Positions 1-64,000 of a stretch of DNA of 64,000 nt are shown here, in pieces. The notes below the pieces were generated by a model. The model was given only the letters and a program-made list of their open reading frames with translations, was not told the origin of the DNA and ran no database searches. The DNA comes from Cyanobacteria bacterium FACHB-63. Lineage in GTDB: Bacteria > Cyanobacteriota > Cyanobacteriia > Leptolyngbyales > Leptolyngbyaceae. How positions within the stretch are numbered: the stretch's first letter is position 1; each line of letters begins with the position of its first letter. The DNA lies in contig JACJNX010000077.1 of NCBI GenBank assembly GCA_014695255.1, forward strand, positions 372,001-436,000, written 5' to 3'. A program made the translations under genes and the position numbers.

Positions 1-466
1 GGTGCGGATTCAGTCCCAACCATTGTTCTACACTGGTGCGGATCAGTCGATTCCCTTGAGTGGGCGTGATCAAAATCGAATCGGGATTAAAACCCGATCG
101 CTCTGGAGCGCTACGAGCGATCGACCAAGCTAATCCGTGTAAGGTATGCACCACGAACCCACCTTGGGGAAGGCTTAACTTTTTCAGATACTCTCGAATT
201 TTGGCTTTGATGTTGGCGGCTGCCGATCGCGTGAAAGTGACGACGACTAGCTGACGGCGGCTATGGAGTTGGTGTTGTGCGATCGCGACTGCTGCCGCGA
301 CTGCCATTCCGGTCGATTTTCCTGCCCCCGGAACGGCTGAGACTGCTAATCGTCCGCCTTGCCAATCTGCGATTTCTCGCTGTCCCGGACGTAGCGTACT
401 CCGCAGCGTTTGTAATAGCTTCTCGCGAATCTCTAACACACTGGAAACAACAGGATCAGCAGCCAT
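1..466 (-). CDS. UvrD/Rep-type superfamily I DNA helicase, N-terminal part (cut by window edge)
   Basis: The minus strand reads open from an ATG at 466 to the window edge, giving the first 155 residues. They carry the start of a superfamily I helicase: a Q-motif-like LRPGQREIADW, a Walker A loop AVPGAGKS (about residues 44-51), motif Ia VTFTRSAAANIK, and motif Ib HTLHGLAWSI. In this family ATP hydrolysis drives 3'-5' translocation on DNA in repair or recombination. The C-terminal motifs lie outside the window, so UvrD, PcrA or an AddA-like relative cannot be told apart. It is divergent from the next gene, with 73 bases between the starts. Confidence 0.85.
   Translation of the reverse strand, partial: MAADPVVSSVLEIREKLLQTLRSTLRPGQREIADWQGGRLAVSAVPGAGKSTGMAVAAAVAIAQHQLHSRRQLVVVTFTRSAAANIKAKIREYLKKLSLPQGGFVVHTLHGLAWSIARSAPERSGFNPDSILITPTQGNRLIRTSVEQWLGLNPH
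279..286. repeat. HIP1 octamer (one example of many)
   Basis: GCGATCGC, the highly iterated palindrome of cyanobacterial genomes, first seen here and then repeatedly, for example at 6581-6588 and 9065-9072, mostly inside coding sequence. I did not count them. Confidence 0.9.
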
Positions 467-539
467 AGGTTTAGTAGAGAGTATGTACTACTACTTTAAG
501 CGGTAAACTGGTTCGATCGTAGACTTCAAACCGAAATTC

Positions 540-926
540 ATGACGCGATCGGAAGCTGAAACTATTTTGCGGCAATTTATCTGTACCGAGCGATCTTCTG
601 AACCGCTTGATTATGCGGCGATTCGAGAAGCAGTTTTAATCGTGGCAGATTTATCTGATTATCAAATTCTAGGAATCTGTGCAGAAACGGCTGAGGAAGG
701 CTTGAAAGCGATGACGAGCTACGCTGGCGCATTGAAATACGATGTGCCAGAAACGCGATCGATTCCTGGAGTCATCTACATTAAATTCAATCCGTTAACG
801 GGTCGATCGCACATGGAACCCTACAGTGGAGAGCATCGGGGCGTATTAGTTTCTTGCCAATCTGCGTTTGAGGATGGTGTAAATGAAACATTTGGACATT
901 TGCCGATCGATCTGTTTGAGCAATAA
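540..926 (+). CDS. DUF1824-type cyanobacterial protein
   Basis: A 128-residue soluble protein with no signal peptide or membrane segment. Sequence and length resemble the cyanobacterial DUF1824 family, including a central stretch ending in a GVIYIKFNPLTG segment and a GVLVSCQS segment. No enzymatic motif is visible and the function of the family is not known to me. The ATG start at 540 lies 73 bases from the divergent helicase start, and the gene is followed directly by a strong hairpin terminator, so it is probably a single-gene transcript. The family name is from memory of the pattern; that the gene is real is more certain than its name. Confidence 0.7.
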   Translation: MTRSEAETILRQFICTERSSEPLDYAAIREAVLIVADLSDYQILGICAETAEEGLKAMTSYAGALKYDVPETRSIPGVIYIKFNPLTGRSHMEPYSGEHRGVLVSCQSAFEDGVNETFGHLPIDLFEQ

Positions 927-927
927 T

Positions 928-960
928 AAACCCAGACCGGAGACCGACCTGGGTTTGGTT
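928..960 (+). terminator. Rho-independent terminator after the DUF1824 gene
   Basis: Arms AAACCCAG (928-935) and CTGGGTTT (949-956) form a perfect 8-bp stem with a 13-base loop, followed by a T-rich tract (GGTTTTCT). Confidence 0.75.
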
Positions 961-1201
961 TTCTATAAACCAGCCTTAATAATGAAGTTCGGCTAGTGCT
1001 TTTGGTAAAGTGCAATACCTTTATTGATTCCATCCTACAAAACACGTCTCAATTTTGGTGAGAAAACACATCCTTCTTTAACATTTGATACTTTGCTTAA
1101 TGAATTCATCCAGCTAAGCATTGCCAAAGTCAATTCAATTAAGTAGGCTGTCTGGAATGGGTGTCAACCGCATCGAAATCTTCCCTTTAGAAAGATCTTG
1201 T

Positions 1202-1966
1202 ATGAAAGCACTCTCTACTCTCAAGACTCGTTTAGTTCGCAGTGTTGCACTCGCGCTGGTTGGAATCCTGATACCGACGATCGCTCGAAGCGATTGGTAT
1301 CCAAATTTTGCGCCCTCAAATATGCAGGTGATTACAAATTCAGCGATCAACGGCGCTGTGCTGCAAAGTATCGTTCGTCGGAATGCTGCAACTCGCTCTA
1401 ACACGACGCGATCAAGCCAAAATCAATCCACTCAGGCAGCGACTAACCTAAGCTTTCGACCAAATCCAGCAATCTCGCGCCAGGTTCAGAGGTCGATCGT
1501 CGAACCTGTCAGGCGGCAAGTTCCATCAGAAGCGGACAAACTCGCTTCTATCCTGGCATCCGGTCAGCCGATGAGCATCTATTCCAAGGTTGTTGCTAAG
1601 TACGGATTAAGGGTGGACAACGTTGCAGATGCGATGACGACTTACATGGTGACAAACTGGTTGATTGTGAACAATGTGCAGACTGATCCTTCACGGGCAT
1701 CAGTGCAAGCGGTACGATCGCAAATTGTGCCCATTGTTCTGAACAATTCTCAATTTCGCTCAGAGAAAACTCGTCAATTGGTTGCAGAAAGCCTAATTTA
1801 TCAAACGATCTTTTTGAATGCCAATTATGAGCGGGTGCGGGCATCGAATAATCCGGCACAGATGCAGCAATTTGTACAGACGACGCACCAATCGATAGCA
1901 ACCGGATTCGGCTTAGATTTCCGCAAAATTGATTTGACAGATGCAGGGTTTCGCCCACGAAGCTAG
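1202..1966 (+). CDS. Exported protein of unknown function (possibly DUF6683-like)
   Basis: The frame is open from 1121, but the ATG at 1202 gives a clean signal peptide (MKALSTLKTRLVRS, hydrophobic ALALVGILIPT, then an ARS-type cleavage region), so I chose it; the product is 254 residues. After a low-complexity Ser/Thr/Gln/Asn linker (about residues 60-90) comes an alpha-helical C-terminal half with the segments YSKVVAKYGL, NWLIVNNVQ and FGLDFRKIDLTDAGF. This layout resembles proteins annotated DUF6683, which I cannot confirm. It is probably periplasmic. Its stop codon overlaps that of the convergent solute-binding-protein gene within a CTAG. Confidence 0.7.
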   Translation: MKALSTLKTRLVRSVALALVGILIPTIARSDWYPNFAPSNMQVITNSAINGAVLQSIVRRNAATRSNTTRSSQNQSTQAATNLSFRPNPAISRQVQRSIVEPVRRQVPSEADKLASILASGQPMSIYSKVVAKYGLRVDNVADAMTTYMVTNWLIVNNVQTDPSRASVQAVRSQIVPIVLNNSQFRSEKTRQLVAESLIYQTIFLNANYERVRASNNPAQMQQFVQTTHQSIATGFGLDFRKIDLTDAGFRPRS

Positions 1967-3321
1967 TTGAAGATCAAATCAAGCCTTTGTTGTGAGGCTT
2001 TCAGCGCTTCTTCAGGTGTGGCACGATCGAGCAACACTGTCTCGATCGCTCGTCCCAAATTATCCGAAATTCGGTTGTAGCCCGGAAAAATCGGACGCGA
2101 TCGCCCAAATTGCGCCTGACCCAGAAACACATCAACCGCAGGCTGCTTGGCTCGAAATGCTTTGTAAGCCTGACTTTCTCGCGATTTTAGATTGGTAGGT
2201 AAGTATCCGGTACCGATCGCCCATTCGGTCTGAAATTCCTCGCTCATAACGAATTCAGCGAACTTGAATGCGGCTTTCTCCCGCTCTGGGGTGGATTTGA
2301 ACAGAAATAGATTTTCACCGCCGATCGACGTTCCGGGTTGTGTTCCGGCTGGAATCGGTAACACCCCAAAATCAACTTTGGTCGCTTGCAGTTGTCCGAG
2401 TGTCCAGGGTCCTGAAAGCTGCATTGCAACTTTACCTGCTAGGAATCCATCGAGTTCATACCCACGTTCGGGTTGAGAGAGGATTGCAGAGCCATCTTGC
2501 ATTAAATCACGCCAGAACTGTAAAGCGGCGATCGCCCCTGGATTCACGATATTTACATTCAACGAAGCAGTTCCTACCTGGAGTTGTGCAATATCTGTGT
2601 TTGGAGACTTCTGACGTATTGTATCGATGAATTTCTCTGGTATCGCTTGTTGGTTGTTAAAGTCTCCGCCGCCACTAAACATAAAAGGCAACCAAGTAAA
2701 GACTGTCCACTCTCCCTTACCTAACGGTAAAAGCATTCCATGTTGATCTGCTTTACCATCATTGTTTGTATCGCGGGTTAATTGTTTTGCCAGTTGTCTG
2801 AACTCTGCCCAAGTTTTCGGGAGTTCCTTCACGCCTGCTGCTTTGAACAAACTCGGACGGTAGTAGATTCCTACATTGTTTGTGCCAAAGGGAATTGACC
2901 AAATTTTTCCCTCATACTGCATGGTGTTGAGCAATGCTGGATCAAGTTCTGATTTGACTGCTGAAGTGGCGAGGAGATCATTGATCGACCTTAGCGCATC
3001 CAATTCAACCAATTGTCCCGTAATCATTGGTGCATACCACAACATATCTGGGGGAGCATTTCCGACTACTGCCGCAAGAATTTTGGGCATTTGCTGATCG
3101 CCCTGTCCAACGTAGAGCGATTCGACTTGAATGTTCGGGTGAGTTTTGTTGAAGCGATCGACCAGCTTCTGCAACACATCCCGATTCGGCGGCGGGTTCA
3201 CCCCTTGCCACAACGTTAGCCGAATGACATTCGAGGATTGTGTAGGCTGACACCCAAATAAACTCAAGCAAAGCGCGATCGTAAAAACAAATTTCAGCAA
3301 ATGGGCAAACCGCAGCGACAT
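1963..3321 (-). CDS. Sugar-type ABC transporter solute-binding lipoprotein (family 1)
   Basis: A 452-residue protein with a lipoprotein signal: hydrophobic FTIALCLSLFGC with the lipidated Cys near residue 24. The mature part has hallmarks of family 1 carbohydrate-binding proteins: LTLWQGVNPP near the N-terminus, PPDMLWYAP, IPFGTNNVGIYYRP, KTWAEFRQLA, an Asp/Asn-rich turn DTNNDGKADQ, and a C-terminal PEEAL helix. It should bind a sugar or glucoside outside the plasma membrane and deliver it to permeases. It points away from the permease operon at 3359-6332, with only 37 bases between the divergent starts. The ligand cannot be read from sequence. Confidence 0.9.
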   Translation of the reverse strand: MSLRFAHLLKFVFTIALCLSLFGCQPTQSSNVIRLTLWQGVNPPPNRDVLQKLVDRFNKTHPNIQVESLYVGQGDQQMPKILAAVVGNAPPDMLWYAPMITGQLVELDALRSINDLLATSAVKSELDPALLNTMQYEGKIWSIPFGTNNVGIYYRPSLFKAAGVKELPKTWAEFRQLAKQLTRDTNNDGKADQHGMLLPLGKGEWTVFTWLPFMFSGGGDFNNQQAIPEKFIDTIRQKSPNTDIAQLQVGTASLNVNIVNPGAIAALQFWRDLMQDGSAILSQPERGYELDGFLAGKVAMQLSGPWTLGQLQATKVDFGVLPIPAGTQPGTSIGGENLFLFKSTPEREKAAFKFAEFVMSEEFQTEWAIGTGYLPTNLKSRESQAYKAFRAKQPAVDVFLGQAQFGRSRPIFPGYNRISDNLGRAIETVLLDRATPEEALKASQQRLDLIFN

Positions 3322-3358
3322 GATTAGGATGAAGAAATGACAATTCTTTGATTAGTCT

Positions 3359-4609
3359 ATGAGAAAGTTAATCTCAAGCTCGATCGCAATCAGTTTACTA
3401 TTCTTTACGGTGGGGTGTCGGTCGGACTCTAATTTAAAACCAATCGAAATCACGCTAAGCGGCTGGCAAAGTAATCCAAATGAAGGAAAACTACTCGATC
3501 AAGTAATTCGAGAATTTGAAGTAAAAAATCCAAATATCAAAGTCAAACGAGAAGTCGTCAATAGCCAGTATATGGATGTGATTAGAACTCGATTGATTGG
3601 AGAAGTTGCCCCTGATGTTTTTTATTTAGAAGCCTTTGAAGCGCCAGCCTTAATTAAATCCGGTGTCTTGGAGCCGCTTGATTCCTACATTAAACCAGAA
3701 TTCAAACTGAATGATTTTGAACCCAATTTATTAAACGCATTTAAACAAAATAATAACGTCTATGGAATTCCGAAAGACTTTTCAACACTTGCACTTCTCT
3801 ATAATCAAACTGCTTTGAAAAGTGCAGGAATTGCCCAGCCTCCTAAAACTTGGGATGAGTTGAGACAAGCAGCGAAGAAATTAACAATCGACAAAAACAA
3901 AGACGGGAAAATTGATCAGTACGGGATGGGAATCGTCTCTGAATTGCCGCGTCAAACCTTTATGATCAAAGCTTTTGGCGGAAAGCTAGTAGATCAAACC
4001 GATTACGCTACCTTTGACAGTCCAGAGGGGCTTCAAGGACTACAGCTTGTAATTGATCAATATCGGCGCGATCGCACTGCTGCACAAGCCACTGATGTCG
4101 GTGCTAATTCAAATAGTGAAGCATTCGGACAAGGACGAGTAGCAATGACGCTCGATGGCAATTGGGCGATTCCATATCTTAAGGAAACTTTTCCAAAGCT
4201 GAAGTTTCAGACCGCAGAAGTTCCAAGAATCAATGATCGCCAAGGCACGATGATTTATACCGTTGCTTATGTAATGAATCGACAATCGAAACAGAAAGCA
4301 GCAGCCTGGAAATTAATTGAGTTTCTAACGAGTGAATCTGGGATGAAAGCTTGGGCAAAACAGGGTGTTACCTTGCCGTCTCGTCGATCGGTGTTAGCGG
4401 GAATGAAATACGATCGTAATCCGATTTATTCGCCTTTTGTTGCAGGTGCAAAGTATGGAACACTCTGGCAGGCTGGCGAAACTTTACCAACCATTGTCAC
4501 CAGTTTTGATAATCAATTTGTCAGCGCGATGCTCGGACAGCAACCTTTACCCGAAGCGATGAAACGCGCTCAAAATACCGCAAATCGAGAAATCTATTTA
4601 TCAAAATAA
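3359..4609 (+). CDS. Sugar-type ABC transporter solute-binding lipoprotein (family 1), second copy
   Basis: A 416-residue protein with a lipobox (LLFFTVGC, Cys20), followed by the family 1 pattern: ITLSGWQSNPNE, APDVFYLEAFE, GIPKDFSTLALLYN, PKTWDELRQAAKKL, a DKNKDGKIDQYGM loop and GRVAMTLDGNWAI. It is a paralogue of the divergent gene at 1963-3321, sharing the same landmarks in the same order, but the two have diverged strongly. It is the first gene of an operon: the next ATG begins two bases after its stop. It presumably feeds the two permeases that follow. The set is organised like cyanobacterial glucosylglycerol/sucrose-type importers (Ggt), but assigning that substrate would be a guess. 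Confidence 0.9.
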   Translation: MRKLISSSIAISLLFFTVGCRSDSNLKPIEITLSGWQSNPNEGKLLDQVIREFEVKNPNIKVKREVVNSQYMDVIRTRLIGEVAPDVFYLEAFEAPALIKSGVLEPLDSYIKPEFKLNDFEPNLLNAFKQNNNVYGIPKDFSTLALLYNQTALKSAGIAQPPKTWDELRQAAKKLTIDKNKDGKIDQYGMGIVSELPRQTFMIKAFGGKLVDQTDYATFDSPEGLQGLQLVIDQYRRDRTAAQATDVGANSNSEAFGQGRVAMTLDGNWAIPYLKETFPKLKFQTAEVPRINDRQGTMIYTVAYVMNRQSKQKAAAWKLIEFLTSESGMKAWAKQGVTLPSRRSVLAGMKYDRNPIYSPFVAGAKYGTLWQAGETLPTIVTSFDNQFVSAMLGQQPLPEAMKRAQNTANREIYLSK

Positions 4610-4611
4610 CA

Positions 4612-5493
4612 ATGAAGCAAAAATCTAGAGAAGCGTTATCAGGCTATGTCTTTATCACACCCGCAATTATTATCTTAGGTGTCTTTTTAGCATTACCCGT
4701 GATTTATGCGATTGTGCTTTCTTTCTACCGTGTTCAATTACTAGGTCAGATTGATTTTCGCTTTGCAGGATTGAGAAACTTTATTCGGATTCAAGATGAT
4801 GAGCGAGTTTGGATTGCGCTTAGAAATACAGTTCAATACGTTGCGATCGTTGTTCCAACTCAAACGATTCTAGCCCTAATTCTCGCACTATTACTCAATG
4901 CTAAAATTCGCGGTCGAAGCTGGTTTAGAGTCGCATTTTTCTTACCCACTGTGACTTCTTCCGCCGTTCTCACACTCATATTCATGTGGATTTATAACTC
5001 AAATGGGTTGTTAAATAATTTTCTTGGTGCAGTCGGTTTACCTACTTACAATTGGCTTGGTGATCCACAAGTTGCACTGAAAGGAATTATGTTAATGAAT
5101 ATCTGGGCGACTGCACCATTATTTATGGTGATTTATTTAGCTGCACTGCAAGATATTCCAGAAAGTTTATACGAAGCCGCTTCGATCGATGGCGCAACAA
5201 CCTGGGAAAAATTCTGGTGTATCACGCTGCCGTTCCTCAAGCCTGTCACATTTTTCATCATCACGATCGGCATTATCGGAACCTTCCAACTTTTCGATCA
5301 ATCTTATATCTTCTCAAATGGCTCAGGTGGCCCTGATAATGCCACATTAACGATCGTACTTCTAATCTATCAATATGCTTTCAATCGATTAGATATGGGA
5401 TATGCTCTTGCATTAACGCTGATCCTTGCGCTTGTCATTATGTTAGCGACTTTAATTCAACGCTATTTCTTTAGAGAAGAGAGCTTAGATTAA
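4612..5493 (+). CDS. ABC transporter permease, MalF/UgpA type
   Basis: A 293-residue integral membrane protein with about six hydrophobic segments. The cytoplasmic EAA loop, which docks the ATPase, reads YEAASIDGATTWEKFW followed by ITLPFLKP (about residues 184-207). The N-terminus (SGYVFITPAIIILGVFLALP) is typical of the first permease of carbohydrate importers. It is separated from the binding-protein stop by two bases and from the next permease by two bases, so translation is probably coupled. Together with the next protein it should form the heterodimeric channel. Confidence 0.93.
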   Translation: MKQKSREALSGYVFITPAIIILGVFLALPVIYAIVLSFYRVQLLGQIDFRFAGLRNFIRIQDDERVWIALRNTVQYVAIVVPTQTILALILALLLNAKIRGRSWFRVAFFLPTVTSSAVLTLIFMWIYNSNGLLNNFLGAVGLPTYNWLGDPQVALKGIMLMNIWATAPLFMVIYLAALQDIPESLYEAASIDGATTWEKFWCITLPFLKPVTFFIITIGIIGTFQLFDQSYIFSNGSGGPDNATLTIVLLIYQYAFNRLDMGYALALTLILALVIMLATLIQRYFFREESLD

Positions 5494-5495
5494 TC

Positions 5496-6332
5496 ATGTT
5501 AAAAACAAACACAGTTCGCTGGTGGATTTGGTTAATGTATGGTGGACTGATCATTTATGCGATCGTCACCTTTATTCCCTTTCTATGGGCGCTCTCTGCT
5601 TCGTTTAAACCACTCTCAGAAATCTCGGCAAGTGGAACAAACTTCATCCCGCAAGAGTTTACTTTAGAGAATTACAAAGCGATTTTTGCACAAGAACCGC
5701 TCTTTGGCAGATGGTTATTCAACAGCGCGATCGTTGCTATTTTTGTCACCCTGTTTAATCTTCTATTTAATTCAATGACAGGATACGCCCTCGCCAGAAT
5801 TCGATTCCCCGGAAACCGTTTATTCTTCTTTCTGATTCTGGCAGTTCTCGTTGTCCCGGCTCAAATTACATTACTTCCCAAATTTCTAATTCTCAAATCT
5901 TTAGGCTGGCTCAATTCCTATCAAGGATTAGTTGTTCCAACCGTTGTCAACGCCACTTTTATTTTTATGATGCGGCAGTTCTTTGTTAATTTTCCAAAAG
6001 AGCTAGAAGAAGCTGCACAACTCGACGGACTGAATCGATTTGAAACCTTTTTTCAGATTGTTCTGCCCCTAGCGAAACCTGCTTTAGCTGCACAAACAAT
6101 TTTCATCTTCATGAGTTCCTGGAACGATTTTTTATTGCCCCTCGTTGTCATGTCAAATCCTGAAATGTTCACCCTACCGATCGGCTTAAATGCCTTCAAA
6201 GGTCAATACATTACCTACTGGAATTACATCATGGCAGCTTCGATGGTCTTTACGCTGCCAGCCCTAGTCATCTATGCGTTCTTCAATCGCTATTTCATTC
6301 AAGGCGTAACCTTCACCGGAGGCAAATCGTAA
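5496..6332 (+). CDS. ABC transporter permease, MalG/UgpE type
   Basis: A 278-residue membrane protein, the second permease of the carbohydrate importer. It has the family's EAA loop EEAAQLDGLNRFETFF followed by IVLPLAKPAL (about residues 168-194), and the FIPFLWALSASFKP periplasmic entry sequence near the N-terminus. About six membrane segments are visible. No ATP-binding subunit gene follows; the next gene is a YebC protein 44 bases on. The importer must therefore use an ATPase encoded elsewhere, as is common for this class (shared MsiK/GgtA-like ATPases). Confidence 0.93.
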   Translation: MLKTNTVRWWIWLMYGGLIIYAIVTFIPFLWALSASFKPLSEISASGTNFIPQEFTLENYKAIFAQEPLFGRWLFNSAIVAIFVTLFNLLFNSMTGYALARIRFPGNRLFFFLILAVLVVPAQITLLPKFLILKSLGWLNSYQGLVVPTVVNATFIFMMRQFFVNFPKELEEAAQLDGLNRFETFFQIVLPLAKPALAAQTIFIFMSSWNDFLLPLVVMSNPEMFTLPIGLNAFKGQYITYWNYIMAASMVFTLPALVIYAFFNRYFIQGVTFTGGKS

Positions 6333-6376
6333 CTTTTTCGATATCCTATTAATCGCACCCGTTTCGATTTGTAGGT

Positions 6377-7183
6377 ATGGCAGGACACAGTAAGTGGGCA
6401 AACATTAAACGCCAAAAAGCCAGAGTAGACGCTAAAAGAGCAAACATCTTTACTAAAGTTTCTCGTGAAATCATTGTTGCGGCTCGCAATGGAGTTCCTG
6501 ATCCGGCAGGTAATTTTCAACTCAGAACCGCGATCGAAAAAGCCAAAGCCGCAGGCATTCCCAATGAAAACATCGATCGCGCGATCGCCAAGGGCGCTGG
6601 CAAACTTGGCACCGATGCCCCACTGGAAGCCATTCAATATGAAGGTTACGGTGCAGGCGGTGTAGCTGTCCTGATCGAAGCTCTCACCGACAATCGCAAT
6701 CGAACCGCTGCTGACTTACGAGAAGCCTTCAGCAAAAACGGCGGTAACTTAGGTGAACCCGGTTGCGTGGGCTGGATATTCGAGCAAAAAGGCATCGTTG
6801 AACTCTCTTTCGCACCGCAGAAAACCGGACGCAACCGCAAAACTGAAGAAGTGTCGATCGACGAAGAAGCCCTCCTCGAAGCTTGTCTCGAAGGTGGAGC
6901 CGACGCTTATGAGCTAGTCGAAACCGAAGATGGACAAGCGGCAGAGATTTTTACCGAAGTTGAAAACCTGGAATCCCTCAGTCACAGTCTGAAAGACCGG
7001 GGTTACACCGTGGCACAAGTCGAACTCCGCTGGATTCCCCAAAATACGATCGAAGTCACCGACCCCGACCACGCCTGCTCTCTGCTCAAGCTGATGGACG
7101 CACTCGATGCACTCGATGATGTCCAAAACGCAACCGCCAACTTTGACATTGCGGAAGAACTCATGATGGCATCGATCGCTTAA
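6377..7183 (+). CDS. yebC: YebC/PmpR (TACO1) family protein
   Basis: A 268-residue protein beginning with the highly conserved YebC N-terminus MAGHSKWANIKRQKARVDAKR minus its last residue, then FTKVSREIIVAARNG and NLGEPGCVGWIFE. Members were long annotated as DNA-binding regulators and are now linked to translation, particularly relief of ribosome stalling. Which role applies here cannot be seen. The length is slightly above the usual 240-250 residues; the extra part lies around residues 145-165 (acidic, SIDEEALLEAC). It stands alone between the ABC operon and the monooxygenase, in the same direction. Confidence 0.95.
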   Translation: MAGHSKWANIKRQKARVDAKRANIFTKVSREIIVAARNGVPDPAGNFQLRTAIEKAKAAGIPNENIDRAIAKGAGKLGTDAPLEAIQYEGYGAGGVAVLIEALTDNRNRTAADLREAFSKNGGNLGEPGCVGWIFEQKGIVELSFAPQKTGRNRKTEEVSIDEEALLEACLEGGADAYELVETEDGQAAEIFTEVENLESLSHSLKDRGYTVAQVELRWIPQNTIEVTDPDHACSLLKLMDALDALDDVQNATANFDIAEELMMASIA

Positions 7184-7245
7184 CAATTGCTCACATCAGA
7201 AATCTACGCGACAATAGGTGTAAAGTTTCGTATCGCTCAACGGGT

Positions 7246-8466
7246 ATGCAGATCGCTGAATCGAAAATTCCTGACTATGACATTGCGATCGTCGGTGGCG
7301 GTGTCGTAGGAACCACATTCGCCTGTGCCTTGAAAGATTCTGGCTTTCGAGTCGCACTCATCGAGGCTGAAATGACTTCGCTGGCGGTTTCTCGCGCTCA
7401 GGCGTATTCTATTTCGCTCTTATCTAGCCGCATCTTTGAAGGCTTGAATATTTGGCAACAGATTTCTCCCCAAGTTGAAACCTACAAGAACGTGCGCCTT
7501 TCAGATGCGGACTATCCGACTGCCGTTCAGTTTGCACCCTGCGATATTGGCACCGAAACTTTAGGGTATGTCGCAGAACATCGCGTTCTCATTACCGCAC
7601 TTCAGGATCTGCTGCAAACTTGCTCGAATGTCGATCGTTTCTGCCCTGCCAAAGTCGTTAAAACCGAGCACCAATCCAATGCTGTGGTTCTCGATGTCAT
7701 GCTGAACGGTGAAGTGCAGCAAATTCGATCGCGCTTAGTCGTCGCCGCAGATGGGTCACGATCGCCCCTACGCCAACAAGCCGGAATTAAAACGCTCGGT
7801 TGGCAATACTGGCAAGCTTGTGTGGTCGCTACGCTCAAGCTCGATGCCCCCCACAACAACACCGCTTATGAATGGTTCTGGAAAACAGGACCCTCTGGCA
7901 TTCTCCCGCTTCCCGGTAATCGCTGTCGCATCGTATGGACAGCCCCCCGCGCTGAAGCCGAAGAACTGTTAGCACTTGACGATCGCGCCTTTATCGAAGC
8001 CTTCCAAGCGCGATATGGCTCGAAGTTCGGCACCCCAGAAATCGAAGGACAGCGCTATCTTTTCCCGATTCAGTTGATGCACAGCCGCAAATATGTCCTG
8101 CCGCAGTTTGCTTTAATCGGAGATGCCGCGCATAGCTGCCACCCGTTAGGCGGTCAAGGCATCAACATGGGAATCCGCGATGCTGCCGCTCTCGCGCAAG
8201 TCTTACAAACCGCACAAAAACGCGGCGAAGATATTGCTAGTCTGCGCGTCCTGAAACGCTACGAACGTTGGCGACAGTGGGAAAACCTGATGATTCTCAG
8301 CATCACCGACCTCTTGAATCGCACCTTCTCGAATCAGATTGTCCCGATCGTCCAGATCCGCCGCCTCAGCTTATGGATTTTGCGAACCCTTCAGCCCTTA
8401 AGAACGATCGTCTTTCGCATCATGTCGGGCTTAACCGGACGCACTCCACAACTCGCCCAGCGCTAA
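7246..8466 (+). CDS. FAD-dependent aromatic hydroxylase, UbiH/Coq6/VisC family
   Basis: A 406-residue flavoprotein monooxygenase. Seen: the dinucleotide-binding loop VGGGVVG (residues 16-22) ending in the acidic LIEAE; the DG motif LVVAADGSRSPLR; and the second FAD motif FALIGDAAHSCHPLGGQG. These define the class A hydroxylases that work on quinone precursors. Cyanobacteria make plastoquinone, not ubiquinone, so a role in ring hydroxylation of plastoquinone or another prenylated aromatic is plausible but inferred. The C-terminus is basic and amphipathic, possibly membrane-associating. It is followed by queC 73 bases downstream. Confidence 0.9.
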   Translation: MQIAESKIPDYDIAIVGGGVVGTTFACALKDSGFRVALIEAEMTSLAVSRAQAYSISLLSSRIFEGLNIWQQISPQVETYKNVRLSDADYPTAVQFAPCDIGTETLGYVAEHRVLITALQDLLQTCSNVDRFCPAKVVKTEHQSNAVVLDVMLNGEVQQIRSRLVVAADGSRSPLRQQAGIKTLGWQYWQACVVATLKLDAPHNNTAYEWFWKTGPSGILPLPGNRCRIVWTAPRAEAEELLALDDRAFIEAFQARYGSKFGTPEIEGQRYLFPIQLMHSRKYVLPQFALIGDAAHSCHPLGGQGINMGIRDAAALAQVLQTAQKRGEDIASLRVLKRYERWRQWENLMILSITDLLNRTFSNQIVPIVQIRRLSLWILRTLQPLRTIVFRIMSGLTGRTPQLAQR

Positions 8467-8539
8467 ATCAATCTTTCTGTGGTTGAGAATTAAGCAGAGA
8501 TGATGTCAAGATCATAGACGGCAAGCTTGGAAGAATATT

Positions 8540-9226
8540 ATGCCGAAAGCGATCGTTCTCCTTTCTGGTGGTTTAGATTCCGCAACAACAACTGCACAAG
8601 CGATCGCCGATGGCTATGACCCGGTCGCGCTTTCATTTCGCTACGGACAACGGCACGATCGCGAACTTCTATCCGCTCATGCGATCGCGCAACACTTCAA
8701 TCTGTCCCAACATTTTGTCATCGATGTGAATCTCGCACAGTGGGGCGGGTCAGCATTGACGGATACAGAGATCGAAGTCCCCACCGGAGGCGTTCAGTCC
8801 GATCAAATTCCGATTACGTACGTGCCAGGACGCAATACCGTATTTATTGCGATCGCCCTTTCTCTAGCAGAAGCCCAGAACGCAGAAGCCATCTACTTAG
8901 GCATCAATGCGGTGGACTACTCAGGCTATCCCGATTGCCGCCCAGAGTATCTCGCTGCGTTTCAGCACTTAGCTGAGTTATCCTCCAAAGCTGGATTAGA
9001 AGGCAGAGCGCCGAAATTAATTGCCCCGCTGGTGATGGATTCCAAAGTGGACATCGTGAAGCGAGCGATCGCGCTTGGCGTGCCGATCGACCAAACTTGG
9101 TCATGTTACCTAGGCGGTGAAGTCCCCTGTGGCGTGTGTGATTCTTGTCGAATTCGCGATCGGGCACTCATTGAAGCTGGACATCCGGAGCTTGCCACCT
9201 CTCAAGGTCAAGAATTGTTTCAATAA
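8540..9226 (+). CDS. queC: 7-cyano-7-deazaguanine synthase
   Basis: A 228-residue enzyme that converts 7-carboxy-7-deazaguanine to preQ0 with ATP and ammonia, a step on the route to queuosine in tRNA. The N-terminal PP-loop reads SGGLDSATT (residues 9-17), and the C-terminal zinc site has Cys189, Cys197, Cys200 and Cys203 in [15 protein letters not shown]. Length and motif order match the family. No other queuosine genes are next to it, and I see no preQ1-type riboswitch in the 73 bases upstream. Confidence 0.97.
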
Positions 9227-9754
9227 ACTTGCTTCAATTCGCTTAAGATTTGCTTCAAAAAGTTGAACAAAAACGCAAATCTGAAGTAGGGCTAATTCTG
9301 CATTCATTCCCAGGAAAATTGAAATGAAATCTAAAAGAAATCAGTAGATGTTGCCTTATAAATACTCTAAACATTCCGTTAGAAAAGCAAGTCAAAAATC
9401 TTCAAACTCTTTTTGAAGCGGCTTTAATTTAGCGGTGGTCTTGATTCACTCAATTAGCGCAAAAGTAGAAGTAATCTATATCACTCTATTGCCTGTAAGC
9501 CTTTCCCCACAAGCAATAGCTCGTAGTCGATCACACAGAACAATCCTAATTTGTAATTCCTAAAGAGAATAGAAATTGTCGTTAAAAAGTTTGCAGGAAG
9601 TATTTCTAAAAGCTTAAAAGCTAAGAAATACCGAAGCATGAAAACAAAGAATAAAGGATGGAAACTCAATCATCGAAAGATATCCAGCGAATTTCACCTG
9701 AAAAAACGCAAATGAACCAATCGCTATATTGAATTTTAGATTGGTACTTTCGTC
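9227..9754. other. Gene-free stretch between queC and the receiver-like gene
   Basis: A/T-rich and without convincing coding potential: the only longer frame (minus, 9481-9669) has no recognisable features. It holds one clear element, a perfect 8-bp inverted repeat AGATTTGC (9246-9253) / GCAAATCT (9275-9282) with a 21-base loop just after queC. This could end the queC transcript or stabilise its 3' end, but no T-run follows. Confidence 0.5.
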
Positions 9755-10147
9755 ATGGTTTTTCCGTCCACCTACATTCTACTGTTGGCTCCACAAATCG
9801 AAGAATTGCACGGGCTAGAATCGCTCCTTCAGCAAGTCGCACTTGACGTAGAGATTGTGGATACCACTGATCAAGCCCTAGCACGAGTGAGCCAAAATCC
9901 CCCCTGTCTTGTCATCTTGCAGGAACATCTGCGATCGGAAGCCACAATCCATCAACTCCGCACGATTGCCCATGCCGACCGCATGACGCTTGTGATCGTT
10001 ACAGAAACTGATTCTCCAAGCTGGCTCTATCAAGAGCAGCACCCCGATGTTGATGGTTTCCTTGTTAAACCCTTAAGCCCAGATGTACTATTTTCGCTGA
10101 TTCATTCTGCTTCTGCCCGCCAATACTGTCAGCGATCGTCTACCTAA
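9755..10147 (+). CDS. Receiver-like (CheY-fold) protein lacking the phospho-acceptor Asp
   Basis: A 130-residue single domain with the spacing of a response-regulator receiver: a hydrophobic first strand (YILLLAP), a central strand PCLVILQEH, a T-containing fourth strand (LVIVTETD) and the conserved Lys in GFLVKPLSPD. In normal receivers the third strand ends in the phosphorylated Asp; here that position appears to be Gln (LVILQ), and the acidic pair after the first strand is also missing (LLLAPQIEE). It is therefore probably a pseudo-receiver that signals by binding rather than phosphorylation. No kinase is next to it; sigA follows 810 bases on. Confidence 0.75.
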   Translation: MVFPSTYILLLAPQIEELHGLESLLQQVALDVEIVDTTDQALARVSQNPPCLVILQEHLRSEATIHQLRTIAHADRMTLVIVTETDSPSWLYQEQHPDVDGFLVKPLSPDVLFSLIHSASARQYCQRSST

Positions 10148-10957
10148 GTTCATTCAGATTCAGCAATGAATCCTGCATCTTTCCAAAGACAGACATTCTT
10201 AATCCGTTCTCGAATCAAATAAACAAAACTAATAATTCAGCGAGTTCCCCCTTGCATAGATTGGTTTAAGATAACTGCTGTTTATCACCAAGTTAGTCTT
10301 GCTGAATGCCTCAAAGCGCTTCTTTAGGTGACGTTTGTACCGTAAATCTCAAATCACATTGCATTAGGGAAGCTAATTAACCGATTGCTTCAGTCTGATA
10401 ATTTTGGGCTAACGTTGTCAACAGACCACAAATTATCTATCACTTTCGGGGGTGGCATAGAGATACAAACGTGGATCACGCCAGAATTTTGCGATAGATT
10501 TGGATCAGATTGATGCCTGCATCTAAAAAGAAGCTGTCCCATTCAGAGATAAATCCCTGTGCAACTCAAAGATCCTGATAACAACGATCGCGATCATCGG
10601 AATAGCAACGTGAATGCTAGCCGCAGCAGATTTATCAAGAATGATTAATAAAGAAATCAGGAAAAGGGTGCAACTTTTGTGAGAAAGGCTACAATCGGGG
10701 AGACATTTCAATCATTTAGAAATAATGATCTCAGAAAATCAGCTTCTGCCAACCGTATTTTCTCGGAAGTTGTAGCAGTCGTTTGTTTTGACTGAATCAT
10801 TTTGCCGATCGCTCTACTGCACACCAGTTGACGAACGAGAGCTTGCTTCGGCAAGCGACACCGCCTCTGGGTCAGCAAGACTGCATCGAACCACCAACAT
10901 CTGTTTTCAGTGCTGGGACATTTTACTTCATTACTTAAGGAGCATGAGGAACGCGGC
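10148..10957. promoter_or_regulatory. Long upstream region of sigA
   Basis: About 810 bases with no supported gene; short frames on the minus strand at 10523-10711 and 10708-10971 lack family features. A TACAAT hexamer at 10690-10695 could be the -10 element of a sigA promoter, which would give a 5' leader of roughly 255 bases; no good -35 is visible at the standard spacing. Long leaders with several start points are usual for principal sigma factor genes in cyanobacteria, so the size is not surprising. The assignment is tentative. Confidence 0.35.
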
Positions 10958-12085
<1,128 letters not shown>

Positions 12086-12109
12086 GGTTTAACTGATTTT
12101 GACTATGAG

Positions 12110-12137
12110 CCGATCGCATCACTGCGATCGGTTTTTT
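12110..12137 (+). terminator. sigA terminator built on a CGATCG palindrome
   Basis: Perfect 9-bp stem CCGATCGCA (12110-12118) / TGCGATCGG (12123-12131) with a 4-base loop and six Ts (12132-12137). Its last bases overlap the stop codon of the convergent folA gene. The arms contain CGATCG and GCGATCG, part of the HIP1 octamer. Confidence 0.88.
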
Positions 12138-12624
12138 ATTGGGACACTATACGACGATAGGTTTCAAATCGGTAGCCCTCTCTTGGCTCCAAGTTGACTA
12201 ATTCAAATTCGTTTAAGTGATCGCGCCACTCCAGGAAACATACATCGCCCTCGTAGTTGCCTTCTACGATCGTCAATTCCATGCAATCGACAAATTCTAA
12301 TGCTTGACGGTAGATCGATGCGCCACCGATCACAAACAACTTTTCGTCTGAACGATCCAGCGCCTGAGACAGCGATCGCACAAATTCGACATTTGGTAGC
12401 TCGGATCTCAGTGATTGTGAGGAAACAATAACGTTTATGCGCTGAGGCAATGGGCGTTTTTGCAGATCAAATTCCCATGTTTTCCGTCCCATAATAACGG
12501 TATGATGCAGCGTGAGTCGCCGAAAGCGTTGGAGGTCTTCTGGGATCGACCAAGGCAACCTGCCGTGATTGCCTATAACTCCGTTTGTTTGGGCGATCGC
12601 AGCAATTAAAATAATTTCGGACAT
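12136..12624 (-). CDS. folA: Dihydrofolate reductase
   Basis: A 162-residue protein with the standard DHFR framework: IAAIAQTNGVIGNHGRLPW (NADPH and Met20-loop region), PEDLQRFRRLT with the substrate-binding acid, VIMGRKTWE, and the second NADPH loop LFVIGGASIYRQAL. It reduces dihydrofolate to tetrahydrofolate. Many cyanobacteria lack folA and rely on the ThyX thymidylate synthase, so its presence says something about the folate route here; no thyA or thyX is in the window. Its stop lies inside the sigA terminator. Confidence 0.95.
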   Translation of the reverse strand: MSEIILIAAIAQTNGVIGNHGRLPWSIPEDLQRFRRLTLHHTVIMGRKTWEFDLQKRPLPQRINVIVSSQSLRSELPNVEFVRSLSQALDRSDEKLFVIGGASIYRQALEFVDCMELTIVEGNYEGDVCFLEWRDHLNEFELVNLEPREGYRFETYRRIVSQ

Positions 12625-12827
12625 GACAGCAACTTATTTTGATCACAGGGTAAGCTGAGTAACTCAATTCATGCGGCAACTCTCGCGGTTGCAAAAACCC
12701 CCAATCATACTTCGTGCAATTCACGACTAAGACGGATATATTACTGCAATTAATGATTACAATTTGTGAATTCCTATTGATGTTGATGATTCCGAATTGC
12801 GCTTACTCTCTTGCTGATGGATGGTAG

Positions 12828-13097
12828 ATGGATACTGAGAATTATTTGAACCACCCAACATTTGGGCTGCTGTTTCGGGTGTGTGTCGTTGAAGAACATC
12901 GGGAATTATTTAGTACGCTTTACGCGCAACGGTTATTTTTTGTCGTATCTCAAGGTGCAGAAGGACTGGAATTTGAATCGATCGGACGCAGCGATGCAAG
13001 AGTAATGGTCGAAAATCGCATGAGAATGTTGCGTCGATCGGGAATGTACAAGGAGTACGATCAGCTTCAGAAAGTTCACCAAAGCACGTTTCAATGA
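12828..13097 (+). CDS. pipX: PipX, coactivator of NtcA and partner of PII
   Basis: An 89-residue protein that matches PipX throughout: ENYLNHPTFGLLF at the start (the Tudor-like domain that binds PII or NtcA), TLYAQRLFFVV, FESIGRSDARVMVENR, and the C-terminal helices ending in YDQLQKVHQSTF. When 2-oxoglutarate is high it activates NtcA-dependent nitrogen genes; when low it is held by PII. The last four bases overlap the pipY start (ATGA), so the two genes form the conserved pipXY unit. Confidence 0.97.
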   Translation: MDTENYLNHPTFGLLFRVCVVEEHRELFSTLYAQRLFFVVSQGAEGLEFESIGRSDARVMVENRMRMLRRSGMYKEYDQLQKVHQSTFQ

Positions 13098-13762
13098 TCT
13101 CGCCTCTACAAAACCACATTGCCGAATTCCGCGCCAAAATTCCACCTCATGTCCGGGTGATTGCCGTGACGAAAACGGTTTCCGTAGAAGCAATGCGAAC
13201 TGCTTATGCCGCCGGAATTCGGGATTTTGGTGAAAATCGGGTTCAGGAAGCTGAGGCTAAACGTGCAGAATTAAAAGACTTAAGCGATGTAACGTGGCAT
13301 CTAATCGGGCATTTGCAGAGTAACAAAGCAAAAAGCGCGATCGACCTGTTCGATTGGATTCACTCGGTTGATAGTTTGAAGCTAGCGCAACGGTTGGATC
13401 GGCTTGCAGAAGAACAAGACCGCAAGCCGCAAATATGCCTGCAAGCTAAACTCATCAGCGATCCCAACAAATCAGGATTTTCCGTCTCAGAGCTTTGGGA
13501 TGCGATCCCGCAGCTTGAGCAATTAAAGCACTTGCAGATTCGGGGACTCATGGTGATCCCGCCGGCTGATCTAGATGCTGAGGCAATGATCGCGCTCTTT
13601 CGACAAGCCAGAGAACTTGCAGAAAAAATCCGAACTCAAAGCCAGATCAACCTCGATCAGCTATCGATGGGAATGTCAGGTGATTATACGTTGGCAATTC
13701 AGGCGGGCGCAACGATGATTCGACCGGGACGAGTGCTGTTTGGAGCAAGACCGCAAAAATAA
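13094..13762 (+). CDS. pipY: PipY, pyridoxal-phosphate homeostasis protein (YggS/COG0325)
   Basis: A 222-residue PLP-binding TIM-barrel protein of the YggS family. VIAVTKTVSVEAM carries the PLP lysine (about residue 27), followed by DFGENRVQEAEAK, WHLIGHLQSNKAK, LSMGMSGDYTLAIQAGATMIRPG, and a C-terminal FGAR. It buffers PLP levels and has no known catalytic reaction. It overlaps pipX by four bases and sits upstream of sepF and proC, the same neighbourhood (yggS-sepF-proC) seen in many Gram-positive bacteria. Confidence 0.97.
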   Translation: MISPLQNHIAEFRAKIPPHVRVIAVTKTVSVEAMRTAYAAGIRDFGENRVQEAEAKRAELKDLSDVTWHLIGHLQSNKAKSAIDLFDWIHSVDSLKLAQRLDRLAEEQDRKPQICLQAKLISDPNKSGFSVSELWDAIPQLEQLKHLQIRGLMVIPPADLDAEAMIALFRQARELAEKIRTQSQINLDQLSMGMSGDYTLAIQAGATMIRPGRVLFGARPQK

Positions 13763-14395
13763 TCGTAGAATCTCAACAATTAGTGGTACTGTATGTACCA
13801 CTAATTAGAAACGAATCGAAACCTTGCTTCAGTGGTGCGCTCCTCACCTTGTAATAAAGATCACTTACGTATACTGCTGAATGCGAAGAGGTCAGGGGTG
13901 AAGACCTAGCTTTCAGCGTCGATCGTTCCATTTCTATTCTTTCAAAACATACGCCGGAATTCTATTGAATTAAGCTGCTTTTCTTTTCCAGTCAAATTTG
14001 CGTGATCGCCTGAACATGAGCCGCTTATCTCAATAGTTTGAATCATCTAGAACGGTCTGCATCACCGAATTGCAACAAATTTAAAAGAAATCTTCGGATT
14101 TATGCTCCAACTTCTAAAACTACCGATACAATTGCAGCCGGGGACGAAAAACTCCAAAAAAAATATTCAAGTTCGATCGCTGGATGTATACTGATTTTTC
14201 AATTCATTATTTGTGCGGCAGTACAGGAATTTCTCTAAGCTGTCAGACCAAAAAATGGAATTTGCCTAACCAGCGAGACAGCTTAGCGGTAAATCGAGAA
14301 CGATTTTCCACATCAGGGGTCGATCTACTATTTCCAATGATTTGACCGTACCTTTCCCAAGCAAATTCAATAACGATTCGGATGGAGCGTGAACA
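13763..14395. other. 633-base interval between pipY and sepF, with structured elements
   Basis: I see no convincing gene; the frame at 14038-14238 has no start with a ribosome site and no family features. The stretch holds the palindrome at 13778-13806 and, further on, a nested hairpin: GCTGAA (13876-13881) pairs with TTCAGC (13912-13917) outside AGGTC (13889-13893) / GACCT (13903-13907). TATACT at 13870-13875 lies just before this hairpin and could be a -10 box, so a small RNA or structured sepF leader is possible. This is inference only. Confidence 0.4.
13778..13806. promoter_or_regulatory. Perfect 12-bp palindrome downstream of pipY
   Basis: AATTAGTGGTAC (13778-13789) and GTACCACTAATT (13795-13806) are perfect reverse complements around a 5-base centre. 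No T-run follows, so it is either a 3'-end stabilising hairpin or an operator. It resembles the cyanobacterial LexA box (GTAC half sites), but the spacing between the halves is one base too long. Confidence 0.55.
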
Positions 14396-14998
14396 GTGAG
14401 TATTTTCAGTAAATTACGAGATTTCGTTGGACTCAATGAACCTGTCGAATACGAGTACGAATACGACGAGATGGACGGACAAGAATATCAGTCGCTCTAT
14501 CAGGAAGAGAGCGCTCCGGCTCCGGTTGCAGCGACCGAAGAAGAAACTCGATCGCGTCGGGCAAATCGTTTTCGCGATCGGAGTGTTGGAATTGCAAGTG
14601 AAACCACTGGTGTAGGAGCCGCTATGAATAATGTGATTGGAATGCCTGGAGCAGCAAACGGAATTTCGGAAGTCGTAGTGGTTGAACCCCGCACGTTTGA
14701 AGAGATGCCTCAAGTGATTCAAGCATTGCGTGAGCGTAAGTCGGTCGTGCTGAATCTGACGATTATGGACCCGGATCAAGCTCAACGGGCTGTAGACTTC
14801 GTCGCGGGTGGAACTTATGCGATCGATGGTCATCAAGAGCGCATTGGTGAAAGCATCTTCTTGTTCACACCAAGCTGTGTTCAAGTCAGCACCCAAGCAG
14901 GCGTAATCAACGAAGTACCGCAACCCGCTCCGGCTCGTCCCCGCACCTCGGCTCCGACACCCGTTTGGGGCACAGAACCGAGAGCAGTACAAGGTTAG
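14396..14998 (+). CDS. sepF: Cell division protein SepF
   Basis: A 200-residue protein, GTG start. Short N-terminal amphipathic helix ([12 protein letters not shown]) for membrane binding, an acidic Tyr/Glu-rich linker, then the SepF domain (about residues 85-170) with [39 protein letters not shown] and [20 protein letters not shown]. SepF tethers FtsZ filaments to the membrane and shapes the Z ring. A Pro/Ala-rich tail follows. It lies immediately upstream of proC in the conserved order. Confidence 0.96.
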
Positions 14999-15066
14999 AG
15001 AAATAGTCAAGGGTGAAAGATAGTTGGATCTCGAACCCTTTGATCTCTTTATCTGAGGTTAATCGA

Positions 15067-15864
15067 TTGTCTAAACAATTTGGCATGATAGGCGGCGGGA
15101 TGATGGGAGAGGCTCTCTTGTCCCGCCTTGTTGCTCAGAACGTGTTTGATTCTGCTGCGATCGTCGTGAGTGAGCCGAATCGATCGCGTCAAGAATTTTT
15201 AGCGCAGCAATATCACGTTCAAGTGACAGAACAAAATCGACAAGCGGCAGACTGCGATGTCGTTTTACTCGCGATTAAGCCGCAGATATTTCCGCAAGTC
15301 GCGGAGGAATTAGCAAATCAACAGGTTTCTGCTCTGGTCATTTCAATTTTGGCAGGAACGACGATCGCGCAGCTTGAAGCGGCATTTCCCAACGCACCGG
15401 TCATTCGAGCGATGCCAAATACGCCTGCCGCCGTTGGAGCCGGAATTACCGCGATCGCTCCTGGTCAGCTTGTTGAGCCACATCACATCGAACAAGCAAA
15501 ACAAATTCTCAGCACAGTCGGGGAAGTGGTTGAAGTGCCTGAATCGATGTTAGATGCGGTGACAGGTTTATCCGGTTCAGGCCCGGGATATCTTGCGATC
15601 GTGATTGAAGCCTTAGCCGATGGTGGAGTTGCAGCGGGACTGCCAAGAGCGATCGCGCTCAAGTTAGCGATTCAAACGGTGCGGGGAACCGCTCAACTGC
15701 TGCAAGAGTCAAACATCCATCCAGGAGAACTGAAAGACCGTGTGACCAGTCCTGGAGGCACGACAATCGCTGGAATTGCAGAACTCGAAAAAGCGGGTGT
15801 GCGATCGGCGTTTATCGAAGCGGTCAAAGCAGCCGTGAACCGCTCCAAGCAACTCGGTCAATAA
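15067..15864 (+). CDS. proC: Pyrroline-5-carboxylate reductase
   Basis: The frame extends upstream to a GTG at 15013, but a TTG at 15067 has GAGG eight bases before it and starts just ahead of the Rossmann loop FGMIGGGMMGEALL; I prefer it, giving 265 residues. Other motifs: LLAIKPQIF, the MPNTPAAVGAG substrate loop, and the C-terminal signature LKDRVTSPGGTTIAGIAELE. It reduces pyrroline-5-carboxylate to proline with NAD(P)H. The gene follows sepF by 68 bases and is probably co-transcribed with it. Confidence 0.95.
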   Translation: MSKQFGMIGGGMMGEALLSRLVAQNVFDSAAIVVSEPNRSRQEFLAQQYHVQVTEQNRQAADCDVVLLAIKPQIFPQVAEELANQQVSALVISILAGTTIAQLEAAFPNAPVIRAMPNTPAAVGAGITAIAPGQLVEPHHIEQAKQILSTVGEVVEVPESMLDAVTGLSGSGPGYLAIVIEALADGGVAAGLPRAIALKLAIQTVRGTAQLLQESNIHPGELKDRVTSPGGTTIAGIAELEKAGVRSAFIEAVKAAVNRSKQLGQ

Positions 15865-15875
15865 TCTCAAATCAA

Positions 15876-16358
15876 ATGCTAAAATCTGGGCGATCTTCTT
15901 CGCGGGCGGTTTCTATGCGGTGGTCTTCAGTCCTTAAATTCTTTCTGGGCGTGTTCTTCGCGATCGCACTTCTTGCAGTCGGTAGCTTGGTTGCCGCAAG
16001 AGTCATGATGGCGCACCTTTCCGTCATGCCGCCCAAGCCCACGTTCCCGAACGATACTCCTACCAAAAAGCCTGCGACGAAACCTGCTGCAAAACCTGCG
16101 CTAGAGAAATCGGATAAGCCTGATACTGCTGCAAAACCGCTTCCAGCAGGAGCATTTCCAGCACGGGTAACGCAATCGATCGGGCTTGTAGTGCGGGATG
16201 CGCCAGGAGGGGAAGGAGGCTCGATCGGTGGTGTCGATTTCAATGAGCGTGTCACAGTTCTTGAAACAAATGCTGATAAGACTTGGCAAAAGATTCGTTT
16301 AAGTAACGGTCAGGAAGGCTGGGTTCGCGCTGGAAACGTAGAGCAAGTGAGTCAATAG
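15876..16358 (+). CDS. Membrane-anchored SH3-domain protein
   Basis: 160 residues (or 147 from an alternative ATG at 15915). One N-terminal membrane segment (FFLGVFFAIALLAVGSLVAA), then a Lys/Pro/Ala-rich linker with KPAxKPA repeats, then a bacterial SH3 domain (about residues 97-157) with LVVRDAPGGEG, VTVLETNADKTWQKI and GWVRAGNVE. Such domains usually sit in the periplasm and bind peptidoglycan. It follows proC by 11 bases, so it may be the last gene of the sepF-proC unit, which fits an envelope role. The partner is unknown. Confidence 0.8.
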   Translation: MLKSGRSSSRAVSMRWSSVLKFFLGVFFAIALLAVGSLVAARVMMAHLSVMPPKPTFPNDTPTKKPATKPAAKPALEKSDKPDTAAKPLPAGAFPARVTQSIGLVVRDAPGGEGGSIGGVDFNERVTVLETNADKTWQKIRLSNGQEGWVRAGNVEQVSQ

Positions 16359-16433
16359 CTCGAGAGGATCTAGACGAGATAGAAATGACCTCAGAGAAGC
16401 TTTCACTACTGCGGTTGAATTTGTTGTAAGACT

Positions 16434-16607
16434 ATGGAGATGTTCACACTTAGTGGAGTGGAAATTATTTCACAAGTTGATGTGACAGTTCAAGATTTTT
16501 GGGCATGGGCTTACTCCAATATTCTGTCTAATCGGAATCGTTCTATATTTGCTGAGTTTTTAGTTGCGGCTGCGTTGGGTTTGACCCATCAGCCTAGAAT
16601 TGAGTAG
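16434..16607 (+). pseudogene. Truncated N-terminus of a cyanobacterial PD-(D/E)XK-like hypothetical protein
   Basis: A 57-codon frame (ATG 16434, TAG 16605) whose protein contains VQDFWAWAYSNILSNRNR then SIFAEFLVAAALGLTHQPRIE. This matches, from memory, the N-terminal third of a widespread cyanobacterial family of about 180 residues that continues past the RIEW point into a nuclease-like Asp/Lys core (IEVKSSAYLQ). Here the frame stops exactly where that core would begin, and the next bases do not resume it in the same frame. I read it as a gene remnant. It sits beside a toxin-antitoxin pair in a short accessory patch. A functional short peptide is not excluded. Confidence 0.6.
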
Positions 16608-16680
16608 ATTCAGTTTTGAGCATGGCAGGCGCGAGCGCCAAGTAGAATGGAGCTAATAAACGATTACGCTTGAGCAATCT

Positions 16681-16908
16681 ATGTCTGCTGCTATTAGCAC
16701 GATCGTAAAAATGATCGAATCTCTACCAGATGATTTGCAAGAAAAAGTTGTAGAGCATCTTCGGGACTACATCGCTGATCTAGAGGATGAAAAGCGCTGG
16801 GATGCTTCATTTAAGCGGACGCAGAATAACTTAGTGACAGCAGCGCGAAAGGCAAAACAAGAAATTGCAGAAGGTCGTTCAATGCCAATGGACTATGAGC
16901 AGCTATGA
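16681..16908 (+). CDS. Antitoxin-like protein of a type II toxin-antitoxin pair
   Basis: A 75-residue, highly charged helical protein. The N-terminal part (STIVKMIESLPDDLQEKVVEHLRDYI) is a hydrophobic/acidic helix pair common in small cyanobacterial antitoxins, and the tail (IAEGRSMPMDYEQL) is likely disordered and toxin-binding. Its last four bases overlap the start of the next gene (ATGA), the usual antitoxin-toxin coupling. The family is assigned mainly from size, charge and the toxin partner. Confidence 0.8.
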   Translation: MSAAISTIVKMIESLPDDLQEKVVEHLRDYIADLEDEKRWDASFKRTQNNLVTAARKAKQEIAEGRSMPMDYEQL

Positions 16909-17168
16909 AGTCTGCGACGCTATCGTCCTTCTGGTCTAACTGTCGAGCATTAAGTGAGCCTGTAAGGGCAAGCGCAAGAAAAGCCTATCGCTTGTGGTCA
17001 GAAAACCTATTTCATCCATCTCTACACTTCAAGTGCATCGATAGCAATGAGGGAATTTGGTCTGTGCGGATAACTCGAAGCTATCGCGCTCTCGGAGTTT
17101 TAGAAGGCGACACAGTGACCTGGTTTTGGATCGGTGATCATGACGAGTATGAGCAATTCTACTCTTGA
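16905..17168 (+). CDS. RelE/HigB-type mRNA-interferase-like toxin
   Basis: An 87-residue basic protein with the RelE-fold signature HPSLHFKCIDSNEGIWSVRI, then TRSYRALGVLEGDTVTWFWI and a final DHDEYEQF. Members of this fold cleave ribosome-bound mRNA or bind gyrase. Positively charged residues in the central strands and the C-terminal His/Glu are present, so it looks intact. It overlaps its antitoxin by four bases, and its 3' end overlaps the convergent ruvX gene by ten bases. Confidence 0.85.
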   Translation: MKSATLSSFWSNCRALSEPVRASARKAYRLWSENLFHPSLHFKCIDSNEGIWSVRITRSYRALGVLEGDTVTWFWIGDHDEYEQFYS

Positions 17169-17623
17169 TTAGTGATTAGAGTTTGCGAGTCGAGATCGCG
17201 CTTCACCCTCCGTTCATCCAGCCATTGCTGAAGAATAATCGCGGCGGCTTTACGATCGATCAATCCCTTATTATGCTGAAGCGAAATTCCTTGCGCGATC
17301 ATTGATTGTTCCGCCTGAAAGCTGGTCAATCGTTCATCTACGTACTCGATCGGCAACGATAACGCTTTTGAAATCGTGTCTCCGAATTTTTGGATATGCT
17401 GCCCTTGTTTGCCGATCGAGCCATCCATTGAGTAAGGCATCCCGATTACGAGAATTTCGACATCGCGATCGCGCACAATATGCCGGAGATCTTCGATCGT
17501 CTGCGGATAAGATTTACGGACGATCGTGGTGAGTCCGGTCGCAATTAGTCCTGTGCCATCGCAGCCTGCAACCCCAATTCGCCTCTGTCCGACATCTAAT
17601 CCGAGTGCCGCAACTCTCTTCAT
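17159..17623 (-). CDS. ruvX: Putative pre-16S rRNA nuclease / Holliday-junction resolvase RuvX (YqgF)
   Basis: A 154-residue RNase H-fold protein. ALGLDVGQRRIGVAG holds the first catalytic Asp; VIGMPYSMDGSIGKQ, YVDERLTSFQAE and the final IDRKAAAIILQQWLDER carry the others. Family members process 16S rRNA ends and were first described as Holliday-junction resolvases. It starts two bases after the stop of the GNAT gene, so the two are probably one transcript. The 3' end overlaps the toxin gene on the other strand. Confidence 0.94.
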   Translation of the reverse strand: MKRVAALGLDVGQRRIGVAGCDGTGLIATGLTTIVRKSYPQTIEDLRHIVRDRDVEILVIGMPYSMDGSIGKQGQHIQKFGDTISKALSLPIEYVDERLTSFQAEQSMIAQGISLQHNKGLIDRKAAAIILQQWLDERRVKRDLDSQTLITNQE

Positions 17624-17625
17624 GT

Positions 17626-18879
17626 TTAGCAGCAGGGATCTTCGCGATGCGGTTCTTGAGATGCAGCTTTCATCAGTTCCTGTACGCTTTTCGGCGTGGA
17701 TTTATCTGCCTCTTGAGCCTTCTCCGGTGCCGGAAGCTTCACCGATTTCAGCATTGAAATGCGTCCAGGCACAGGTTTACGGCTGGGCTGAAGATTCTGA
17801 AGCATCTCTGCGAGTTGCAAACCTTCGGCGATCGACTTCGTTTCTCGAACCTTGTGCCACACCGATCGCGACATCAGCAGGGTATGCCCGATTCGCTCGG
17901 CTCCAATGCTATCTAAATATTCCTCGCGTTCGGGTTGATAGTCGGGCGATGCCATTTGCAAAGATTGAGCCGGTAGCTCCTGCATAATCCGCGCCATTTG
18001 TGCCATGAGTTCGGGGTAAAGCCAAGTGTAAGCGGGGTTCACTGTCAGATGAGCGATATGCGGCTGTGAACCATCACGACACAGATGCAGTTGAAAATAA
18101 CCGATCGCTGCTTTGCGCTGCGGCTCAAACACATATCCGCCAACCACCTCAGTCCGCGTAAAGACTTGCTTTGCCCATTCAACCAGGCTGCCGAAAACGC
18201 TAACTTTGAAATCTTGAACATGGCGATCAAACACCTGTCGCACCAAAGGCGGCATCGCCATCGTATCGAGTTGATAAAGCAGTTGGGCATCTGCGTTACT
18301 GACCGGGAGCAGATTTGGTAGATCTGGCTCTCGTTCTGCCAGTTCTTCTAGCTGCTCTGGTGAGATTGACCAGTAGGTCATATTTGCTAACGGCTGAAAT
18401 CCATTATGGCGGTACAGATCTAGCGCCGCTTTGTCATTGACATCAATTTCAAGTACCCAAGTCCGAGCTTGCCAAATCCGCTCCAGACAAAAGCGAATCA
18501 GCAGAGAGCCGATATCTACCTGCGTCATCACTTGAGCTTCCGCACCTTCCGACTCAACGATCGCAGGCGCAACCACGACGCGATCGACGCGCCAAGTGCT
18601 GCGAGTCCGGTTAAACGGAGAAACTTGAATCATGCCTTGAATCCGCTGATTTAGCTCTGCAACATGAACACAGGGCAAATTTTGCAGCGGATTCGGAAAC
18701 AGACTGAGGAGCTTCATCACCCCATACCAGTTGCGAATTGAGACGCTTTTTTCGCGGACAGCAGAGCAGTGCGGCAATTCGTGTTCCGGTGATTGCTGCG
18801 TCAGTTGGTCGATCGCATCAAGATCCCGATATTGCACGGGACGAATCTGGGCATTAGCAGTCTGAGGAAGTCGAGGCAT
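17626..18879 (-). CDS. GNAT-family N-acetyltransferase, cyanobacterial type
   Basis: A 417-residue protein with a GNAT domain at the N-terminus (about residues 10-170): IRPVQYRDLDAIDQL, a beta-strand VDRVVVAPA, and the acetyl-CoA-proximal NDKAALDLYRHNGF. The C-terminal half has a second, weaker acetyltransferase-like pattern (GYFQLHLCRDG, HIAHLTVNPAY), so this may be a tandem GNAT. The tail ends in REDPCC with two terminal cysteines. Substrate unknown. It is probably co-transcribed with ruvX. Confidence 0.8.
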   Translation of the reverse strand: MPRLPQTANAQIRPVQYRDLDAIDQLTQQSPEHELPHCSAVREKSVSIRNWYGVMKLLSLFPNPLQNLPCVHVAELNQRIQGMIQVSPFNRTRSTWRVDRVVVAPAIVESEGAEAQVMTQVDIGSLLIRFCLERIWQARTWVLEIDVNDKAALDLYRHNGFQPLANMTYWSISPEQLEELAEREPDLPNLLPVSNADAQLLYQLDTMAMPPLVRQVFDRHVQDFKVSVFGSLVEWAKQVFTRTEVVGGYVFEPQRKAAIGYFQLHLCRDGSQPHIAHLTVNPAYTWLYPELMAQMARIMQELPAQSLQMASPDYQPEREEYLDSIGAERIGHTLLMSRSVWHKVRETKSIAEGLQLAEMLQNLQPSRKPVPGRISMLKSVKLPAPEKAQEADKSTPKSVQELMKAASQEPHREDPCC

Positions 18880-18956
18880 AAGAGAGGAAGGCAGCAGTTC
18901 AACCCCAGAGTAAGAATTGAGCGTCGGTTTTGGGTACAGCCTTAAGGGGTATTCGT

Positions 18957-20171
18957 TTAAGGTTGATTCACCGATTGCAGCCCAATGGCGGATCGTTTTT
19001 CAGCGGCATCAATTGGACGAATCAGCACTACAGGAGTTTGCTCGTTGGCATTACCTGCGGGATTATCGATCAGTGCCTGCTTGAGCAAGGGCATCGATAT
19101 ATCAGATGACGCTGCCAATATTTTAACTGCTTTCAAATCGTTGACATCAACAATTGCAGCAGATAATCCAGTTTCTCGCTGAATTCTGTCCACAATTTCT
19201 TGCGATTTATCTGGACCTAGAACGATAAATTGATCATAAGGCGGAATTGTTCCAGTTACATCATCAATTAGTCGGGCTTGTTCACCTGCTAAACGATAGA
19301 ACATTCCTTTGATCCCGAACAGTTTCGCGATCGAGCCGACAACAAATGCACCTAACACCCGTGGCGCTCCCTCAATGTCAATTAGAGTTTGCATCCCACA
19401 AGCCGTCGCTAGGCTCGATGTCGGGAAGAACATATAGCAGAGCCGAGTTGCCAACCAGCCGGGTTTTACTTCACGCGGGTCGCGGAATCGTCCTTGCATA
19501 ATCGCGAGCGGGGATTCCCCGATCGTCACAATATCTCCGGGTTGAGCGTGAGGCATGACGTAGCGCTTAACGACGCTGACCGGATCATCCAGGTGAGTGA
19601 GCAAGTGAGTTTTAATCGGTAGGACATCAGCATGGGTTGCAGGTCGCCAGCGTTTTGATTCCTCAGCTGCCGGGAATTTAAGCGGCACGATCACATGCCG
19701 AACTTTGGGAATCCAGCCTTGAGAGCCGTAATAAACATAATGCAGTTGAATCCAGGCAACTTTGAGGTCTTGCAGGTCTTCGCCTTCGATTTCGATCACG
19801 GCTTCGATCGGATCACGCGCTCCCAGCTTAACGACACGCCCTTCCCAGTAGCCATCCTCGCGGACTTCTGCATCTTTGAATCGGGGAATGATGCGGGTTT
19901 TGACCTTGATCCCGTCAAGACTTCCAGAAGACAGCAGCTTAACCTCTGCATCAATGCGCGGGGTCATCACCTCTAATCGGCGGGCGAGATTTTGTAGCTC
20001 TAGCTGTCCGACCAAAACGTATCGCTGGGGTTCATAAACCGCCAGTTCCCACTTGCCCAAGCTCAGATCGAGTGTGCGGGTGGGGCGCTGCCGGTACTGA
20101 ACTTCAAGCGCCAATATCACCAACAGAATAAATCCGACGATGCTACCGAGAATGCCGATGACTATGCTCAC
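18957..20171 (-). CDS. Membrane-anchored CofE-like (F420-0:gamma-glutamyl ligase homologue) protein
   Basis: A 404-residue protein, GTG start. One N-terminal membrane segment (VIGILGSIVGFILLVILALE), a beta-rich domain (about residues 30-190), then a region related to CofE ligases: VLPIKTHLLT, PGDIVTIGESPLAIMQGR, PTSSLATACGMQTLID, EQARLIDDVTGTIPPYDQFI and AAIVDVNDLKAVKILA, ending with an NEQTPVVLIRP strand. CofE adds glutamates to coenzyme F420, which cyanobacteria are not generally known to need in this form, so the real reaction is open. It is conserved in cyanobacteria as I know them. No F420 genes are nearby. Confidence 0.8.
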   Translation of the reverse strand: MSIVIGILGSIVGFILLVILALEVQYRQRPTRTLDLSLGKWELAVYEPQRYVLVGQLELQNLARRLEVMTPRIDAEVKLLSSGSLDGIKVKTRIIPRFKDAEVREDGYWEGRVVKLGARDPIEAVIEIEGEDLQDLKVAWIQLHYVYYGSQGWIPKVRHVIVPLKFPAAEESKRWRPATHADVLPIKTHLLTHLDDPVSVVKRYVMPHAQPGDIVTIGESPLAIMQGRFRDPREVKPGWLATRLCYMFFPTSSLATACGMQTLIDIEGAPRVLGAFVVGSIAKLFGIKGMFYRLAGEQARLIDDVTGTIPPYDQFIVLGPDKSQEIVDRIQRETGLSAAIVDVNDLKAVKILAASSDISMPLLKQALIDNPAGNANEQTPVVLIRPIDAAEKRSAIGLQSVNQP

Positions 20172-20236
20172 AAAAACTCCTTATGTCGTTGCCTGAAAAA
20201 GATATACGGCAGTTGTACGATCGTCAACTGAATTTT

Positions 20237-21187
20237 TCAAAATGTTTGGCGAATTTTCATGCGGCGTTGTTCACGATCGCGATCGTGCCAGAACCAGTCT
20301 TCGTCGCTGCGGTGTTGAGTAGACTCAATTCGTTCAACTGCCCAGGTGAGATATTCGGCAGAGCGATCGCAGCCAAGCCAGTTGCGTCCGAGTTGCTCAG
20401 CGACGACGGCGGTTGTGCCAGAGCCGATAAAGGGATCGAGAATGCGATCGCCTCTCTGGGAAGAAGCGAGAACGAATTTTCGCACCAGTTCTTCAGGTTT
20501 TTGGGTGGGATGCGGCGTTTTTTCGTTCATCCCGTTGCAGGTGGTCGGAATTTCAATCACATCTCGCGGTTTTGCGCCTTTTGGATGCGGATGCCAGAGC
20601 TTTGTGTCGTTTTTGCCGCGATCGCTGTATCGACTGGTGGAAGCCTGCGGATGTTCGGGATATTTCAGCGTGTGTTCGCTGTAACGAGTGCGAATGTTCT
20701 CAACTGCAAGCGTGAATTTCTTCGTTTTACGAAAATGCAAAATGCTTTCGTGCGATCGACCCCAATCATTTGAGAGATTTGCTTTGTTTTTGTAGTGCCA
20801 AACTAGCCAGCGACACCCCTGAAAAAATTGCGAAGCCGGGAGTCTTAGATCTGCCAAAATTTCAGAAAAGCCGCAAATATAAAACGTTCCAGTAGGCTTT
20901 AAAATTCGTGCCACTTGTTCAATCCATCGCATCGACCATTCAACATACGATCGCTGGGATTCAAAGCTATCCCATTCTGCTTTTTTCAAGTTGTATGGAG
21001 GATCGGAAAACACTAAATCAATTGACTCAGAAGGGAGTGATTTCAGCCATTCCACCGCGTCTCCAAGCCAAAGTTGACCGTTATCATGATCGTAGAAAAG
21101 GTTAGGAGAAGAAGTTTTTTGATCTGAATTGATCAAGATTCGATCGGGCGAATTAAGATGATCAATAGCTGAGTCAAATTGCTGCAT
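20237..21187 (-). CDS. DNA methyltransferase, beta-class amino type (N6-adenine or N4-cytosine)
   Basis: A 316-residue enzyme with the catalytic motif SDPPYNL (DPPY at residues 62-65) before the AdoMet-binding loop DPFIGSGTT (251-259), the motif order of beta-class amino methyltransferases. DPPY favours N6-adenine. TPHPTQKPEELV precedes the AdoMet loop, as usual, and the variable region between (about 95-230) should read the target. No restriction endonuclease is adjacent, so it looks like a solitary modification enzyme. The recognition sequence cannot be deduced; given the many GATC-containing HIP1 sites, GATC or CGATCG are natural ones to test. Confidence 0.9.
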   Translation of the reverse strand: MQQFDSAIDHLNSPDRILINSDQKTSSPNLFYDHDNGQLWLGDAVEWLKSLPSESIDLVFSDPPYNLKKAEWDSFESQRSYVEWSMRWIEQVARILKPTGTFYICGFSEILADLRLPASQFFQGCRWLVWHYKNKANLSNDWGRSHESILHFRKTKKFTLAVENIRTRYSEHTLKYPEHPQASTSRYSDRGKNDTKLWHPHPKGAKPRDVIEIPTTCNGMNEKTPHPTQKPEELVRKFVLASSQRGDRILDPFIGSGTTAVVAEQLGRNWLGCDRSAEYLTWAVERIESTQHRSDEDWFWHDRDREQRRMKIRQTF

Positions 21188-21245
21188 CTCTCATTCAAAA
21201 TTGGTGCATTAGCACTATATCCGATCGTTTCCTTCTTTTTGCTAA

Positions 21246-21728
21246 ATGATGCAATATTCTGTCCATCCACCGAGCGAGTTTATCTGTCAGCATTCCGAGA
21301 AGTTACTTCCAGAATGGTCTACTCCAGTTCGCTCAATCGTGGTGGTTTTGCAGCCTTCTGATCGGGAATTAACCGAGCGATGTTGGGAAACCGATTTGCA
21401 AAAACAAATTTTGCGATCACAGTTTCTCGAATTTGGATTCAAGGTGGCAGAATTGCTGCGTCAACGCGGATATTTAGCTGAATTGTTCGATCCCAAAACC
21501 GGATTACCAATTTTGTCGAAAGCGGGACCTTTACGGCTCGACGATGTGGCAGTGGTGCGATCGACGCTGGGATACGCGATCACGCCTGCGGGAAATTGTT
21601 TTACGATCGTGCATCCGCACTGGGGAAGTGCGGTTTATCCTTCGATCTTGATGTCTTCGGCGGATCTGTCTTCTGTCGAAGCGGCAGTTGCAGGCTTACG
21701 GGAATGCCACCATTCTTTTAGGGGTTGA
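21246..21728 (+). CDS. MMADHC-like (cblD-type) cyanobacterial protein
   Basis: A 160-residue soluble protein (ATG at 21246 or the next codon at 21249). The pattern SVHPPSEFICQHSEKLLPEW, the central FLEFGFKVAELLRQRGY, AELFDPKTGLPILS, and LDDVAVVRSTLGYAI match cyanobacterial proteins annotated as methylmalonic aciduria and homocystinuria type D. The animal protein routes cobalamin between enzymes; whether this one handles a corrinoid is unknown. It is divergent from the methyltransferase. Its 3' end overlaps the convergent gene at 21635-22036 by 94 bases. Confidence 0.75.
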   Translation: MMQYSVHPPSEFICQHSEKLLPEWSTPVRSIVVVLQPSDRELTERCWETDLQKQILRSQFLEFGFKVAELLRQRGYLAELFDPKTGLPILSKAGPLRLDDVAVVRSTLGYAITPAGNCFTIVHPHWGSAVYPSILMSSADLSSVEAAVAGLRECHHSFRG

Positions 21729-22036
21729 GGCAGTTTGACCCAGTACAACGTGAGCACGATCGGTTCGTGCGCCTCACGTCCGACGATTTCAACGTTGTAA
21801 GACGGGCTATTTCGAGAAGCCAAATCTACAATAAACCTCCGTCCGATGCGCCGCCAGCTTGGTTCCTTGCCGCGCCATTCGATCCGGCAGCAAGGATAGG
21901 GGAGTTGGTCTCGATCGAACAGGCGACAGCAAGATCCGATCACGCGATACGTGAAGTGACCACCGGGGCTAGAGAAAATATGCCCATGAGCAAACGGATG
22001 GGACATCGCGGGCGAGTTTGGTTCATGGGCGGACAT
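21635..22036 (-). CDS. Conserved hypothetical protein with a YPCCRIEWRG motif
   Basis: A 133-residue protein (a later ATG within the first 11 residues is also possible) of no family I can name. Central segments YRVIGSCCRLFD, YPCCRIEWRGKEPSWRRIGR and PIVLTLYWVKLPQPL look conserved rather than random: Trp, Cys and Arg rich, with a CC pair twice. The last 30 residues are low in complexity. It lies four bases downstream of the PRC-barrel gene stop, same strand, so it is probably in the same transcript. It overlaps the convergent MMADHC-like gene at the 3' end. Confidence 0.65.
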   Translation of the reverse strand: MSAHEPNSPAMSHPFAHGHIFSSPGGHFTYRVIGSCCRLFDRDQLPYPCCRIEWRGKEPSWRRIGRRFIVDLASRNSPSYNVEIVGREAHEPIVLTLYWVKLPQPLKEWWHSRKPATAASTEDRSAEDIKIEG

Positions 22037-22040
22037 AAAT

Positions 22041-23129
22041 CTAGTAGCCTTCCTCCTCGTATTCGGGTTGCTTCTGCTTCGGCTTATCCGGAATCTTCAG
22101 TTCTTGCAGGGGTTGAGGAGGAACGTCTTCTTCTGGTTCCGCCCAAGGATCTTCATCGAGATTTCCTGGCTCAAAGCTTTCTGGTGGTGCAGATGCCTCA
22201 GAGCTTACTTCCTCAAACTCTACTGCGATCGCATCATCTTCTTCATCGACATAGGTATTGTCATACTCTTCGTCATCGTATTCAGGCTCGTCGTTGCGCG
22301 TCGAGAGTCCCCAATTTGTGTCGTCGCTATCCTCCCAGTTTTCTTTTTCATCCTCGTCATAGACCGGAGACGGCGGATAAATTTCGGCTTCGCGATATTG
22401 CTGGCGGGGAGGTTCTGGTTCTCGGCGCAGTGGAATCGGTTCGCGCTCCCATTCGTCGGTTTCCCAGGTTTCCTCGACTTGCACCATCGGTTCTTGAATG
22501 CGCGGGCGCACATCGACCTGAGTGGGCTGACCGGACGGAAGCTGATTCTCTGGACGAGCGGGGGCGAGGTATTGGTCTTGTTCGCGCTCCCACGGGGCTT
22601 TGCCGATGCCAAGCCGTTCAAGCACTCCAACACTAAGTTGGGTCATTCGATCTTCGGAGCCTTCGATTACGATTAATCGATCGGGTCCACTACTCACAAT
22701 TTCAGTGATCGGTAATTCGTAGGTGCTAACCACTTGATCGGGAATGAGGGGAAGCCCGATCGAAGCAATCACCAAATTATCCAGCTTGCCTGTATCGATA
22801 TTGAACCGGAAGCCGCGCACTTTTCCGAGTAGTTCCCCAGTTTCGGTGATGACTTCGTAGCCGATCAGATTGCTGTACCCTTCGAGATCAACATCTTCGA
22901 TCACGTCTTCGTCATCCACCAGAATGACATCTCCGATTTGGCGAATGCTGGAAAGCATCATCGGTTGGGCGGTGCCATACAACAGGTTCGGACGCAAACT
23001 GAGGGCGACAACTTCTTGCGCGTCAATATCGACCCAAAGCTGACTCACCACGCCGAGCTTTTTGCCCGTACTGCGTGTAATCACCTGAGTTCCAAGAAGG
23101 TCGGAGCGTTGGCGAAATTCTTCTGTCAT
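22041..23129 (-). CDS. Double PRC-barrel protein with a long acidic tail
   Basis: A 362-residue protein. Residues about 8-80 and 85-160 are two PRC-barrel-like domains (DLLGTQVITRSTGKKLGVV and LIGYEVITETGELLGKVRGF start them), a fold found in photosynthetic reaction centre H subunits, RimM and storage-type proteins. From about residue 190 the chain is disordered and strongly acidic, rich in Glu, Asp, Pro and Trp (EYDDEEYDNTYVDEEDD). No membrane segment. It follows smc with a 111-base gap, on the same strand. Function unknown; such acidic tails often bind basic partners. Confidence 0.85.
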   Translation of the reverse strand: MTEEFRQRSDLLGTQVITRSTGKKLGVVSQLWVDIDAQEVVALSLRPNLLYGTAQPMMLSSIRQIGDVILVDDEDVIEDVDLEGYSNLIGYEVITETGELLGKVRGFRFNIDTGKLDNLVIASIGLPLIPDQVVSTYELPITEIVSSGPDRLIVIEGSEDRMTQLSVGVLERLGIGKAPWEREQDQYLAPARPENQLPSGQPTQVDVRPRIQEPMVQVEETWETDEWEREPIPLRREPEPPRQQYREAEIYPPSPVYDEDEKENWEDSDDTNWGLSTRNDEPEYDDEEYDNTYVDEEDDAIAVEFEEVSSEASAPPESFEPGNLDEDPWAEPEEDVPPQPLQELKIPDKPKQKQPEYEEEGY

Positions 23130-23240
23130 TGAGTGCCGAATCCTGTTGCTTACACTTTTTTCTAATTATCAAACCATATCAAGGATCGATCGATACGGAA
23201 TCCCGAACGCAATTCGAGTTAGACGCACTCTAAACGCACT

Positions 23241-26200
23241 CTAGACGTTTTGAGGCAGCTTGATTCCCAGGACTTGGGTAAAGGCTCCTCGCGCTTGAGT
23301 GACCCCGATCGTGCGTTGAGCAGATTCGATCATCGGACGGCGCAAGCTCACTACAATAAATTGTGCTTGTTGGGCTTGCTGCTTGATCATTTTAGCTAAT
23401 CGCTCCACGTTTGCCCCATCTAGGAACATATCAACTTCGTCAAAAGCGTAGAACGGCGATGGACGGTAACGCTGCAACGCGAAAATAAAGCTGAGTGCGG
23501 TGAGAGATTTTTCACCCCCCGACATAGAAGCCAACCGTTGAACGGGCTTGCCTTTTGGGTGAGCGATCAGATTTAAGCCGCCGTTGAAGGGGTCGTTCGG
23601 ATCTTCGAGTTGAAGTCGTCCGTCGCCATCGGATAAGGTAGCAAAAATCTTTTGAAAGTTGATGTCTACGGCTTCATATGCCTCCATAAAAGCGCGTTGT
23701 CTGAGCGTGGTAAAGTTTTCGATTCGTAACAGTAGTTCGGTACGTTCTTCTTGAAGCGTTTCGAGTTTTTCGGTGAGTTCATCGAGGCGGGCTTGGGTAC
23801 GATCGTATTCCTCCAGCGCCAGCATATTTACAGGTTCCATTGCCTGTAAGCGTTTCTGCATCGAGCGAATTTCGTGCTGAAGTTGCCCTAAATCGCGAGT
23901 CACGGCTTCAGGCACTTCGGGAATTGGATCAGGAAGTTCGGCGCTTTGAACGGAAAGCTGTGCTTGTTCGGTAATAAGTTGCTCGCGTCTCGCTTGAATG
24001 GTTTCGTGAGTTTTATCGCGCTGCCATCCATGTTGCTGCTGACGGCTTTGGAGTTCGCGCAGTTGTCGATCGACCGCATCACGCTGATGTCTTGCTTCAC
24101 CCAGCGTTTTATCGAGTTCAGCCAGTACGTTTCTCAGTTCGGTGATTTGACCCTGAACAGCAGACTGTTGTGTAGTGTTTTCGGATTGTTGCTGCAATAA
24201 GAGAGTTTGCTGTGATCGCGCTTCTTGAATGCGAATCTGACCCTGCTCAATTTTTTCTTGGAGGCGTTGGAAGCGAGTTTCGAGGTCTTGCGATCGTTGC
24301 TCAATGGCTCGAAGTTCAACTTCTTTGTCATTGAGGGCGGATTCGAGCGATCGTAGTTCTGCCTGAATATGTTGCCACTCGCTATGACTTTGAGATTGTT
24401 CGAGGTCAGCGAGAGAAGCTCTAAGTCGATCGAGTTGCGCTTCTTGAGTTGGAACTTCGGTATCGAGAACTTGTAAGCGAGCCTGAGCCGTGGAAAGTTC
24501 CTGCTGGTTCTTTTCAAGAGCGCGAGTGAACTGAATTTGCTCAGATTCAAGCCGTTTCAGTTCCTTTTGCACCTGTTCTCGTTTGAGTTCTAACTCCCGG
24601 TGCTGTTGCCGTGCTTCGTTTAGCTCCTTAGTGCGGTCTTTTTGGGCGATCGTTGCTTTTGCGATCGCGCCTTCGCAATGTCCCAAAATTTGATCAATTT
24701 CCTGCAATCTGCGGCGGAGGGCTACGAGTTCAGGCGATTCCGCTGCGTGACCTGTTCCAAATCTAAGCGACGATCGATGTCCGCTACTTCCCCCGGTCAT
24801 TGCGCCACTTGCTTCTAGCAATTCTCCATCAAGCGTGACGATCCGATATTGCCCTAAATGCCGTCGTGCATCACCTAAAGTTTCAAATACAACCGTTGTC
24901 CCAAACACATACGCGAACACATCGTAGTAGCGCTCTTCAAACTCGATTAGATTGATCGCATAACCGATACACCCTTGCATCGATCGCATCGTTGCCCGAT
25001 TCGGAATGTGTGGCGGATTGAGTTTATTAAGTGGGAGAAATGTAGCACGTCCAGCGCGGCGTTGTTTGAGAATGTCGATTGCAGCGGCAGCGATCGCGTC
25101 ATCTTCAACCACGATATTTGCTAATCTCGCACCTGCTGCGGTTTCTAAAGCAAGCTGATATCGCGAATCAACTTGTCCCAACTCTGCCACTAAACCACAA
25201 ACGCCTGTTAATCCCATCTTCAGAATGACTTGTGAAGCCTGTGTTCCTTGTGCTTCTTGTACCGCTTGAGTTTGTGCTTCTAATTTGTCTAGCTTGCGTT
25301 GCTTGTCGCGTTGTTCTTCGAGTAGGCGCGATTGAGTTTGCTGTTGAATTTGTAATTCCTGTTCAACCGATGAAAGCGATGCGGCTAGCGTTTGAATCTG
25401 CGTCATTGCAGCACTTAATTGCTCTGATAATTCGCCTTCTTCAATTTGCTTTTCGTTCAGCTGAGTTGTCGTTGTTCGGAGTGATTCAGTTTGGTCTTGG
25501 ACTTGTCGATCGAGTTGATTAGTTTTCTCTCTTAGCGCAGCTTGCTCAGTCCGCTGAGGCTCTAATGATTTAATCAGCGTTTCAATATGATGGTGTAACT
25601 GCGTTTGTTCCTGCACCCAGGCATCTGCATTTGCAGCAGAGGCATTCGCTTCATCGCGTTTACGATCGAGCAATTCCCGCGCCTGATCGCGCTGCTGTTT
25701 TGCCTGAATTAGCTCTTGCGAATCGATCGATTGTTTCTCGCGAGTTAGAGCAGTTAACGTTTGAATATTTTCTTGTAGATCCTGCTGCGATTTCGCTAGA
25801 TTTTCGCTGAGTTCTTGACCGGATTTCTGTAAGTCTTTCTGCTGACGTTCTAACTGTCGTAGTTCAGCTTCGCGAGTGGCTAAAGTGGATTGCACGGCGA
25901 TCAGTTCTTCTTCACCGAGCGATCGCACATGAGCATTCAGACCTTCTAACTCAACCGTCTTTTCATTCATTTGCAGATCGATCGCGGCAATCTGCTCGGT
26001 TAAGTCTGCAATTTCTTTTTCACTTGCTTGAATCTGTTCCTGCAATTTGCGAACGCCTTGAGCCGCCTGCTCGTAGCGAATCACAGTTTCCCATTGTTCT
26101 TTGGCTTGCAGTTCAGACCGGAGTTTTTTGTATTTCTCAGCTTTGATTCGATCTTGAGCTAAGCGATCGCGCTGCTCGATTAATTCACGTTCAACAATGT

Positions 26201-26906
26201 GAAACTTATCTTCCTGATCTTTGACAGCATCAAGTTTGTCTTTGGCTTGATTGATCTTGCGATCGAACGATGCAACTCCCGCCAACTCATCAATAATCTC
26301 ACGTCGCTCTCGACCATTCATCGAGATAATTCGCGTAACGTCCCCCTGAAGTACTACGTTGTATCCTTCAGGATAGATTCTCATTCGTTCTAACTGTTCA
26401 TGTAGCTCTGTTAACGTACAGGGTTCACCGTTGATGTAATAGTTTGAGGTGTACGTTCCCTGCTGCGTTACTCGTAGCTTGCGAGTGACGCTCCATTCTG
26501 CATTAATTGAACCGTTACCATTTCCATTCAGTTCATAAACGGTATTCGGTTGATGTCCATTCTCGCGGTGTGGCTCATTCAACGAAACAGCTGCGTTTTC
26601 TTCATTCGGATTGCTCAATGCCTGGAACAGATCCAATTCATCCGACAAATCAAACACCGTAGTTACAGCGGCTTCAACGGTCGATCGACCTTTCGATGCC
26701 TGCGTATGATTCACCAAGTCCGGCAATCGCTCCGCCCGCATTCCTTTCGAGCCAGCAAGACCCAGACAAAACAGCAGAGCATCGAGCAGATTCGATTTTC
26801 CTGACCCATTTGGTCCTGAAATCACAGTAAACCCCGGCAGCAACGGAATCGGCGTTGTGCCGCCAAAAGATTTGAAGTTAGTCAGTTCAACACGCTTGAC
26901 GTACAC
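23241..26906 (-). CDS. smc: Chromosome segregation ATPase SMC
   Basis: A full-length 1221-residue SMC. The N-terminal head has Walker A GPNGSGKS (residues 31-38). Long coiled coils (about 190-560 and 710-1030) flank a hinge around residues 565-705 (GVCGLVAELGQV onward). The C-terminal head has the signature MSGGEKSLTALSF (SGGEKS at 1129-1134) and Walker B DEVDMFLD starting at 1156. SMC dimers loop and compact DNA with ScpA/ScpB, which are not in the window. The insertion near residues 100-150 (Asn/Gly-rich) is typical of cyanobacterial forms in my experience. The stop codon lies in a short tandem repeat. Confidence 0.97.
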   Translation of the reverse strand: MYVKRVELTNFKSFGGTTPIPLLPGFTVISGPNGSGKSNLLDALLFCLGLAGSKGMRAERLPDLVNHTQASKGRSTVEAAVTTVFDLSDELDLFQALSNPNEENAAVSLNEPHRENGHQPNTVYELNGNGNGSINAEWSVTRKLRVTQQGTYTSNYYINGEPCTLTELHEQLERMRIYPEGYNVVLQGDVTRIISMNGRERREIIDELAGVASFDRKINQAKDKLDAVKDQEDKFHIVERELIEQRDRLAQDRIKAEKYKKLRSELQAKEQWETVIRYEQAAQGVRKLQEQIQASEKEIADLTEQIAAIDLQMNEKTVELEGLNAHVRSLGEEELIAVQSTLATREAELRQLERQQKDLQKSGQELSENLAKSQQDLQENIQTLTALTREKQSIDSQELIQAKQQRDQARELLDRKRDEANASAANADAWVQEQTQLHHHIETLIKSLEPQRTEQAALREKTNQLDRQVQDQTESLRTTTTQLNEKQIEEGELSEQLSAAMTQIQTLAASLSSVEQELQIQQQTQSRLLEEQRDKQRKLDKLEAQTQAVQEAQGTQASQVILKMGLTGVCGLVAELGQVDSRYQLALETAAGARLANIVVEDDAIAAAAIDILKQRRAGRATFLPLNKLNPPHIPNRATMRSMQGCIGYAINLIEFEERYYDVFAYVFGTTVVFETLGDARRHLGQYRIVTLDGELLEASGAMTGGSSGHRSSLRFGTGHAAESPELVALRRRLQEIDQILGHCEGAIAKATIAQKDRTKELNEARQQHRELELKREQVQKELKRLESEQIQFTRALEKNQQELSTAQARLQVLDTEVPTQEAQLDRLRASLADLEQSQSHSEWQHIQAELRSLESALNDKEVELRAIEQRSQDLETRFQRLQEKIEQGQIRIQEARSQQTLLLQQQSENTTQQSAVQGQITELRNVLAELDKTLGEARHQRDAVDRQLRELQSRQQQHGWQRDKTHETIQARREQLITEQAQLSVQSAELPDPIPEVPEAVTRDLGQLQHEIRSMQKRLQAMEPVNMLALEEYDRTQARLDELTEKLETLQEERTELLLRIENFTTLRQRAFMEAYEAVDINFQKIFATLSDGDGRLQLEDPNDPFNGGLNLIAHPKGKPVQRLASMSGGEKSLTALSFIFALQRYRPSPFYAFDEVDMFLDGANVERLAKMIKQQAQQAQFIVVSLRRPMIESAQRTIGVTQARGAFTQVLGIKLPQNV

Positions 26907-27087
26907 AGGGATTCAGTAAAAAATCAGTGTTTAGTGTAGCCCGGAATCCGACAATTAAACGAGAATCATCGGATTTCTATCATAGATAGCACACTTAGAA
27001 CGCTTGATCTACATAAATTTGAATATTTTGTCTCAATTTAGAGCATTACTGTCCGCAAGACTGGCTTAAGGCGAACTGATACGATAT

Positions 27088-27294
27088 GTGATCGTCATCG
27101 AAAAAGGAAAAACTAGCTACGGCGCTTACGTTCCCGATCTTCCTAGTTGTGTAGCAGTGGGGGGAACGATCGAGGAAGCCAGAGAACTGATTCAAGAAGA
27201 GGCTGTAGTTCATCTGGAAGAAATCGGAGAAGTAGAAGAACTCAGAGAAGATGGATTGACAGTTCCTGAAAGTTGTGATTTGAAAGTATGTTGA
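27088..27294 (+). CDS. Orphan HicB-family antitoxin-like protein with a shifted start
   Basis: The first usable start is GTG at 27088, giving 68 residues: IVIEKGKTSYGAYVPDLPS, then CVAVGGTIEEARELIQEEAV, which is the HicB RNase H-like fold. Directly upstream the same frame reads ATA-CGA-TAT, coding I-R-Y, exactly where family members begin Met-Arg-Tyr, so the normal ATG appears to have become ATA. The C-terminal Tyr-Val-Glu-Val strand of the family is missing. No HicA toxin gene lies on either side. It is a decaying or orphan antitoxin. Confidence 0.7.
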   Translation: MIVIEKGKTSYGAYVPDLPSCVAVGGTIEEARELIQEEAVVHLEEIGEVEELREDGLTVPESCDLKVC

Positions 27295-27329
27295 GGTCGG
27301 TTAGGATGCGAATAGAATATGCTTTTCGT

Positions 27330-27728
27330 TTAGATAAACAAACTGTGCGAGACATGGAAAGCCTCTCCCAATGCATACGCCTGACTCTTGCTAATTCCAC
27401 GCTTGCCATTCAAAATTTCCGAAGCGTGTCCCTTGGAACCAATAATTTCTGCCAGATCAGATTGCTTCATTTCACGTACTTCCATCAGATAAGAAAGAAC
27501 TTCAAGTGGCGTACTATTCTCCGTAGGATACTGAACTGCTTCATAAGCCTCGATCAGCGTTGCGAGCAAATCTAGTAAAGCTTCTTGCTCAGGAGAAAGC
27601 TCCTCAGCTTCTATTAATGCTTCAACCTGTTCAAGAGCACGAGCATAAGCTTCTTCAGTCTTGATGACTTGAGGCTGAGCTTCTTCTAAGAGACTGCTGT
27701 ATCTTTTTTTATCAATGGTGATGTTCAT
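27330..27728 (-). CDS. higA: HigA-type antitoxin with C-terminal helix-turn-helix
   Basis: A 132-residue protein: an N-terminal helical, acidic region (residues 1-70, ALIEAEELSPEQEALLDLL) and a C-terminal Xre-like HTH (about 75-125: YLMEVREMKQSDLAEIIGS, then HASEILNGKRGISKSQA). This is the COG5499 HigA layout. It lies 129 bases downstream of the HigB gene on the same strand, the toxin-first order typical of hig systems, and should both neutralise HigB and repress the promoter. A small hairpin, GAGGGTAG (27818-27825) / CTACCC (27832-27837), lies in the gap. Confidence 0.88.
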   Translation of the reverse strand: MNITIDKKRYSSLLEEAQPQVIKTEEAYARALEQVEALIEAEELSPEQEALLDLLATLIEAYEAVQYPTENSTPLEVLSYLMEVREMKQSDLAEIIGSKGHASEILNGKRGISKSQAYALGEAFHVSHSLFI

Positions 27729-27857
27729 TTGTTTCTCTTGATATCAGGATGCCACTTGAGATTATTAGAGCTACGCCTAATTAGGCTGTAGAAATTAATA
27801 ACGCACTATCAGGAACGGAGGGTAGAAAGTCCTACCCCTCATCCGGTAAAAACCTAG

Positions 27858-28163
27858 CTATTTATCAGTTTTCCATGTGTCTTGGTCATACTCCTCGTGG
27901 GTTAAGAGATATTTGAAGTAGATTATCTTTGTCTTGTAATTGATAGAAACAATTAGTCGATAACTTTTAATGTTAAAAATCAGAAAATTTTCGACTTGAT
28001 CAACTGACCTTTGGTAAGTATTTCTAATATCGGAAAGCGAGTTCCAAGACTCAGATTCTTTGGATTTGATGATTGTGTTGTACCATGCCTTTACTTTTTC
28101 TTGAATATCTTCTGGACAGTTTGCTGCTGCTTGAAACAAATTACGTTTAGATATAAGTCTCAT
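27858..28163 (-). CDS. higB: HigB-family toxin (mRNA interferase)
   Basis: The frame is open back to 28289, but the family's start (MRLISKRNLFQ) is the internal ATG at 28163, giving 101 residues; the extra 42 residues upstream do not belong to the fold. Seen: the basic N-terminus, EDIQEKVKAWYNTIIKS, VENFLIFNIKSYRLIVSINY and YLLTHEEYDQDTWK, which match HigB toxins that cut mRNA on the ribosome. It is paired with higA downstream. Lower G+C than its neighbours suggests recent transfer. No clear ribosome site precedes the ATG. Confidence 0.85.
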   Translation of the reverse strand: MRLISKRNLFQAAANCPEDIQEKVKAWYNTIIKSKESESWNSLSDIRNTYQRSVDQVENFLIFNIKSYRLIVSINYKTKIIYFKYLLTHEEYDQDTWKTDK

Positions 28164-28287
28164 ATTAATTTTATAAAGTTTGTCTGTTAATTTTATTTTG
28201 ATCTGTATTGTTACCTCTGGCGCTCTAGTCCTATGTTCCCATTTTGGGAACTCCTTGTCAAGCTCTATTTTGAAACAATATTTATTC

Positions 28288-28318
28288 AATAAAAAGCGCC
28301 CAGGTTTCCCTGGACGCT
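28288..28318 (-). terminator. Terminator of the ATP synthase operon
   Basis: On the minus strand AGCGTCCAGG (28318-28309), loop GAAA, CCTGGGCGCT (28304-28295), then TTTTATT. A 10-bp stem with one G-T wobble, 22 bases after the gamma subunit stop. It separates the operon from higBA, whose N-terminal frame extension would run into it. Confidence 0.9.
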
Positions 28319-28340
28319 CTAAAAGATTTCGAGAATAGTC

Positions 28341-29291
28341 TTAAGTCAGTGCATCTGCACCCGCAACCACTTCCAGCAGTTCTTGAGTAATTGCCGCCTG
28401 GCGTGCCTTGTTGTACGACAACGTAAGCGAACCAATCAAATTCTTGGCGTTATCACTCGCGTTGTTCATCGCGGTCATCCGAGCCGCCAACTCACTCGCC
28501 GCCGATTCTTGCAGCGCTCTGAGCAATTGGTTATTCAGATACAACGGCAACAACGCATCGAGAATCTGTACCGGATCTTGCTCGAAGATCATGTCTTGCG
28601 GAAAGCTTTGCACTTCAGGAGCCGCAACTCGTTCGCGTTCAACTTGAAACTGTCCGCCACGAGTCGTGAGCCGGAAAATTTCATCATCTGAAACTTCCAA
28701 CCCTTGCGGATCGAGCGGTAACAAGGTTTGAACCACTGGACGAGACGCAATCAAAGATACGAATTTCGTGTAGATTAGCTCAACCCGATCGACACTATCC
28801 GACAAGAACTGCGACAACACCACATCCGCAATTTGTGCTGCTTCTGATGCCGTTGGAATTTGCTCTAAGCCTGAATAGCTCTCGACGATCGGATAGTCCC
28901 GACGCTGAAAATACTGTGCAGCTTTACGCCCAACGACAACCATTTTGTAGTCGATGCCTTCCGCTTTCAGTTCTTGGGCGCGATTTTCCGCCCGACGGAT
29001 CACGTTAGCATTGTAGCCGCCGCACAAGCCGCGATCGCCTGAAATTACCAGCAATCCGACGGTATTGACTTCGCGCTTTCTCAAGAGCGGCAAATCCGCT
29101 TCTTCAAATCTCAATCGCGCTTGCAAGCCGTACAACACTTGCGCGAGGCGATCGGCGAACGGACGGGTTGCAGTGACTTGCTCTTGTGCCCGACGCACTT
29201 TCGCTGCTGCCACAAGCCGCATCGCTTCTGTAATTTTTTTGGTATTCTTGACCGACTGAATGCGATCGCGAATCAGTTTTAGGTTTGCCAT
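28341..29291 (-). CDS. atpG: ATP synthase gamma subunit
   Basis: A 316-residue central-stalk subunit (named atpC in cyanobacterial literature). The N-terminal helix [20 protein letters not shown] and the C-terminal [20 protein letters not shown] are standard. It is longer than the roughly 285 residues of Escherichia coli because of the photosynthetic-type insertion around residues 195-240 ([13 protein letters not shown] region); the chloroplast redox cysteine pair is absent, as in other cyanobacteria. It rotates within alpha3beta3. Last gene of the operon, 217 bases after atpA and followed by a terminator. Confidence 0.97.
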
Positions 29292-29310
29292 AGGTTGAAA
29301 CGATTTTAGA

Positions 29311-29351
29311 GTTTAGATTTTGGATTCTGGATCAATCTAAAATCCAAAATC
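29311..29351. repeat. Inverted repeat between atpA and atpG
   Basis: GATTTTGGATT (29316-29326) and AATCCAAAATC (29341-29351) are perfect 11-bp reverse complements. A/T-rich repeats of this wording are scattered in cyanobacterial intergenic DNA. It would form a hairpin in the polycistronic mRNA just upstream of atpG. Confidence 0.7.
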
Positions 29352-29402
29352 CGAAGCGGTTTCAGAGAATGTTTTATCTGAGTTCAAATTGCTTGGAGTT
29401 TG

Positions 29403-29484
29403 CTCCTCTAAATTCCCCACTCGCGAGAGACTAAGAAAGCTCAATTTTCAAAGTCTCCCAGAATGGGGGATTTAGGGGCAGGAG
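29403..29484. repeat. Imperfect inverted repeat with TAAATCCCC-type arms
   Basis: The left arm CTCCTCTAAATTCCCC (29403-29418) matches the reverse complement of the right arm (29465-29484, GGGGGATTTAGGGGCAGGAG), apart from a few missing bases. CCCTAAATCCCCC-type motifs recur in many cyanobacterial genomes. Together with the preceding repeat it fills the atpA-atpG gap. Confidence 0.6.
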
Positions 29485-29508
29485 TCGTTTTTAACGAAGC
29501 AAAATAAC

Positions 29509-31038
<1,530 letters not shown>

Positions 31039-31058
31039 TTAAAGGATGAGAGAAGGGT

Positions 31059-31616
31059 TTAGTTTGAACTGGCTAGACGTAGCGTAATCCGACGCAGTTG
31101 ACCGCGCAGACTCGCATCAATCACTTGAGAACCAACCTTGATGATCACACCACCAATTAGCTCTGGATCAATCTTCGTTTCGATGTCTACCGAGTTCGCT
31201 TTGGTCATCGCTTTCACTTTGTCGCGAACCGCGTTTTTCTGATCGTCGCTGAGTTCAACCGTCGAAGTGACTTCTGCCAAAACTGTCTGACGGAACTGAC
31301 GCAACAGCTTTAAGTACTGCTGACAGATGCCTTCGAGAAAAATGACTCTTCGTCGATCGACGAGCAGCATGATGAAATTACGCATGAACGGATGCACCGC
31401 TTCACCGAACACCTGAGACAACACCTCTTTCTTGAGTTCACCTTTGGCGAGAGGATTTGCCACAAAGTCTTTCAGGTCTTGCGAACCGTTCAGAGTGTCG
31501 AGAATGTTGCTGACATCTTCACCAAAGCGATCGACTAAATCATTCGACTTGCCCAAAGACATCAGCGCCTGAGCATAGGGATCTAAAACTTCTGACCTTA
31601 AAATATTGTCTGCCAT
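31059..31616 (-). CDS. atpH: ATP synthase delta subunit (OSCP)
   Basis: A 185-residue peripheral-stalk protein (atpD in cyanobacterial literature). The N-terminal helical bundle (LDPYAQALMSLGKSNDLV) binds the alpha N-termini, and the C-terminal part with DPELIGGVIIKVGSQVIDAS and LRGQLRRI is the family signature. It starts one base after the b-subunit stop, so translation is probably coupled, and precedes atpA. Confidence 0.96.
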   Translation of the reverse strand: MADNILRSEVLDPYAQALMSLGKSNDLVDRFGEDVSNILDTLNGSQDLKDFVANPLAKGELKKEVLSQVFGEAVHPFMRNFIMLLVDRRRVIFLEGICQQYLKLLRQFRQTVLAEVTSTVELSDDQKNAVRDKVKAMTKANSVDIETKIDPELIGGVIIKVGSQVIDASLRGQLRRITLRLASSN

Positions 31617-31617
31617 C

Positions 31618-32163
31618 TTACCCCTCGCTCAATAACGCAATACTGCGATCGACTAATCGCTGCTGAGATTCATCGTTCAAGCGTCCCGGCAGTTCGCCTT
31701 CGGCACGTTGCAGCGCAAGCGTTGCCACTCGCTGACGCAATTCATTAATAATCCGCTCTTGCTCCGAAGACAAATCGGCTGCTGCGGTTTCACGCATCCG
31801 AATGATATCCTGCTCGGCTTTCGCCAAAATATCATCGCTTGCTTTCTTAGCAGCCACTTCCGCATCCGATCGAATTTTTGTCGCTTCTTGTTGCGCTTGA
31901 GCGAGTTTCTGCTGTTGTTCAGCGAGTTGTGCCGAAGCCGTTTTCTTGCGGGCTTCTGCTTCTGAAATCGCAGTCTCGATCGCGGTGCGGCGTTCGGTCA
32001 AGGTTTTACCCAAGAAACCACGTCCAAAGTAAACAACGATCGCAATCACGATGCTGAGGTTAATCAGGTTGGTTTCGAGGATATCGAAATTGAATCCGAA
32101 ACCGCCCCCCTCTGCTTCTGCCAGTAAACTCACTCCGCTGGCGAGTCGCAAATATATTTCCAT
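31618..32163 (-). CDS. atpF: ATP synthase b subunit
   Basis: A 181-residue peripheral-stalk subunit: one N-terminal membrane helix (TNLINLSIVIAIVVYFGRGF, about residues 31-50), then a long Ala/Glu/Gln-rich coiled coil. The N-terminal 25 residues (ending EAEGGGFGFNF) form the short leader seen in cyanobacterial b. It pairs with b' from the preceding gene to form a b-b' heterodimer, the photosynthetic arrangement. Confidence 0.96.
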   Translation of the reverse strand: MEIYLRLASGVSLLAEAEGGGFGFNFDILETNLINLSIVIAIVVYFGRGFLGKTLTERRTAIETAISEAEARKKTASAQLAEQQQKLAQAQQEATKIRSDAEVAAKKASDDILAKAEQDIIRMRETAAADLSSEQERIINELRQRVATLALQRAEGELPGRLNDESQQRLVDRSIALLSEG

Positions 32164-32251
32164 GACACTTATCCAAAACTGCGCGTGACTATCCCAAACC
32201 GGACGGGGAACCTAAAAATTCATTGGGAGCCTTGATTAACCAGCAGCCTCG

Positions 32252-32674
32252 TTAAACTCCAGCTAGTAATTTGTCTAGAATTTCACGACTTAAGGCTTCA
32301 ACTTGTTGTTCTAACGTTTGAAGCGCTTCTTGTTTTTGCTGGTCTAACTCCTTCTGAGTTTGTTCCCGCTGTTGTTGTGCTTCTTGCTGTGCCGCTGCAA
32401 TTTTTTGGGCTGCGATTTGATTCGCTTCGGCTTGAGCTTGGGCGATCGTGTTTTGATACGCCCGACGCGATGCGGCGAGGTCAGTTTCGTACTGCTTCGC
32501 TAACGCTTCTGCCTTTGCCAACCGCTCTTTCGCATCCGCTTCACTGCCCCGAATAAAATCGTTTCGATCCTCCACCACTTTAGTTAATGGCTTGAAGAAC
32601 ACAGCGTTCAGCACTGCGACCAACAGTAAAAATTGCACCGCCATCAACGGCAGCGTTGCGTCAAAATCAAACAT
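32252..32674 (-). CDS. atpF2: ATP synthase b' subunit
   Basis: A 140-residue second b-type subunit (atpG in cyanobacterial literature). Membrane segment [20 protein letters not shown] at residues 8-27, then a Gln/Ala-rich coiled coil. Shorter than b, as usual. Having both b and b' is diagnostic of photosynthetic bacteria and chloroplasts. It lies between the c and b genes; the 88-base gap to b is larger than the other gaps in the operon. Confidence 0.96.
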
Positions 32675-32744
32675 GATGAGGAGAAGAATGAAGATGAATA
32701 AGAAAGCGAGATCTGGAATGCGTTCCAGATCTCAGGCTTCATAC

Positions 32745-33783
<1,039 letters not shown>

Positions 33784-33844
33784 TTCAGTTCAGGCGGCTT
33801 TTCCCAGATTCAAGGAGCAATATTTGTCTGCGAATTTCTACTAC

Positions 33845-34255
33845 TTAACTCTGAGTTTGATCAGACGTAAATAGAGTTCGCAAAGTGTACACGAGTAAAG
33901 TCCCTTTGTACGTGAGAAATCCCAGAAAAACAGGAAGGACATGAAGCTGTTTGACTTGCGTAGCGGCGATGATCACCCCGGCAAAGACGGCTAAATGTGT
34001 TTTGCTGATCTGTTGTTTCTCGGTACCCAGACGCTCTACGTTTCGTGCCAATAACTTTAAGTAAACCACACCTGTACACGCTCCAATTAAATAATTCAGA
34101 GCAGTGTTTAGCGAATAGAAATACCAGACGGGAAAGAAGATCAATCCGGTGAGAACAATGGTCGTAATTAACAACTCGTTTTGGAGTCGATAATATTCCA
34201 CCATTGAGGCACTCGGCTCTGGGGTTTCTGTACCAGTTTGGATCGTTTCTTCCAT
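33845..34255 (-). CDS. atp1: ATP synthase subunit I (Atp1-like assembly protein)
   Basis: The ATG at 34255 (MEETIQTGTETPEPS) gives 136 residues; the frame upstream to 34345 adds only atypical sequence. Four hydrophobic segments (LLITTIVLTGLIFFPVWYFY; NYLIGACTGVVYLKLL; LAVFAGVIIAATQV; VLPVFLGFLTYKGTLLVY) match the small membrane protein encoded first in cyanobacterial atp operons, which helps c-ring assembly in other bacteria. It is 61 bases upstream of the a subunit. Confidence 0.85.
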   Translation of the reverse strand: MEETIQTGTETPEPSASMVEYYRLQNELLITTIVLTGLIFFPVWYFYSLNTALNYLIGACTGVVYLKLLARNVERLGTEKQQISKTHLAVFAGVIIAATQVKQLHVLPVFLGFLTYKGTLLVYTLRTLFTSDQTQS

Positions 34256-34710
34256 AGCAGGCGCGGCTCCAAAGTTAGGTCTACATTGCCATGATAACGA
34301 TCGAATTCGATTAATATCCGAGCGATCCCGACAACGCTGAACCACGAGCCATCATATCATGTGGAGGTAATAATACTTAATGACTTTCGATAGAGCGATT
34401 TTTTTGATTGACGATAAAAGAATTTCTAATCTGGGGGCGATCGAGAGCGATCGTTGTGTGATGTGTGGGGTTAGGAGTGCGATCGTTCTGATGTCAGCAA
34501 TGATTTATCGATGAATGCACTGATAAAGTATCGATCGAGGTAACGAGAGGAGGCCTCATTGAGCCATTTCCCGATCAAGTCTCCTTATCTAAAAAACTAC
34601 CTAGAGTTTTCTACTAAGTTATTACGCTACTGATCTGTACGATACTTTATCGACTTAGGGAGTAGCCTCTGAGTAACTTTCCTTTTCGATATGCCAATGA
34701 GTAACGATGC
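34256..34710. other. Upstream region of the ATP synthase operon, with a long-range inverted repeat
   Basis: No gene seen. It must hold the operon promoter (minus strand), but I cannot place it firmly. A perfect 12-bp inverted repeat, GATAAAGTATCG (34522-34533) / CGATACTTTATC (34640-34651), encloses 106 bases that include AGGAGGCCTC. This could be a small non-autonomous element or a cruciform-type regulatory site. Confidence 0.45.
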
Positions 34711-35253
34711 TTACCTTACTCGGGGGGGGTTATTAACCGTTGTTACTGCTAAAAGCTGTCCCTCTGCATTTTTAAACTCAAATCGACAGAAGCCAGCTCC
34801 TGTTCCAGAGCATAAGACAACCTCTTTAAATCCCTGGCTAGCAAGACGCTTCATTGTAGAATCTTTAGCAAATGCGTTGTAATCCCGCAAAGTAGGCAGT
34901 TTGGCCTGCCAACCGTGACTTATCAGAAGTTCACGCGCTTTCTTGTACTCCATACCTTGCTTGAGAGGAATTGTTTGAGAAGGCTTGTAAGTTTCCGATC
35001 CTTCAAGATTGACCTGGACGGTTCCATTGGAATTGGTAATGTTTGGGCTGCTATCACCCTGCGTAGATTGCCGAGAACTGTGGGTGTTAACTTCAACGTC
35101 TCCATTTGAGTTACTGATGCTTGGGGTGTCGGGTTCTTGCGTAGATTTCTGAGGACTAGAAGCACCATGAATTGCCTGTCCAATTGTGATTAATGTACCA
35201 AAAACCGCTATTGCCACAATGATAGGATGGTCGCCATAATTTTTCCAAGACAT
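34711..35253 (-). CDS. Membrane-anchored hypothetical protein with Asn-Ser-Asn-Gly repeats
   Basis: A 180-residue protein not assigned to a named family. N-terminal signal or anchor (HPIIVAIAVFGTLITIG), then two copies of a 28-residue unit, SISNSNGDVEVNTHSSRQST and PNITNSNGTVQVNLEGSE, in a Ser/Asn-rich linker, then a compact C-terminal domain (about 98-180) with YKKARELLISHGWQA, EVVLCSGTGAGFCRFEF and GQLLAVTTVNN. The Cys pair in CSGTGAGFC could form a disulfide, fitting a periplasmic place. It sits in an accessory patch beside a hicB remnant. Confidence 0.7.
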   Translation of the reverse strand: MSWKNYGDHPIIVAIAVFGTLITIGQAIHGASSPQKSTQEPDTPSISNSNGDVEVNTHSSRQSTQGDSSPNITNSNGTVQVNLEGSETYKPSQTIPLKQGMEYKKARELLISHGWQAKLPTLRDYNAFAKDSTMKRLASQGFKEVVLCSGTGAGFCRFEFKNAEGQLLAVTTVNNPPRVR

Positions 35254-35433
35254 AAGCTGTTAAACCTTAGATATATACGTACTAATATATTTTGAATGTC
35301 AATAAATGCTAACTTCTCCTGTAGCGGCGACGGCTTCACTTGAAGAAACTTCCCTGTCTGTGCCTCTGAATGGAAGTTGCCCGGTCGCGTTCTCGTAAAA
35401 TAGAGTTATTCGCTTTTGACAAGGAAATTGCTT

Positions 35434-35588
35434 GTGAAATTTAGCGTAACGCTAGCTCGGGATGAAGATGGAGTCTGGATTGTTGAATGTCCGAGTATTT
35501 CTGGGTGTGTGGTCAAGGCGAGACCAAACAAGAAGCGCTGGAAAATATTAGAGATGCGATCGCAACGTGTTTAAGTAGACAAGCTTAA
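35434..35588 (+). pseudogene. Frameshifted hicB-like antitoxin remnant
   Basis: From GTG 35434 (AAGGAA six bases upstream) the frame reads KFSVTLARDEDGVWIVECPS then ISGCV, the HicB N-terminal strand pair. It then loses one base near 35511-35513; the homologous sequence continues in the next frame as QGETKQEALENIRDAIATCL and stops at TAA 35586. The unshifted frame ends at 35574 with an unrelated tail. The C-terminal part of HicB is also missing. No toxin gene is adjacent. It is therefore a decayed antitoxin. Confidence 0.75.
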
Positions 35589-35846
35589 TTAAAACCGAGC
35601 CGCCCTCACCTCAACCCTCCTCTACAGGAGCTTGTGTGTCCGTAATAGCTTCCCCCAGGAGAGAGCCAGAATGAGGGTAGATCTGGGGTTGATTTAATCC
35701 ACGATCCTTAATCGAAGAAACAGAACTTTGTCGATCGACCTCTTGAAGCGGTATCCTGCATAAGACTGAAGAATCGAGAGCGAGTTAACTAGAACACAGT
35801 CACTCGTCTCTTGCTGATTGTGATACCGTGGGCGAACCGAAATCGT

Positions 35847-37586
35847 ATGAAACCGTCTCTTAGATTACTGACTTTAGGTGTGGGAGTTTGGATGATCCTT
35901 GGCTCGATCGGTGCGGCATTCGCCAATCCTGCCCGGACTCAAACTGAGCCGGAACCTCCCACCTCCGATCTCACCCTAGCCGCAAACCGTGACGCAGACG
36001 GAGATCCAACGCCACCGTTTACGATCGCGCAAGCCCCTGCGACACGTAAGCCTAGCCCCGCAAAACTCACGCTCAAGCCGCAGACGACTGCTCAAGGCGG
36101 ATCGACCCCCTCCCCTTCTGCACCCCTGCCTGCGCCAGCGGGATCGCCGCGCACTCCGACTCCAGCACCCGCCGCAACTCCCACTCCGATCGCTCCGGCT
36201 CCGACCATGCCGGCAACCGGAGGAGCCAATCAACTCGTTCCTACCCCCGCCTTCCTCGACCCCTCGCCCAACCGTCTTCAGTTTCCCACGCAGCCCAGAG
36301 AAGTCCAGATCCGAGCAACGCAGCCGATTACTCTCCAGCAGGCTTTAGAACTTGCAGAACGCAATAATCGCGATTTAGAAGTGGCGCGTTTACAAGTCGA
36401 GCAAAGCCGCGCTGCGATTCGCGAAGCCAAAGCAGGGAATTTTCCCACGCTCGGACTGACGGCAAACTTAACCCGATCAGGCAGCGTCTTCATCACACAA
36501 GACACACAGCAAAATAGTTTTCTCGATCAGCTTGGCATTGATTCCGGCAATAGTGGTGCCACCCGTACCGCGTTCAGCACAGGCGCACAACTCAATTACG
36601 ACATCTTCACGTCAGGATTACGTCCCGCCCAAATCGAAGCCGCAGAGCGTCGATCGCGGGGCACAGAACTCCAGCTTGAACAAACCCGCGAAGACTTGCG
36701 CTTACAGGTATCCAACGACTATTACAGCCTGCAAAACGCAGACTCTCAAGTGGCAATCAACGAAGCGGCAGTTCGCAACGCTGAAGCGAACCTGCGAGAT
36801 TCTAGAGCGCAGGAAACCGCAGGGCTAGGGACTCGATTTGACACGCTCAGAGCCGAAGTCAACTTAGCGAATGCGGCTCAGCAGTTACGCAACTCCCAAG
36901 CCAATCAGGAAATTGCGCGACGACAACTGGCACAGCGGCTTAGTTTAGCTGAGACGGCAACGCTCACCGCCGCTGATCCCGTTCAGCCTGCGGGAACCTG
37001 GACAATTCCGCTCGAAGACAGCATTGTTTTAGCGTACAGAAATCGGGCAGAGCTAGAACAGCAGCTTGTACAGCGCGAAATTAGTCAATCGCAAATTCGA
37101 GCCGCCCGCGCCCAAAATGGCGTAACTCTAAGCTTTGTCGGAGCCTACAACTTTCAGCGATCGGACACCACGACTAGCTCCGCCCGCAATTCAGACAACT
37201 ATAGTTTAGGACTGCAAGCCCGCTGGAACTTGTTTGACGGCGGCGCAACCAACGCCCAAATTGCTCAGCAAGAGCGCAATCGCGAAATTGCTGAAGCCCG
37301 ATTTGCCCAAAACCGCAACCTGGTTCGTTTCCAAGTCGAGCAAGCCTTCGCCAACCTGCAAGCAAACCTGGCAAATATCAATACCACGCAGCAATCGGTA
37401 GCACAGGCAGAAGAAGCGCTGCGGCTGGCGATTTTGCGGTTCCAAGCAGGGGTGGGTACACAGACCGATCGGATTAGCGCAGAAGCCGCTTTGACCCAAG
37501 CCCAAGGCAACCGCGTTAGCGCCATCATCAACTACAACCTCGCACTTGCCCAACTCCGCCGCGCCGTGAGTAACCTAAGCCCCTGA
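35847..37586 (+). CDS. TolC-family outer membrane efflux protein
   Basis: The ATG at 35847 gives 579 residues with a signal peptide (LLTLGVGVWMILGSIGAAFA). A long Pro/Ala/Thr-rich linker (about residues 30-150) comes next, then the OEP domain in two repeats: ITLQQALELAERNNRDLEVA opens the first, and TIPLEDSIVLAYRNRAELEQ the second, each followed by long Ala/Gln/Glu helices that would form the tunnel. TolC homologues in cyanobacteria (HgdD) serve secretion and drug efflux. No inner-membrane pump genes are adjacent; an M23 peptidase gene follows in the same direction. Confidence 0.92.
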   Translation: MKPSLRLLTLGVGVWMILGSIGAAFANPARTQTEPEPPTSDLTLAANRDADGDPTPPFTIAQAPATRKPSPAKLTLKPQTTAQGGSTPSPSAPLPAPAGSPRTPTPAPAATPTPIAPAPTMPATGGANQLVPTPAFLDPSPNRLQFPTQPREVQIRATQPITLQQALELAERNNRDLEVARLQVEQSRAAIREAKAGNFPTLGLTANLTRSGSVFITQDTQQNSFLDQLGIDSGNSGATRTAFSTGAQLNYDIFTSGLRPAQIEAAERRSRGTELQLEQTREDLRLQVSNDYYSLQNADSQVAINEAAVRNAEANLRDSRAQETAGLGTRFDTLRAEVNLANAAQQLRNSQANQEIARRQLAQRLSLAETATLTAADPVQPAGTWTIPLEDSIVLAYRNRAELEQQLVQREISQSQIRAARAQNGVTLSFVGAYNFQRSDTTTSSARNSDNYSLGLQARWNLFDGGATNAQIAQQERNREIAEARFAQNRNLVRFQVEQAFANLQANLANINTTQQSVAQAEEALRLAILRFQAGVGTQTDRISAEAALTQAQGNRVSAIINYNLALAQLRRAVSNLSP

Positions 37587-37658
37587 GCCATTTTGCTTAA
37601 TTCTCGGCACAATAGTTCTGAGCCTTCTCGACCCACTGTTGTTCTCTCGACTCGTTTT

Positions 37659-38582
37659 ATGACTCACTCTTTTTCTAACGCTGCTATTGTTCGGATTCTG
37701 ATCCTGTCGGGGCTGATCGGGGTCAGTGGTATCGCTCGCGTTCAGGCGCAGACTCTCGATTCCAAGGCGAAGCAAAGCGCAGATCCGATTCCAACCGTGA
37801 ACATGCAGCCTGCCGCGCCTGCCGCTTCATCTAGCGGAGATGCCTTTATCGATCGTACCGATTATAGTTTAGGAGCAACCGAGCGTATCGAAACGCCTGC
37901 GGTGGTCACAAAGCCTTCTGCCCCGGTTGCCCCGCGTCGATATGAAGTAGCGGAATCAGTGAGCGCGGCTCCCGTTGAAGTTGGTGGCTTTAACTTATCG
38001 TCTAGAGGAATTGAGTGGAGTGCAGTAGCTCCCTCAAATCCGATTGGCTCCGCCTACAGCACTGTTCAAACTTATTTCAATCGCACGGTTCGACCGATCG
38101 GACGAGTCGGCAACGGGGATCTGAAGCTCATTTTCCCTCTAGCGATTCCGTCTCCGATTACGTCGATTTTTGGCTGGCGGGTGCATCCGATTAGCGGTGA
38201 TACGCGACTGCACACCGGAACAGATTTGGGTGCGCCATTGGGGACTCCAGTATTAGCGGCGTTGACAGGTCGGGTGATTATGGCGGACTTCTTTGGCGGA
38301 TATGGGTTAGCCGTAGCACTCGAACACAATGCGGGCGCACAGCAAACCCTTTACGCTCACTTGTCTGAGATTTTCGTCAAGCCTGGAGACATTGTGAAAC
38401 AGGGTGCAGTTGTGGGACGAGTCGGAAGTACCGGAAACTCGACCGGGCCACATTTGCACTTTGAAGTGCGGCAGCAAACCACAGACGGATGGGTAGCGCT
38501 GGATGCGGGAGCATCGCTAGAAACAGCGATGGCAGAACTGGTGAAGTCGATGCGGGTGGCTCAGAAGCCGCAAACGCCCTAA
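37659..38582 (+). CDS. M23-family (LytM) peptidoglycan endopeptidase, secreted
   Basis: From ATG 37659 the product is 307 residues: a signal peptide (IVRILILSGLIGVSGIARVQA), a disordered Pro/Ala-rich region, and a C-terminal M23 domain with SIFGWRVHPISGDTRLHTGT, the zinc ligands in HTGTDLG (about residue 184), and HLHFEVR (about 264). The HxxxD and HxH pattern is complete, so it should be active on cell-wall cross-links. It lies 72 bases after the TolC gene, and the pair could be co-transcribed. The 3' end faces the pentapeptide gene ten bases away. Confidence 0.92.
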   Translation: MTHSFSNAAIVRILILSGLIGVSGIARVQAQTLDSKAKQSADPIPTVNMQPAAPAASSSGDAFIDRTDYSLGATERIETPAVVTKPSAPVAPRRYEVAESVSAAPVEVGGFNLSSRGIEWSAVAPSNPIGSAYSTVQTYFNRTVRPIGRVGNGDLKLIFPLAIPSPITSIFGWRVHPISGDTRLHTGTDLGAPLGTPVLAALTGRVIMADFFGGYGLAVALEHNAGAQQTLYAHLSEIFVKPGDIVKQGAVVGRVGSTGNSTGPHLHFEVRQQTTDGWVALDAGASLETAMAELVKSMRVAQKPQTP

Positions 38583-38592
38583 TCTTCATCAC

Positions 38593-39588
38593 CTAACCTT
38601 CAACCGTGCCATCCGATCGAATCATGCCTTGGACGATCGCCGATTTCAGGAGTGCGCTACTCATTTCTGCGCGGGTAAAGTTGGCGCGAGTGAGATCGGC
38701 AAAGCTCAGATCAGCGCGTCCAAGGTAAGCTTCGACTAAAACCGCATCGATCAACTGAGCGTGTTGAAGATTCGCACGGCTAAGATCAGCGTGATTTAAT
38801 TTAGCGCGGGTGAGAGTTGCGTGAGTTAGTACGGCTTTATGCAGTTTGGCGTGATTCAGTGTGGCATCGGTTAAGCTTGCCGATCGCAGATCCGCTTGAG
38901 TGAGAACCGATCGATTTAGCTTCGCATCTTTCAGGTTCGCGTGGCTCAAGTTGGCTTCGGTTAAATCAGCCTCGGTGAAAAACGCTCCGGTCAGGATTGC
39001 TTCACTGAGACTCGCTTGGGTTAGCGTAGCTTGGCGTAGATTTGCCTCGCTTAAATTAGCTCCTGCGAGATTCGATCGACTTAAATCCGCTCCGGTTAGA
39101 TTCGCGCCTCGTAAATCCGCTCCCCGCAGGTCGGCACCGCGTAACACTGCGCCTTCGTAAGTCCTTTTCTCTGCTCGAAAATTGGCTCCATGCAGATCCG
39201 CCCCCCGCAAGTCAGCGCCACTAAAATTGGTGTTGCGTAAATCTGCACCGCTGAAATTGGCATCTACGATCGTGGCAAGCGAGAGATCGGCTCCCCGCAG
39301 ATCAGCATGATTGAGAATTGCACCATGTAGATCGGCATCGCGCAAATTAGCATTAAGCAGAGTTGCTTGGCTCAGGTTTGCACCACTTAAGTTGGCGTGA
39401 GTCAGATTGGCGCGAGTTAAGGTGACGCGGTTGAGATAGGCAAAGGTCAAAACTGCGTGATTCAAATCAGCTTGGGTGAGGTTAGCGCCGATCAGATCTG
39501 CGTGAGTGAGATCGATGCCTGCTAAGTTTTTGCCAACAAACTCTAATTCTCCCGCGTCGTATCGTTGCAGCAATTCTTGAGCATTCAT
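38593..39588 (-). CDS. Pentapeptide-repeat protein
   Basis: A 331-residue protein made almost wholly of A(D/N)LXX repeats from about residue 25 to 310 (for example ADLRGADLSLATIVDANFSG), interrupted once by RAEKRTYEGA near residue 146. Such proteins fold as a right-handed quadrilateral beta-helix. There is no signal peptide, so it is probably cytoplasmic. The first 24 residues (QELLQRYDAGELEFVGKNLA) form the common cyanobacterial capping start. Function unknown; some relatives mimic DNA and bind gyrase. The ATG at 39588 lies 58 bases from the upstream gene's stop. Confidence 0.93.
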   Translation of the reverse strand: MNAQELLQRYDAGELEFVGKNLAGIDLTHADLIGANLTQADLNHAVLTFAYLNRVTLTRANLTHANLSGANLSQATLLNANLRDADLHGAILNHADLRGADLSLATIVDANFSGADLRNTNFSGADLRGADLHGANFRAEKRTYEGAVLRGADLRGADLRGANLTGADLSRSNLAGANLSEANLRQATLTQASLSEAILTGAFFTEADLTEANLSHANLKDAKLNRSVLTQADLRSASLTDATLNHAKLHKAVLTHATLTRAKLNHADLSRANLQHAQLIDAVLVEAYLGRADLSFADLTRANFTRAEMSSALLKSAIVQGMIRSDGTVEG

Positions 39589-39646
39589 GGCGAAGCAAAC
39601 TTCTGAAGATCCTCCGTCCTAGTTTGCCCGTTGCAATCCCTTTGTT

Positions 39647-40768
39647 TCACAAGCTGGGCTGGGTAGAGCTTGCGAGAGTCGCATCTGCAACACTACTGGC
39701 GCTCAGTGAGATCAAAAGGGTTTGACGCAAAGTGTTGTAACTTGATTTGAGCGATCGCGTCAAAATAGGCACGATTTCTAAATAAGTTTCTGGCTCTTTA
39801 AGCTGGCTGGCTTTGTGGATTAGAAGCTGCTGAAATTCGTCGATCGTTTCTACTTGAGTCAATGTTGTTCTCAGCAATCCATCTAAACTATAAAGCTTGA
39901 GGTTTGACCAGTCTTGGGGACAGAATTCAAACACATAATAGACCGCTGAAAATAAAAGAATTTTTGCTTTCAACGGGTTCGTGTATTTCAAAATTTCTCG
40001 ACGCACATCAAACAGATCAATCCGTTCCGCTTGAGCAGGTTCAGATCTCGACTCTTTTTCTCCATAAAAGAGTTCGACTTCGCGCAGAATAATTTCTGCA
40101 ATCAGCGAATACTCAGTGGGCTTATTCAACGTTTTGACGATCGTACTCAAGCCGGATCGTAAGTCTTCCAAAGTGGGATAACGCTGCATCAATTCGTTCA
40201 GCAACTCTGCCGTTGATGCCTGATCGATCGCGGATGAATTCGCTTCCCAATATCGACGACAAGTATAGATTAATAACTTTTTAATCCGGCTGATATTGAC
40301 ATCTTGATCTAAGGTCGTCGATCGCTTTGGAGCAGTCACGATCGTGGTGGCGTCTTGGGCATAGGCTCTCTCTAAAATAGAGAGAATAATCTGCCCGATC
40401 AAAGCATATTCAGCCGATTTATTCAGCGTTCCGATTTGATAGGTTAAGCGCGATCGTAGCTGTGCGATCGTCGGATAGGCTTGTCTCACTTCTTCTATCA
40501 ACGAATACCAACTCAGTGCATCAAGACGGGTGCAATCGCTCTCCCATTCGTCACGACAGATATAAAACAGTAGCTTTTGGATGCGGGCGGCATTTGGATT
40601 GTACTGAAGTTCGCCAATTACATTGAGAATTGCACTCGGTAGTGTCGCTCCGATGGGGGTAATCGATTCGCGCATCGTCTTGGTTAAGCTCTTCGGGGCT
40701 AGAGTTCCCCGATGGATCAAAGCGTTAACCCGCATCACCATCGATTTATAATGATGGTCTTTGACCAA
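39647..40768 (-). CDS. Hypothetical protein with a triplicated helical domain
   Basis: A 373-residue soluble protein (starts at residues 10 or 12 are also possible) that I do not recognise. It has three related units of about 80-100 residues. Each has a KLL(F/I)YxCR- or KILLFSAVYY-type helix followed by a Trp or Phe region, then a (Y/V)xTIxxLRSxL-type strand-helix, then (L)NKxxEY(A/S)LIxxIIL. Units begin near residues 56, 158 and 265. The first two are close; the third has diverged. No signal peptide or membrane segment. Possibly a helical scaffold. It is divergent from ferredoxin. Confidence 0.7.
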   Translation of the reverse strand: MVKDHHYKSMVMRVNALIHRGTLAPKSLTKTMRESITPIGATLPSAILNVIGELQYNPNAARIQKLLFYICRDEWESDCTRLDALSWYSLIEEVRQAYPTIAQLRSRLTYQIGTLNKSAEYALIGQIILSILERAYAQDATTIVTAPKRSTTLDQDVNISRIKKLLIYTCRRYWEANSSAIDQASTAELLNELMQRYPTLEDLRSGLSTIVKTLNKPTEYSLIAEIILREVELFYGEKESRSEPAQAERIDLFDVRREILKYTNPLKAKILLFSAVYYVFEFCPQDWSNLKLYSLDGLLRTTLTQVETIDEFQQLLIHKASQLKEPETYLEIVPILTRSLKSSYNTLRQTLLISLSASSVADATLASSTQPSL

Positions 40769-40782
40769 ACACGCGCATTCAT

Positions 40783-41106
40783 ATGGCTAACCTATACACC
40801 GTTGAAATCCGGCACCAGGGGCAGACCCACATCATCGAAGTTCCCGAAGATCGCACTATTCTGGACGTTGCCAACAACGAGAAAGGCTTAGAGCTGCCTG
40901 TATCTTGCACAGCAGGGGTTTGTACAACCTGTGCCGCCTTGATTACAGAGGGAACTGTTGATCAAAGCGAAGGAATGGGTGTCAGTCCTGATCTTCAAGC
41001 TCAAGGATACACGCTGCTTTGTGTCGCTTACCCGCGATCGAACATCAAGCTTGAAACCGAAAAAGAAGAAACCGTTTACCAAAAACAATTCGGACAGCAA
41101 GGATGA
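40783..41106 (+). CDS. Plant-type [2Fe-2S] ferredoxin
   Basis: A 107-residue ferredoxin with the cluster motif SCTAGVCTTCAA (CX4CX2C, Cys42, Cys47, Cys50) and the fourth Cys about 29-30 residues later in TLLCVAYP. It carries single electrons, for example to nitrogen or biosynthetic enzymes. The N-terminus lacks the usual YKV(T/R)L start, and a C-terminal extension of about ten residues (VYQKQFGQQG) is present, so it may be one of the minor ferredoxins rather than photosynthetic Fd1. Its stop overlaps the next ATG (ATGA). Confidence 0.93.
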   Translation: MANLYTVEIRHQGQTHIIEVPEDRTILDVANNEKGLELPVSCTAGVCTTCAALITEGTVDQSEGMGVSPDLQAQGYTLLCVAYPRSNIKLETEKEETVYQKQFGQQG

Positions 41107-41270
41107 TTACGGATTTCATTACGATCGAATTAACCCTTCCCGGTTCTGTGCGCGAACTGCATCAATCGATCGAGCAGCAGTTACGCACCTTTGGAGAGCC
41201 GTTACGTTGGGCAATTACGCGAGTGAACTCGCAAACCGTTGAAGTTGAAGCAGTCGTCACTCGTGAATAA
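41103..41270 (+). CDS. Small protein (55 residues) wedged between ferredoxin and DUF3326
   Basis: A 55-residue frame with ATG 41103 overlapping the ferredoxin stop (ATGA) and TAA 41268 overlapping the likely GTG start of the next gene. The sequence (TIELTLPGSVRELHQSIEQ, GEPLRWAITRV, VEVEAVVTRE) has a beta-alpha-beta-beta rhythm and no low-complexity bias. The double overlap with two real genes suggests translational coupling in one operon, and I think similar small proteins lie beside DUF3326 in other cyanobacteria, from memory. No family name or function. Confidence 0.65.
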   Translation: MITDFITIELTLPGSVRELHQSIEQQLRTFGEPLRWAITRVNSQTVEVEAVVTRE

Positions 41271-42309
41271 ACCGTACACTGTCGGATTGATTGTTCCAAC
41301 CGGAATCGGAGCCGCGATCGGCGGGTATGCAGGCGATGCGTTGCCTGTGGCTCGTGCGATCGCTGAAGTTGCCGATCGCTTGATCACGCATCCCAATGTC
41401 CTCAACGGGGCACAACTCTACTGGAATCTGCCGAATGCTCTTTATGTTGAAGGCTATGGTTTAGATCAGTTTGCCGTGGGCCATTGGGGCTTATTGCCGC
41501 AAGCCTCGAACCGCATCGGATTAATTCTCGATCGTGCGATTGAACCCGAGCTGCAACTCAGACATTTACAGGTTGCAGATGCCGCTAGAGCAACCTTGGG
41601 ACTGAACTTAACGGATTATGTTGTGACGGATCAGCCTTTGAATGTAGAGCTAAGAACGGCAAAATCGGGGGCAACTTGGGGAACGATCGGACACCCAGAT
41701 AGTTTGCTGAGAGCGGCTGAAAAATTGATCGATCAAGCAGGCGCAACTGCGATCGCGGTTGTAGCTCGATTTCCTGATGATCCGGACAGTGAGGCTTTGC
41801 AGGATTATAGATCCGGTCAAGGCGTGGATCATTTAGCTGGAGCAGAGGCGGTAATCAGTCATTTGATTGTTCGCACTTTTCGGGTTCCTTGCGCTCATGC
41901 ACCCGCTTTGTCTCCGTTGCCGATTGATCCGAACTTATCACCGCGATCGGCTGCCGAAGAACTTGGTTACACCTTTCTGCCTTGTGTGTTAGTCGGACTG
42001 AGCCGCGCCCCGCAATTTACAGAATTTCCGAATGCTCATGCAATCTGGGCGGATCAGGTAGATGCGTTAGTGATTCCGGCATCGGCGGCGGGAGGCAGTG
42101 CGATCTTAAGTTTGAGTCAGTCTAAAACTCGAATTATTGCGGTCGAGGACAATCAAACAAAATTACAGGTTCGACCGGAAGCATTGGGAATTCGATCGAC
42201 GATCGTAAAGTCTTATCTCGAAGCGATCGGGGTGCTAATCTGCGATCGAGCGGGGATCAATCCTGCTGCTTTGAGTCCAGAAATTTCCTCGCTCCGGGCT
42301 TTAGATTGA
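41263..42309 (+). CDS. DUF3326 family protein
   Basis: The frame opens at 41239, but the GTG at 41263 gives the family start (NKPYTVGLIVPTGIGAAIGG) and 348 residues. Conserved-looking parts: GYAGDALPVARAIAEVAD, LITHPNVLNGAQLYWNLP, then YVEGYGLDQFA, VARFPDDPD, GVDHLAGAEAVISHLIVRTF and PASAAGGSAIL. No signal or membrane segment. The Gly-rich segments hint at nucleotide or cofactor binding, but the function is unknown. Probably translated together with ferredoxin and the small gene before it. Confidence 0.88.
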   Translation: MNKPYTVGLIVPTGIGAAIGGYAGDALPVARAIAEVADRLITHPNVLNGAQLYWNLPNALYVEGYGLDQFAVGHWGLLPQASNRIGLILDRAIEPELQLRHLQVADAARATLGLNLTDYVVTDQPLNVELRTAKSGATWGTIGHPDSLLRAAEKLIDQAGATAIAVVARFPDDPDSEALQDYRSGQGVDHLAGAEAVISHLIVRTFRVPCAHAPALSPLPIDPNLSPRSAAEELGYTFLPCVLVGLSRAPQFTEFPNAHAIWADQVDALVIPASAAGGSAILSLSQSKTRIIAVEDNQTKLQVRPEALGIRSTIVKSYLEAIGVLICDRAGINPAALSPEISSLRALD

Positions 42310-42401
42310 TCGCAATTTTCAGGGGTGGATCGCCCTAGTATCCTTTCTGAGTCTTGAGTTATATTCAAGGCTCAGTTGGAAATAAACGCGGTAAAACTCT
42401 A

Positions 42402-42995
42402 GTGGCAGAACAAATCCCTGATACCCCCGAAATGCAGCCGCTCACCCGCATCCAAGTTCTGATTGCAATGGGTGTGACTGCTGTTGTTTTATTAGTTATT
42501 TCTAAAGTTTGGTTGCACTTCAGCGCAGTGCCCCTGCTTGCGGTGCGATTTTCGGTGCAATCACTATTACAAGGGATTGGATTGGGAATTGGAATTTCGA
42601 TCGCGAGTGCGATCGTCTACCGCGTCTGGGCGGAGTACCGTAGAAGTGCAAATGAATATCTGACGCTGGTGCTAAAACCGCTGCTACCTCCGGACATTCT
42701 CTGGCTGGGACTGCTTCCCGGATTAAGCGAAGAATTATTGTTTCGGGGGGTGTTGCTGCCGGAGGTTGGACTAGATTTTCTGGGTGTTCTGATTTCTAGT
42801 CTTTGCTTCGGGGTGCTGCACATGAGCAATTTGAAGCAATGGTCGTATGTGGTCTGGGCATCGATCGTTGGTGTAGCGCTGGGAATGAGTGCGGTTTGGA
42901 CAGGGAATTTATTAGTCCCGATCGTGGCGCACGTTTTAACGAATCTAATTTCTGGAGTGGTTTGGAAGTTGGGCGATCGAACTTCCAAATCATAG
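42402..42995 (+). CDS. CPBP-family intramembrane protease (Abi/Rce1 type)
   Basis: I prefer the GTG at 42402 (AEQIPDTPEMQPLTRIQV), giving 197 residues; the open frame extends upstream to 42354. Several membrane helices. The catalytic motifs are seen: EELLFRG (Glu-Glu and Arg), then FGVLHMSN and VAHVLTN with the two His. Rce1-type enzymes cleave inside the membrane; CPBP proteins in bacteria serve protein maturation or self-immunity. No linked substrate is evident. A strong bidirectional terminator follows. Confidence 0.9.
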   Translation: MAEQIPDTPEMQPLTRIQVLIAMGVTAVVLLVISKVWLHFSAVPLLAVRFSVQSLLQGIGLGIGISIASAIVYRVWAEYRRSANEYLTLVLKPLLPPDILWLGLLPGLSEELLFRGVLLPEVGLDFLGVLISSLCFGVLHMSNLKQWSYVVWASIVGVALGMSAVWTGNLLVPIVAHVLTNLISGVVWKLGDRTSKS

Positions 42996-43004
42996 TCATC
43001 AAAA

Positions 43005-43037
43005 AAGCCTAGTTCTACTGAAGAACTAGGCTTTTCT
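43005..43037. terminator. Bidirectional terminator between the CPBP gene and tRNA-fMet
   Basis: AAGCCTAGTTCT (43005-43016) / AGAACTAGGCTT (43022-43033), perfect 12-bp stem, 5-base loop, Ts on the right and As on the left, so it can end transcripts from both the plus-strand protease gene and the minus-strand tRNA. Confidence 0.92.
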
Positions 43038-43040
43038 ATT

Positions 43041-43117
<77 letters not shown>

Positions 43118-43230
43118 TCGTATTGACCAACTCATCTAGTATAACCACAAGTCCCCAAAAGTTGCAATACCCAATTTAAAGCGAGAAGATAGAGAAGTTC
43201 TGTTTCGAGCCAATTTTAGAGAAATCAGTC

Positions 43231-43581
43231 ATGGCAACTTGGCGCTGCGTCAAATATTGTGGGGCTTGCTGCAATCTCGATCCGAGCGATCGACCCGATT
43301 TAGAAGACTACCTCAACCCCGAAGAACTCCACCTTTATCTCAACATGGTTGGCGAAGATGGCTGGTGCGTCAATTTCGACAAGATCACCCGCGAATGCAG
43401 CATTTATGAAGACCGTCCCCGCTTTTGTCGCGTTACCCCGGAGACGTTCGAGGAAATGTTTGGAGTGGAGCCAGAAGAAGTGAACGATTTCGCGATCGAC
43501 TGCTGCCGCGAACAAATTGAAGGAGTCTATGGTGATCGCAGTTTAGAACTGCTGAAATTCGAGCGAGAAATTGGTCTCTAG
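43231..43581 (+). CDS. YkgJ-family cysteine-cluster protein
   Basis: A 116-residue protein with the CxCC-type zinc or iron cluster ligands: RCVKYCGACC at the start, GWCVNF, ECSIYEDRPRFCR, and DCCREQI near the end. The family (formerly UPF0153) probably binds a metal cluster; its role is unknown. A small soluble protein in a single-gene position, 114 bases after the tRNA, on the opposite strand. Confidence 0.9.
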   Translation: MATWRCVKYCGACCNLDPSDRPDLEDYLNPEELHLYLNMVGEDGWCVNFDKITRECSIYEDRPRFCRVTPETFEEMFGVEPEEVNDFAIDCCREQIEGVYGDRSLELLKFEREIGL

Positions 43582-43640
43582 TAAAAATTCGCAAATCCGA
43601 GTATAGTGACAGATAATGAAAAGAAAATGAAAACAGCTTC

Positions 43641-43997
43641 ATGTCTTCCAACCTACCCCTCACAGAAACCAGAGAACTGCTGATTCTCGAACAGACTCAA
43701 CCCGCTAAAGCGAAGTCTTCCTTTCTTAGCGTGTTTGGCTCGACGTTTATCACCATTTTTCTTGCAGAACTCGGAGACAAAACGCAACTTGCAACACTAC
43801 TGATGAGCGCCCAATCTCACGCTCCTTGGACGGTATTCGCGGGTGCGGCTTCTGCGCTGGTTGCAACCAGCTTGCTCGGAGTTCTTGTTGGGCGCTGGCT
43901 GTGTCAGAACATCTCTCCGAAAACCTTGGAGAAGGCAACTGGCGGAATTCTGCTTTTGGTCGCGGCGCTGTTGGTTCTAGACGTAGTGAGGATGTAG
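43641..43997 (+). CDS. Half-size TMEM165/GDT1 (UPF0016) cation transporter, subunit 1
   Basis: A 118-residue membrane protein with one copy of the family's E-x-G-D-K-T/S motif in LAELGDKTQLATLLM, about three membrane helices and an N-terminal extension. Full-length GDT1 proteins have two such motifs. Here each half is a separate gene, so this one and the next probably form a heterodimer. Cyanobacterial and plant members export Mn2+ or Ca2+ from the cytoplasm. The next ATG is three bases after this stop, so they are coupled. Confidence 0.9.
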   Translation: MSSNLPLTETRELLILEQTQPAKAKSSFLSVFGSTFITIFLAELGDKTQLATLLMSAQSHAPWTVFAGAASALVATSLLGVLVGRWLCQNISPKTLEKATGGILLLVAALLVLDVVRM

Positions 43998-44000
43998 AGA

Positions 44001-44297
44001 ATGGACTGGCAACTGATTGGAATTAGTTTTGTCACCGTGTTTCTTGCGGAGCTAGGCGATAAGAGTCAGCTTGCAGCGATCGCTCTCAGCAGTAATTCTA
44101 ATAATTCCGCAAAAGCAATCTTTTTTGGAACCGTAACAGCGCTAATTCTCGCGAGTTTGATTGGGGTTGTGCTGGGTGAAGGAACAGCGCACTTCTTACC
44201 AACGAAGTGGACAAAGATTATTGCTGCGATCGGCTTTTTGATTCTAGCGGTTCGATTGTTATGGTTTAGCGGCACCGAAGAAGAAGTCGCGAAATAA
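44001..44297 (+). CDS. Half-size TMEM165/GDT1 (UPF0016) cation transporter, subunit 2
   Basis: A 98-residue partner of the preceding protein: VFLAELGDKSQLAAIALSS contains the single conserved motif (Ser in place of Thr), with three membrane helices, the last being IIAAIGFLILAVRLLWF. The two proteins differ in length and the second has almost no cytoplasmic tail. Together they rebuild the two-motif pore. Downstream is a palindromic repeat and then a bidirectional terminator. Confidence 0.9.
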   Translation: MDWQLIGISFVTVFLAELGDKSQLAAIALSSNSNNSAKAIFFGTVTALILASLIGVVLGEGTAHFLPTKWTKIIAAIGFLILAVRLLWFSGTEEEVAK

Positions 44298-44324
44298 CAA
44301 GACGCAAAGTTCGACGGGTCTTTC

Positions 44325-44481
44325 CGCTTCGATTCTGCCTCGCCCGTGACTGCAAGTCCGGGCTAACCGTGCGAAGCCCACTAAAGGGGGCTGAAGATGA
44401 ATCAACGAAGGTTTGTAGTCCTGAAGGGACTTCGCGCTATTAGCCCCGAATTCTATTCCGGGGCGAGTGAGCAACGAAGCG
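44325..44481. repeat. Palindromic repeat element, copy A
   Basis: A 157-base element bounded by CGCTTCG (44325-44331) and CGAAGCG (44475-44481). The right part contains TTAGCCCCGAATTCTATT followed by CCGGGGCGAG, and the left part GGGCTAACCG. It shares with copy B (57198-57408) a common core: GGCTAACCG, then CGAAG, CCACTAAAGGGG, then GGACTTCGC and ATTAGCCCCGAATTC. It has no coding frame. It looks like a member of a dispersed, strongly folding intergenic repeat family. Confidence 0.8.
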
Positions 44482-44510
44482 AAGAGCATTATTGAACTTA
44501 GGTTAACAAG

Positions 44511-44540
44511 AAAAAAGCCTCCAATACTGGAGGCTTTTTT
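44511..44540. terminator. Bidirectional terminator between the GDT1 pair and the convergent membrane gene
   Basis: AAAAAAGCCTCCA (44511-44523) / TGGAGGCTTTTTT (44528-44540): a 13-bp perfect stem with a 4-base loop, A-run on one side and T-run on the other, serving both the plus-strand transporter genes and the minus-strand gene at 44567. Confidence 0.95.
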
Positions 44541-44566
44541 AATGGAGTTCACCGCATCCAAACTTT

Positions 44567-45037
44567 TTAAAATTCGCGCTTGAGCAGCCACCCGCCTGCT
44601 AGCAATTTAGACGCTTCCAGTACCCAGTAGGCGACGTGAAGCTGATTCATTCCTGATGGAATATGAGCGGGTTCAAACCAGTTCAGGTTTAATCCAAGCG
44701 AACTCATTTGCGGGGATAGAAAGTAGGTGCAAGCGATCGTAATTGCGAATAAAGTGCCTGCAAGCATCGTTGAAATGGACGCATTCTCAGATTGTTGCCG
44801 GACTAATACCGCTGTCAAAACAAAGGCGGCACACAGCAACTCTAAGCGATTAAATATCCAAAAAATTCCATAGCCAGCCGCTGCAAAGTCAGCTTGCGAC
44901 ATCATTCCAGCCGCAAAAAGGCTTGGCATGATCACAAAATCAAGCAATATACTACTGCTGATCCAGAATGCTAAAGCGAGCACCAAACTTTTGTGCCAAC
45001 TAATAGACTTAAAATCGGTTCTTGAAACGATCGTCAT
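44567..45037 (-). CDS. Four-helix membrane protein of unknown function
   Basis: A 156-residue membrane protein: four hydrophobic segments (SLVLALAFWISSSILLDFVI; AGYGIFWIFNRLELLCAAFV; STMLAGTLFAITIACTYFL; LHVAYWVLEASKLLAGGWLL). VIMPSLFAAGMMSQADFAAA is conserved-looking between the first two. It may be a distant relative of DUF4149/TMEM205-type proteins, but I cannot assign it. It stands alone with its own terminator. Confidence 0.75.
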   Translation of the reverse strand: MTIVSRTDFKSISWHKSLVLALAFWISSSILLDFVIMPSLFAAGMMSQADFAAAGYGIFWIFNRLELLCAAFVLTAVLVRQQSENASISTMLAGTLFAITIACTYFLSPQMSSLGLNLNWFEPAHIPSGMNQLHVAYWVLEASKLLAGGWLLKREF

Positions 45038-45533
45038 CGCCTAAACCTATGCTTGAAATGTTCTAAATTCAGACTAACAAATCTCTCTGTTAGCCGTTGG
45101 CGTGAGATAAGAAACTTAGCAAACAATTCACTTCAAAAATAAAGGATCTAGCTCATAAAAACTAGACCCTTTATTCAAACGAAAGTAATGTGAATCGAGG
45201 TGGACTAAAATCCTGCAACATCCAAACTGAAGAGATACAAATTCCTCCTTGATATCTAACAGTACGAACTTAATCAGCAACGTATCGAAATCATTGAGAC
45301 ATTCAGTTGCAGGTGCTCTGAGACGGGAGACACAGCTCTCAAAGCGGGGGGGTGGAGATTGAGGAGATATCTCTCTGTGTCTGCATTTAAATTAGCACTC
45401 CTGACCCAGCGTGGAGCATTCTTTTAATAGTTAAAAACTGAAGTTAATACAAGTTAACCTTGCCTTAATTTCTGCAAGAATCCGGCTCTAAAAAGGATCG
45501 ATTACACTAGGTGTATCACCCTAAAAATCGTTT
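45038..45533. other. 496-base intergenic region with two hairpins
   Basis: No gene seen. A long imperfect hairpin, AATAAAGGATCTAG (45138-45151) / CTAGACCCTTTATT (45162-45175), is terminator-like but has no neighbouring gene that clearly needs it, hinting at an unrecognised small transcript. A second inverted repeat, AGACACAG (45328-45335) / CTGTGTCT (45375-45382), encloses a G7 run and an inner GAGAT/ATCTC stem. The region 45421-45533 must carry the promoter of the next gene. Confidence 0.4.
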
Positions 45534-46121
45534 ATGAAGAGCCATCTTGCCCGCAATTTCCTTGTGCCGCTAGGAATTTTCTTGGGTTCAATGGTGTCCA
45601 GCGTGACTCTTCCTGCCCAAGCCGTTCAAGTTCGCGGGACAAGCTACTTTACGTCTCCGCCTCGGTTGGTGGGAGCTTCCACAACCCAGAACTACGTTTA
45701 CGCTTGGAGCGTGACTTATTACTTCACGCTGGATGTCCCAGAGAATGCAGGAGAACCTCTACAAAGAGTGACGATCGCCCAGAACGAAGGGGTGGATCGG
45801 GTTCGCTTTAATCTCAAAGATACCGAAGCCTTCGAGGGCGATCGCAACTCAAACCGCAAAATTAGCTTAGGAGAAGTCACCCAAGACGACAAAACTAAAG
45901 CAATCACGGTGAATTTCAATCCGCCCGTTGTCCCCGGAAAGCGAGTGACGATCGCGCTTGAACCGTACCAAAATCCAGCCTATGGAGGCGTTTACCTGTT
46001 TGGAGTGACTGCCTTTCCGCAAGGGGAACCAGCTTACGGTCAGTTTCTCGGCTTTGGGCGGATTTCGATCTATGAGAGCCATTATTCGCTATTCCGCTTT
46101 AGCCCCTTCTTCCGGCACTAG
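45534..46121 (+). CDS. DUF2808 family secreted protein
   Basis: A 195-residue protein with a signal peptide (FLVPLGIFLGSMVSSVTLPAQA, cleaved near residue 30) and the DUF2808 beta-rich domain: YYFTLDVPENAGEPLQRVTI, FEGDRNSNRKISLGEV, and the final YGQFLGFGRISIYE. Common in cyanobacteria, with no known function; probably periplasmic or outer-membrane associated. The stop overlaps that of the convergent tautomerase gene within a CTAG. Confidence 0.9.
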   Translation: MKSHLARNFLVPLGIFLGSMVSSVTLPAQAVQVRGTSYFTSPPRLVGASTTQNYVYAWSVTYYFTLDVPENAGEPLQRVTIAQNEGVDRVRFNLKDTEAFEGDRNSNRKISLGEVTQDDKTKAITVNFNPPVVPGKRVTIALEPYQNPAYGGVYLFGVTAFPQGEPAYGQFLGFGRISIYESHYSLFRFSPFFRH

Positions 46122-46471
46122 CCGAAGGTTGCACCGTTCCAGCCCCACATATACCCTTTTGCATCTGCAAACTCGATGTAGATGCGATCGACGGGAACAT
46201 TCAAGGACTGCTGAATCTGCTGACAAAAATCTTGGCTCATTGATTTCGTTTGATCGGGAGTCATTGAGCCAACGCTTTTGATTTCGATATAACAAGTGGG
46301 ATCAGTCGTGCCACCAAAGGTCATCGGTACGCCGGACTCAAACGCCGTCATCACATAGCTTTCGGGCTTTCGGGTGTGGGTTGCGAGGGCGGCAGATAGA
46401 TGCTTGAGTAGGTCAGTGACTTGGCTCGAATCGGGATTCGCGATCGAGGTTTGAACTTTGATTAATGGCAT
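46118..46471 (-). CDS. MIF/phenylpyruvate tautomerase-like protein
   Basis: From ATG 46471 the protein is 117 residues and begins MPLIKVQTSI; removal of Met exposes the catalytic Pro1 of the tautomerase superfamily, which is why this start is chosen over 46501. SYVMTAFESGVPMTFGGTTD, QSLNVPVDRIYIEF and the final GYMWGWNGATFG match MIF homologues (trimers). It may tautomerise a keto-enol acid; the physiological substrate in cyanobacteria is unknown. Convergent with the DUF2808 gene, sharing a CTAG at the stops. Confidence 0.9.
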   Translation of the reverse strand: MPLIKVQTSIANPDSSQVTDLLKHLSAALATHTRKPESYVMTAFESGVPMTFGGTTDPTCYIEIKSVGSMTPDQTKSMSQDFCQQIQQSLNVPVDRIYIEFADAKGYMWGWNGATFG

Positions 46472-46608
46472 TGTTAGGGGGCTTGAACTCAATGAAAGCA
46501 TTGTAATGCCCGTGCCACTTGTGGAACAGGAACAATATCTCAGAAAGTGAAGGTATCACTCGTCATACTAAAGACAAGCGGTGTTCAGAGTCTCTAGGAG
46601 TGAATAGT

Positions 46609-47028
46609 ATGCAAGCTTCTCTACGGTGGTCAATTTTTCCGACTGCGATCGCAGCTGTTTTAGCAATATCCGGTATGGCTGCCAGTCAAAGTGTATCCGT
46701 CTCGCCGAATACTCAGCCAATTACGCTTAATGGGACATCCGGGGGTGCGAAGAAAGATTCCGGCTGTGCAGGATTTATTGCCGATCGCCCGAATCATACC
46801 GTTCAAGTCACTGCGGATAGTAACTTAAAGTTTACTCTTCAAGGAAGTGGTGAACCTACCTTGTTGATTACTGGAGCGCAAGGGCAGACTTTCTGTGTTC
46901 AAGCCGATCGGCTCTCGAATGGTAAGGTCGAAATACCCGGACGTTGGACTAAAGGAACTTATTCGGTATTTGTGGGCGATCGCGCACGAGGACAGAATTC
47001 TTATACATTGTCGATCGCCCCACAGTAG
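46609..47028 (+). CDS. Secreted small protein with a pre-peptidase-like beta domain
   Basis: From ATG 46609 (AGGAG eight bases upstream; the frame is open from 46519) the product is 139 residues: a signal peptide (IFPTAIAAVLAISGMAASQS) and a beta-sandwich resembling pre-peptidase C-terminal domains (DSGCAGFIADRPNHTVQV, GEPTLLITGAQGQTFCVQAD, GRWTKGTYSVFVGDRARGQN then SYTLSI). Two cysteines could form a disulfide. No protease domain accompanies it. A terminator follows. Confidence 0.75.
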   Translation: MQASLRWSIFPTAIAAVLAISGMAASQSVSVSPNTQPITLNGTSGGAKKDSGCAGFIADRPNHTVQVTADSNLKFTLQGSGEPTLLITGAQGQTFCVQADRLSNGKVEIPGRWTKGTYSVFVGDRARGQNSYTLSIAPQ

Positions 47029-47041
47029 CGGGAGCATTCGG

Positions 47042-47075
47042 AAAGCCAGAAGTGAAAGTTCACCTCTGGCTTTTT
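47042..47075 (+). terminator. Terminator after the small secreted protein gene
   Basis: AAAGCCAGA(AG)TGA (42-55 of 47000) folds against TCACCTCTGGCTTT (47060-47073) with five Ts. It ends three bases before the gltD stop codon, so convergent transcripts meet here. Confidence 0.8.
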
Positions 47076-47077
47076 GA

Positions 47078-48556
47078 TTAAGGCAAATCAGTTTCACCCA
47101 TGAGATAGCGATCGCATTCTCGTGCGGCTTCTCGACCTTCGTTAAATGCCCAGACCACGAGGCTTTGTCCGCGTCGGCAATCTCCCGCCGCAAATACACC
47201 TGGAATGCTGGTGGTGTATTTGCCGTATTCGGATTTGATGTTGCTGCGGGCATCGCGATCGAGTCCCATTGCATCAAGTAAGGGTTGCTCAGGGCCTAAG
47301 AATCCCATTGCGAGTAGAACCAGTTGCGCGGGAATGACCTGTTCAGTTCCCGGAATGTGCTTCGGAATAAATTGTCCTTGCTCGTTGCGCTCCCACTCGA
47401 CCTCAACGGTGTGAATGGCTTTCACACTGCCGTTTTCATCGCCTTCAAATCGAGTTGCGGTTCTTAGATAAGCACGCGGATCAGAGCCGAACTTTGCGGC
47501 GGCTTCTTCTTGTCCGTAGTCCATCTTGTAGACTTTGGGATATTCGGGCCAAGGATTGTTGGCAGCGCGTCCTTCGGGTGGCTTTGGCAGAATTTCTAGC
47601 TGTACCACGCTATTACAACCGTGCCGAATTGAAGTTCCGACACAGTCGGTTCCGGTATCACCGCCGCCAATGATTACCACATCTTTTCCTTGGGCGGAAA
47701 GGGCTGGATCAGTGTGGTCTAAGACCGCTTGAGTGTTTGCGGTGAGAAAGTCCATTGCAAAGTGAACGCCCTTCAACTGACGACCTTCGATCGACAAATC
47801 ACGCGGCTTGGTTGCTCCGGTACAGAGCACGACTGCATCAAAGTTTTTCAGCAAGTCTTCAGTAGACAAATCCTTACCGATTTCTGTGTTGCAGACAAAT
47901 TTTACGCCCTCGGCTTCGAGAACATTCAATCGCCGCATCACGACGTTTTCTTTGTCGAGCTTCATGTTAGGAATGCCGTACATCAGCAATCCACCCGGAC
48001 GATCGGCACGTTCGTAAACCGTGACCCAGTGTCCTGCTTTGTTCAATTGAGCCGCAGCAGACAATCCGGCAGGGCCGGAACCGACGATCGCGATCTTTTT
48101 TCCGGTGCGTTTTTGTGGTGGTTCGGGAGTGATCCAGCCTTCATTCCAGCCTTTTTCAGCGATCGAGTATTCGATATTCTTGATTGTGACAGGCGGATTG
48201 TGAATGCCTAACACACAAGCACCTTCACAAGGAGCGGGACACACCCGCCCGGTGAATTCGGGGAAATTGTTGGTTTTGTGTAAGCGATCGAGCGCTTCTT
48301 TCCACAGTCCACGATAGATCAGATCATTCCATTCAGGAATCAGATTATTAATCGGGCAACCGCTTGCCATGCCGCTGATCACGGTTCCGGTATGACAGAA
48401 CGGAATGCCGCAATCCATACAGCGTGCGCCCTGAGTGCGAAGATTCTCTTCGGGCATCGGCAGATGAAATTCATCCCAGTTACGGGTGCGCTCGATCGGG
48501 GAAAGTTCCGAGGGCAGTTCACGCAGAAATTCGATAAATCCAGTTGGTTTTCCCAT
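47078..48556 (-). CDS. gltD: NADPH-dependent glutamate synthase small subunit
   Basis: A 492-residue iron-sulfur flavoprotein. N-terminal [4Fe-4S] ligands in [11 protein letters not shown] (Cys46, Cys49, Cys54), [12 protein letters not shown] and [18 protein letters not shown]-binding [16 protein letters not shown]-binding [14 protein letters not shown]; and a C-terminal [17 protein letters not shown]. It takes electrons from NAD(P)H to GltB. It follows gltB by 122 bases on the same strand. Having gltBD indicates a pyridine-nucleotide GOGAT; cyanobacteria often also have a ferredoxin-dependent one, which is not in this window. Confidence 0.97.
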
Positions 48557-48678
48557 AGTTCAAGAATGATTGTGTTTCGTAATTCGGTAGAGACGCAATT
48601 AATCGCGCCTCTACGACATCAATTCAAATCGCGTTTATCCGATCGAGGAATCGATCGTCCGCATCCATCGCGGATCAA

Positions 48679-51600
48679 TCAGCCCCCGCCAACCCGCGCC
48701 ACATCCCGCGCATTTTCTTCAAACGCAGCCGTCAGTGCATCATCGCCGCTCAGACCCGATTGTTCCGCCCGCTTCAGCGCCTGTAGAACCCGTTTATAGT
48801 CCCTCGGCATCACCTTCACGAAGCGCGATCGCACTTCCTCCCATTGCTCCAACAGTTCTTTGGCTTTGTGGCTATGAGTCAGCGTTGCGTGATTTTGAAT
48901 CATTTGACGCACGATCGCAATGTCTTCTGGATCGTCAAATGCTTCGAGCGCGACCATCTGAGTGTTACACCGAGTCGCAAAATCGCCCGCTTCATCATAG
49001 ATGTAAGCGCTTCCACCGCTCATTCCGGCGGCAAAGTTGCGTCCGGTTTTTCCAAGCACGACCACGGTACCGCCCGTCATGTATTCGCAGCCATGATCAC
49101 CGACTCCTTCAACGACTGTCTTGACCCCAGAGTTGCGAACACAGAATCGCTCACCTGCAATGCCACTAATGTAAGCTTCACCTTGGGTTGCACCATAGAA
49201 GGCAACATTCCCCACAATGATGTTTTCTGAGGCATTGAAGCTAGACTCGATCGGTGGATAAACAATAATCTTTCCACCGCTCAACCCTTTACCGACATAA
49301 TCGTTGGCATCTCCTTCGAGTTCTAGCGTCACCCCTTTTGGTACGAATGCCCCAAAGCTTTGACCCGCACTTCCGTGGAAGTGGAGGTGCACTGTATCTT
49401 CGGGCAGTCCATTCCAGTGGCGTTTGGTGATTTCGTTACCGAGGATTGTTCCCACTACACGATTGATGTTCTGAATCGGTAAGGTCGCTTTAACAGGTGT
49501 ACCGTGTTCGATCGCATCTTTACACAGATCCAGCAGCACCCTCATATCGAGCGATTTTTCTAAACCGTGGTCTTGGGAAATCTGACAATACAATCCAACC
49601 GCTGGATCAACATTCGGCTGATAGAGAATCTTAGAGAAATCTAAGCCTTTTGCTTTCCAATGGTCGATCGCTTGTTTTGGCTCCAAAATATCAGTGCGTC
49701 CCACCATTTCATTCAGAGTACGGAATCCAAGCTGCGCCATCAGTTCCCGCACTTCTTGAGCAATGAACTTCATGAAGTTTTCGGTGTACTGGGGAGCGCC
49801 TGTAAAGCTCTCGCGCAGGTGTGGATCTTGGGTTGCAATGCCAACCGGACAAGTGTTCAGGTGACAAACGCGCATCATGATACAGCCAAGTGTGACTAGA
49901 GGAGCGGTTGCAAATCCGAACTCTTCTGCACCGAGTAATGCAGCCATTACTACATCGCGTCCGGTCTTCATCTGTCCATCAGTTTCCACAACGATGCGCG
50001 ATCGTAGGTTGTTTAACACCAATGTTTGATGTGTTTCAGCTAACCCTAACTCCCAGGGTAAACCTGCATGTTTGATCGAAGTCTGCGGTGATGCTCCTGT
50101 TCCGCCATCGTAGCCAGAGATTAACACTACATCAGCGTGAGCTTTCGCGACTCCAGCCGCAATGGTTCCAACTCCGACTTCTGAGACGAGTTTGACGCTG
50201 ATTCGCGCTGCTCGGTTCGCATTCTTCAGGTCATGGATCAGTTCGGCGAGATCTTCGATTGAATAGATATCATGGTGCGGCGGTGGCGAAATTAAACCAA
50301 CACCTGGAGTTGAATGTCGAACTTTCGCAATCCAGGGATAGACCTTACGACCCGGTAGCTGTCCGCCTTCTCCGGGTTTCGCGCCTTGCGCCATCTTGAT
50401 TTGGATTTCTCTTGCTTGCGATAGATACAAGCTCGTTACTCCAAATCGACCCGATGCCACTTGTTTGATCGCACTGTTCTTAGAGTCGCCCTGATCGTTT
50501 GTCCAGGTATAACGATCAGGATCTTCGCCGCCTTCTCCGGTGTTGGATTTTCCACCAATCCGGTTCATGGCGATCGCCAAAGCTTCGTGCGCTTCTTTTG
50601 AAATCGATCCATAGCTCATGGCACCAGTTTTGAAGCGGCTCATAATCGCTTCGATCGGTTCAACTTCTTCAACCGGGATCGGTTGACGCTCTTTGAATTG
50701 AAGCAGTCCGCGCAAAGTAAAGTGTTGCTGGTTCTGCTCATTGACTAAAGCTGCATATTGCTTGAACAGATCATAGTTGCCTTCGCGAACGGCTCTTTGT
50801 AGAGTGTGAATGGTTTGGGGGCTGAATAAGTGAGCTTCACCTTCCTTACGCCATTGATATTCACCACCAACACCGAGCGTGTGTTCGTTCGTTTGACGAT
50901 CCGGAAACGCATGATGATGCCGCAACAATGCTTCTTTGGTGATTACTTCTAAGTCGGCTCCTTCGACACGAGAAGCAGTCCAAGTGAAATAGCGATCGAT
51001 TACCGAACGATTTAAGCCGATCGCTTCAAAGATTTGTGCGCCTCGATAGCTTTGAATGGTTGAAATCCCAATCTTAGAAGCCACTTTGATCACGCCTTTG
51101 GTAATGGCTTTGGTGTAGTTCTTACAAGCGGTTTTGTAGTCTACACCTACCATTGAACCTTGAGCAATCATTGCATCAATGGTTTCAAATGCCAGATACG
51201 GATTGATCGCACCGCAACCATAGCCGATTAACATTGCAAAGTGATGAACTTCACGCGGTTCCCCGGATTCCAGCACTAAGCCGACTTTTGTTCTTGTGCC
51301 TGCTCGGATCAAATGGTGATGCAATCCAGACACCGCTAAAAGAGCAGGAATCGGAGCTTGATCAGCATTCACACTCCGATCGCTCAAAATCAGAATGTTC
51401 ACGCCCGATTCAATCGCTTGATCGGCTTGCTTGCACAGATCCACGATCGTCTGCTCTAATCCAGTCACACCGGATTTCGGATCAAACACGATCGGCAGCA
51501 CGGTCGAGCTAAATCCTTGTTCATTGATGTGTTTAAGCTTTGCTAGCTCTTCATTGCTGAGAATTGGCGTTTTTAGCTCAATCAAATGACAGCTTTCGGG

Positions 51601-53274
51601 TTCAGGCTTGAGTAAGTTCCGCTCTGATCCGATCGTCGTTTCTGCCGAGGTAATGATTTCTTCGCGGATTGAATCGATCGGCGGATTTGTCACCTGAGCA
51701 AACAACTGCTTGAAATAGTCATACAGCAGCTTCGGTCTATCCGAAAGTACGGCTAGCGGCGTATCGGCTCCCATTGCTCCAGTGGCTTCTACACCATCTC
51801 GCGCCATTGGTGTCAGTAACAATCGCAACTCTTCAAACGTATAGCCAAAAGCGAGTTGACGCTGAATCACTGTGTTGGGATCAGGCTGTGGTAGTTCCGG
51901 TGCATCTTTGAAATCTGCCAGACTGACCATGTGCTGATCTAACCATTCTTGATACGGATGAGCAGTGCTGATTCCTTGCTTAATCTCTTCATCCGAGACA
52001 ATCCGCCCTTGCTCCATATCCACCAAGAACATACGCCCTGGTTCTAAGCGTCCTTTCTGGGCAATGTTTTCTGGTGCAATAGGTAGCACACCAGCTTCCG
52101 ATGCCATGATCACAAAATCATCTTTCGTGACATAGTAGCGCGACGGACGCAAACCATTGCGATCGAGCACCGCCCCCATCATCCGACCATCGGTAAAGGC
52201 GATCGATGCCGGACCATCCCACGGTTCCATCAAACAAGAATGATACTTATAGAACGCTTTGCGCTCCGGACTCATCGATTCATGGGCTGTCCAGGGTTCG
52301 GGGATCATCATCATCACGGCATGAGGCAGCGATCGACCCGATAACGTCAACAGTTCTAAAGCATTATCAAAAATCGTGGAATCACTGCCGTCAATGTTGA
52401 TGACAGGCTGAGCTTTTCTTAAATCGTCACCAAATAATTCAGATTCAAACAAAGCTTGTCGAGCATTCATCCAGTTGATGTTGCCGCGCAGGGTGTTGAT
52501 TTCGCCGTTGTGGGCAATGTAGCGGTAAGGATGCGATCGCTCCCAGCTTGGAAAAGTATTTGTACTAAAGCGGGAATGCACCAAGCCTAAAGCACTTTCG
52601 ACATCGGGATCGCTCAAATCAGAATAGTATTCGCCCACCTGCAGGGGCATTAACATTCCCTTGTAAACGATCGTCCGGCAAGAAATACTGGCAGGATACC
52701 AATAACTATCGATACCCGGAATCCGGATTGCACTGTGTGATCGCTTACGAATCACATACAGCTTTCGTTCAAACGCCAGATCGTCCGTTAAATCAGCAGA
52801 ACGCCCGATGAAGGCTTGCTGCATAAAGGGTTCACTCGACTTGGCGGTTTCGCCCAGCGTCGAATTGTTCGTTGGTACATCGCGCCAACCCAGAACCGTC
52901 TGTCCTTCTTCTGCCACAATCTGTTCAAACACCCGCCGACCTTGTTCACGTGCAGCGCGATCGGGAGACGAATAAACCATTGCAACGCCGTACTGTCCGG
53001 CATCCGGCAGAACGATATTCAACTCTGCTGCAACTCTTTGGAAAAATCGATGCGGCACCTGCATCAGAATGCCTGCACCGTCTCCCGTATTCGTTTCCGC
53101 ACCGCAAGCCCCTCGATGCTCCAAGTTCGCCAAAATCGTCAGCGCTTGCCGCACGATCGCATGAGACGCTTTTCCCTTCATCTGCACAATAAACCCGACT
53201 CCGCAGGCATCATGCTCGAACTGCGGATCATACAAACCCTGCTTCGCTGGCAGTCCGTATCTAGTCATTATCAT
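48679..53274 (-). CDS. gltB: Glutamate synthase large subunit
   Basis: A 1531-residue enzyme. The short propeptide precedes the N-terminal nucleophile Cys24 (HDACGVGF) of the class II glutaminase domain. The central and FMN-binding synthase domains follow, including [10 protein letters not shown] and [10 protein letters not shown]. The [3Fe-4S] ligands are Cys1131, Cys1137 and Cys1142 ([12 protein letters not shown]). A C-terminal GXGXG beta-helix with [17 protein letters not shown] and GGTVVVLG ends it. It makes two glutamates from glutamine and 2-oxoglutarate. It pairs with gltD downstream; 2-oxoglutarate is also the signal read by PII/PipX, encoded at 12.8 kb. Confidence 0.98.
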
Positions 53275-53518
53275 TATCCTATTCAGTGGCAGAGAGAGCG
53301 ACGGCTAGAGTTCCGGTGAAGATATCTCTAGTTCTCTTGAAATTCTCTTACACACTTCCGAAATACCCCAAAGGTCTTAAGGAAATTGTCAGATCTGAAG
53401 AAGAGAATATTCAAGTCTCTTTCTTTATCGTGATGGAGTTTCGATCGTCTGTGTTTACTGTTAATTAAATTCAATATTTGATTCACGAAATTGGTGATTT
53501 TCAGCAGGTAAAAATATC

Positions 53519-53989
53519 ATGAAACGCGGACAACTTTACGCCTTTGTTACAGGCATTTTCTTCTTAGCATTGGCAATTCTAGGATTCATTCCTCAGCTAC
53601 AACATCCCATTAATGCTGTGGAAGTCCATAACGGAATTCAAATTCAACTCGGTTATCTTTTTGGTCTGTTCCCGACCAATCCTATTCTGAATACTGTATA
53701 TGCGATCGTTGGTATTTTGGGCTTAGTTAGCTCGCTGGGTCTAGGTGGTGCGCGGTTCTATGGTCGTGGCTTGTTCGAGTTGTTTGCGATTCTGGCAATT
53801 CTCGGATCATTAACCCCGACCAATACCTTCTTTGGCTTCATGCCTCTGTTTGGTAGCAATACTGCTCTGTATGCAGCGGTATCGGCGATCTCGTTCTATT
53901 TTGGATTTATTGATTCGCCCGGACTGTTGGAAATTGCAGCGAAAGCGCCAGAAAATGCAGTCCAGCTCGATAACTCGGTTACTCATTAA
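53519..53989 (+). CDS. DUF4383 family membrane protein
   Basis: A 156-residue protein with four hydrophobic segments and the DUF4383 hallmarks: LYAFVTGIFFLALAILGFIP at the start, LGYLFGLFPTNPILNTVYA, and the GLVSS segment. Found in many actinobacteria and cyanobacteria; function unknown. It is divergent from gltB, with 244 bases between starts, and has its own terminator. Confidence 0.9.
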   Translation: MKRGQLYAFVTGIFFLALAILGFIPQLQHPINAVEVHNGIQIQLGYLFGLFPTNPILNTVYAIVGILGLVSSLGLGGARFYGRGLFELFAILAILGSLTPTNTFFGFMPLFGSNTALYAAVSAISFYFGFIDSPGLLEIAAKAPENAVQLDNSVTH

Positions 53990-54014
53990 CCAATAACTAA
54001 TCTTTTATCTATAA

Positions 54015-54055
54015 AATCGGGGCTACTTGAGCGATTTCAGGTAGCCCCGATTTTT
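54015..54055 (+). terminator. Terminator after the DUF4383 gene
   Basis: AATCGGGGCTAC (54015-54026) / GTAGCCCCGATT (54041-54052), perfect 12-bp stem extended inward by TTGA/TTCA pairing, and a T-run (54051-54055). Confidence 0.93.
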
Positions 54056-54133
54056 ATGTTTTCGTTGTGCAATCGATCGGGTACAATAAATCTACGGTTA
54101 ATCTATCGGCTTTAAGTAAATTGGAGAAAACAG

Positions 54134-54409
54134 ATGCAGACGGCTACTCAGGATGAGCGTACCACCGAACAGCGAATCCGCCTTCGCATTCCGAAGCATT
54201 ATCATCAAGAGCCTGTGATCTCTCAGTTGGTTTCGCACTACCACTTAACGGTCAATATCGTGGCTGCAATCTTGGGCAGAAATGCAAACGGCGATGGCTG
54301 GTTCGATTTGAATCTCAAAGGCAGCCATGCAAATATCCAAGCAGCGCTGACTTATTTAGACGAACTTGACTTAGAAGTGTGGCGTGGAGAAGAATCAGAT
54401 GGTTGGTGA
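54134..54409 (+). CDS. Stand-alone NIL-domain protein
   Basis: A 91-residue protein consisting of one NIL domain (ferredoxin-like fold): RIRLRIPKHYHQEPVISQLV, HLTVNIVAAILGRNANGDGW and HANIQAALTYLDELDLEVW. In other proteins this domain sits at the end of methionine-import ATPases (MetN) or in ferredoxin-like proteins linked to sulfur or methionine metabolism. Here it is alone. The last 58 bases overlap the convergent permease gene. Confidence 0.88.
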   Translation: MQTATQDERTTEQRIRLRIPKHYHQEPVISQLVSHYHLTVNIVAAILGRNANGDGWFDLNLKGSHANIQAALTYLDELDLEVWRGEESDGW

Positions 54410-55542
54410 GTCGATCGATAAGTCGCACATCCCAGCAAAATTGGCAAAGATAGATTGATGGTGAGCAACCGAATGACGTGCGCGATCGTAATAATGTCCG
54501 GGTCTTGCTGGAGCGTTAATGCGATCGCCATCATTTCAGGAGAACCGCCCGGAGCAGCAATCAGTAAACACGATAGCCAACTTAATCGAGTCAAGTAATG
54601 AATCAAGGCGGCGGCAATCACTCCAGCCATCAACATCAAGCCAACGGGAACGATCGCACGAATCACGGTACCCAATCTCAAACGCGGATTAATGCCCCAA
54701 TATTCACCAATGGTAACGCCGAGTAAAACTTGACCAATCACGCTAAATATAATCGGAAAGCTAACTTGAAATGAATCATTAAAGAACGACAAAAACTCAA
54801 ATCCTAAACCAACCGTGATCGCGCCCAGGAATGCGGCGAGTGGAAATTTAAGCTGTGTTGCAAAATGCACAATTGCAACTGCGATCGTGACTAATAGGCT
54901 TGCTTTTGCAAACATCTGCCACGAAACATCAAACGCGCTATGAATAAAGCTTGCGATCGCGTGAGTTGACGCATCCGGCAACGTCACATTAGCAATCAAT
55001 GGCATTACCAGAACAACGGTTGTGAACCGAATTAATTGTACTAACGACACCAGAGCAGGATTATTTCCATAATCGGCTGCCATACTTGCCATTACGCCAA
55101 TATTTCCGGGTGTTGTTGCCATTAATCCGGTTAGTAAATCTACCTTCTCTAACCGAGAATAAAACAGTCCAATCGCCGCACCCGCACCCATCAGAAAAAA
55201 CGGCAAAGCTAGCAAGATTAGACTTTGCGAGGGAGGGCTACTGAGATGGTCAAGCGGCAGAGAAAGCCCGATCGACAAGCCGATAATGAGCTGTCCCGCT
55301 TTTCGCGCATCACGGTTAGGCTGAATGGTTGGATAGTTTTGTCGGTACGCAGAATAGACGATCGCACCCGCCGCAATGCCCCCTAAAATCCAAGCGACAC
55401 TCCCCAAGCCCGTCGCCAAAAAGCCGATACCAATCAGCAACGCCAAACTGAGTTCAAGTGCAATCAACAGAATTTGCAGCGATCGAGCTTGTGTGTCTAA
55501 TCGTTCCGCTTTTAGCAAGGTCGTCGCTCCAAACGCTTTCAC
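54352..55542 (-). CDS. AbrB-family (COG3180) membrane transporter
   Basis: The frame opens at a TTG (55620) that overlaps the divergent SDR gene. I prefer the GTG at 55542, giving 396 residues, closer to the family's length. It has two similar halves of helices; ATTPGNIGVMASMAADYGNN and LIAAPGGSPEMMAIALTLQQ are the paired APGG-type motifs of the family. A Ser/Lys tail of about 20 residues overlaps the NIL gene. This AbrB is unrelated to the transcription factor of that name. Substrate unknown. Confidence 0.85.
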   Translation of the reverse strand: MKAFGATTLLKAERLDTQARSLQILLIALELSLALLIGIGFLATGLGSVAWILGGIAAGAIVYSAYRQNYPTIQPNRDARKAGQLIIGLSIGLSLPLDHLSSPPSQSLILLALPFFLMGAGAAIGLFYSRLEKVDLLTGLMATTPGNIGVMASMAADYGNNPALVSLVQLIRFTTVVLVMPLIANVTLPDASTHAIASFIHSAFDVSWQMFAKASLLVTIAVAIVHFATQLKFPLAAFLGAITVGLGFEFLSFFNDSFQVSFPIIFSVIGQVLLGVTIGEYWGINPRLRLGTVIRAIVPVGLMLMAGVIAAALIHYLTRLSWLSCLLIAAPGGSPEMMAIALTLQQDPDIITIAHVIRLLTINLSLPILLGCATYRSTHQPSDSSPRHTSKSSSSK

Positions 55543-55613
55543 CGCATTGTAACTATTTGTTGTAAATTCCGATGCTATACTCAAAACACTTTTGTTTGTA
55601 AAGAATTGCAACG

Positions 55614-56339
55614 ATGACAACAGCGCTAATTGTGGGAGCGAGCCAAGGAATCGGACTAGAATTTGCGCGGCAGTTTCTCGATCGAGCCGATCGCGTTTAC
55701 GCCACTTACCGCAGTCCAGACTGTGACCTCTTCAACCTTGAACATTCCAACTTAGAGCGCTTATCGCTTGATCTCACTGATGAAGCTCAGATCGAGAAAG
55801 CGATCGCCCAAATCAAATCAGAAACAACCGAACTCGATTATGTAATCAACTGTGTCGGTGTTCTACACGATGGCGCAATGCAGCCTGAAAAAAGCTTGCG
55901 TCATCTCAATGCCGATCAATTACTTAAATACTTTCAAATCAATAGTATTGCTGCTGCATTGTTAGCAAAGCACGTCCAGCCCTTGTTAAAACATCGCGAT
56001 CGCGCCATTCTCGCGACCATTTCCGCCAAAGTAGGAAGCATCGAAGACAATCAAATCGGCGGCTGGTATGGATATCGCGCCTCGAAAGCTGCCTTAAATA
56101 TGTTCATGCGAACCACTGCGATCGAATTCAAGCGCACCTGTCCCAATGCAATTGTAGTGACCTTGCACCCTGGAACAACGGATACCAGACTATCGAAACC
56201 CTTTCAGCGCAATGTTCCGCCCGAAAAACTATTCTCCACTGATCGAACGGTTCAACAACTGCTAGCCGTTCTCGACAAGCTACAAGCTAGCGATAGCGGC
56301 GAATTCTTTTCTTGGGATGGCACAAAGCTACCGTTTTAG
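55614..56339 (+). CDS. Short-chain dehydrogenase/reductase
   Basis: A 241-residue SDR: cofactor loop LIVGASQGIGLEFARQF (residues 5-21), YVINCVGVLHDGA, an active-site triad with ATISAKVGSIEDN and YGYRASKAALNMF (Tyr-xxx-Lys), and VVTLHPGTTDTRLS. The pattern and length are close to C-factor-type SDRs. Substrate unknown. Its stop overlaps the convergent DUF1818 gene by four bases. Confidence 0.92.
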   Translation: MTTALIVGASQGIGLEFARQFLDRADRVYATYRSPDCDLFNLEHSNLERLSLDLTDEAQIEKAIAQIKSETTELDYVINCVGVLHDGAMQPEKSLRHLNADQLLKYFQINSIAAALLAKHVQPLLKHRDRAILATISAKVGSIEDNQIGGWYGYRASKAALNMFMRTTAIEFKRTCPNAIVVTLHPGTTDTRLSKPFQRNVPPEKLFSTDRTVQQLLAVLDKLQASDSGEFFSWDGTKLPF

Positions 56340-56695
56340 AAGCCTTCGATTGTACTCAAAGCGTGCCGCAACTCCAAAGCATTCTCCCAAAACCCCTCTG
56401 CTCTACGTCCCGTCTGCACAATCAAGCGCAAACTATAAGCATTGGGAAAACCCTCAGCCTCAAGCCAAATGCGATCGCTCTCCAATTCACAAGCAATCCG
56501 TTCTTCGTCCATCAGTTCTTGAGCAATCTGCTGCAAGGCTTCATGTAGTTGGTCGCTCAGACGACGAAAATCATTCCATTCATCTTCGGTGAGTTCGATC
56601 GCCCAATCATCCCCACCGATCAAGCCTTTAAACTCCGAAGCTGCCGCATTCCAACCTAACCGCCAACCGTGCCCAGTTTTAAGAATTCGACTCAT
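56336..56695 (-). CDS. DUF1818 family protein
   Basis: A 119-residue soluble protein matching the cyanobacterial DUF1818 family along its whole length: RILKTGHGWRLGWNAAASEF, FKGLIGGDDWAIELTEDEW, IACELESDRIWLEAEGFP and LRLIVQTGRRAEGFW. Function unknown; also kept in algae, suggesting a plastid or thylakoid link (from memory). The start overlaps the stop of the upstream gene by four bases, so they form an operon. Confidence 0.92.
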   Translation of the reverse strand: MSRILKTGHGWRLGWNAAASEFKGLIGGDDWAIELTEDEWNDFRRLSDQLHEALQQIAQELMDEERIACELESDRIWLEAEGFPNAYSLRLIVQTGRRAEGFWENALELRHALSTIEGF

Positions 56696-57180
56696 TGCTG
56701 ACGAGTAAACACATTCACCAACGCTTGAACCAGTGCGTCTCGCTGTTTGCGGTTGAGTTTTTTGATGATGGCTCGATCGCTCTCAAACGGATTTTTCCGC
56801 AAATTATCTGACCCTGGGTACGATTCAGCCTGCATCGGATCATTGATGCCTAAATAATCTGCCAGCGTATACTTCCAGTCGAGCCGAAAACTAACTGGAC
56901 GACCCTTGATGAAGTAGTGATATCGAATCAAACGAGTGACTAGCGTATTGCTCGGATCGACTTTGCCCGTTTGGCGATTGACGTACTGATTTTCCAACGC
57001 CAAATCGGGAACATCCTTGTACACCTGCTGCCACGCCTCCTGAATCCGAACCCGCCCAGGAGTCGGCGTAGTCTGAGCCACAATAGTCTGAGCCACAATA
57101 GTTTGAGCCACAACCGGACTCGCGCAGACCAACAGCGCCACCACACTTGTAAGAATTAGAAATCGCTTCATCGGTTTCAC
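56692..57180 (-). CDS. Secreted hypothetical protein with a repeat at the cleavage site
   Basis: A 162-residue protein with a signal peptide (FLILTSVVALLVCASPVVAQ). A 15-base tandem unit (57071-57115, three copies) makes the sequence VAQTIVAQTIVAQTT right at the expected signal-peptidase site. The mature part (RIQEAWQQVYKDVPDLALEN, NTLVTRLIRYHYFIKGRPVS, LDWKYTLADYLGIND) is helical and conserved-looking but unnamed. Co-transcribed with DUF1818 (four-base overlap). A periplasmic or lumenal location is likely. Confidence 0.75.
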   Translation of the reverse strand: MKPMKRFLILTSVVALLVCASPVVAQTIVAQTIVAQTTPTPGRVRIQEAWQQVYKDVPDLALENQYVNRQTGKVDPSNTLVTRLIRYHYFIKGRPVSFRLDWKYTLADYLGINDPMQAESYPGSDNLRKNPFESDRAIIKKLNRKQRDALVQALVNVFTRQQ

Positions 57181-57197
57181 AGGTTAAAAAACTGGGA

Positions 57198-57408
57198 TAG
57201 GGCGTGCTTTAAAACCTTTTCGCTGCGTTGCTCGTCCGCCCCGGAATGAAATTCGGGGCTAACCGAACGAAGTCCACTAAAGGGGACTAAAAACCAATGA
57301 AAGCGACGAAAAGCAAAGTTGCGTGTCTTCAGCCCGTTTCAACGGACTTCGCCCCATTAGCCCCGAATTCTATTCCGGGGCGGGAAGCAAGAGGCTTTAC
57401 ACGCCCTA
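57198..57408. repeat. Palindromic repeat element, copy B
   Basis: A 211-base element with perfect 9-bp outer ends TAGGGCGTG (57198-57206) / CACGCCCTA (57400-57408). Inside are long arms: CGCCCCGGAATGAAATTC then GGGGCTAA (57238-57263) against TTAGCCCC then GAATTCTATTCCGGGGCG (57358-57383), matching at all but two or three positions. Between them lie AAGTCCACTAAAGGGGACT and AACGGACTTCG. It shares its core and right arm with copy A at 44325-44481. No coding frame. It separates rpoZ from the DUF1818 operon. Confidence 0.85.
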
Positions 57409-57434
57409 AAGATCGCTTCTCTCACCCCAATAGA

Positions 57435-57680
57435 TTATTCTCCAATAATTTCGGGCTGTGTCAGTTCATCTGACATCTCAATAATCGCCCGCATCACTGG
57501 CTTCATCATCGGGTCATCGCCACTGTCAAAGTCTTCAAAACGACGACGTTTTGCCCGATTCGCAACTTGAACCGTAATCCGATAGCGATTAGAAGCAGCG
57601 CCAATCAAATCATCAGCGCGGCGCATCAGTTGAACCGTATCGAACGCAGGACGCTTGTGTAAAGAGCCAGATTTTGCCAT
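57435..57680 (-). CDS. rpoZ: RNA polymerase omega subunit
   Basis: An 81-residue protein matching cyanobacterial omega: [20 protein letters not shown] then [15 protein letters not shown], followed by the cyanobacterial tail ([15 protein letters not shown]). It assists assembly and the sigma preference of the polymerase. It is divergent from the GDSL gene, and palindromic repeat B lies directly downstream. Confidence 0.96.
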
Positions 57681-57826
57681 TAGTTTTTCTCTCCCATAAA
57701 GAAAGCTCGATCGTGACAGATTGCTAAACCTTGTGTAAAGTTTTGAGAAAATCCGTCTACAGTGATAAAGTCCGAGTTAGCTCAGACTCTATTAATAACG
57801 CAGACCTGTCTCATTCGCACAGTTTC

Positions 57827-58519
57827 ATGCAAATTTTGGTTTCTCCCTCGGCTCATTCAACCGTTTCTCCTACAGCTTCGCTGCGAATTTTGGCGATCGG
57901 AGATAGCATCGTCTATGGATTTGGCGACCCAGTTGGAGGCGGCTGGGTCGAGCGACTTCGGCGGCGCTGGATGAATCCGGGTGAAGCACATCACGCGCTG
58001 TACAATCTGGGAGTACGCGGCGATGGAGTGCGCCATGTGGCGCGACGGCTCGAAGATGAATTTCGCCATCGGGGGGAGCTACGCAATCGGGTTCCAGACT
58101 TAATCATTCTGTCGGTCGGCGTGAATGATTCTCCCCGGTTAAGCAAGCCCGATGGTAAGAACGCGCTGCCGTTTGAAGTATTCCAAACTGAGATTGCAGA
58201 CTTGCTCGATCGCTCTCTTCGTCTCTGTCCGGTTCTCTTCGTCGGTATGATTCCGGTCGATGAAGCAAAAATGCCGTTTCTCGATTGTATGTACTACAAT
58301 CACGCGGATCAAATGCGCTACAACGAAGCGATCCGATCGACGTGTGAAGCTCGTCAAATTCCGCATCTGAATCTCCTGGAAATTTGGCGATCGCGAGGGT
58401 CAGACTGGTGCAAGCAGCAATTCACCGAAGACGGCTTACATCCCAATGTCAGCGGATATCAGGCATTATTAGAAGATATTTCCAATTGGGATGCGTTTCG
58501 GCAGTGGATTGAACCATGA
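57827..58519 (+). CDS. GDSL/SGNH-family hydrolase
   Basis: The open frame starts at 57731, but ATG 57827 gives 230 residues and begins shortly before the domain. SGNH blocks: ILAIGDSIVYGFGDPVGGGW (block I, nucleophile Ser), GVRGDGVRH (block II Gly), LIILSVGVNDS (block III Asn) and FTEDGLHPNVSGY (block V Asp-His). Esterase or lipase activity on an unknown ester. The last four bases overlap the rdgB start (ATGA). Confidence 0.92.
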   Translation: MQILVSPSAHSTVSPTASLRILAIGDSIVYGFGDPVGGGWVERLRRRWMNPGEAHHALYNLGVRGDGVRHVARRLEDEFRHRGELRNRVPDLIILSVGVNDSPRLSKPDGKNALPFEVFQTEIADLLDRSLRLCPVLFVGMIPVDEAKMPFLDCMYYNHADQMRYNEAIRSTCEARQIPHLNLLEIWRSRGSDWCKQQFTEDGLHPNVSGYQALLEDISNWDAFRQWIEP

Positions 58520-59088
58520 CAGTTTTAGTAGTAGCAACCGGAAATCCAGGCAAAGTCAAAGAAATTGAGCCTTATTTATCAGGGCTGAATTGGGAATTGC
58601 AACTGAAGCCACCCGACTTAGAAATGGAAGAAACCGGAGCGACATTCCGAGAAAATGCCGCTCAGAAAGCCACTCAAGTCGCGATCGCAACAGGACATTG
58701 GGCGATCGCGGATGATTCCGGTTTAGAGGTCGTTGCCCTTGATAACCGACCTGGAATCTACTCAGCCCGATACGCCGACTCGGATCAAGCCCGAATTGCC
58801 AAGCTGTTAGGAGAATTACAGGGAATTTCCGATCGACGGGCGCAGTTCGTTTGCGCGATCGCGCTTGCCAAACCGGATGGCACGATCGCACTTCTGACTG
58901 AAGGAATTTGTCCGGGTGAAATTCTCACCACTCCACACGGCGAAGGTGGATTTGGCTATGACCCGATCTTCTACGTCCCTGAAAAGGGCATGACATTTTC
59001 AGAAATGCCGCTAGAGATGAAGCAGGAAATTAGCCATCGTGGAAGAGCCTTTCAGGAGTTATTACCGCAGTTAAAGTCGTTAAGCTAA
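58516..59088 (+). CDS. rdgB: XTP/dITP diphosphatase (RdgB/HAM1)
   Basis: A 190-residue housecleaning pyrophosphatase: VVATGNPGKVKEIEPYL at the start, ETGATFRENAAQKAT, ADDSGLEVVALDNRPGIYSA then RYAD, and GGFGYDPIFYVPE then KGMTFSEM. It removes non-canonical purine nucleotides from the pool. Coupled to the GDSL gene by a four-base overlap, and convergent with DUF3370, the two stops directly abutting at 59088/59089. Confidence 0.97.
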   Translation: MTVLVVATGNPGKVKEIEPYLSGLNWELQLKPPDLEMEETGATFRENAAQKATQVAIATGHWAIADDSGLEVVALDNRPGIYSARYADSDQARIAKLLGELQGISDRRAQFVCAIALAKPDGTIALLTEGICPGEILTTPHGEGGFGYDPIFYVPEKGMTFSEMPLEMKQEISHRGRAFQELLPQLKSLS

Positions 59089-60468
59089 CTACGGCAAGGT
59101 TTTCACCGTGAGAACTTGCGGTGGAGTTGCATCAGGCGGATAAAGGAAATCGAACTGTACTAAACGCCGTTCCTGCGGTTTCATCTGTAGTGTAATCAGC
59201 GGATCGCCTTGCTGCCCTCGCTGTTGTACCAAGTGGACATATTGAGTCCGGGGTAAGCCGCGATCGTCGTTGTACAACAATCGCACCGTTCCGCGAAAGT
59301 TCATTTGCGGTCCGGGAGGCTGCAAAAAGCGCAGTCCTTGGTTTGTGTCTTCTCGTTTGAGCGGGGTTTCAACCGTCACCACAACGGTTTGCGTCTGGGC
59401 AGTGGTATTTTTCAGAGGCATTGTCAAACTGTACTGAATCGCGTAGTTTCCATGCGCTTGATAAGCGGTGTCCGGGTAACGCCGAATCAGTTTTGCGCTC
59501 TGGTTTTGGTTTGTGCCTAATGTGCCGCGATTCAAAGTCGCTAAACCGTATGAAATTCCTTTGCCGGGTTCGGGTGTGCTGAGAAAATCCTGCCCCTGAT
59601 CCAAAATCCGCCCATTCCACTGCGATCCAACCCCAACGCCTGCCACTCGTCCATAGATTACATTTCCTGTGGTCTGCTCGATCGGTGTAGGTACTTTATC
59701 GCGCGGCGTTGAAAGAGTTGCACTATCCAGTAGCGTTTCCCATTCCGCTAAATTTGGTTCGCGTTCAGTTCCGTCTGGATTTTGCTTAGCAAACATTCCC
59801 AAACTTGCAAGATAAACCGCTCCAGTGCTGCGGAGTCGCATAAACGTCGATCGACCATTGAGCGGCGGTGTGAGCGGTTTAACCGGAATCGGCAGATTCA
59901 GCAGCATCCGACTCTCTCCCGGCGGAATCACAACTTGAGCCGGAAAAATATCTTGCCTCAGTCCGCGTAACACTTCACCGACTGCCCGACTTCCAGGACC
60001 TGAAAACGCCTTACCGTCGTTATTCTCCACCGCAGTCGGAAGTTTGATAAACGGCGCATCTGGCTGACTGAGATGGCTTGCGGCTTGCAAAATGTCGATC
60101 GTTACAGGCTCTTTGCCCGGATTGTTCGCAATCACTCCCAGATGAAGCGTTCTCAAATCCGTCGGTGTCACAGGTTTTGCAATGTGATGCGCGAAAATGT
60201 CAAAGCGTCCCGAAAACGTTTGATCGAGGTGAGCCGCAGGAACTTGTTTTCCAGTTGACGGAAAGGTTGATAGCAAAATCCCTTCGGTTTGCACCACTTC
60301 AGGACTGTTACTGTTGAACACCAGCACTGAATCTAATTCGCCAGGAAGAACGCGCATTTCTTGCGGTTGCACGATCGTTTGGGGAGAAGGTGAGGGAGTA
60401 GCTTGCGACACAATCAAACTAGAGAGAAGCGACAACATAAACCAAAGCAAAATCGGGAGCGGTGACAA
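59089..60468 (-). CDS. DUF3370 family exported protein
   Basis: A 459-residue protein with an N-terminal signal (ILLWFMLSLLSSLIVSQA) and a beta-rich DUF3370 body: PQEMRVLPGELDSVLVFNSN, LHLGVIANNPGKEPVTIDIL, VIPPGESRMLLNLPIPVKPL, and NVIYGRVAGVGVGSQWNGRI. The start is TTG at 60468; an ATG at 60438 would shorten the signal. Cyanobacterial family with unknown function; probably cell-surface or periplasmic. Confidence 0.88.
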   Translation of the reverse strand: MSPLPILLWFMLSLLSSLIVSQATPSPSPQTIVQPQEMRVLPGELDSVLVFNSNSPEVVQTEGILLSTFPSTGKQVPAAHLDQTFSGRFDIFAHHIAKPVTPTDLRTLHLGVIANNPGKEPVTIDILQAASHLSQPDAPFIKLPTAVENNDGKAFSGPGSRAVGEVLRGLRQDIFPAQVVIPPGESRMLLNLPIPVKPLTPPLNGRSTFMRLRSTGAVYLASLGMFAKQNPDGTEREPNLAEWETLLDSATLSTPRDKVPTPIEQTTGNVIYGRVAGVGVGSQWNGRILDQGQDFLSTPEPGKGISYGLATLNRGTLGTNQNQSAKLIRRYPDTAYQAHGNYAIQYSLTMPLKNTTAQTQTVVVTVETPLKREDTNQGLRFLQPPGPQMNFRGTVRLLYNDDRGLPRTQYVHLVQQRGQQGDPLITLQMKPQERRLVQFDFLYPPDATPPQVLTVKTLP

Positions 60469-60632
60469 TCATACCGAAAAAGCGCGATCGCCAACGCAAC
60501 AGCCCGATTTCATCCTCACCCCAGAACTTGTGAGTTCTTCCCCACGTTAAAATCTTTGAAGCAACGCTTTTGGGCTGAGTAGAGTCTGGATTAAACCGGA
60601 GCGAGAAAACTCGTCTTCCGTTATTGGCTCAA

Positions 60633-61259
60633 CTACTGACTTAACCAAGCGATCGCTTGTCGAATCCAAGCTTCTGCATCTCCAGATTTTGACAGTGCGG
60701 TATTTTGCCCAACCGCTTGCAGGGCTTGGGTAATTTCTTGATCGGTATAGCCTAATGCTAGCAGCGTCATCTCCACATCTTCGAGAATATTCGAGGCGGG
60801 ACCTGCACCCGGAGTCACCACAATTCCCGACTGTTGCCGCCATTCCGAGAGCTTCGTTTTGAGTTCTAAAGCAATCCGCTCTGCCGTTTTTGCACCCACT
60901 CCCGGAGTCCGCGCCAGCAAGCGAGTATTGCCAGACACGATCGCCTGCACCAAATCTTGCAGCCCTAATGTATCGAGCAGTGCCACCGCAAGCTGTGGAC
61001 CAATGCCGCTCACACTCACCAATTGCCGAAATAGATCACGCTCTGCTGCCGAGCCAAACCCGAACAGCGTCACTTGATCTTCGCGCACGTTTAAGTGAGT
61101 GAAAATTTGAGCTTCTTCGCCCTCGGATGGAAGCGATTGTAGTAAGCGCGGCACAACCTGCACATCATAGCCAATCTGATTCACCTCAAGCGTTAGGGTG
61201 ACTCGATTGTTTGTTGTTTTTTGAATTGCCGCGATCGTGCCTTTGAGATAACCAATCAT
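60633..61259 (-). CDS. ruvA: Holliday junction branch-migration protein RuvA
   Basis: A 208-residue protein with the three RuvA parts: an N-terminal OB fold (MIGYLKGTIAAIQKTTNNRV), tandem helix-hairpin-helix motifs (VSGIGPQLAVALLDTLG and TPGVGAKTAERIALELK), and a C-terminal helical domain that contacts RuvB (EDVEMTLLALGYTDQEITQA). It binds four-way junctions and loads RuvB, which is not in the window. It lies nine bases after the sucrose-phosphatase gene stop, so the two form an operon. Confidence 0.97.
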   Translation of the reverse strand: MIGYLKGTIAAIQKTTNNRVTLTLEVNQIGYDVQVVPRLLQSLPSEGEEAQIFTHLNVREDQVTLFGFGSAAERDLFRQLVSVSGIGPQLAVALLDTLGLQDLVQAIVSGNTRLLARTPGVGAKTAERIALELKTKLSEWRQQSGIVVTPGAGPASNILEDVEMTLLALGYTDQEITQALQAVGQNTALSKSGDAEAWIRQAIAWLSQ

Positions 61260-61268
61260 GCTTTCATT

Positions 61269-62012
61269 CTAGCGAAACCCGAAGTATTCTAGCCCTTCGA
61301 GGATGCCAGCGGCACAGTAGGACTTTGCCAAATAGTGATGCGGAGCGGGATGATCGCGATGCCACGATCGTAATTCGGGCTGTGCATTGCCCACCATAAT
61401 TCCGCGCTCTGATCCAACCGCAAATAAGGCGATATCATTTCCAGAATCGCCACAGACGATCGTGCGCTCTGGTGCAAATCCCAAAGTCTGTCGCACGAAA
61501 GTCAGCGCTGATCCCTTATTCGCGTGACGTGGAAGGATATCTAAATCTCGTCCACTACTGTAAATCAGTTGGACATCTAGCTCCTGCTGTTTGAGCTGAT
61601 AATCCAACTGTGGTAAAAGTTCGATCGCGGCTTCTTCAGTCAAAAAGAAGCTCACTTTAAAGTCACTCTGTTCGGTTTCGGCTTGCAGTACAAGATCTAA
61701 AAAATGGGCGGTAACAGCCATAACTCGATCGCGATCCCATCCAACTGTGAGCTTTTTTTGCCACTCCGAATCAGGTGTGCCATCTAGCCGCGAGTAGATT
61801 GCTGTGCCCACCGACGCAATTAATAAATCCGGTTCAATGAGAGGAGCTTCGGCGGCAAGTTCTTGATATCGAATCAGCGATCGACCTGTGGAATAGACGA
61901 TCTTACTTCCGGTTGATCGTGTTTGTTGGAACCATTCGTTTAGTTCCTCATGCGCGAAGTCATCGCCCACCAAAGTATGGTCTAAATCAGTCACAAAAAG
62001 GATCGGGGTCAC
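61269..62012 (-). CDS. spp: Sucrose-phosphate phosphatase (HAD-IIB)
   Basis: A 247-residue HAD phosphatase: motif I LFVTDLDHTLVGDD (nucleophile and acid Asp), motif II YSTGRS, motif III with Lys (RHANKGSALTFVRQTLG), and motif IV IVCGDSGNDIALF. These and the cap (VSFFLTEEAAIELLP) are those of sucrose-6-phosphate phosphatases; it completes sucrose synthesis. Sucrose is a compatible solute in many cyanobacteria. The 5' leader has a 12-base tandem repeat (62016-62039). It is divergent from the debranching-type glucosidase, and upstream of ruvA. Confidence 0.9.
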   Translation of the reverse strand: MTPILFVTDLDHTLVGDDFAHEELNEWFQQTRSTGSKIVYSTGRSLIRYQELAAEAPLIEPDLLIASVGTAIYSRLDGTPDSEWQKKLTVGWDRDRVMAVTAHFLDLVLQAETEQSDFKVSFFLTEEAAIELLPQLDYQLKQQELDVQLIYSSGRDLDILPRHANKGSALTFVRQTLGFAPERTIVCGDSGNDIALFAVGSERGIMVGNAQPELRSWHRDHPAPHHYLAKSYCAAGILEGLEYFGFR

Positions 62013-62183
62013 AAGCTATCTCCCAAACTATCTCCCAAACGTCATGCTTGAGTTTAGAGTCAAATCGAAAGAATATCTTGATCCCCAAGATTGACCCATC
62101 CTGGAAATCCAAATTTCTTCTGGCGAGATCCGACCCGAATCGCTTTCGTCTTTTAGAATCATTAGACTGGCTGGAATATTTTT

Positions 62184-64000
62184 ATGGTGATTGATTTTGG
62201 GCGGGAAATTTGTGGCAGTTTGCCGACCTCAGAAGCGCGAGAATGGCTTGTCACGAATGGAATTGGAGGGTTTGCTTCTGGGACGATCGCGGGACTCCTA
62301 ACCCGTCGCTATCACGGACTCTTGATCGCAGCTTTAAACCCACCGCTCGATCGCACCTTGCTCACCACAAAGCTCGAAGAATCAGTTCAATACGGGACAG
62401 AGATCTATCCACTCAGCGCAAATCGCTGGATCGATCGCACCGTGAAACCCCAGGGGTATAAACAGATTGAGCGATTTTTTCTTGAAGGGACAGTTCCGGT
62501 ATGGCGCTATGCTTGCGGCGATGCAATTTTAGAAAAACGCATCTGGATGCAGCAGGGAGAAAATACAACTTATGTGCATTATCAGTTACACCGAGCAACA
62601 CAACCGTTAACGCTAACGTTCAAAACTTTTATCAATTATCGGGATTATCACGGCAATACTTCTGGCAATGATTGGCAAATGAAAACGGAAGCGATCGGAA
62701 ACGGTTTACAAGTTTCTGCCCATCCTGAAGCAGCACCCTTTTATCTATTCTGTCGGGGCGCAACGATGACACCTGCCCACGATTGGCATTATGGATTTGA
62801 TTTGGCGATCGAACGCACCAGAGGACTCAGCGATCGTGAAGACCACTTACACATCGCCACGTTTGAAGCTACCTTGTATCCGGGTCAATCGCTCACATTT
62901 GTCACTAGCACTGAAACGGCTCCAAATCTGGATGGCGAAACTGCCTTGCGATCGCAGCGCAACTACGAGCAGCGAATATTCGACTGTTGGCGGCTCGATC
63001 GCGTGAAGCAAGTCGAAACCTCTCCCGCCTGGATTCGTCAACTTGTCTTAGCAGCGGATCAGTTTATTGTCAGTCGTCCCCCCAATGGCAAAACGATTAT
63101 TGCAGGTTATCCCTGGTTCAACGATTGGGGACGGGATACGATGATTAGCTTGTCGGGATTAACGCTTGCGACTGGGCGAGTTGAAATTGCGCGATCGATT
63201 CTCTACACGTTCGCTCAATATGTTGATCAAGGAATGCTTCCGAATCGCTTTCCTGATGCTGGAGCCATTCCCGAATATAATACCGTTGATGCAACCTTAT
63301 GGTATTTCGTTGCGATTTTCGATTATTACAACGCAACTGATGACCATGACGTGATCGAAAACCTATTTCCAATGTTGTCAGAAATCATCGATTGGCATTG
63401 TCGCGGGACTCGCTATAACATTCACCTAGATTCCGCAGATGGCTTGCTCTATGCCGGAGAACCCGGAACGCAACTCACCTGGATGGATGCCAAAATCGGT
63501 GATTGGGTCGTTACGCCTCGAATTGGTAAGCCGATCGAAATCAACGCCCTTTGGTACAACGCGCTTCGCATTATCGCAAAGTTCGCCCGTCGCATCGGTA
63601 AACCCTATCGTGAGTATGATGCAATGGCAGAACGAGTGCTTGCCCGTTTTGAGCGCTTCTGGAACCCTGATACGGGCTATTGTTACGACGTTCTCGATAC
63701 TCCAACCGGAAATGATGCGTCTTTACGTCCGAATCAAATTTTCGCGGTTTCGCTGCCAGAAAGTCCTTTAACGCAAAATCAGCAAAAGGGTGTAGTCGAT
63801 GCCTGTTCTCGATCGCTGCTCACCTCTTACGGATTGCGATCGCTCGATCCTCACCATCCAAACTATCACGGGCATTATGCAGGCGATTCACTGTATCGTG
63901 ATGGCGCTTATCATCAAGGCACAGTTTGGGGGTGGTTAATTGGGTCTTACGCGATCGCGCATTATCGAGTGTATGGCGATTCAACTAAAGCGCGGGAATT
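62184..64000 (+). CDS. Amylo-alpha-1,6-glucosidase (glycogen-debranching type), 3' end outside the window
   Basis: From ATG 62184 the frame is open to the window edge (605 codons). N-terminal glycogen-debranching region: CGSLPTSEAREWLVTNGIGG, FASGTIAGLLTRRYHGLLIA and a beta-sandwich with FEATLYPGQSLTF. The catalytic alpha-barrel begins near residue 290: IAGYPWFNDWGRDTMISL, then PNRFPDAGAIPEYNTVDATL, then PGTQLTWMDAKIGDWVVTPR, and GAYHQGTVWGW near the edge. It should hydrolyse alpha-1,6 branches of glycogen. The stop and last segment are missing. Confidence 0.93.
   Translation, partial: MVIDFGREICGSLPTSEAREWLVTNGIGGFASGTIAGLLTRRYHGLLIAALNPPLDRTLLTTKLEESVQYGTEIYPLSANRWIDRTVKPQGYKQIERFFLEGTVPVWRYACGDAILEKRIWMQQGENTTYVHYQLHRATQPLTLTFKTFINYRDYHGNTSGNDWQMKTEAIGNGLQVSAHPEAAPFYLFCRGATMTPAHDWHYGFDLAIERTRGLSDREDHLHIATFEATLYPGQSLTFVTSTETAPNLDGETALRSQRNYEQRIFDCWRLDRVKQVETSPAWIRQLVLAADQFIVSRPPNGKTIIAGYPWFNDWGRDTMISLSGLTLATGRVEIARSILYTFAQYVDQGMLPNRFPDAGAIPEYNTVDATLWYFVAIFDYYNATDDHDVIENLFPMLSEIIDWHCRGTRYNIHLDSADGLLYAGEPGTQLTWMDAKIGDWVVTPRIGKPIEINALWYNALRIIAKFARRIGKPYREYDAMAERVLARFERFWNPDTGYCYDVLDTPTGNDASLRPNQIFAVSLPESPLTQNQQKGVVDACSRSLLTSYGLRSLDPHHPNYHGHYAGDSLYRDGAYHQGTVWGWLIGSYAIAHYRVYGDSTKARE

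Follow-up and report, generated by a model that had tools for sequence, protein, structure and literature searches.

The open reading frame (ORF) of 55 residues at positions 41103–41270 (forward strand) of the analysed window, i.e., the whole 64,000-nucleotide stretch from Cyanobacteria bacterium FACHB-63, is a genuine gene under purifying selection. It is proposed here that its product serves the DUF3326 protein as a subunit encoded by a gene of its own, directly upstream of the DUF3326 gene, and comparison of genomes across the phylum makes this the probable reading. The coding frame, its phylum-wide conservation, and its co-occurrence, adjacency, overlap and fusion with DUF3326 are all visible at the level of sequence. 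The first-pass annotation had suggested a small partner for either ferredoxin or DUF3326; the sequence comparisons described below support such a role and, of the two neighbours, favour DUF3326.

The small ORF starts with ATG, ends with TAA (41268–41270) and encodes a protein of predicted beta-alpha-beta-beta order, in which the Arg35-Trp36 codons (41205–41210, forward strand) lie within a PLRWAIT motif. It is preceded on the same strand by a plant-type [2Fe-2S] ferredoxin gene of 107 codons (40783–41106; Fer2 E 1.1e-19, TIGR02008 over its cut-off) and followed by a DUF3326 gene (41263–42309, forward strand), which encodes 348 residues when read from a possible GTG start at 41263–41265; the PF11805 match (E 7e-171) falls entirely inside this ORF. 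The TGA of the ferredoxin gene and the ATG of the small ORF share four nucleotides (ATGA, 41103–41106), and the end of the small ORF overlaps the DUF3326 frame by eight (41263–41270, pattern GTGANTAR). Each overlap is retained in 8/8 same-genus genomes. Thus, of the overlaps initially noted at both ends, the one with the ferredoxin stop stands as described; at the other end, the TAA falls just after the GTG codon and shares no nucleotide with it, and it is the two frames that overlap. Because the spacing changes freely outside the genus, where gaps of varying length are found, the double overlap is a local, genus-level feature.

The coding status of the small ORF is supported by the pattern of substitutions. 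The selection analysis covered six of the eight same-genus genomes, two 54-residue versions being left out. In 15 pairwise comparisons dN was 0.12 and dS 0.87, in line with the synonymous-biased substitution that the first-pass annotation had proposed to look for. In the frame of the small ORF pN/pS was 0.24 with no stop codons in the six sequences, whereas the two shifted frames gave 1.36 and 2.05 and contain, in total across these sequences, 15 and 17 stops. Differences by codon position were distributed as 114/57/289. When compared with its neighbours (pN/pS 0.11 for the ferredoxin and 0.07 for the first 150 codons of DUF3326), the small gene changes faster than both, yet it is clearly constrained. 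A homologue was found in 42/42 genomes of the order, a count that takes in the window's own genome, and together with the frame-specific constraint this argues for a genuine small gene and not a chance frame. The frame is conserved in relatives across both the order and the phylum; loss of the frame in relatives had been named as the observation that would speak against the gene.

Among 386 genomes of the phylum, the small gene was found in 157 by a single-sequence search, in 262 with profile A1 (59 rows) and in 363 with the broader profile A5 (30 rows, some of them chosen by a pattern including RW); some of the sampled genomes supply rows to these profiles, and hence to their own counts. DUF3326 was found in 381 of the 386 genomes. 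Both genes occur in 359; four have only the small gene, 22 only DUF3326, and one (G085) has neither. The single miss listed for the window's class, G362, has an ORF with LRWALT just upstream of DUF3326, as seen by eye. Among 14 named control genomes, DUF3326 was detected in Synechococcus elongatus only. PsaA/PsaB were detected in 6/6 tested genomes of the window's class and in 0/27 outside it; they are absent from 8/8 tested genomes of families f30 and f33–f35, and from 10/10 of family f31, in which the small gene is widespread. Since the tested genomes of f30 and f33–f35 are without PsaA/PsaB, the link with DUF3326 does not need photosynthesis. A pattern search of viral contigs gave 33 matches and no relative; in genome contigs it gave 384 matches, three of them relatives. 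A search for DUF3326 in plasmids and phages gave no match.

The Arg35-Trp36 pair is invariant in 59/59 rows of A1 and in 30/30 rows of A5, some of the latter having been picked by RW. The motif is altered in paralogues. In the paralogue of the window's own genome (L066:2951-3220, C112; 89 residues, A1 E 1.7e-8), VSW replaces the corresponding residues (PVSW for PLRW), and this copy lies upstream of an ORF that by eye resembles a glycosyltransferase gene. Second copies in f26 (L067:3055-3246 and L068:2972-3220, genomes G232 and G384) carry LNW (PLNW) and lie near an ORF judged by eye to be CHAD-domain-like.

The positional link with DUF3326 was scored in 134 genomes, namely those for which the places of both genes were listed; second copies were left out, as were genomes with one place unlisted (e.g., G173, G080 and many of f19). 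In 108 of the 134 the small gene lies on the same strand and at most 300 nt upstream of DUF3326, and in 115 it lies within 3 kb, i.e., seven beyond the 108. In 30 deep-branching genomes, the start region of DUF3326 was recovered at 27 loci, and three gave no motif. At three of these 27 loci (L134, L138 and L143), a domain bearing RW is part of the same ORF as DUF3326, and at four (L123–L126) a motif-bearing upstream ORF overlaps the likely DUF3326 start. One further locus, L147 of f30, has a DUF3326 extension without the RW motif, eight loci (all f38) likewise have a motif-free extension, and at 11 of the 27 no RW-type motif was found within 450 nt. All four overlapping ORFs match A1 (E 7e-6 to 4e-5, Z=1000). 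Taken alone, the fused region of L138, whose genome is 64% complete, matches A1 with E 8e-6 (Z=1000), the regions of L134 and L143 match poorly (E 0.47 and 1.9, respectively, Z=1000), and that of L147 does not match (E 120). The four f30 N-terminal regions, compared with A1 as a set to which L138 contributes, gave an hhalign probability of 95.5 and E 1.3e-8. The genome of L143, which is not represented in A5, gave E 0.0025 at the fused place, and in f30 genomes the fused domain is the only small-domain match found. In g49, the small ORF lies just upstream of DUF3326 in 9/9 genomes examined, eight of which had given no A1 match. A DUF3326 tree (quick method, midpoint root, 42 of the DUF3326 rows at hand) placed the window's class (support 100), f30 (99) and f33–f35 together with SH-aLRT 89, and left f32, f36 and f38–f40 outside that group under the midpoint root.

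DUF3326 is met in two arrangements: in deep branches the small domain may be fused to it or overlap its likely start, whereas the window encodes each of them in a gene of its own. In the proposed mechanism, the small ORF would encode a small folded protein, a subunit made beside DUF3326. The two frames overlap and are probably translationally coupled, and in part of f30 the same domain would constitute the N-terminal part of DUF3326. We infer that the small protein binds physically to DUF3326, the two forming a complex whose composition is fixed; the conserved Arg-Trp pair at strand 2 may be the interface or lie at a shared site. With less weight, it is suggested that ferredoxin was added to the pair in the photosynthetic class, perhaps as an electron donor.

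Another possibility is that the small protein stands alone with its own job, its closeness to DUF3326 being a matter of operon history, with no complex formed. This we consider unlikely, although several observations speak for it. In four f31 genomes the small gene is present but DUF3326 was not detected: G093, G124 and G172 of genus g126 (98–99% complete) and G393 (94% complete). The fourth sampled member of g126, G347, has both genes. If those four genomes are complete at the relevant places, the small gene can persist without DUF3326, and for this reason the confidence in the subunit assignment was lowered. In 19 of the 134 scored genomes the small gene lies more than 3 kb from DUF3326 or on another contig; in eight of the 19 the two genes fall on separate contigs, which in some cases may be no more than an effect of the assembly. 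At the loci read in f31 and f40, the small gene is found among other genes and not beside DUF3326, and at 20 loci of these families, chosen for having matches, it is a separate gene of about 50–55 codons. By eye, at these loci (L103–L122) it often stands directly after a glmS-like ORF, sometimes overlapping it, and otherwise often before metK- or ahcY-like ORFs, and the separate gene beside such ORFs in f31 would suit a protein working by itself. A reading by eye of the places where the small gene is unlinked revealed no conserved neighbours. An RqcH-like neighbour at L063 was considered as a lead and set aside, as it was not noticed by eye at 20 further f31/f40 loci. A stand-alone role sits poorly, however, with the fusions and overlaps with DUF3326 in deep branches, with adjacency in 108/134 scored genomes, and with co-occurrence in 359/386.

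Two further families bear on the link between the small gene and DUF3326. In f38, DUF3326 is extended at its N-terminus by about 90 residues, without the motif, at 8/8 loci (L131, L137, L139, L141, L142, L144, L145 and L146), and a separate small gene was found in 0/8 genomes. By eye, the extension reads as beta-alpha-beta-beta; hhalign revealed no recognisable homology with the small protein (probability 0.1). In f31, 4/5 loci read have no long DUF3326 extension and the fifth gave no motif. Viewed across f38, f30 and f31, this pattern suggests that in the f38 extension the small domain has diverged past recognition, although comparison of the profiles lends this no support. Four of five f32 genomes have DUF3326 and no small gene detected at E 0.05. 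An examination by eye of DUF3326 neighbours at 17 loci revealed no common theme.

The relation to ferredoxin was assessed at 58 loci of the window's class, with loci that had less than 900 nt of flank and no match dropped from the denominators (three for ferredoxin, one for DUF3326). A Fer2 gene lies at most 900 nt upstream of the small gene at 41/55 loci, and DUF3326 at most 900 nt downstream at 51/57. Ferredoxin is thus a regular but looser neighbour than DUF3326, looser also because the fused and overlapping forms found in deep branches involve DUF3326. It has to be considered whether the small protein serves the neighbouring Fed3-like ferredoxin of low abundance as its dedicated adaptor or maturation factor, with DUF3326 as a further client. 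The neighbour counts are in part consistent with such a role: apart from the frequency of Fer2 upstream, ferredoxin is adjacent at four of the six loci without DUF3326 within 900 nt (L020, L034, L047 and L055; in the genome of L055, DUF3326 is 986 nt away from the small gene), and the ATGA overlap is kept in 8/8 same-genus genomes. However, at the 14 loci without ferredoxin, DUF3326 is adjacent in 12 and neither neighbour is present in two; the family is widespread in f31, whose tested genomes are without PsaA/PsaB, and a reading of f31 loci by eye revealed no ferredoxin; and where fusion or overlap was found in deep branches, DUF3326 is the gene concerned. We regard this role as doubtful, and less probable than a stand-alone protein. 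A partnership with ferredoxin only was likewise ranked below DUF3326, as lineages without PsaA/PsaB keep the small gene. The small peptide is not itself a Fer2 protein: the window's peptide contains no Cys and has no Fer2 match. The idea that a programmed frameshift fuses the ferredoxin frame to the small ORF was rejected as well, the spacing between the two ranging from overlap to hundreds of nucleotides.

No Pfam or NCBIfam model covers the small protein (the NCBIfam scan being of the window protein only), and PF04894, which we take to be the former DUF650 (Nre N-terminal), is absent from the 25 families that a scan of 59 members listed at E ≤ 1. Other ORFs near the three genes were also noted in the window. 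A CPBP-protease-like membrane ORF (42354–42995, forward strand) follows DUF3326 and is a possible further operon member; similar-looking ORFs follow DUF3326 at L090, L097, L098 and L101, as judged by eye. Further downstream on the forward strand, a Cys-rich YkgJ-like ORF (43231–43581) is followed by a GDT1/TMEM165-like membrane ORF (43641–43997), both recognized by eye. On the reverse strand upstream (38593–39588) there is a 331-residue ORF with a long pentapeptide-repeat-like run of A(D/N)LxxA.

In the accessible text of a 2014 review, a cyanobacterial ferredoxin “cluster d” is given as fed3 - duf650 - duf3326 and is listed for many of the tabulated cyanobacteria, not for Synechocystis (Cassier-Chauvat and Chauvat, PMC4284462). 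The order of ferredoxin, conserved hypothetical gene and DUF3326 is that of the window, but the middle gene is labelled there as DUF650, and the portion of the review at hand gives neither its size nor its function. The middle gene of cluster d is probably the small gene described here, and so its place in the operon has probably been in print since 2014 (PMC4284462). From gene order only, the window's ferredoxin is inferred to be Fed3. The available parts of two papers disagree on whether slr1828 is essential in Synechocystis: fed3 (slr1828) was called essential in the review (PMC4284462), while a 2022 paper reports that fx3 (slr1828) was deleted completely and that photomixotrophic growth was then impaired (PMC8887894). 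A comparison can also be made with the C-type ferredoxin FdC2. Judging by the sections accessible to us, FdC2, a ferredoxin of chlorophyll synthesis, has Synechocystis Fed2 as its orthologue (PMC8408499; PMC10947542), and one sentence of the first of these papers instead separates SynFed3 from the canonical type (PMC8408499). FdC2/Fed2 is, like the cluster d ferredoxin, a plant-type ferredoxin that is conserved in phototrophs and low in abundance; the two are set apart by these papers' descriptions, in which FdC2 is assigned to Fed2, whereas cluster d carries fed3. DUF3326 is annotated in potato too, according to an excerpt of a further paper (PMC13294368). Within the literature that could be consulted in part, no study of the small gene was found, the gene having no name to search by; a search for the motif PLRWAIT found no mention of it.

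The AlphaFold2 model of the small protein, built from four sequences, has a mean pLDDT of 94.4, with predicted elements at residues 2–11 (strand), 16–28 (helix), 32–41 (strand) and 45–54 (strand). No credible relatives by sequence were found in the PDB for the small protein or for DUF3326, and a structure model of DUF3326, also from four sequences, was unusable (pLDDT 33.5). The predicted fold resembles that of dodecins (PF07311; 2cz8, 2vxa, 3onr) in its beta-alpha-beta-beta order, its similar size and, in a forced alignment, a Trp on strand 2. It could be imagined that a dodecin-like subunit holds a flavin or other aromatic cofactor on the conserved Trp beside DUF3326, the pair being an ancient, phylum-wide redox enzyme independent of photosynthesis that gained a dedicated ferredoxin in the photosynthetic class; we give this elaborate scheme a low probability. 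Still lower is that of a dodecin-like small protein that would bind flavin or a similar cofactor via the conserved Trp and act alone. What suggests such a binder is that dodecins take the first two Foldseek ranks (E 0.035 and 0.088, probability 0.99 and 0.98), that VIA gives Z 5.9 to dodecin 2cz8_A with an rmsd of 2.3 Å over 55 residues, and that the forced alignment of A5 with the Thermus thermophilus dodecin puts Trp36 on Trp38, at a probability of about 1%. In the dodecin, this Trp38 stacks on the flavin. However, Foldseek gave no match at E ≤ 0.001 with the model, two unrelated chains reach a higher VIA score (Z 6.1) and others are tied with the dodecin. Comparison of the small protein with two dodecins by hhalign gave probabilities of 1.2% or less, and neither the window protein nor any of the 59 members scanned matched PF07311. 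Membership in the dodecin family was rejected, there being no sequence support for it; a class-wide dodecin scan found one match in 194 genomes, with an internal stop. As the Z scores are similar to those of unrelated folds and homology is not detectable by sequence, a likeness of the modelled fold is all that may be claimed. Finally, the overlaps at both ends within the genus might be taken to mean that the ORF only couples translation of ferredoxin to that of DUF3326 and that its product has no role as a protein, but this is practically dismissed by the purifying selection on its amino acids, the confidently predicted fold and the conservation of the gene where it is unlinked or fused.

The subunit reading thus joins two uncharacterised proteins that occur together in 359 of 386 sampled genomes, both with and without PsaA/PsaB. 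Attention shifts with it from ferredoxin as the main partner of the small protein to DUF3326, and the small protein, with its short Arg-Trp motif, offers a concrete candidate partner through which DUF3326 may be approached.
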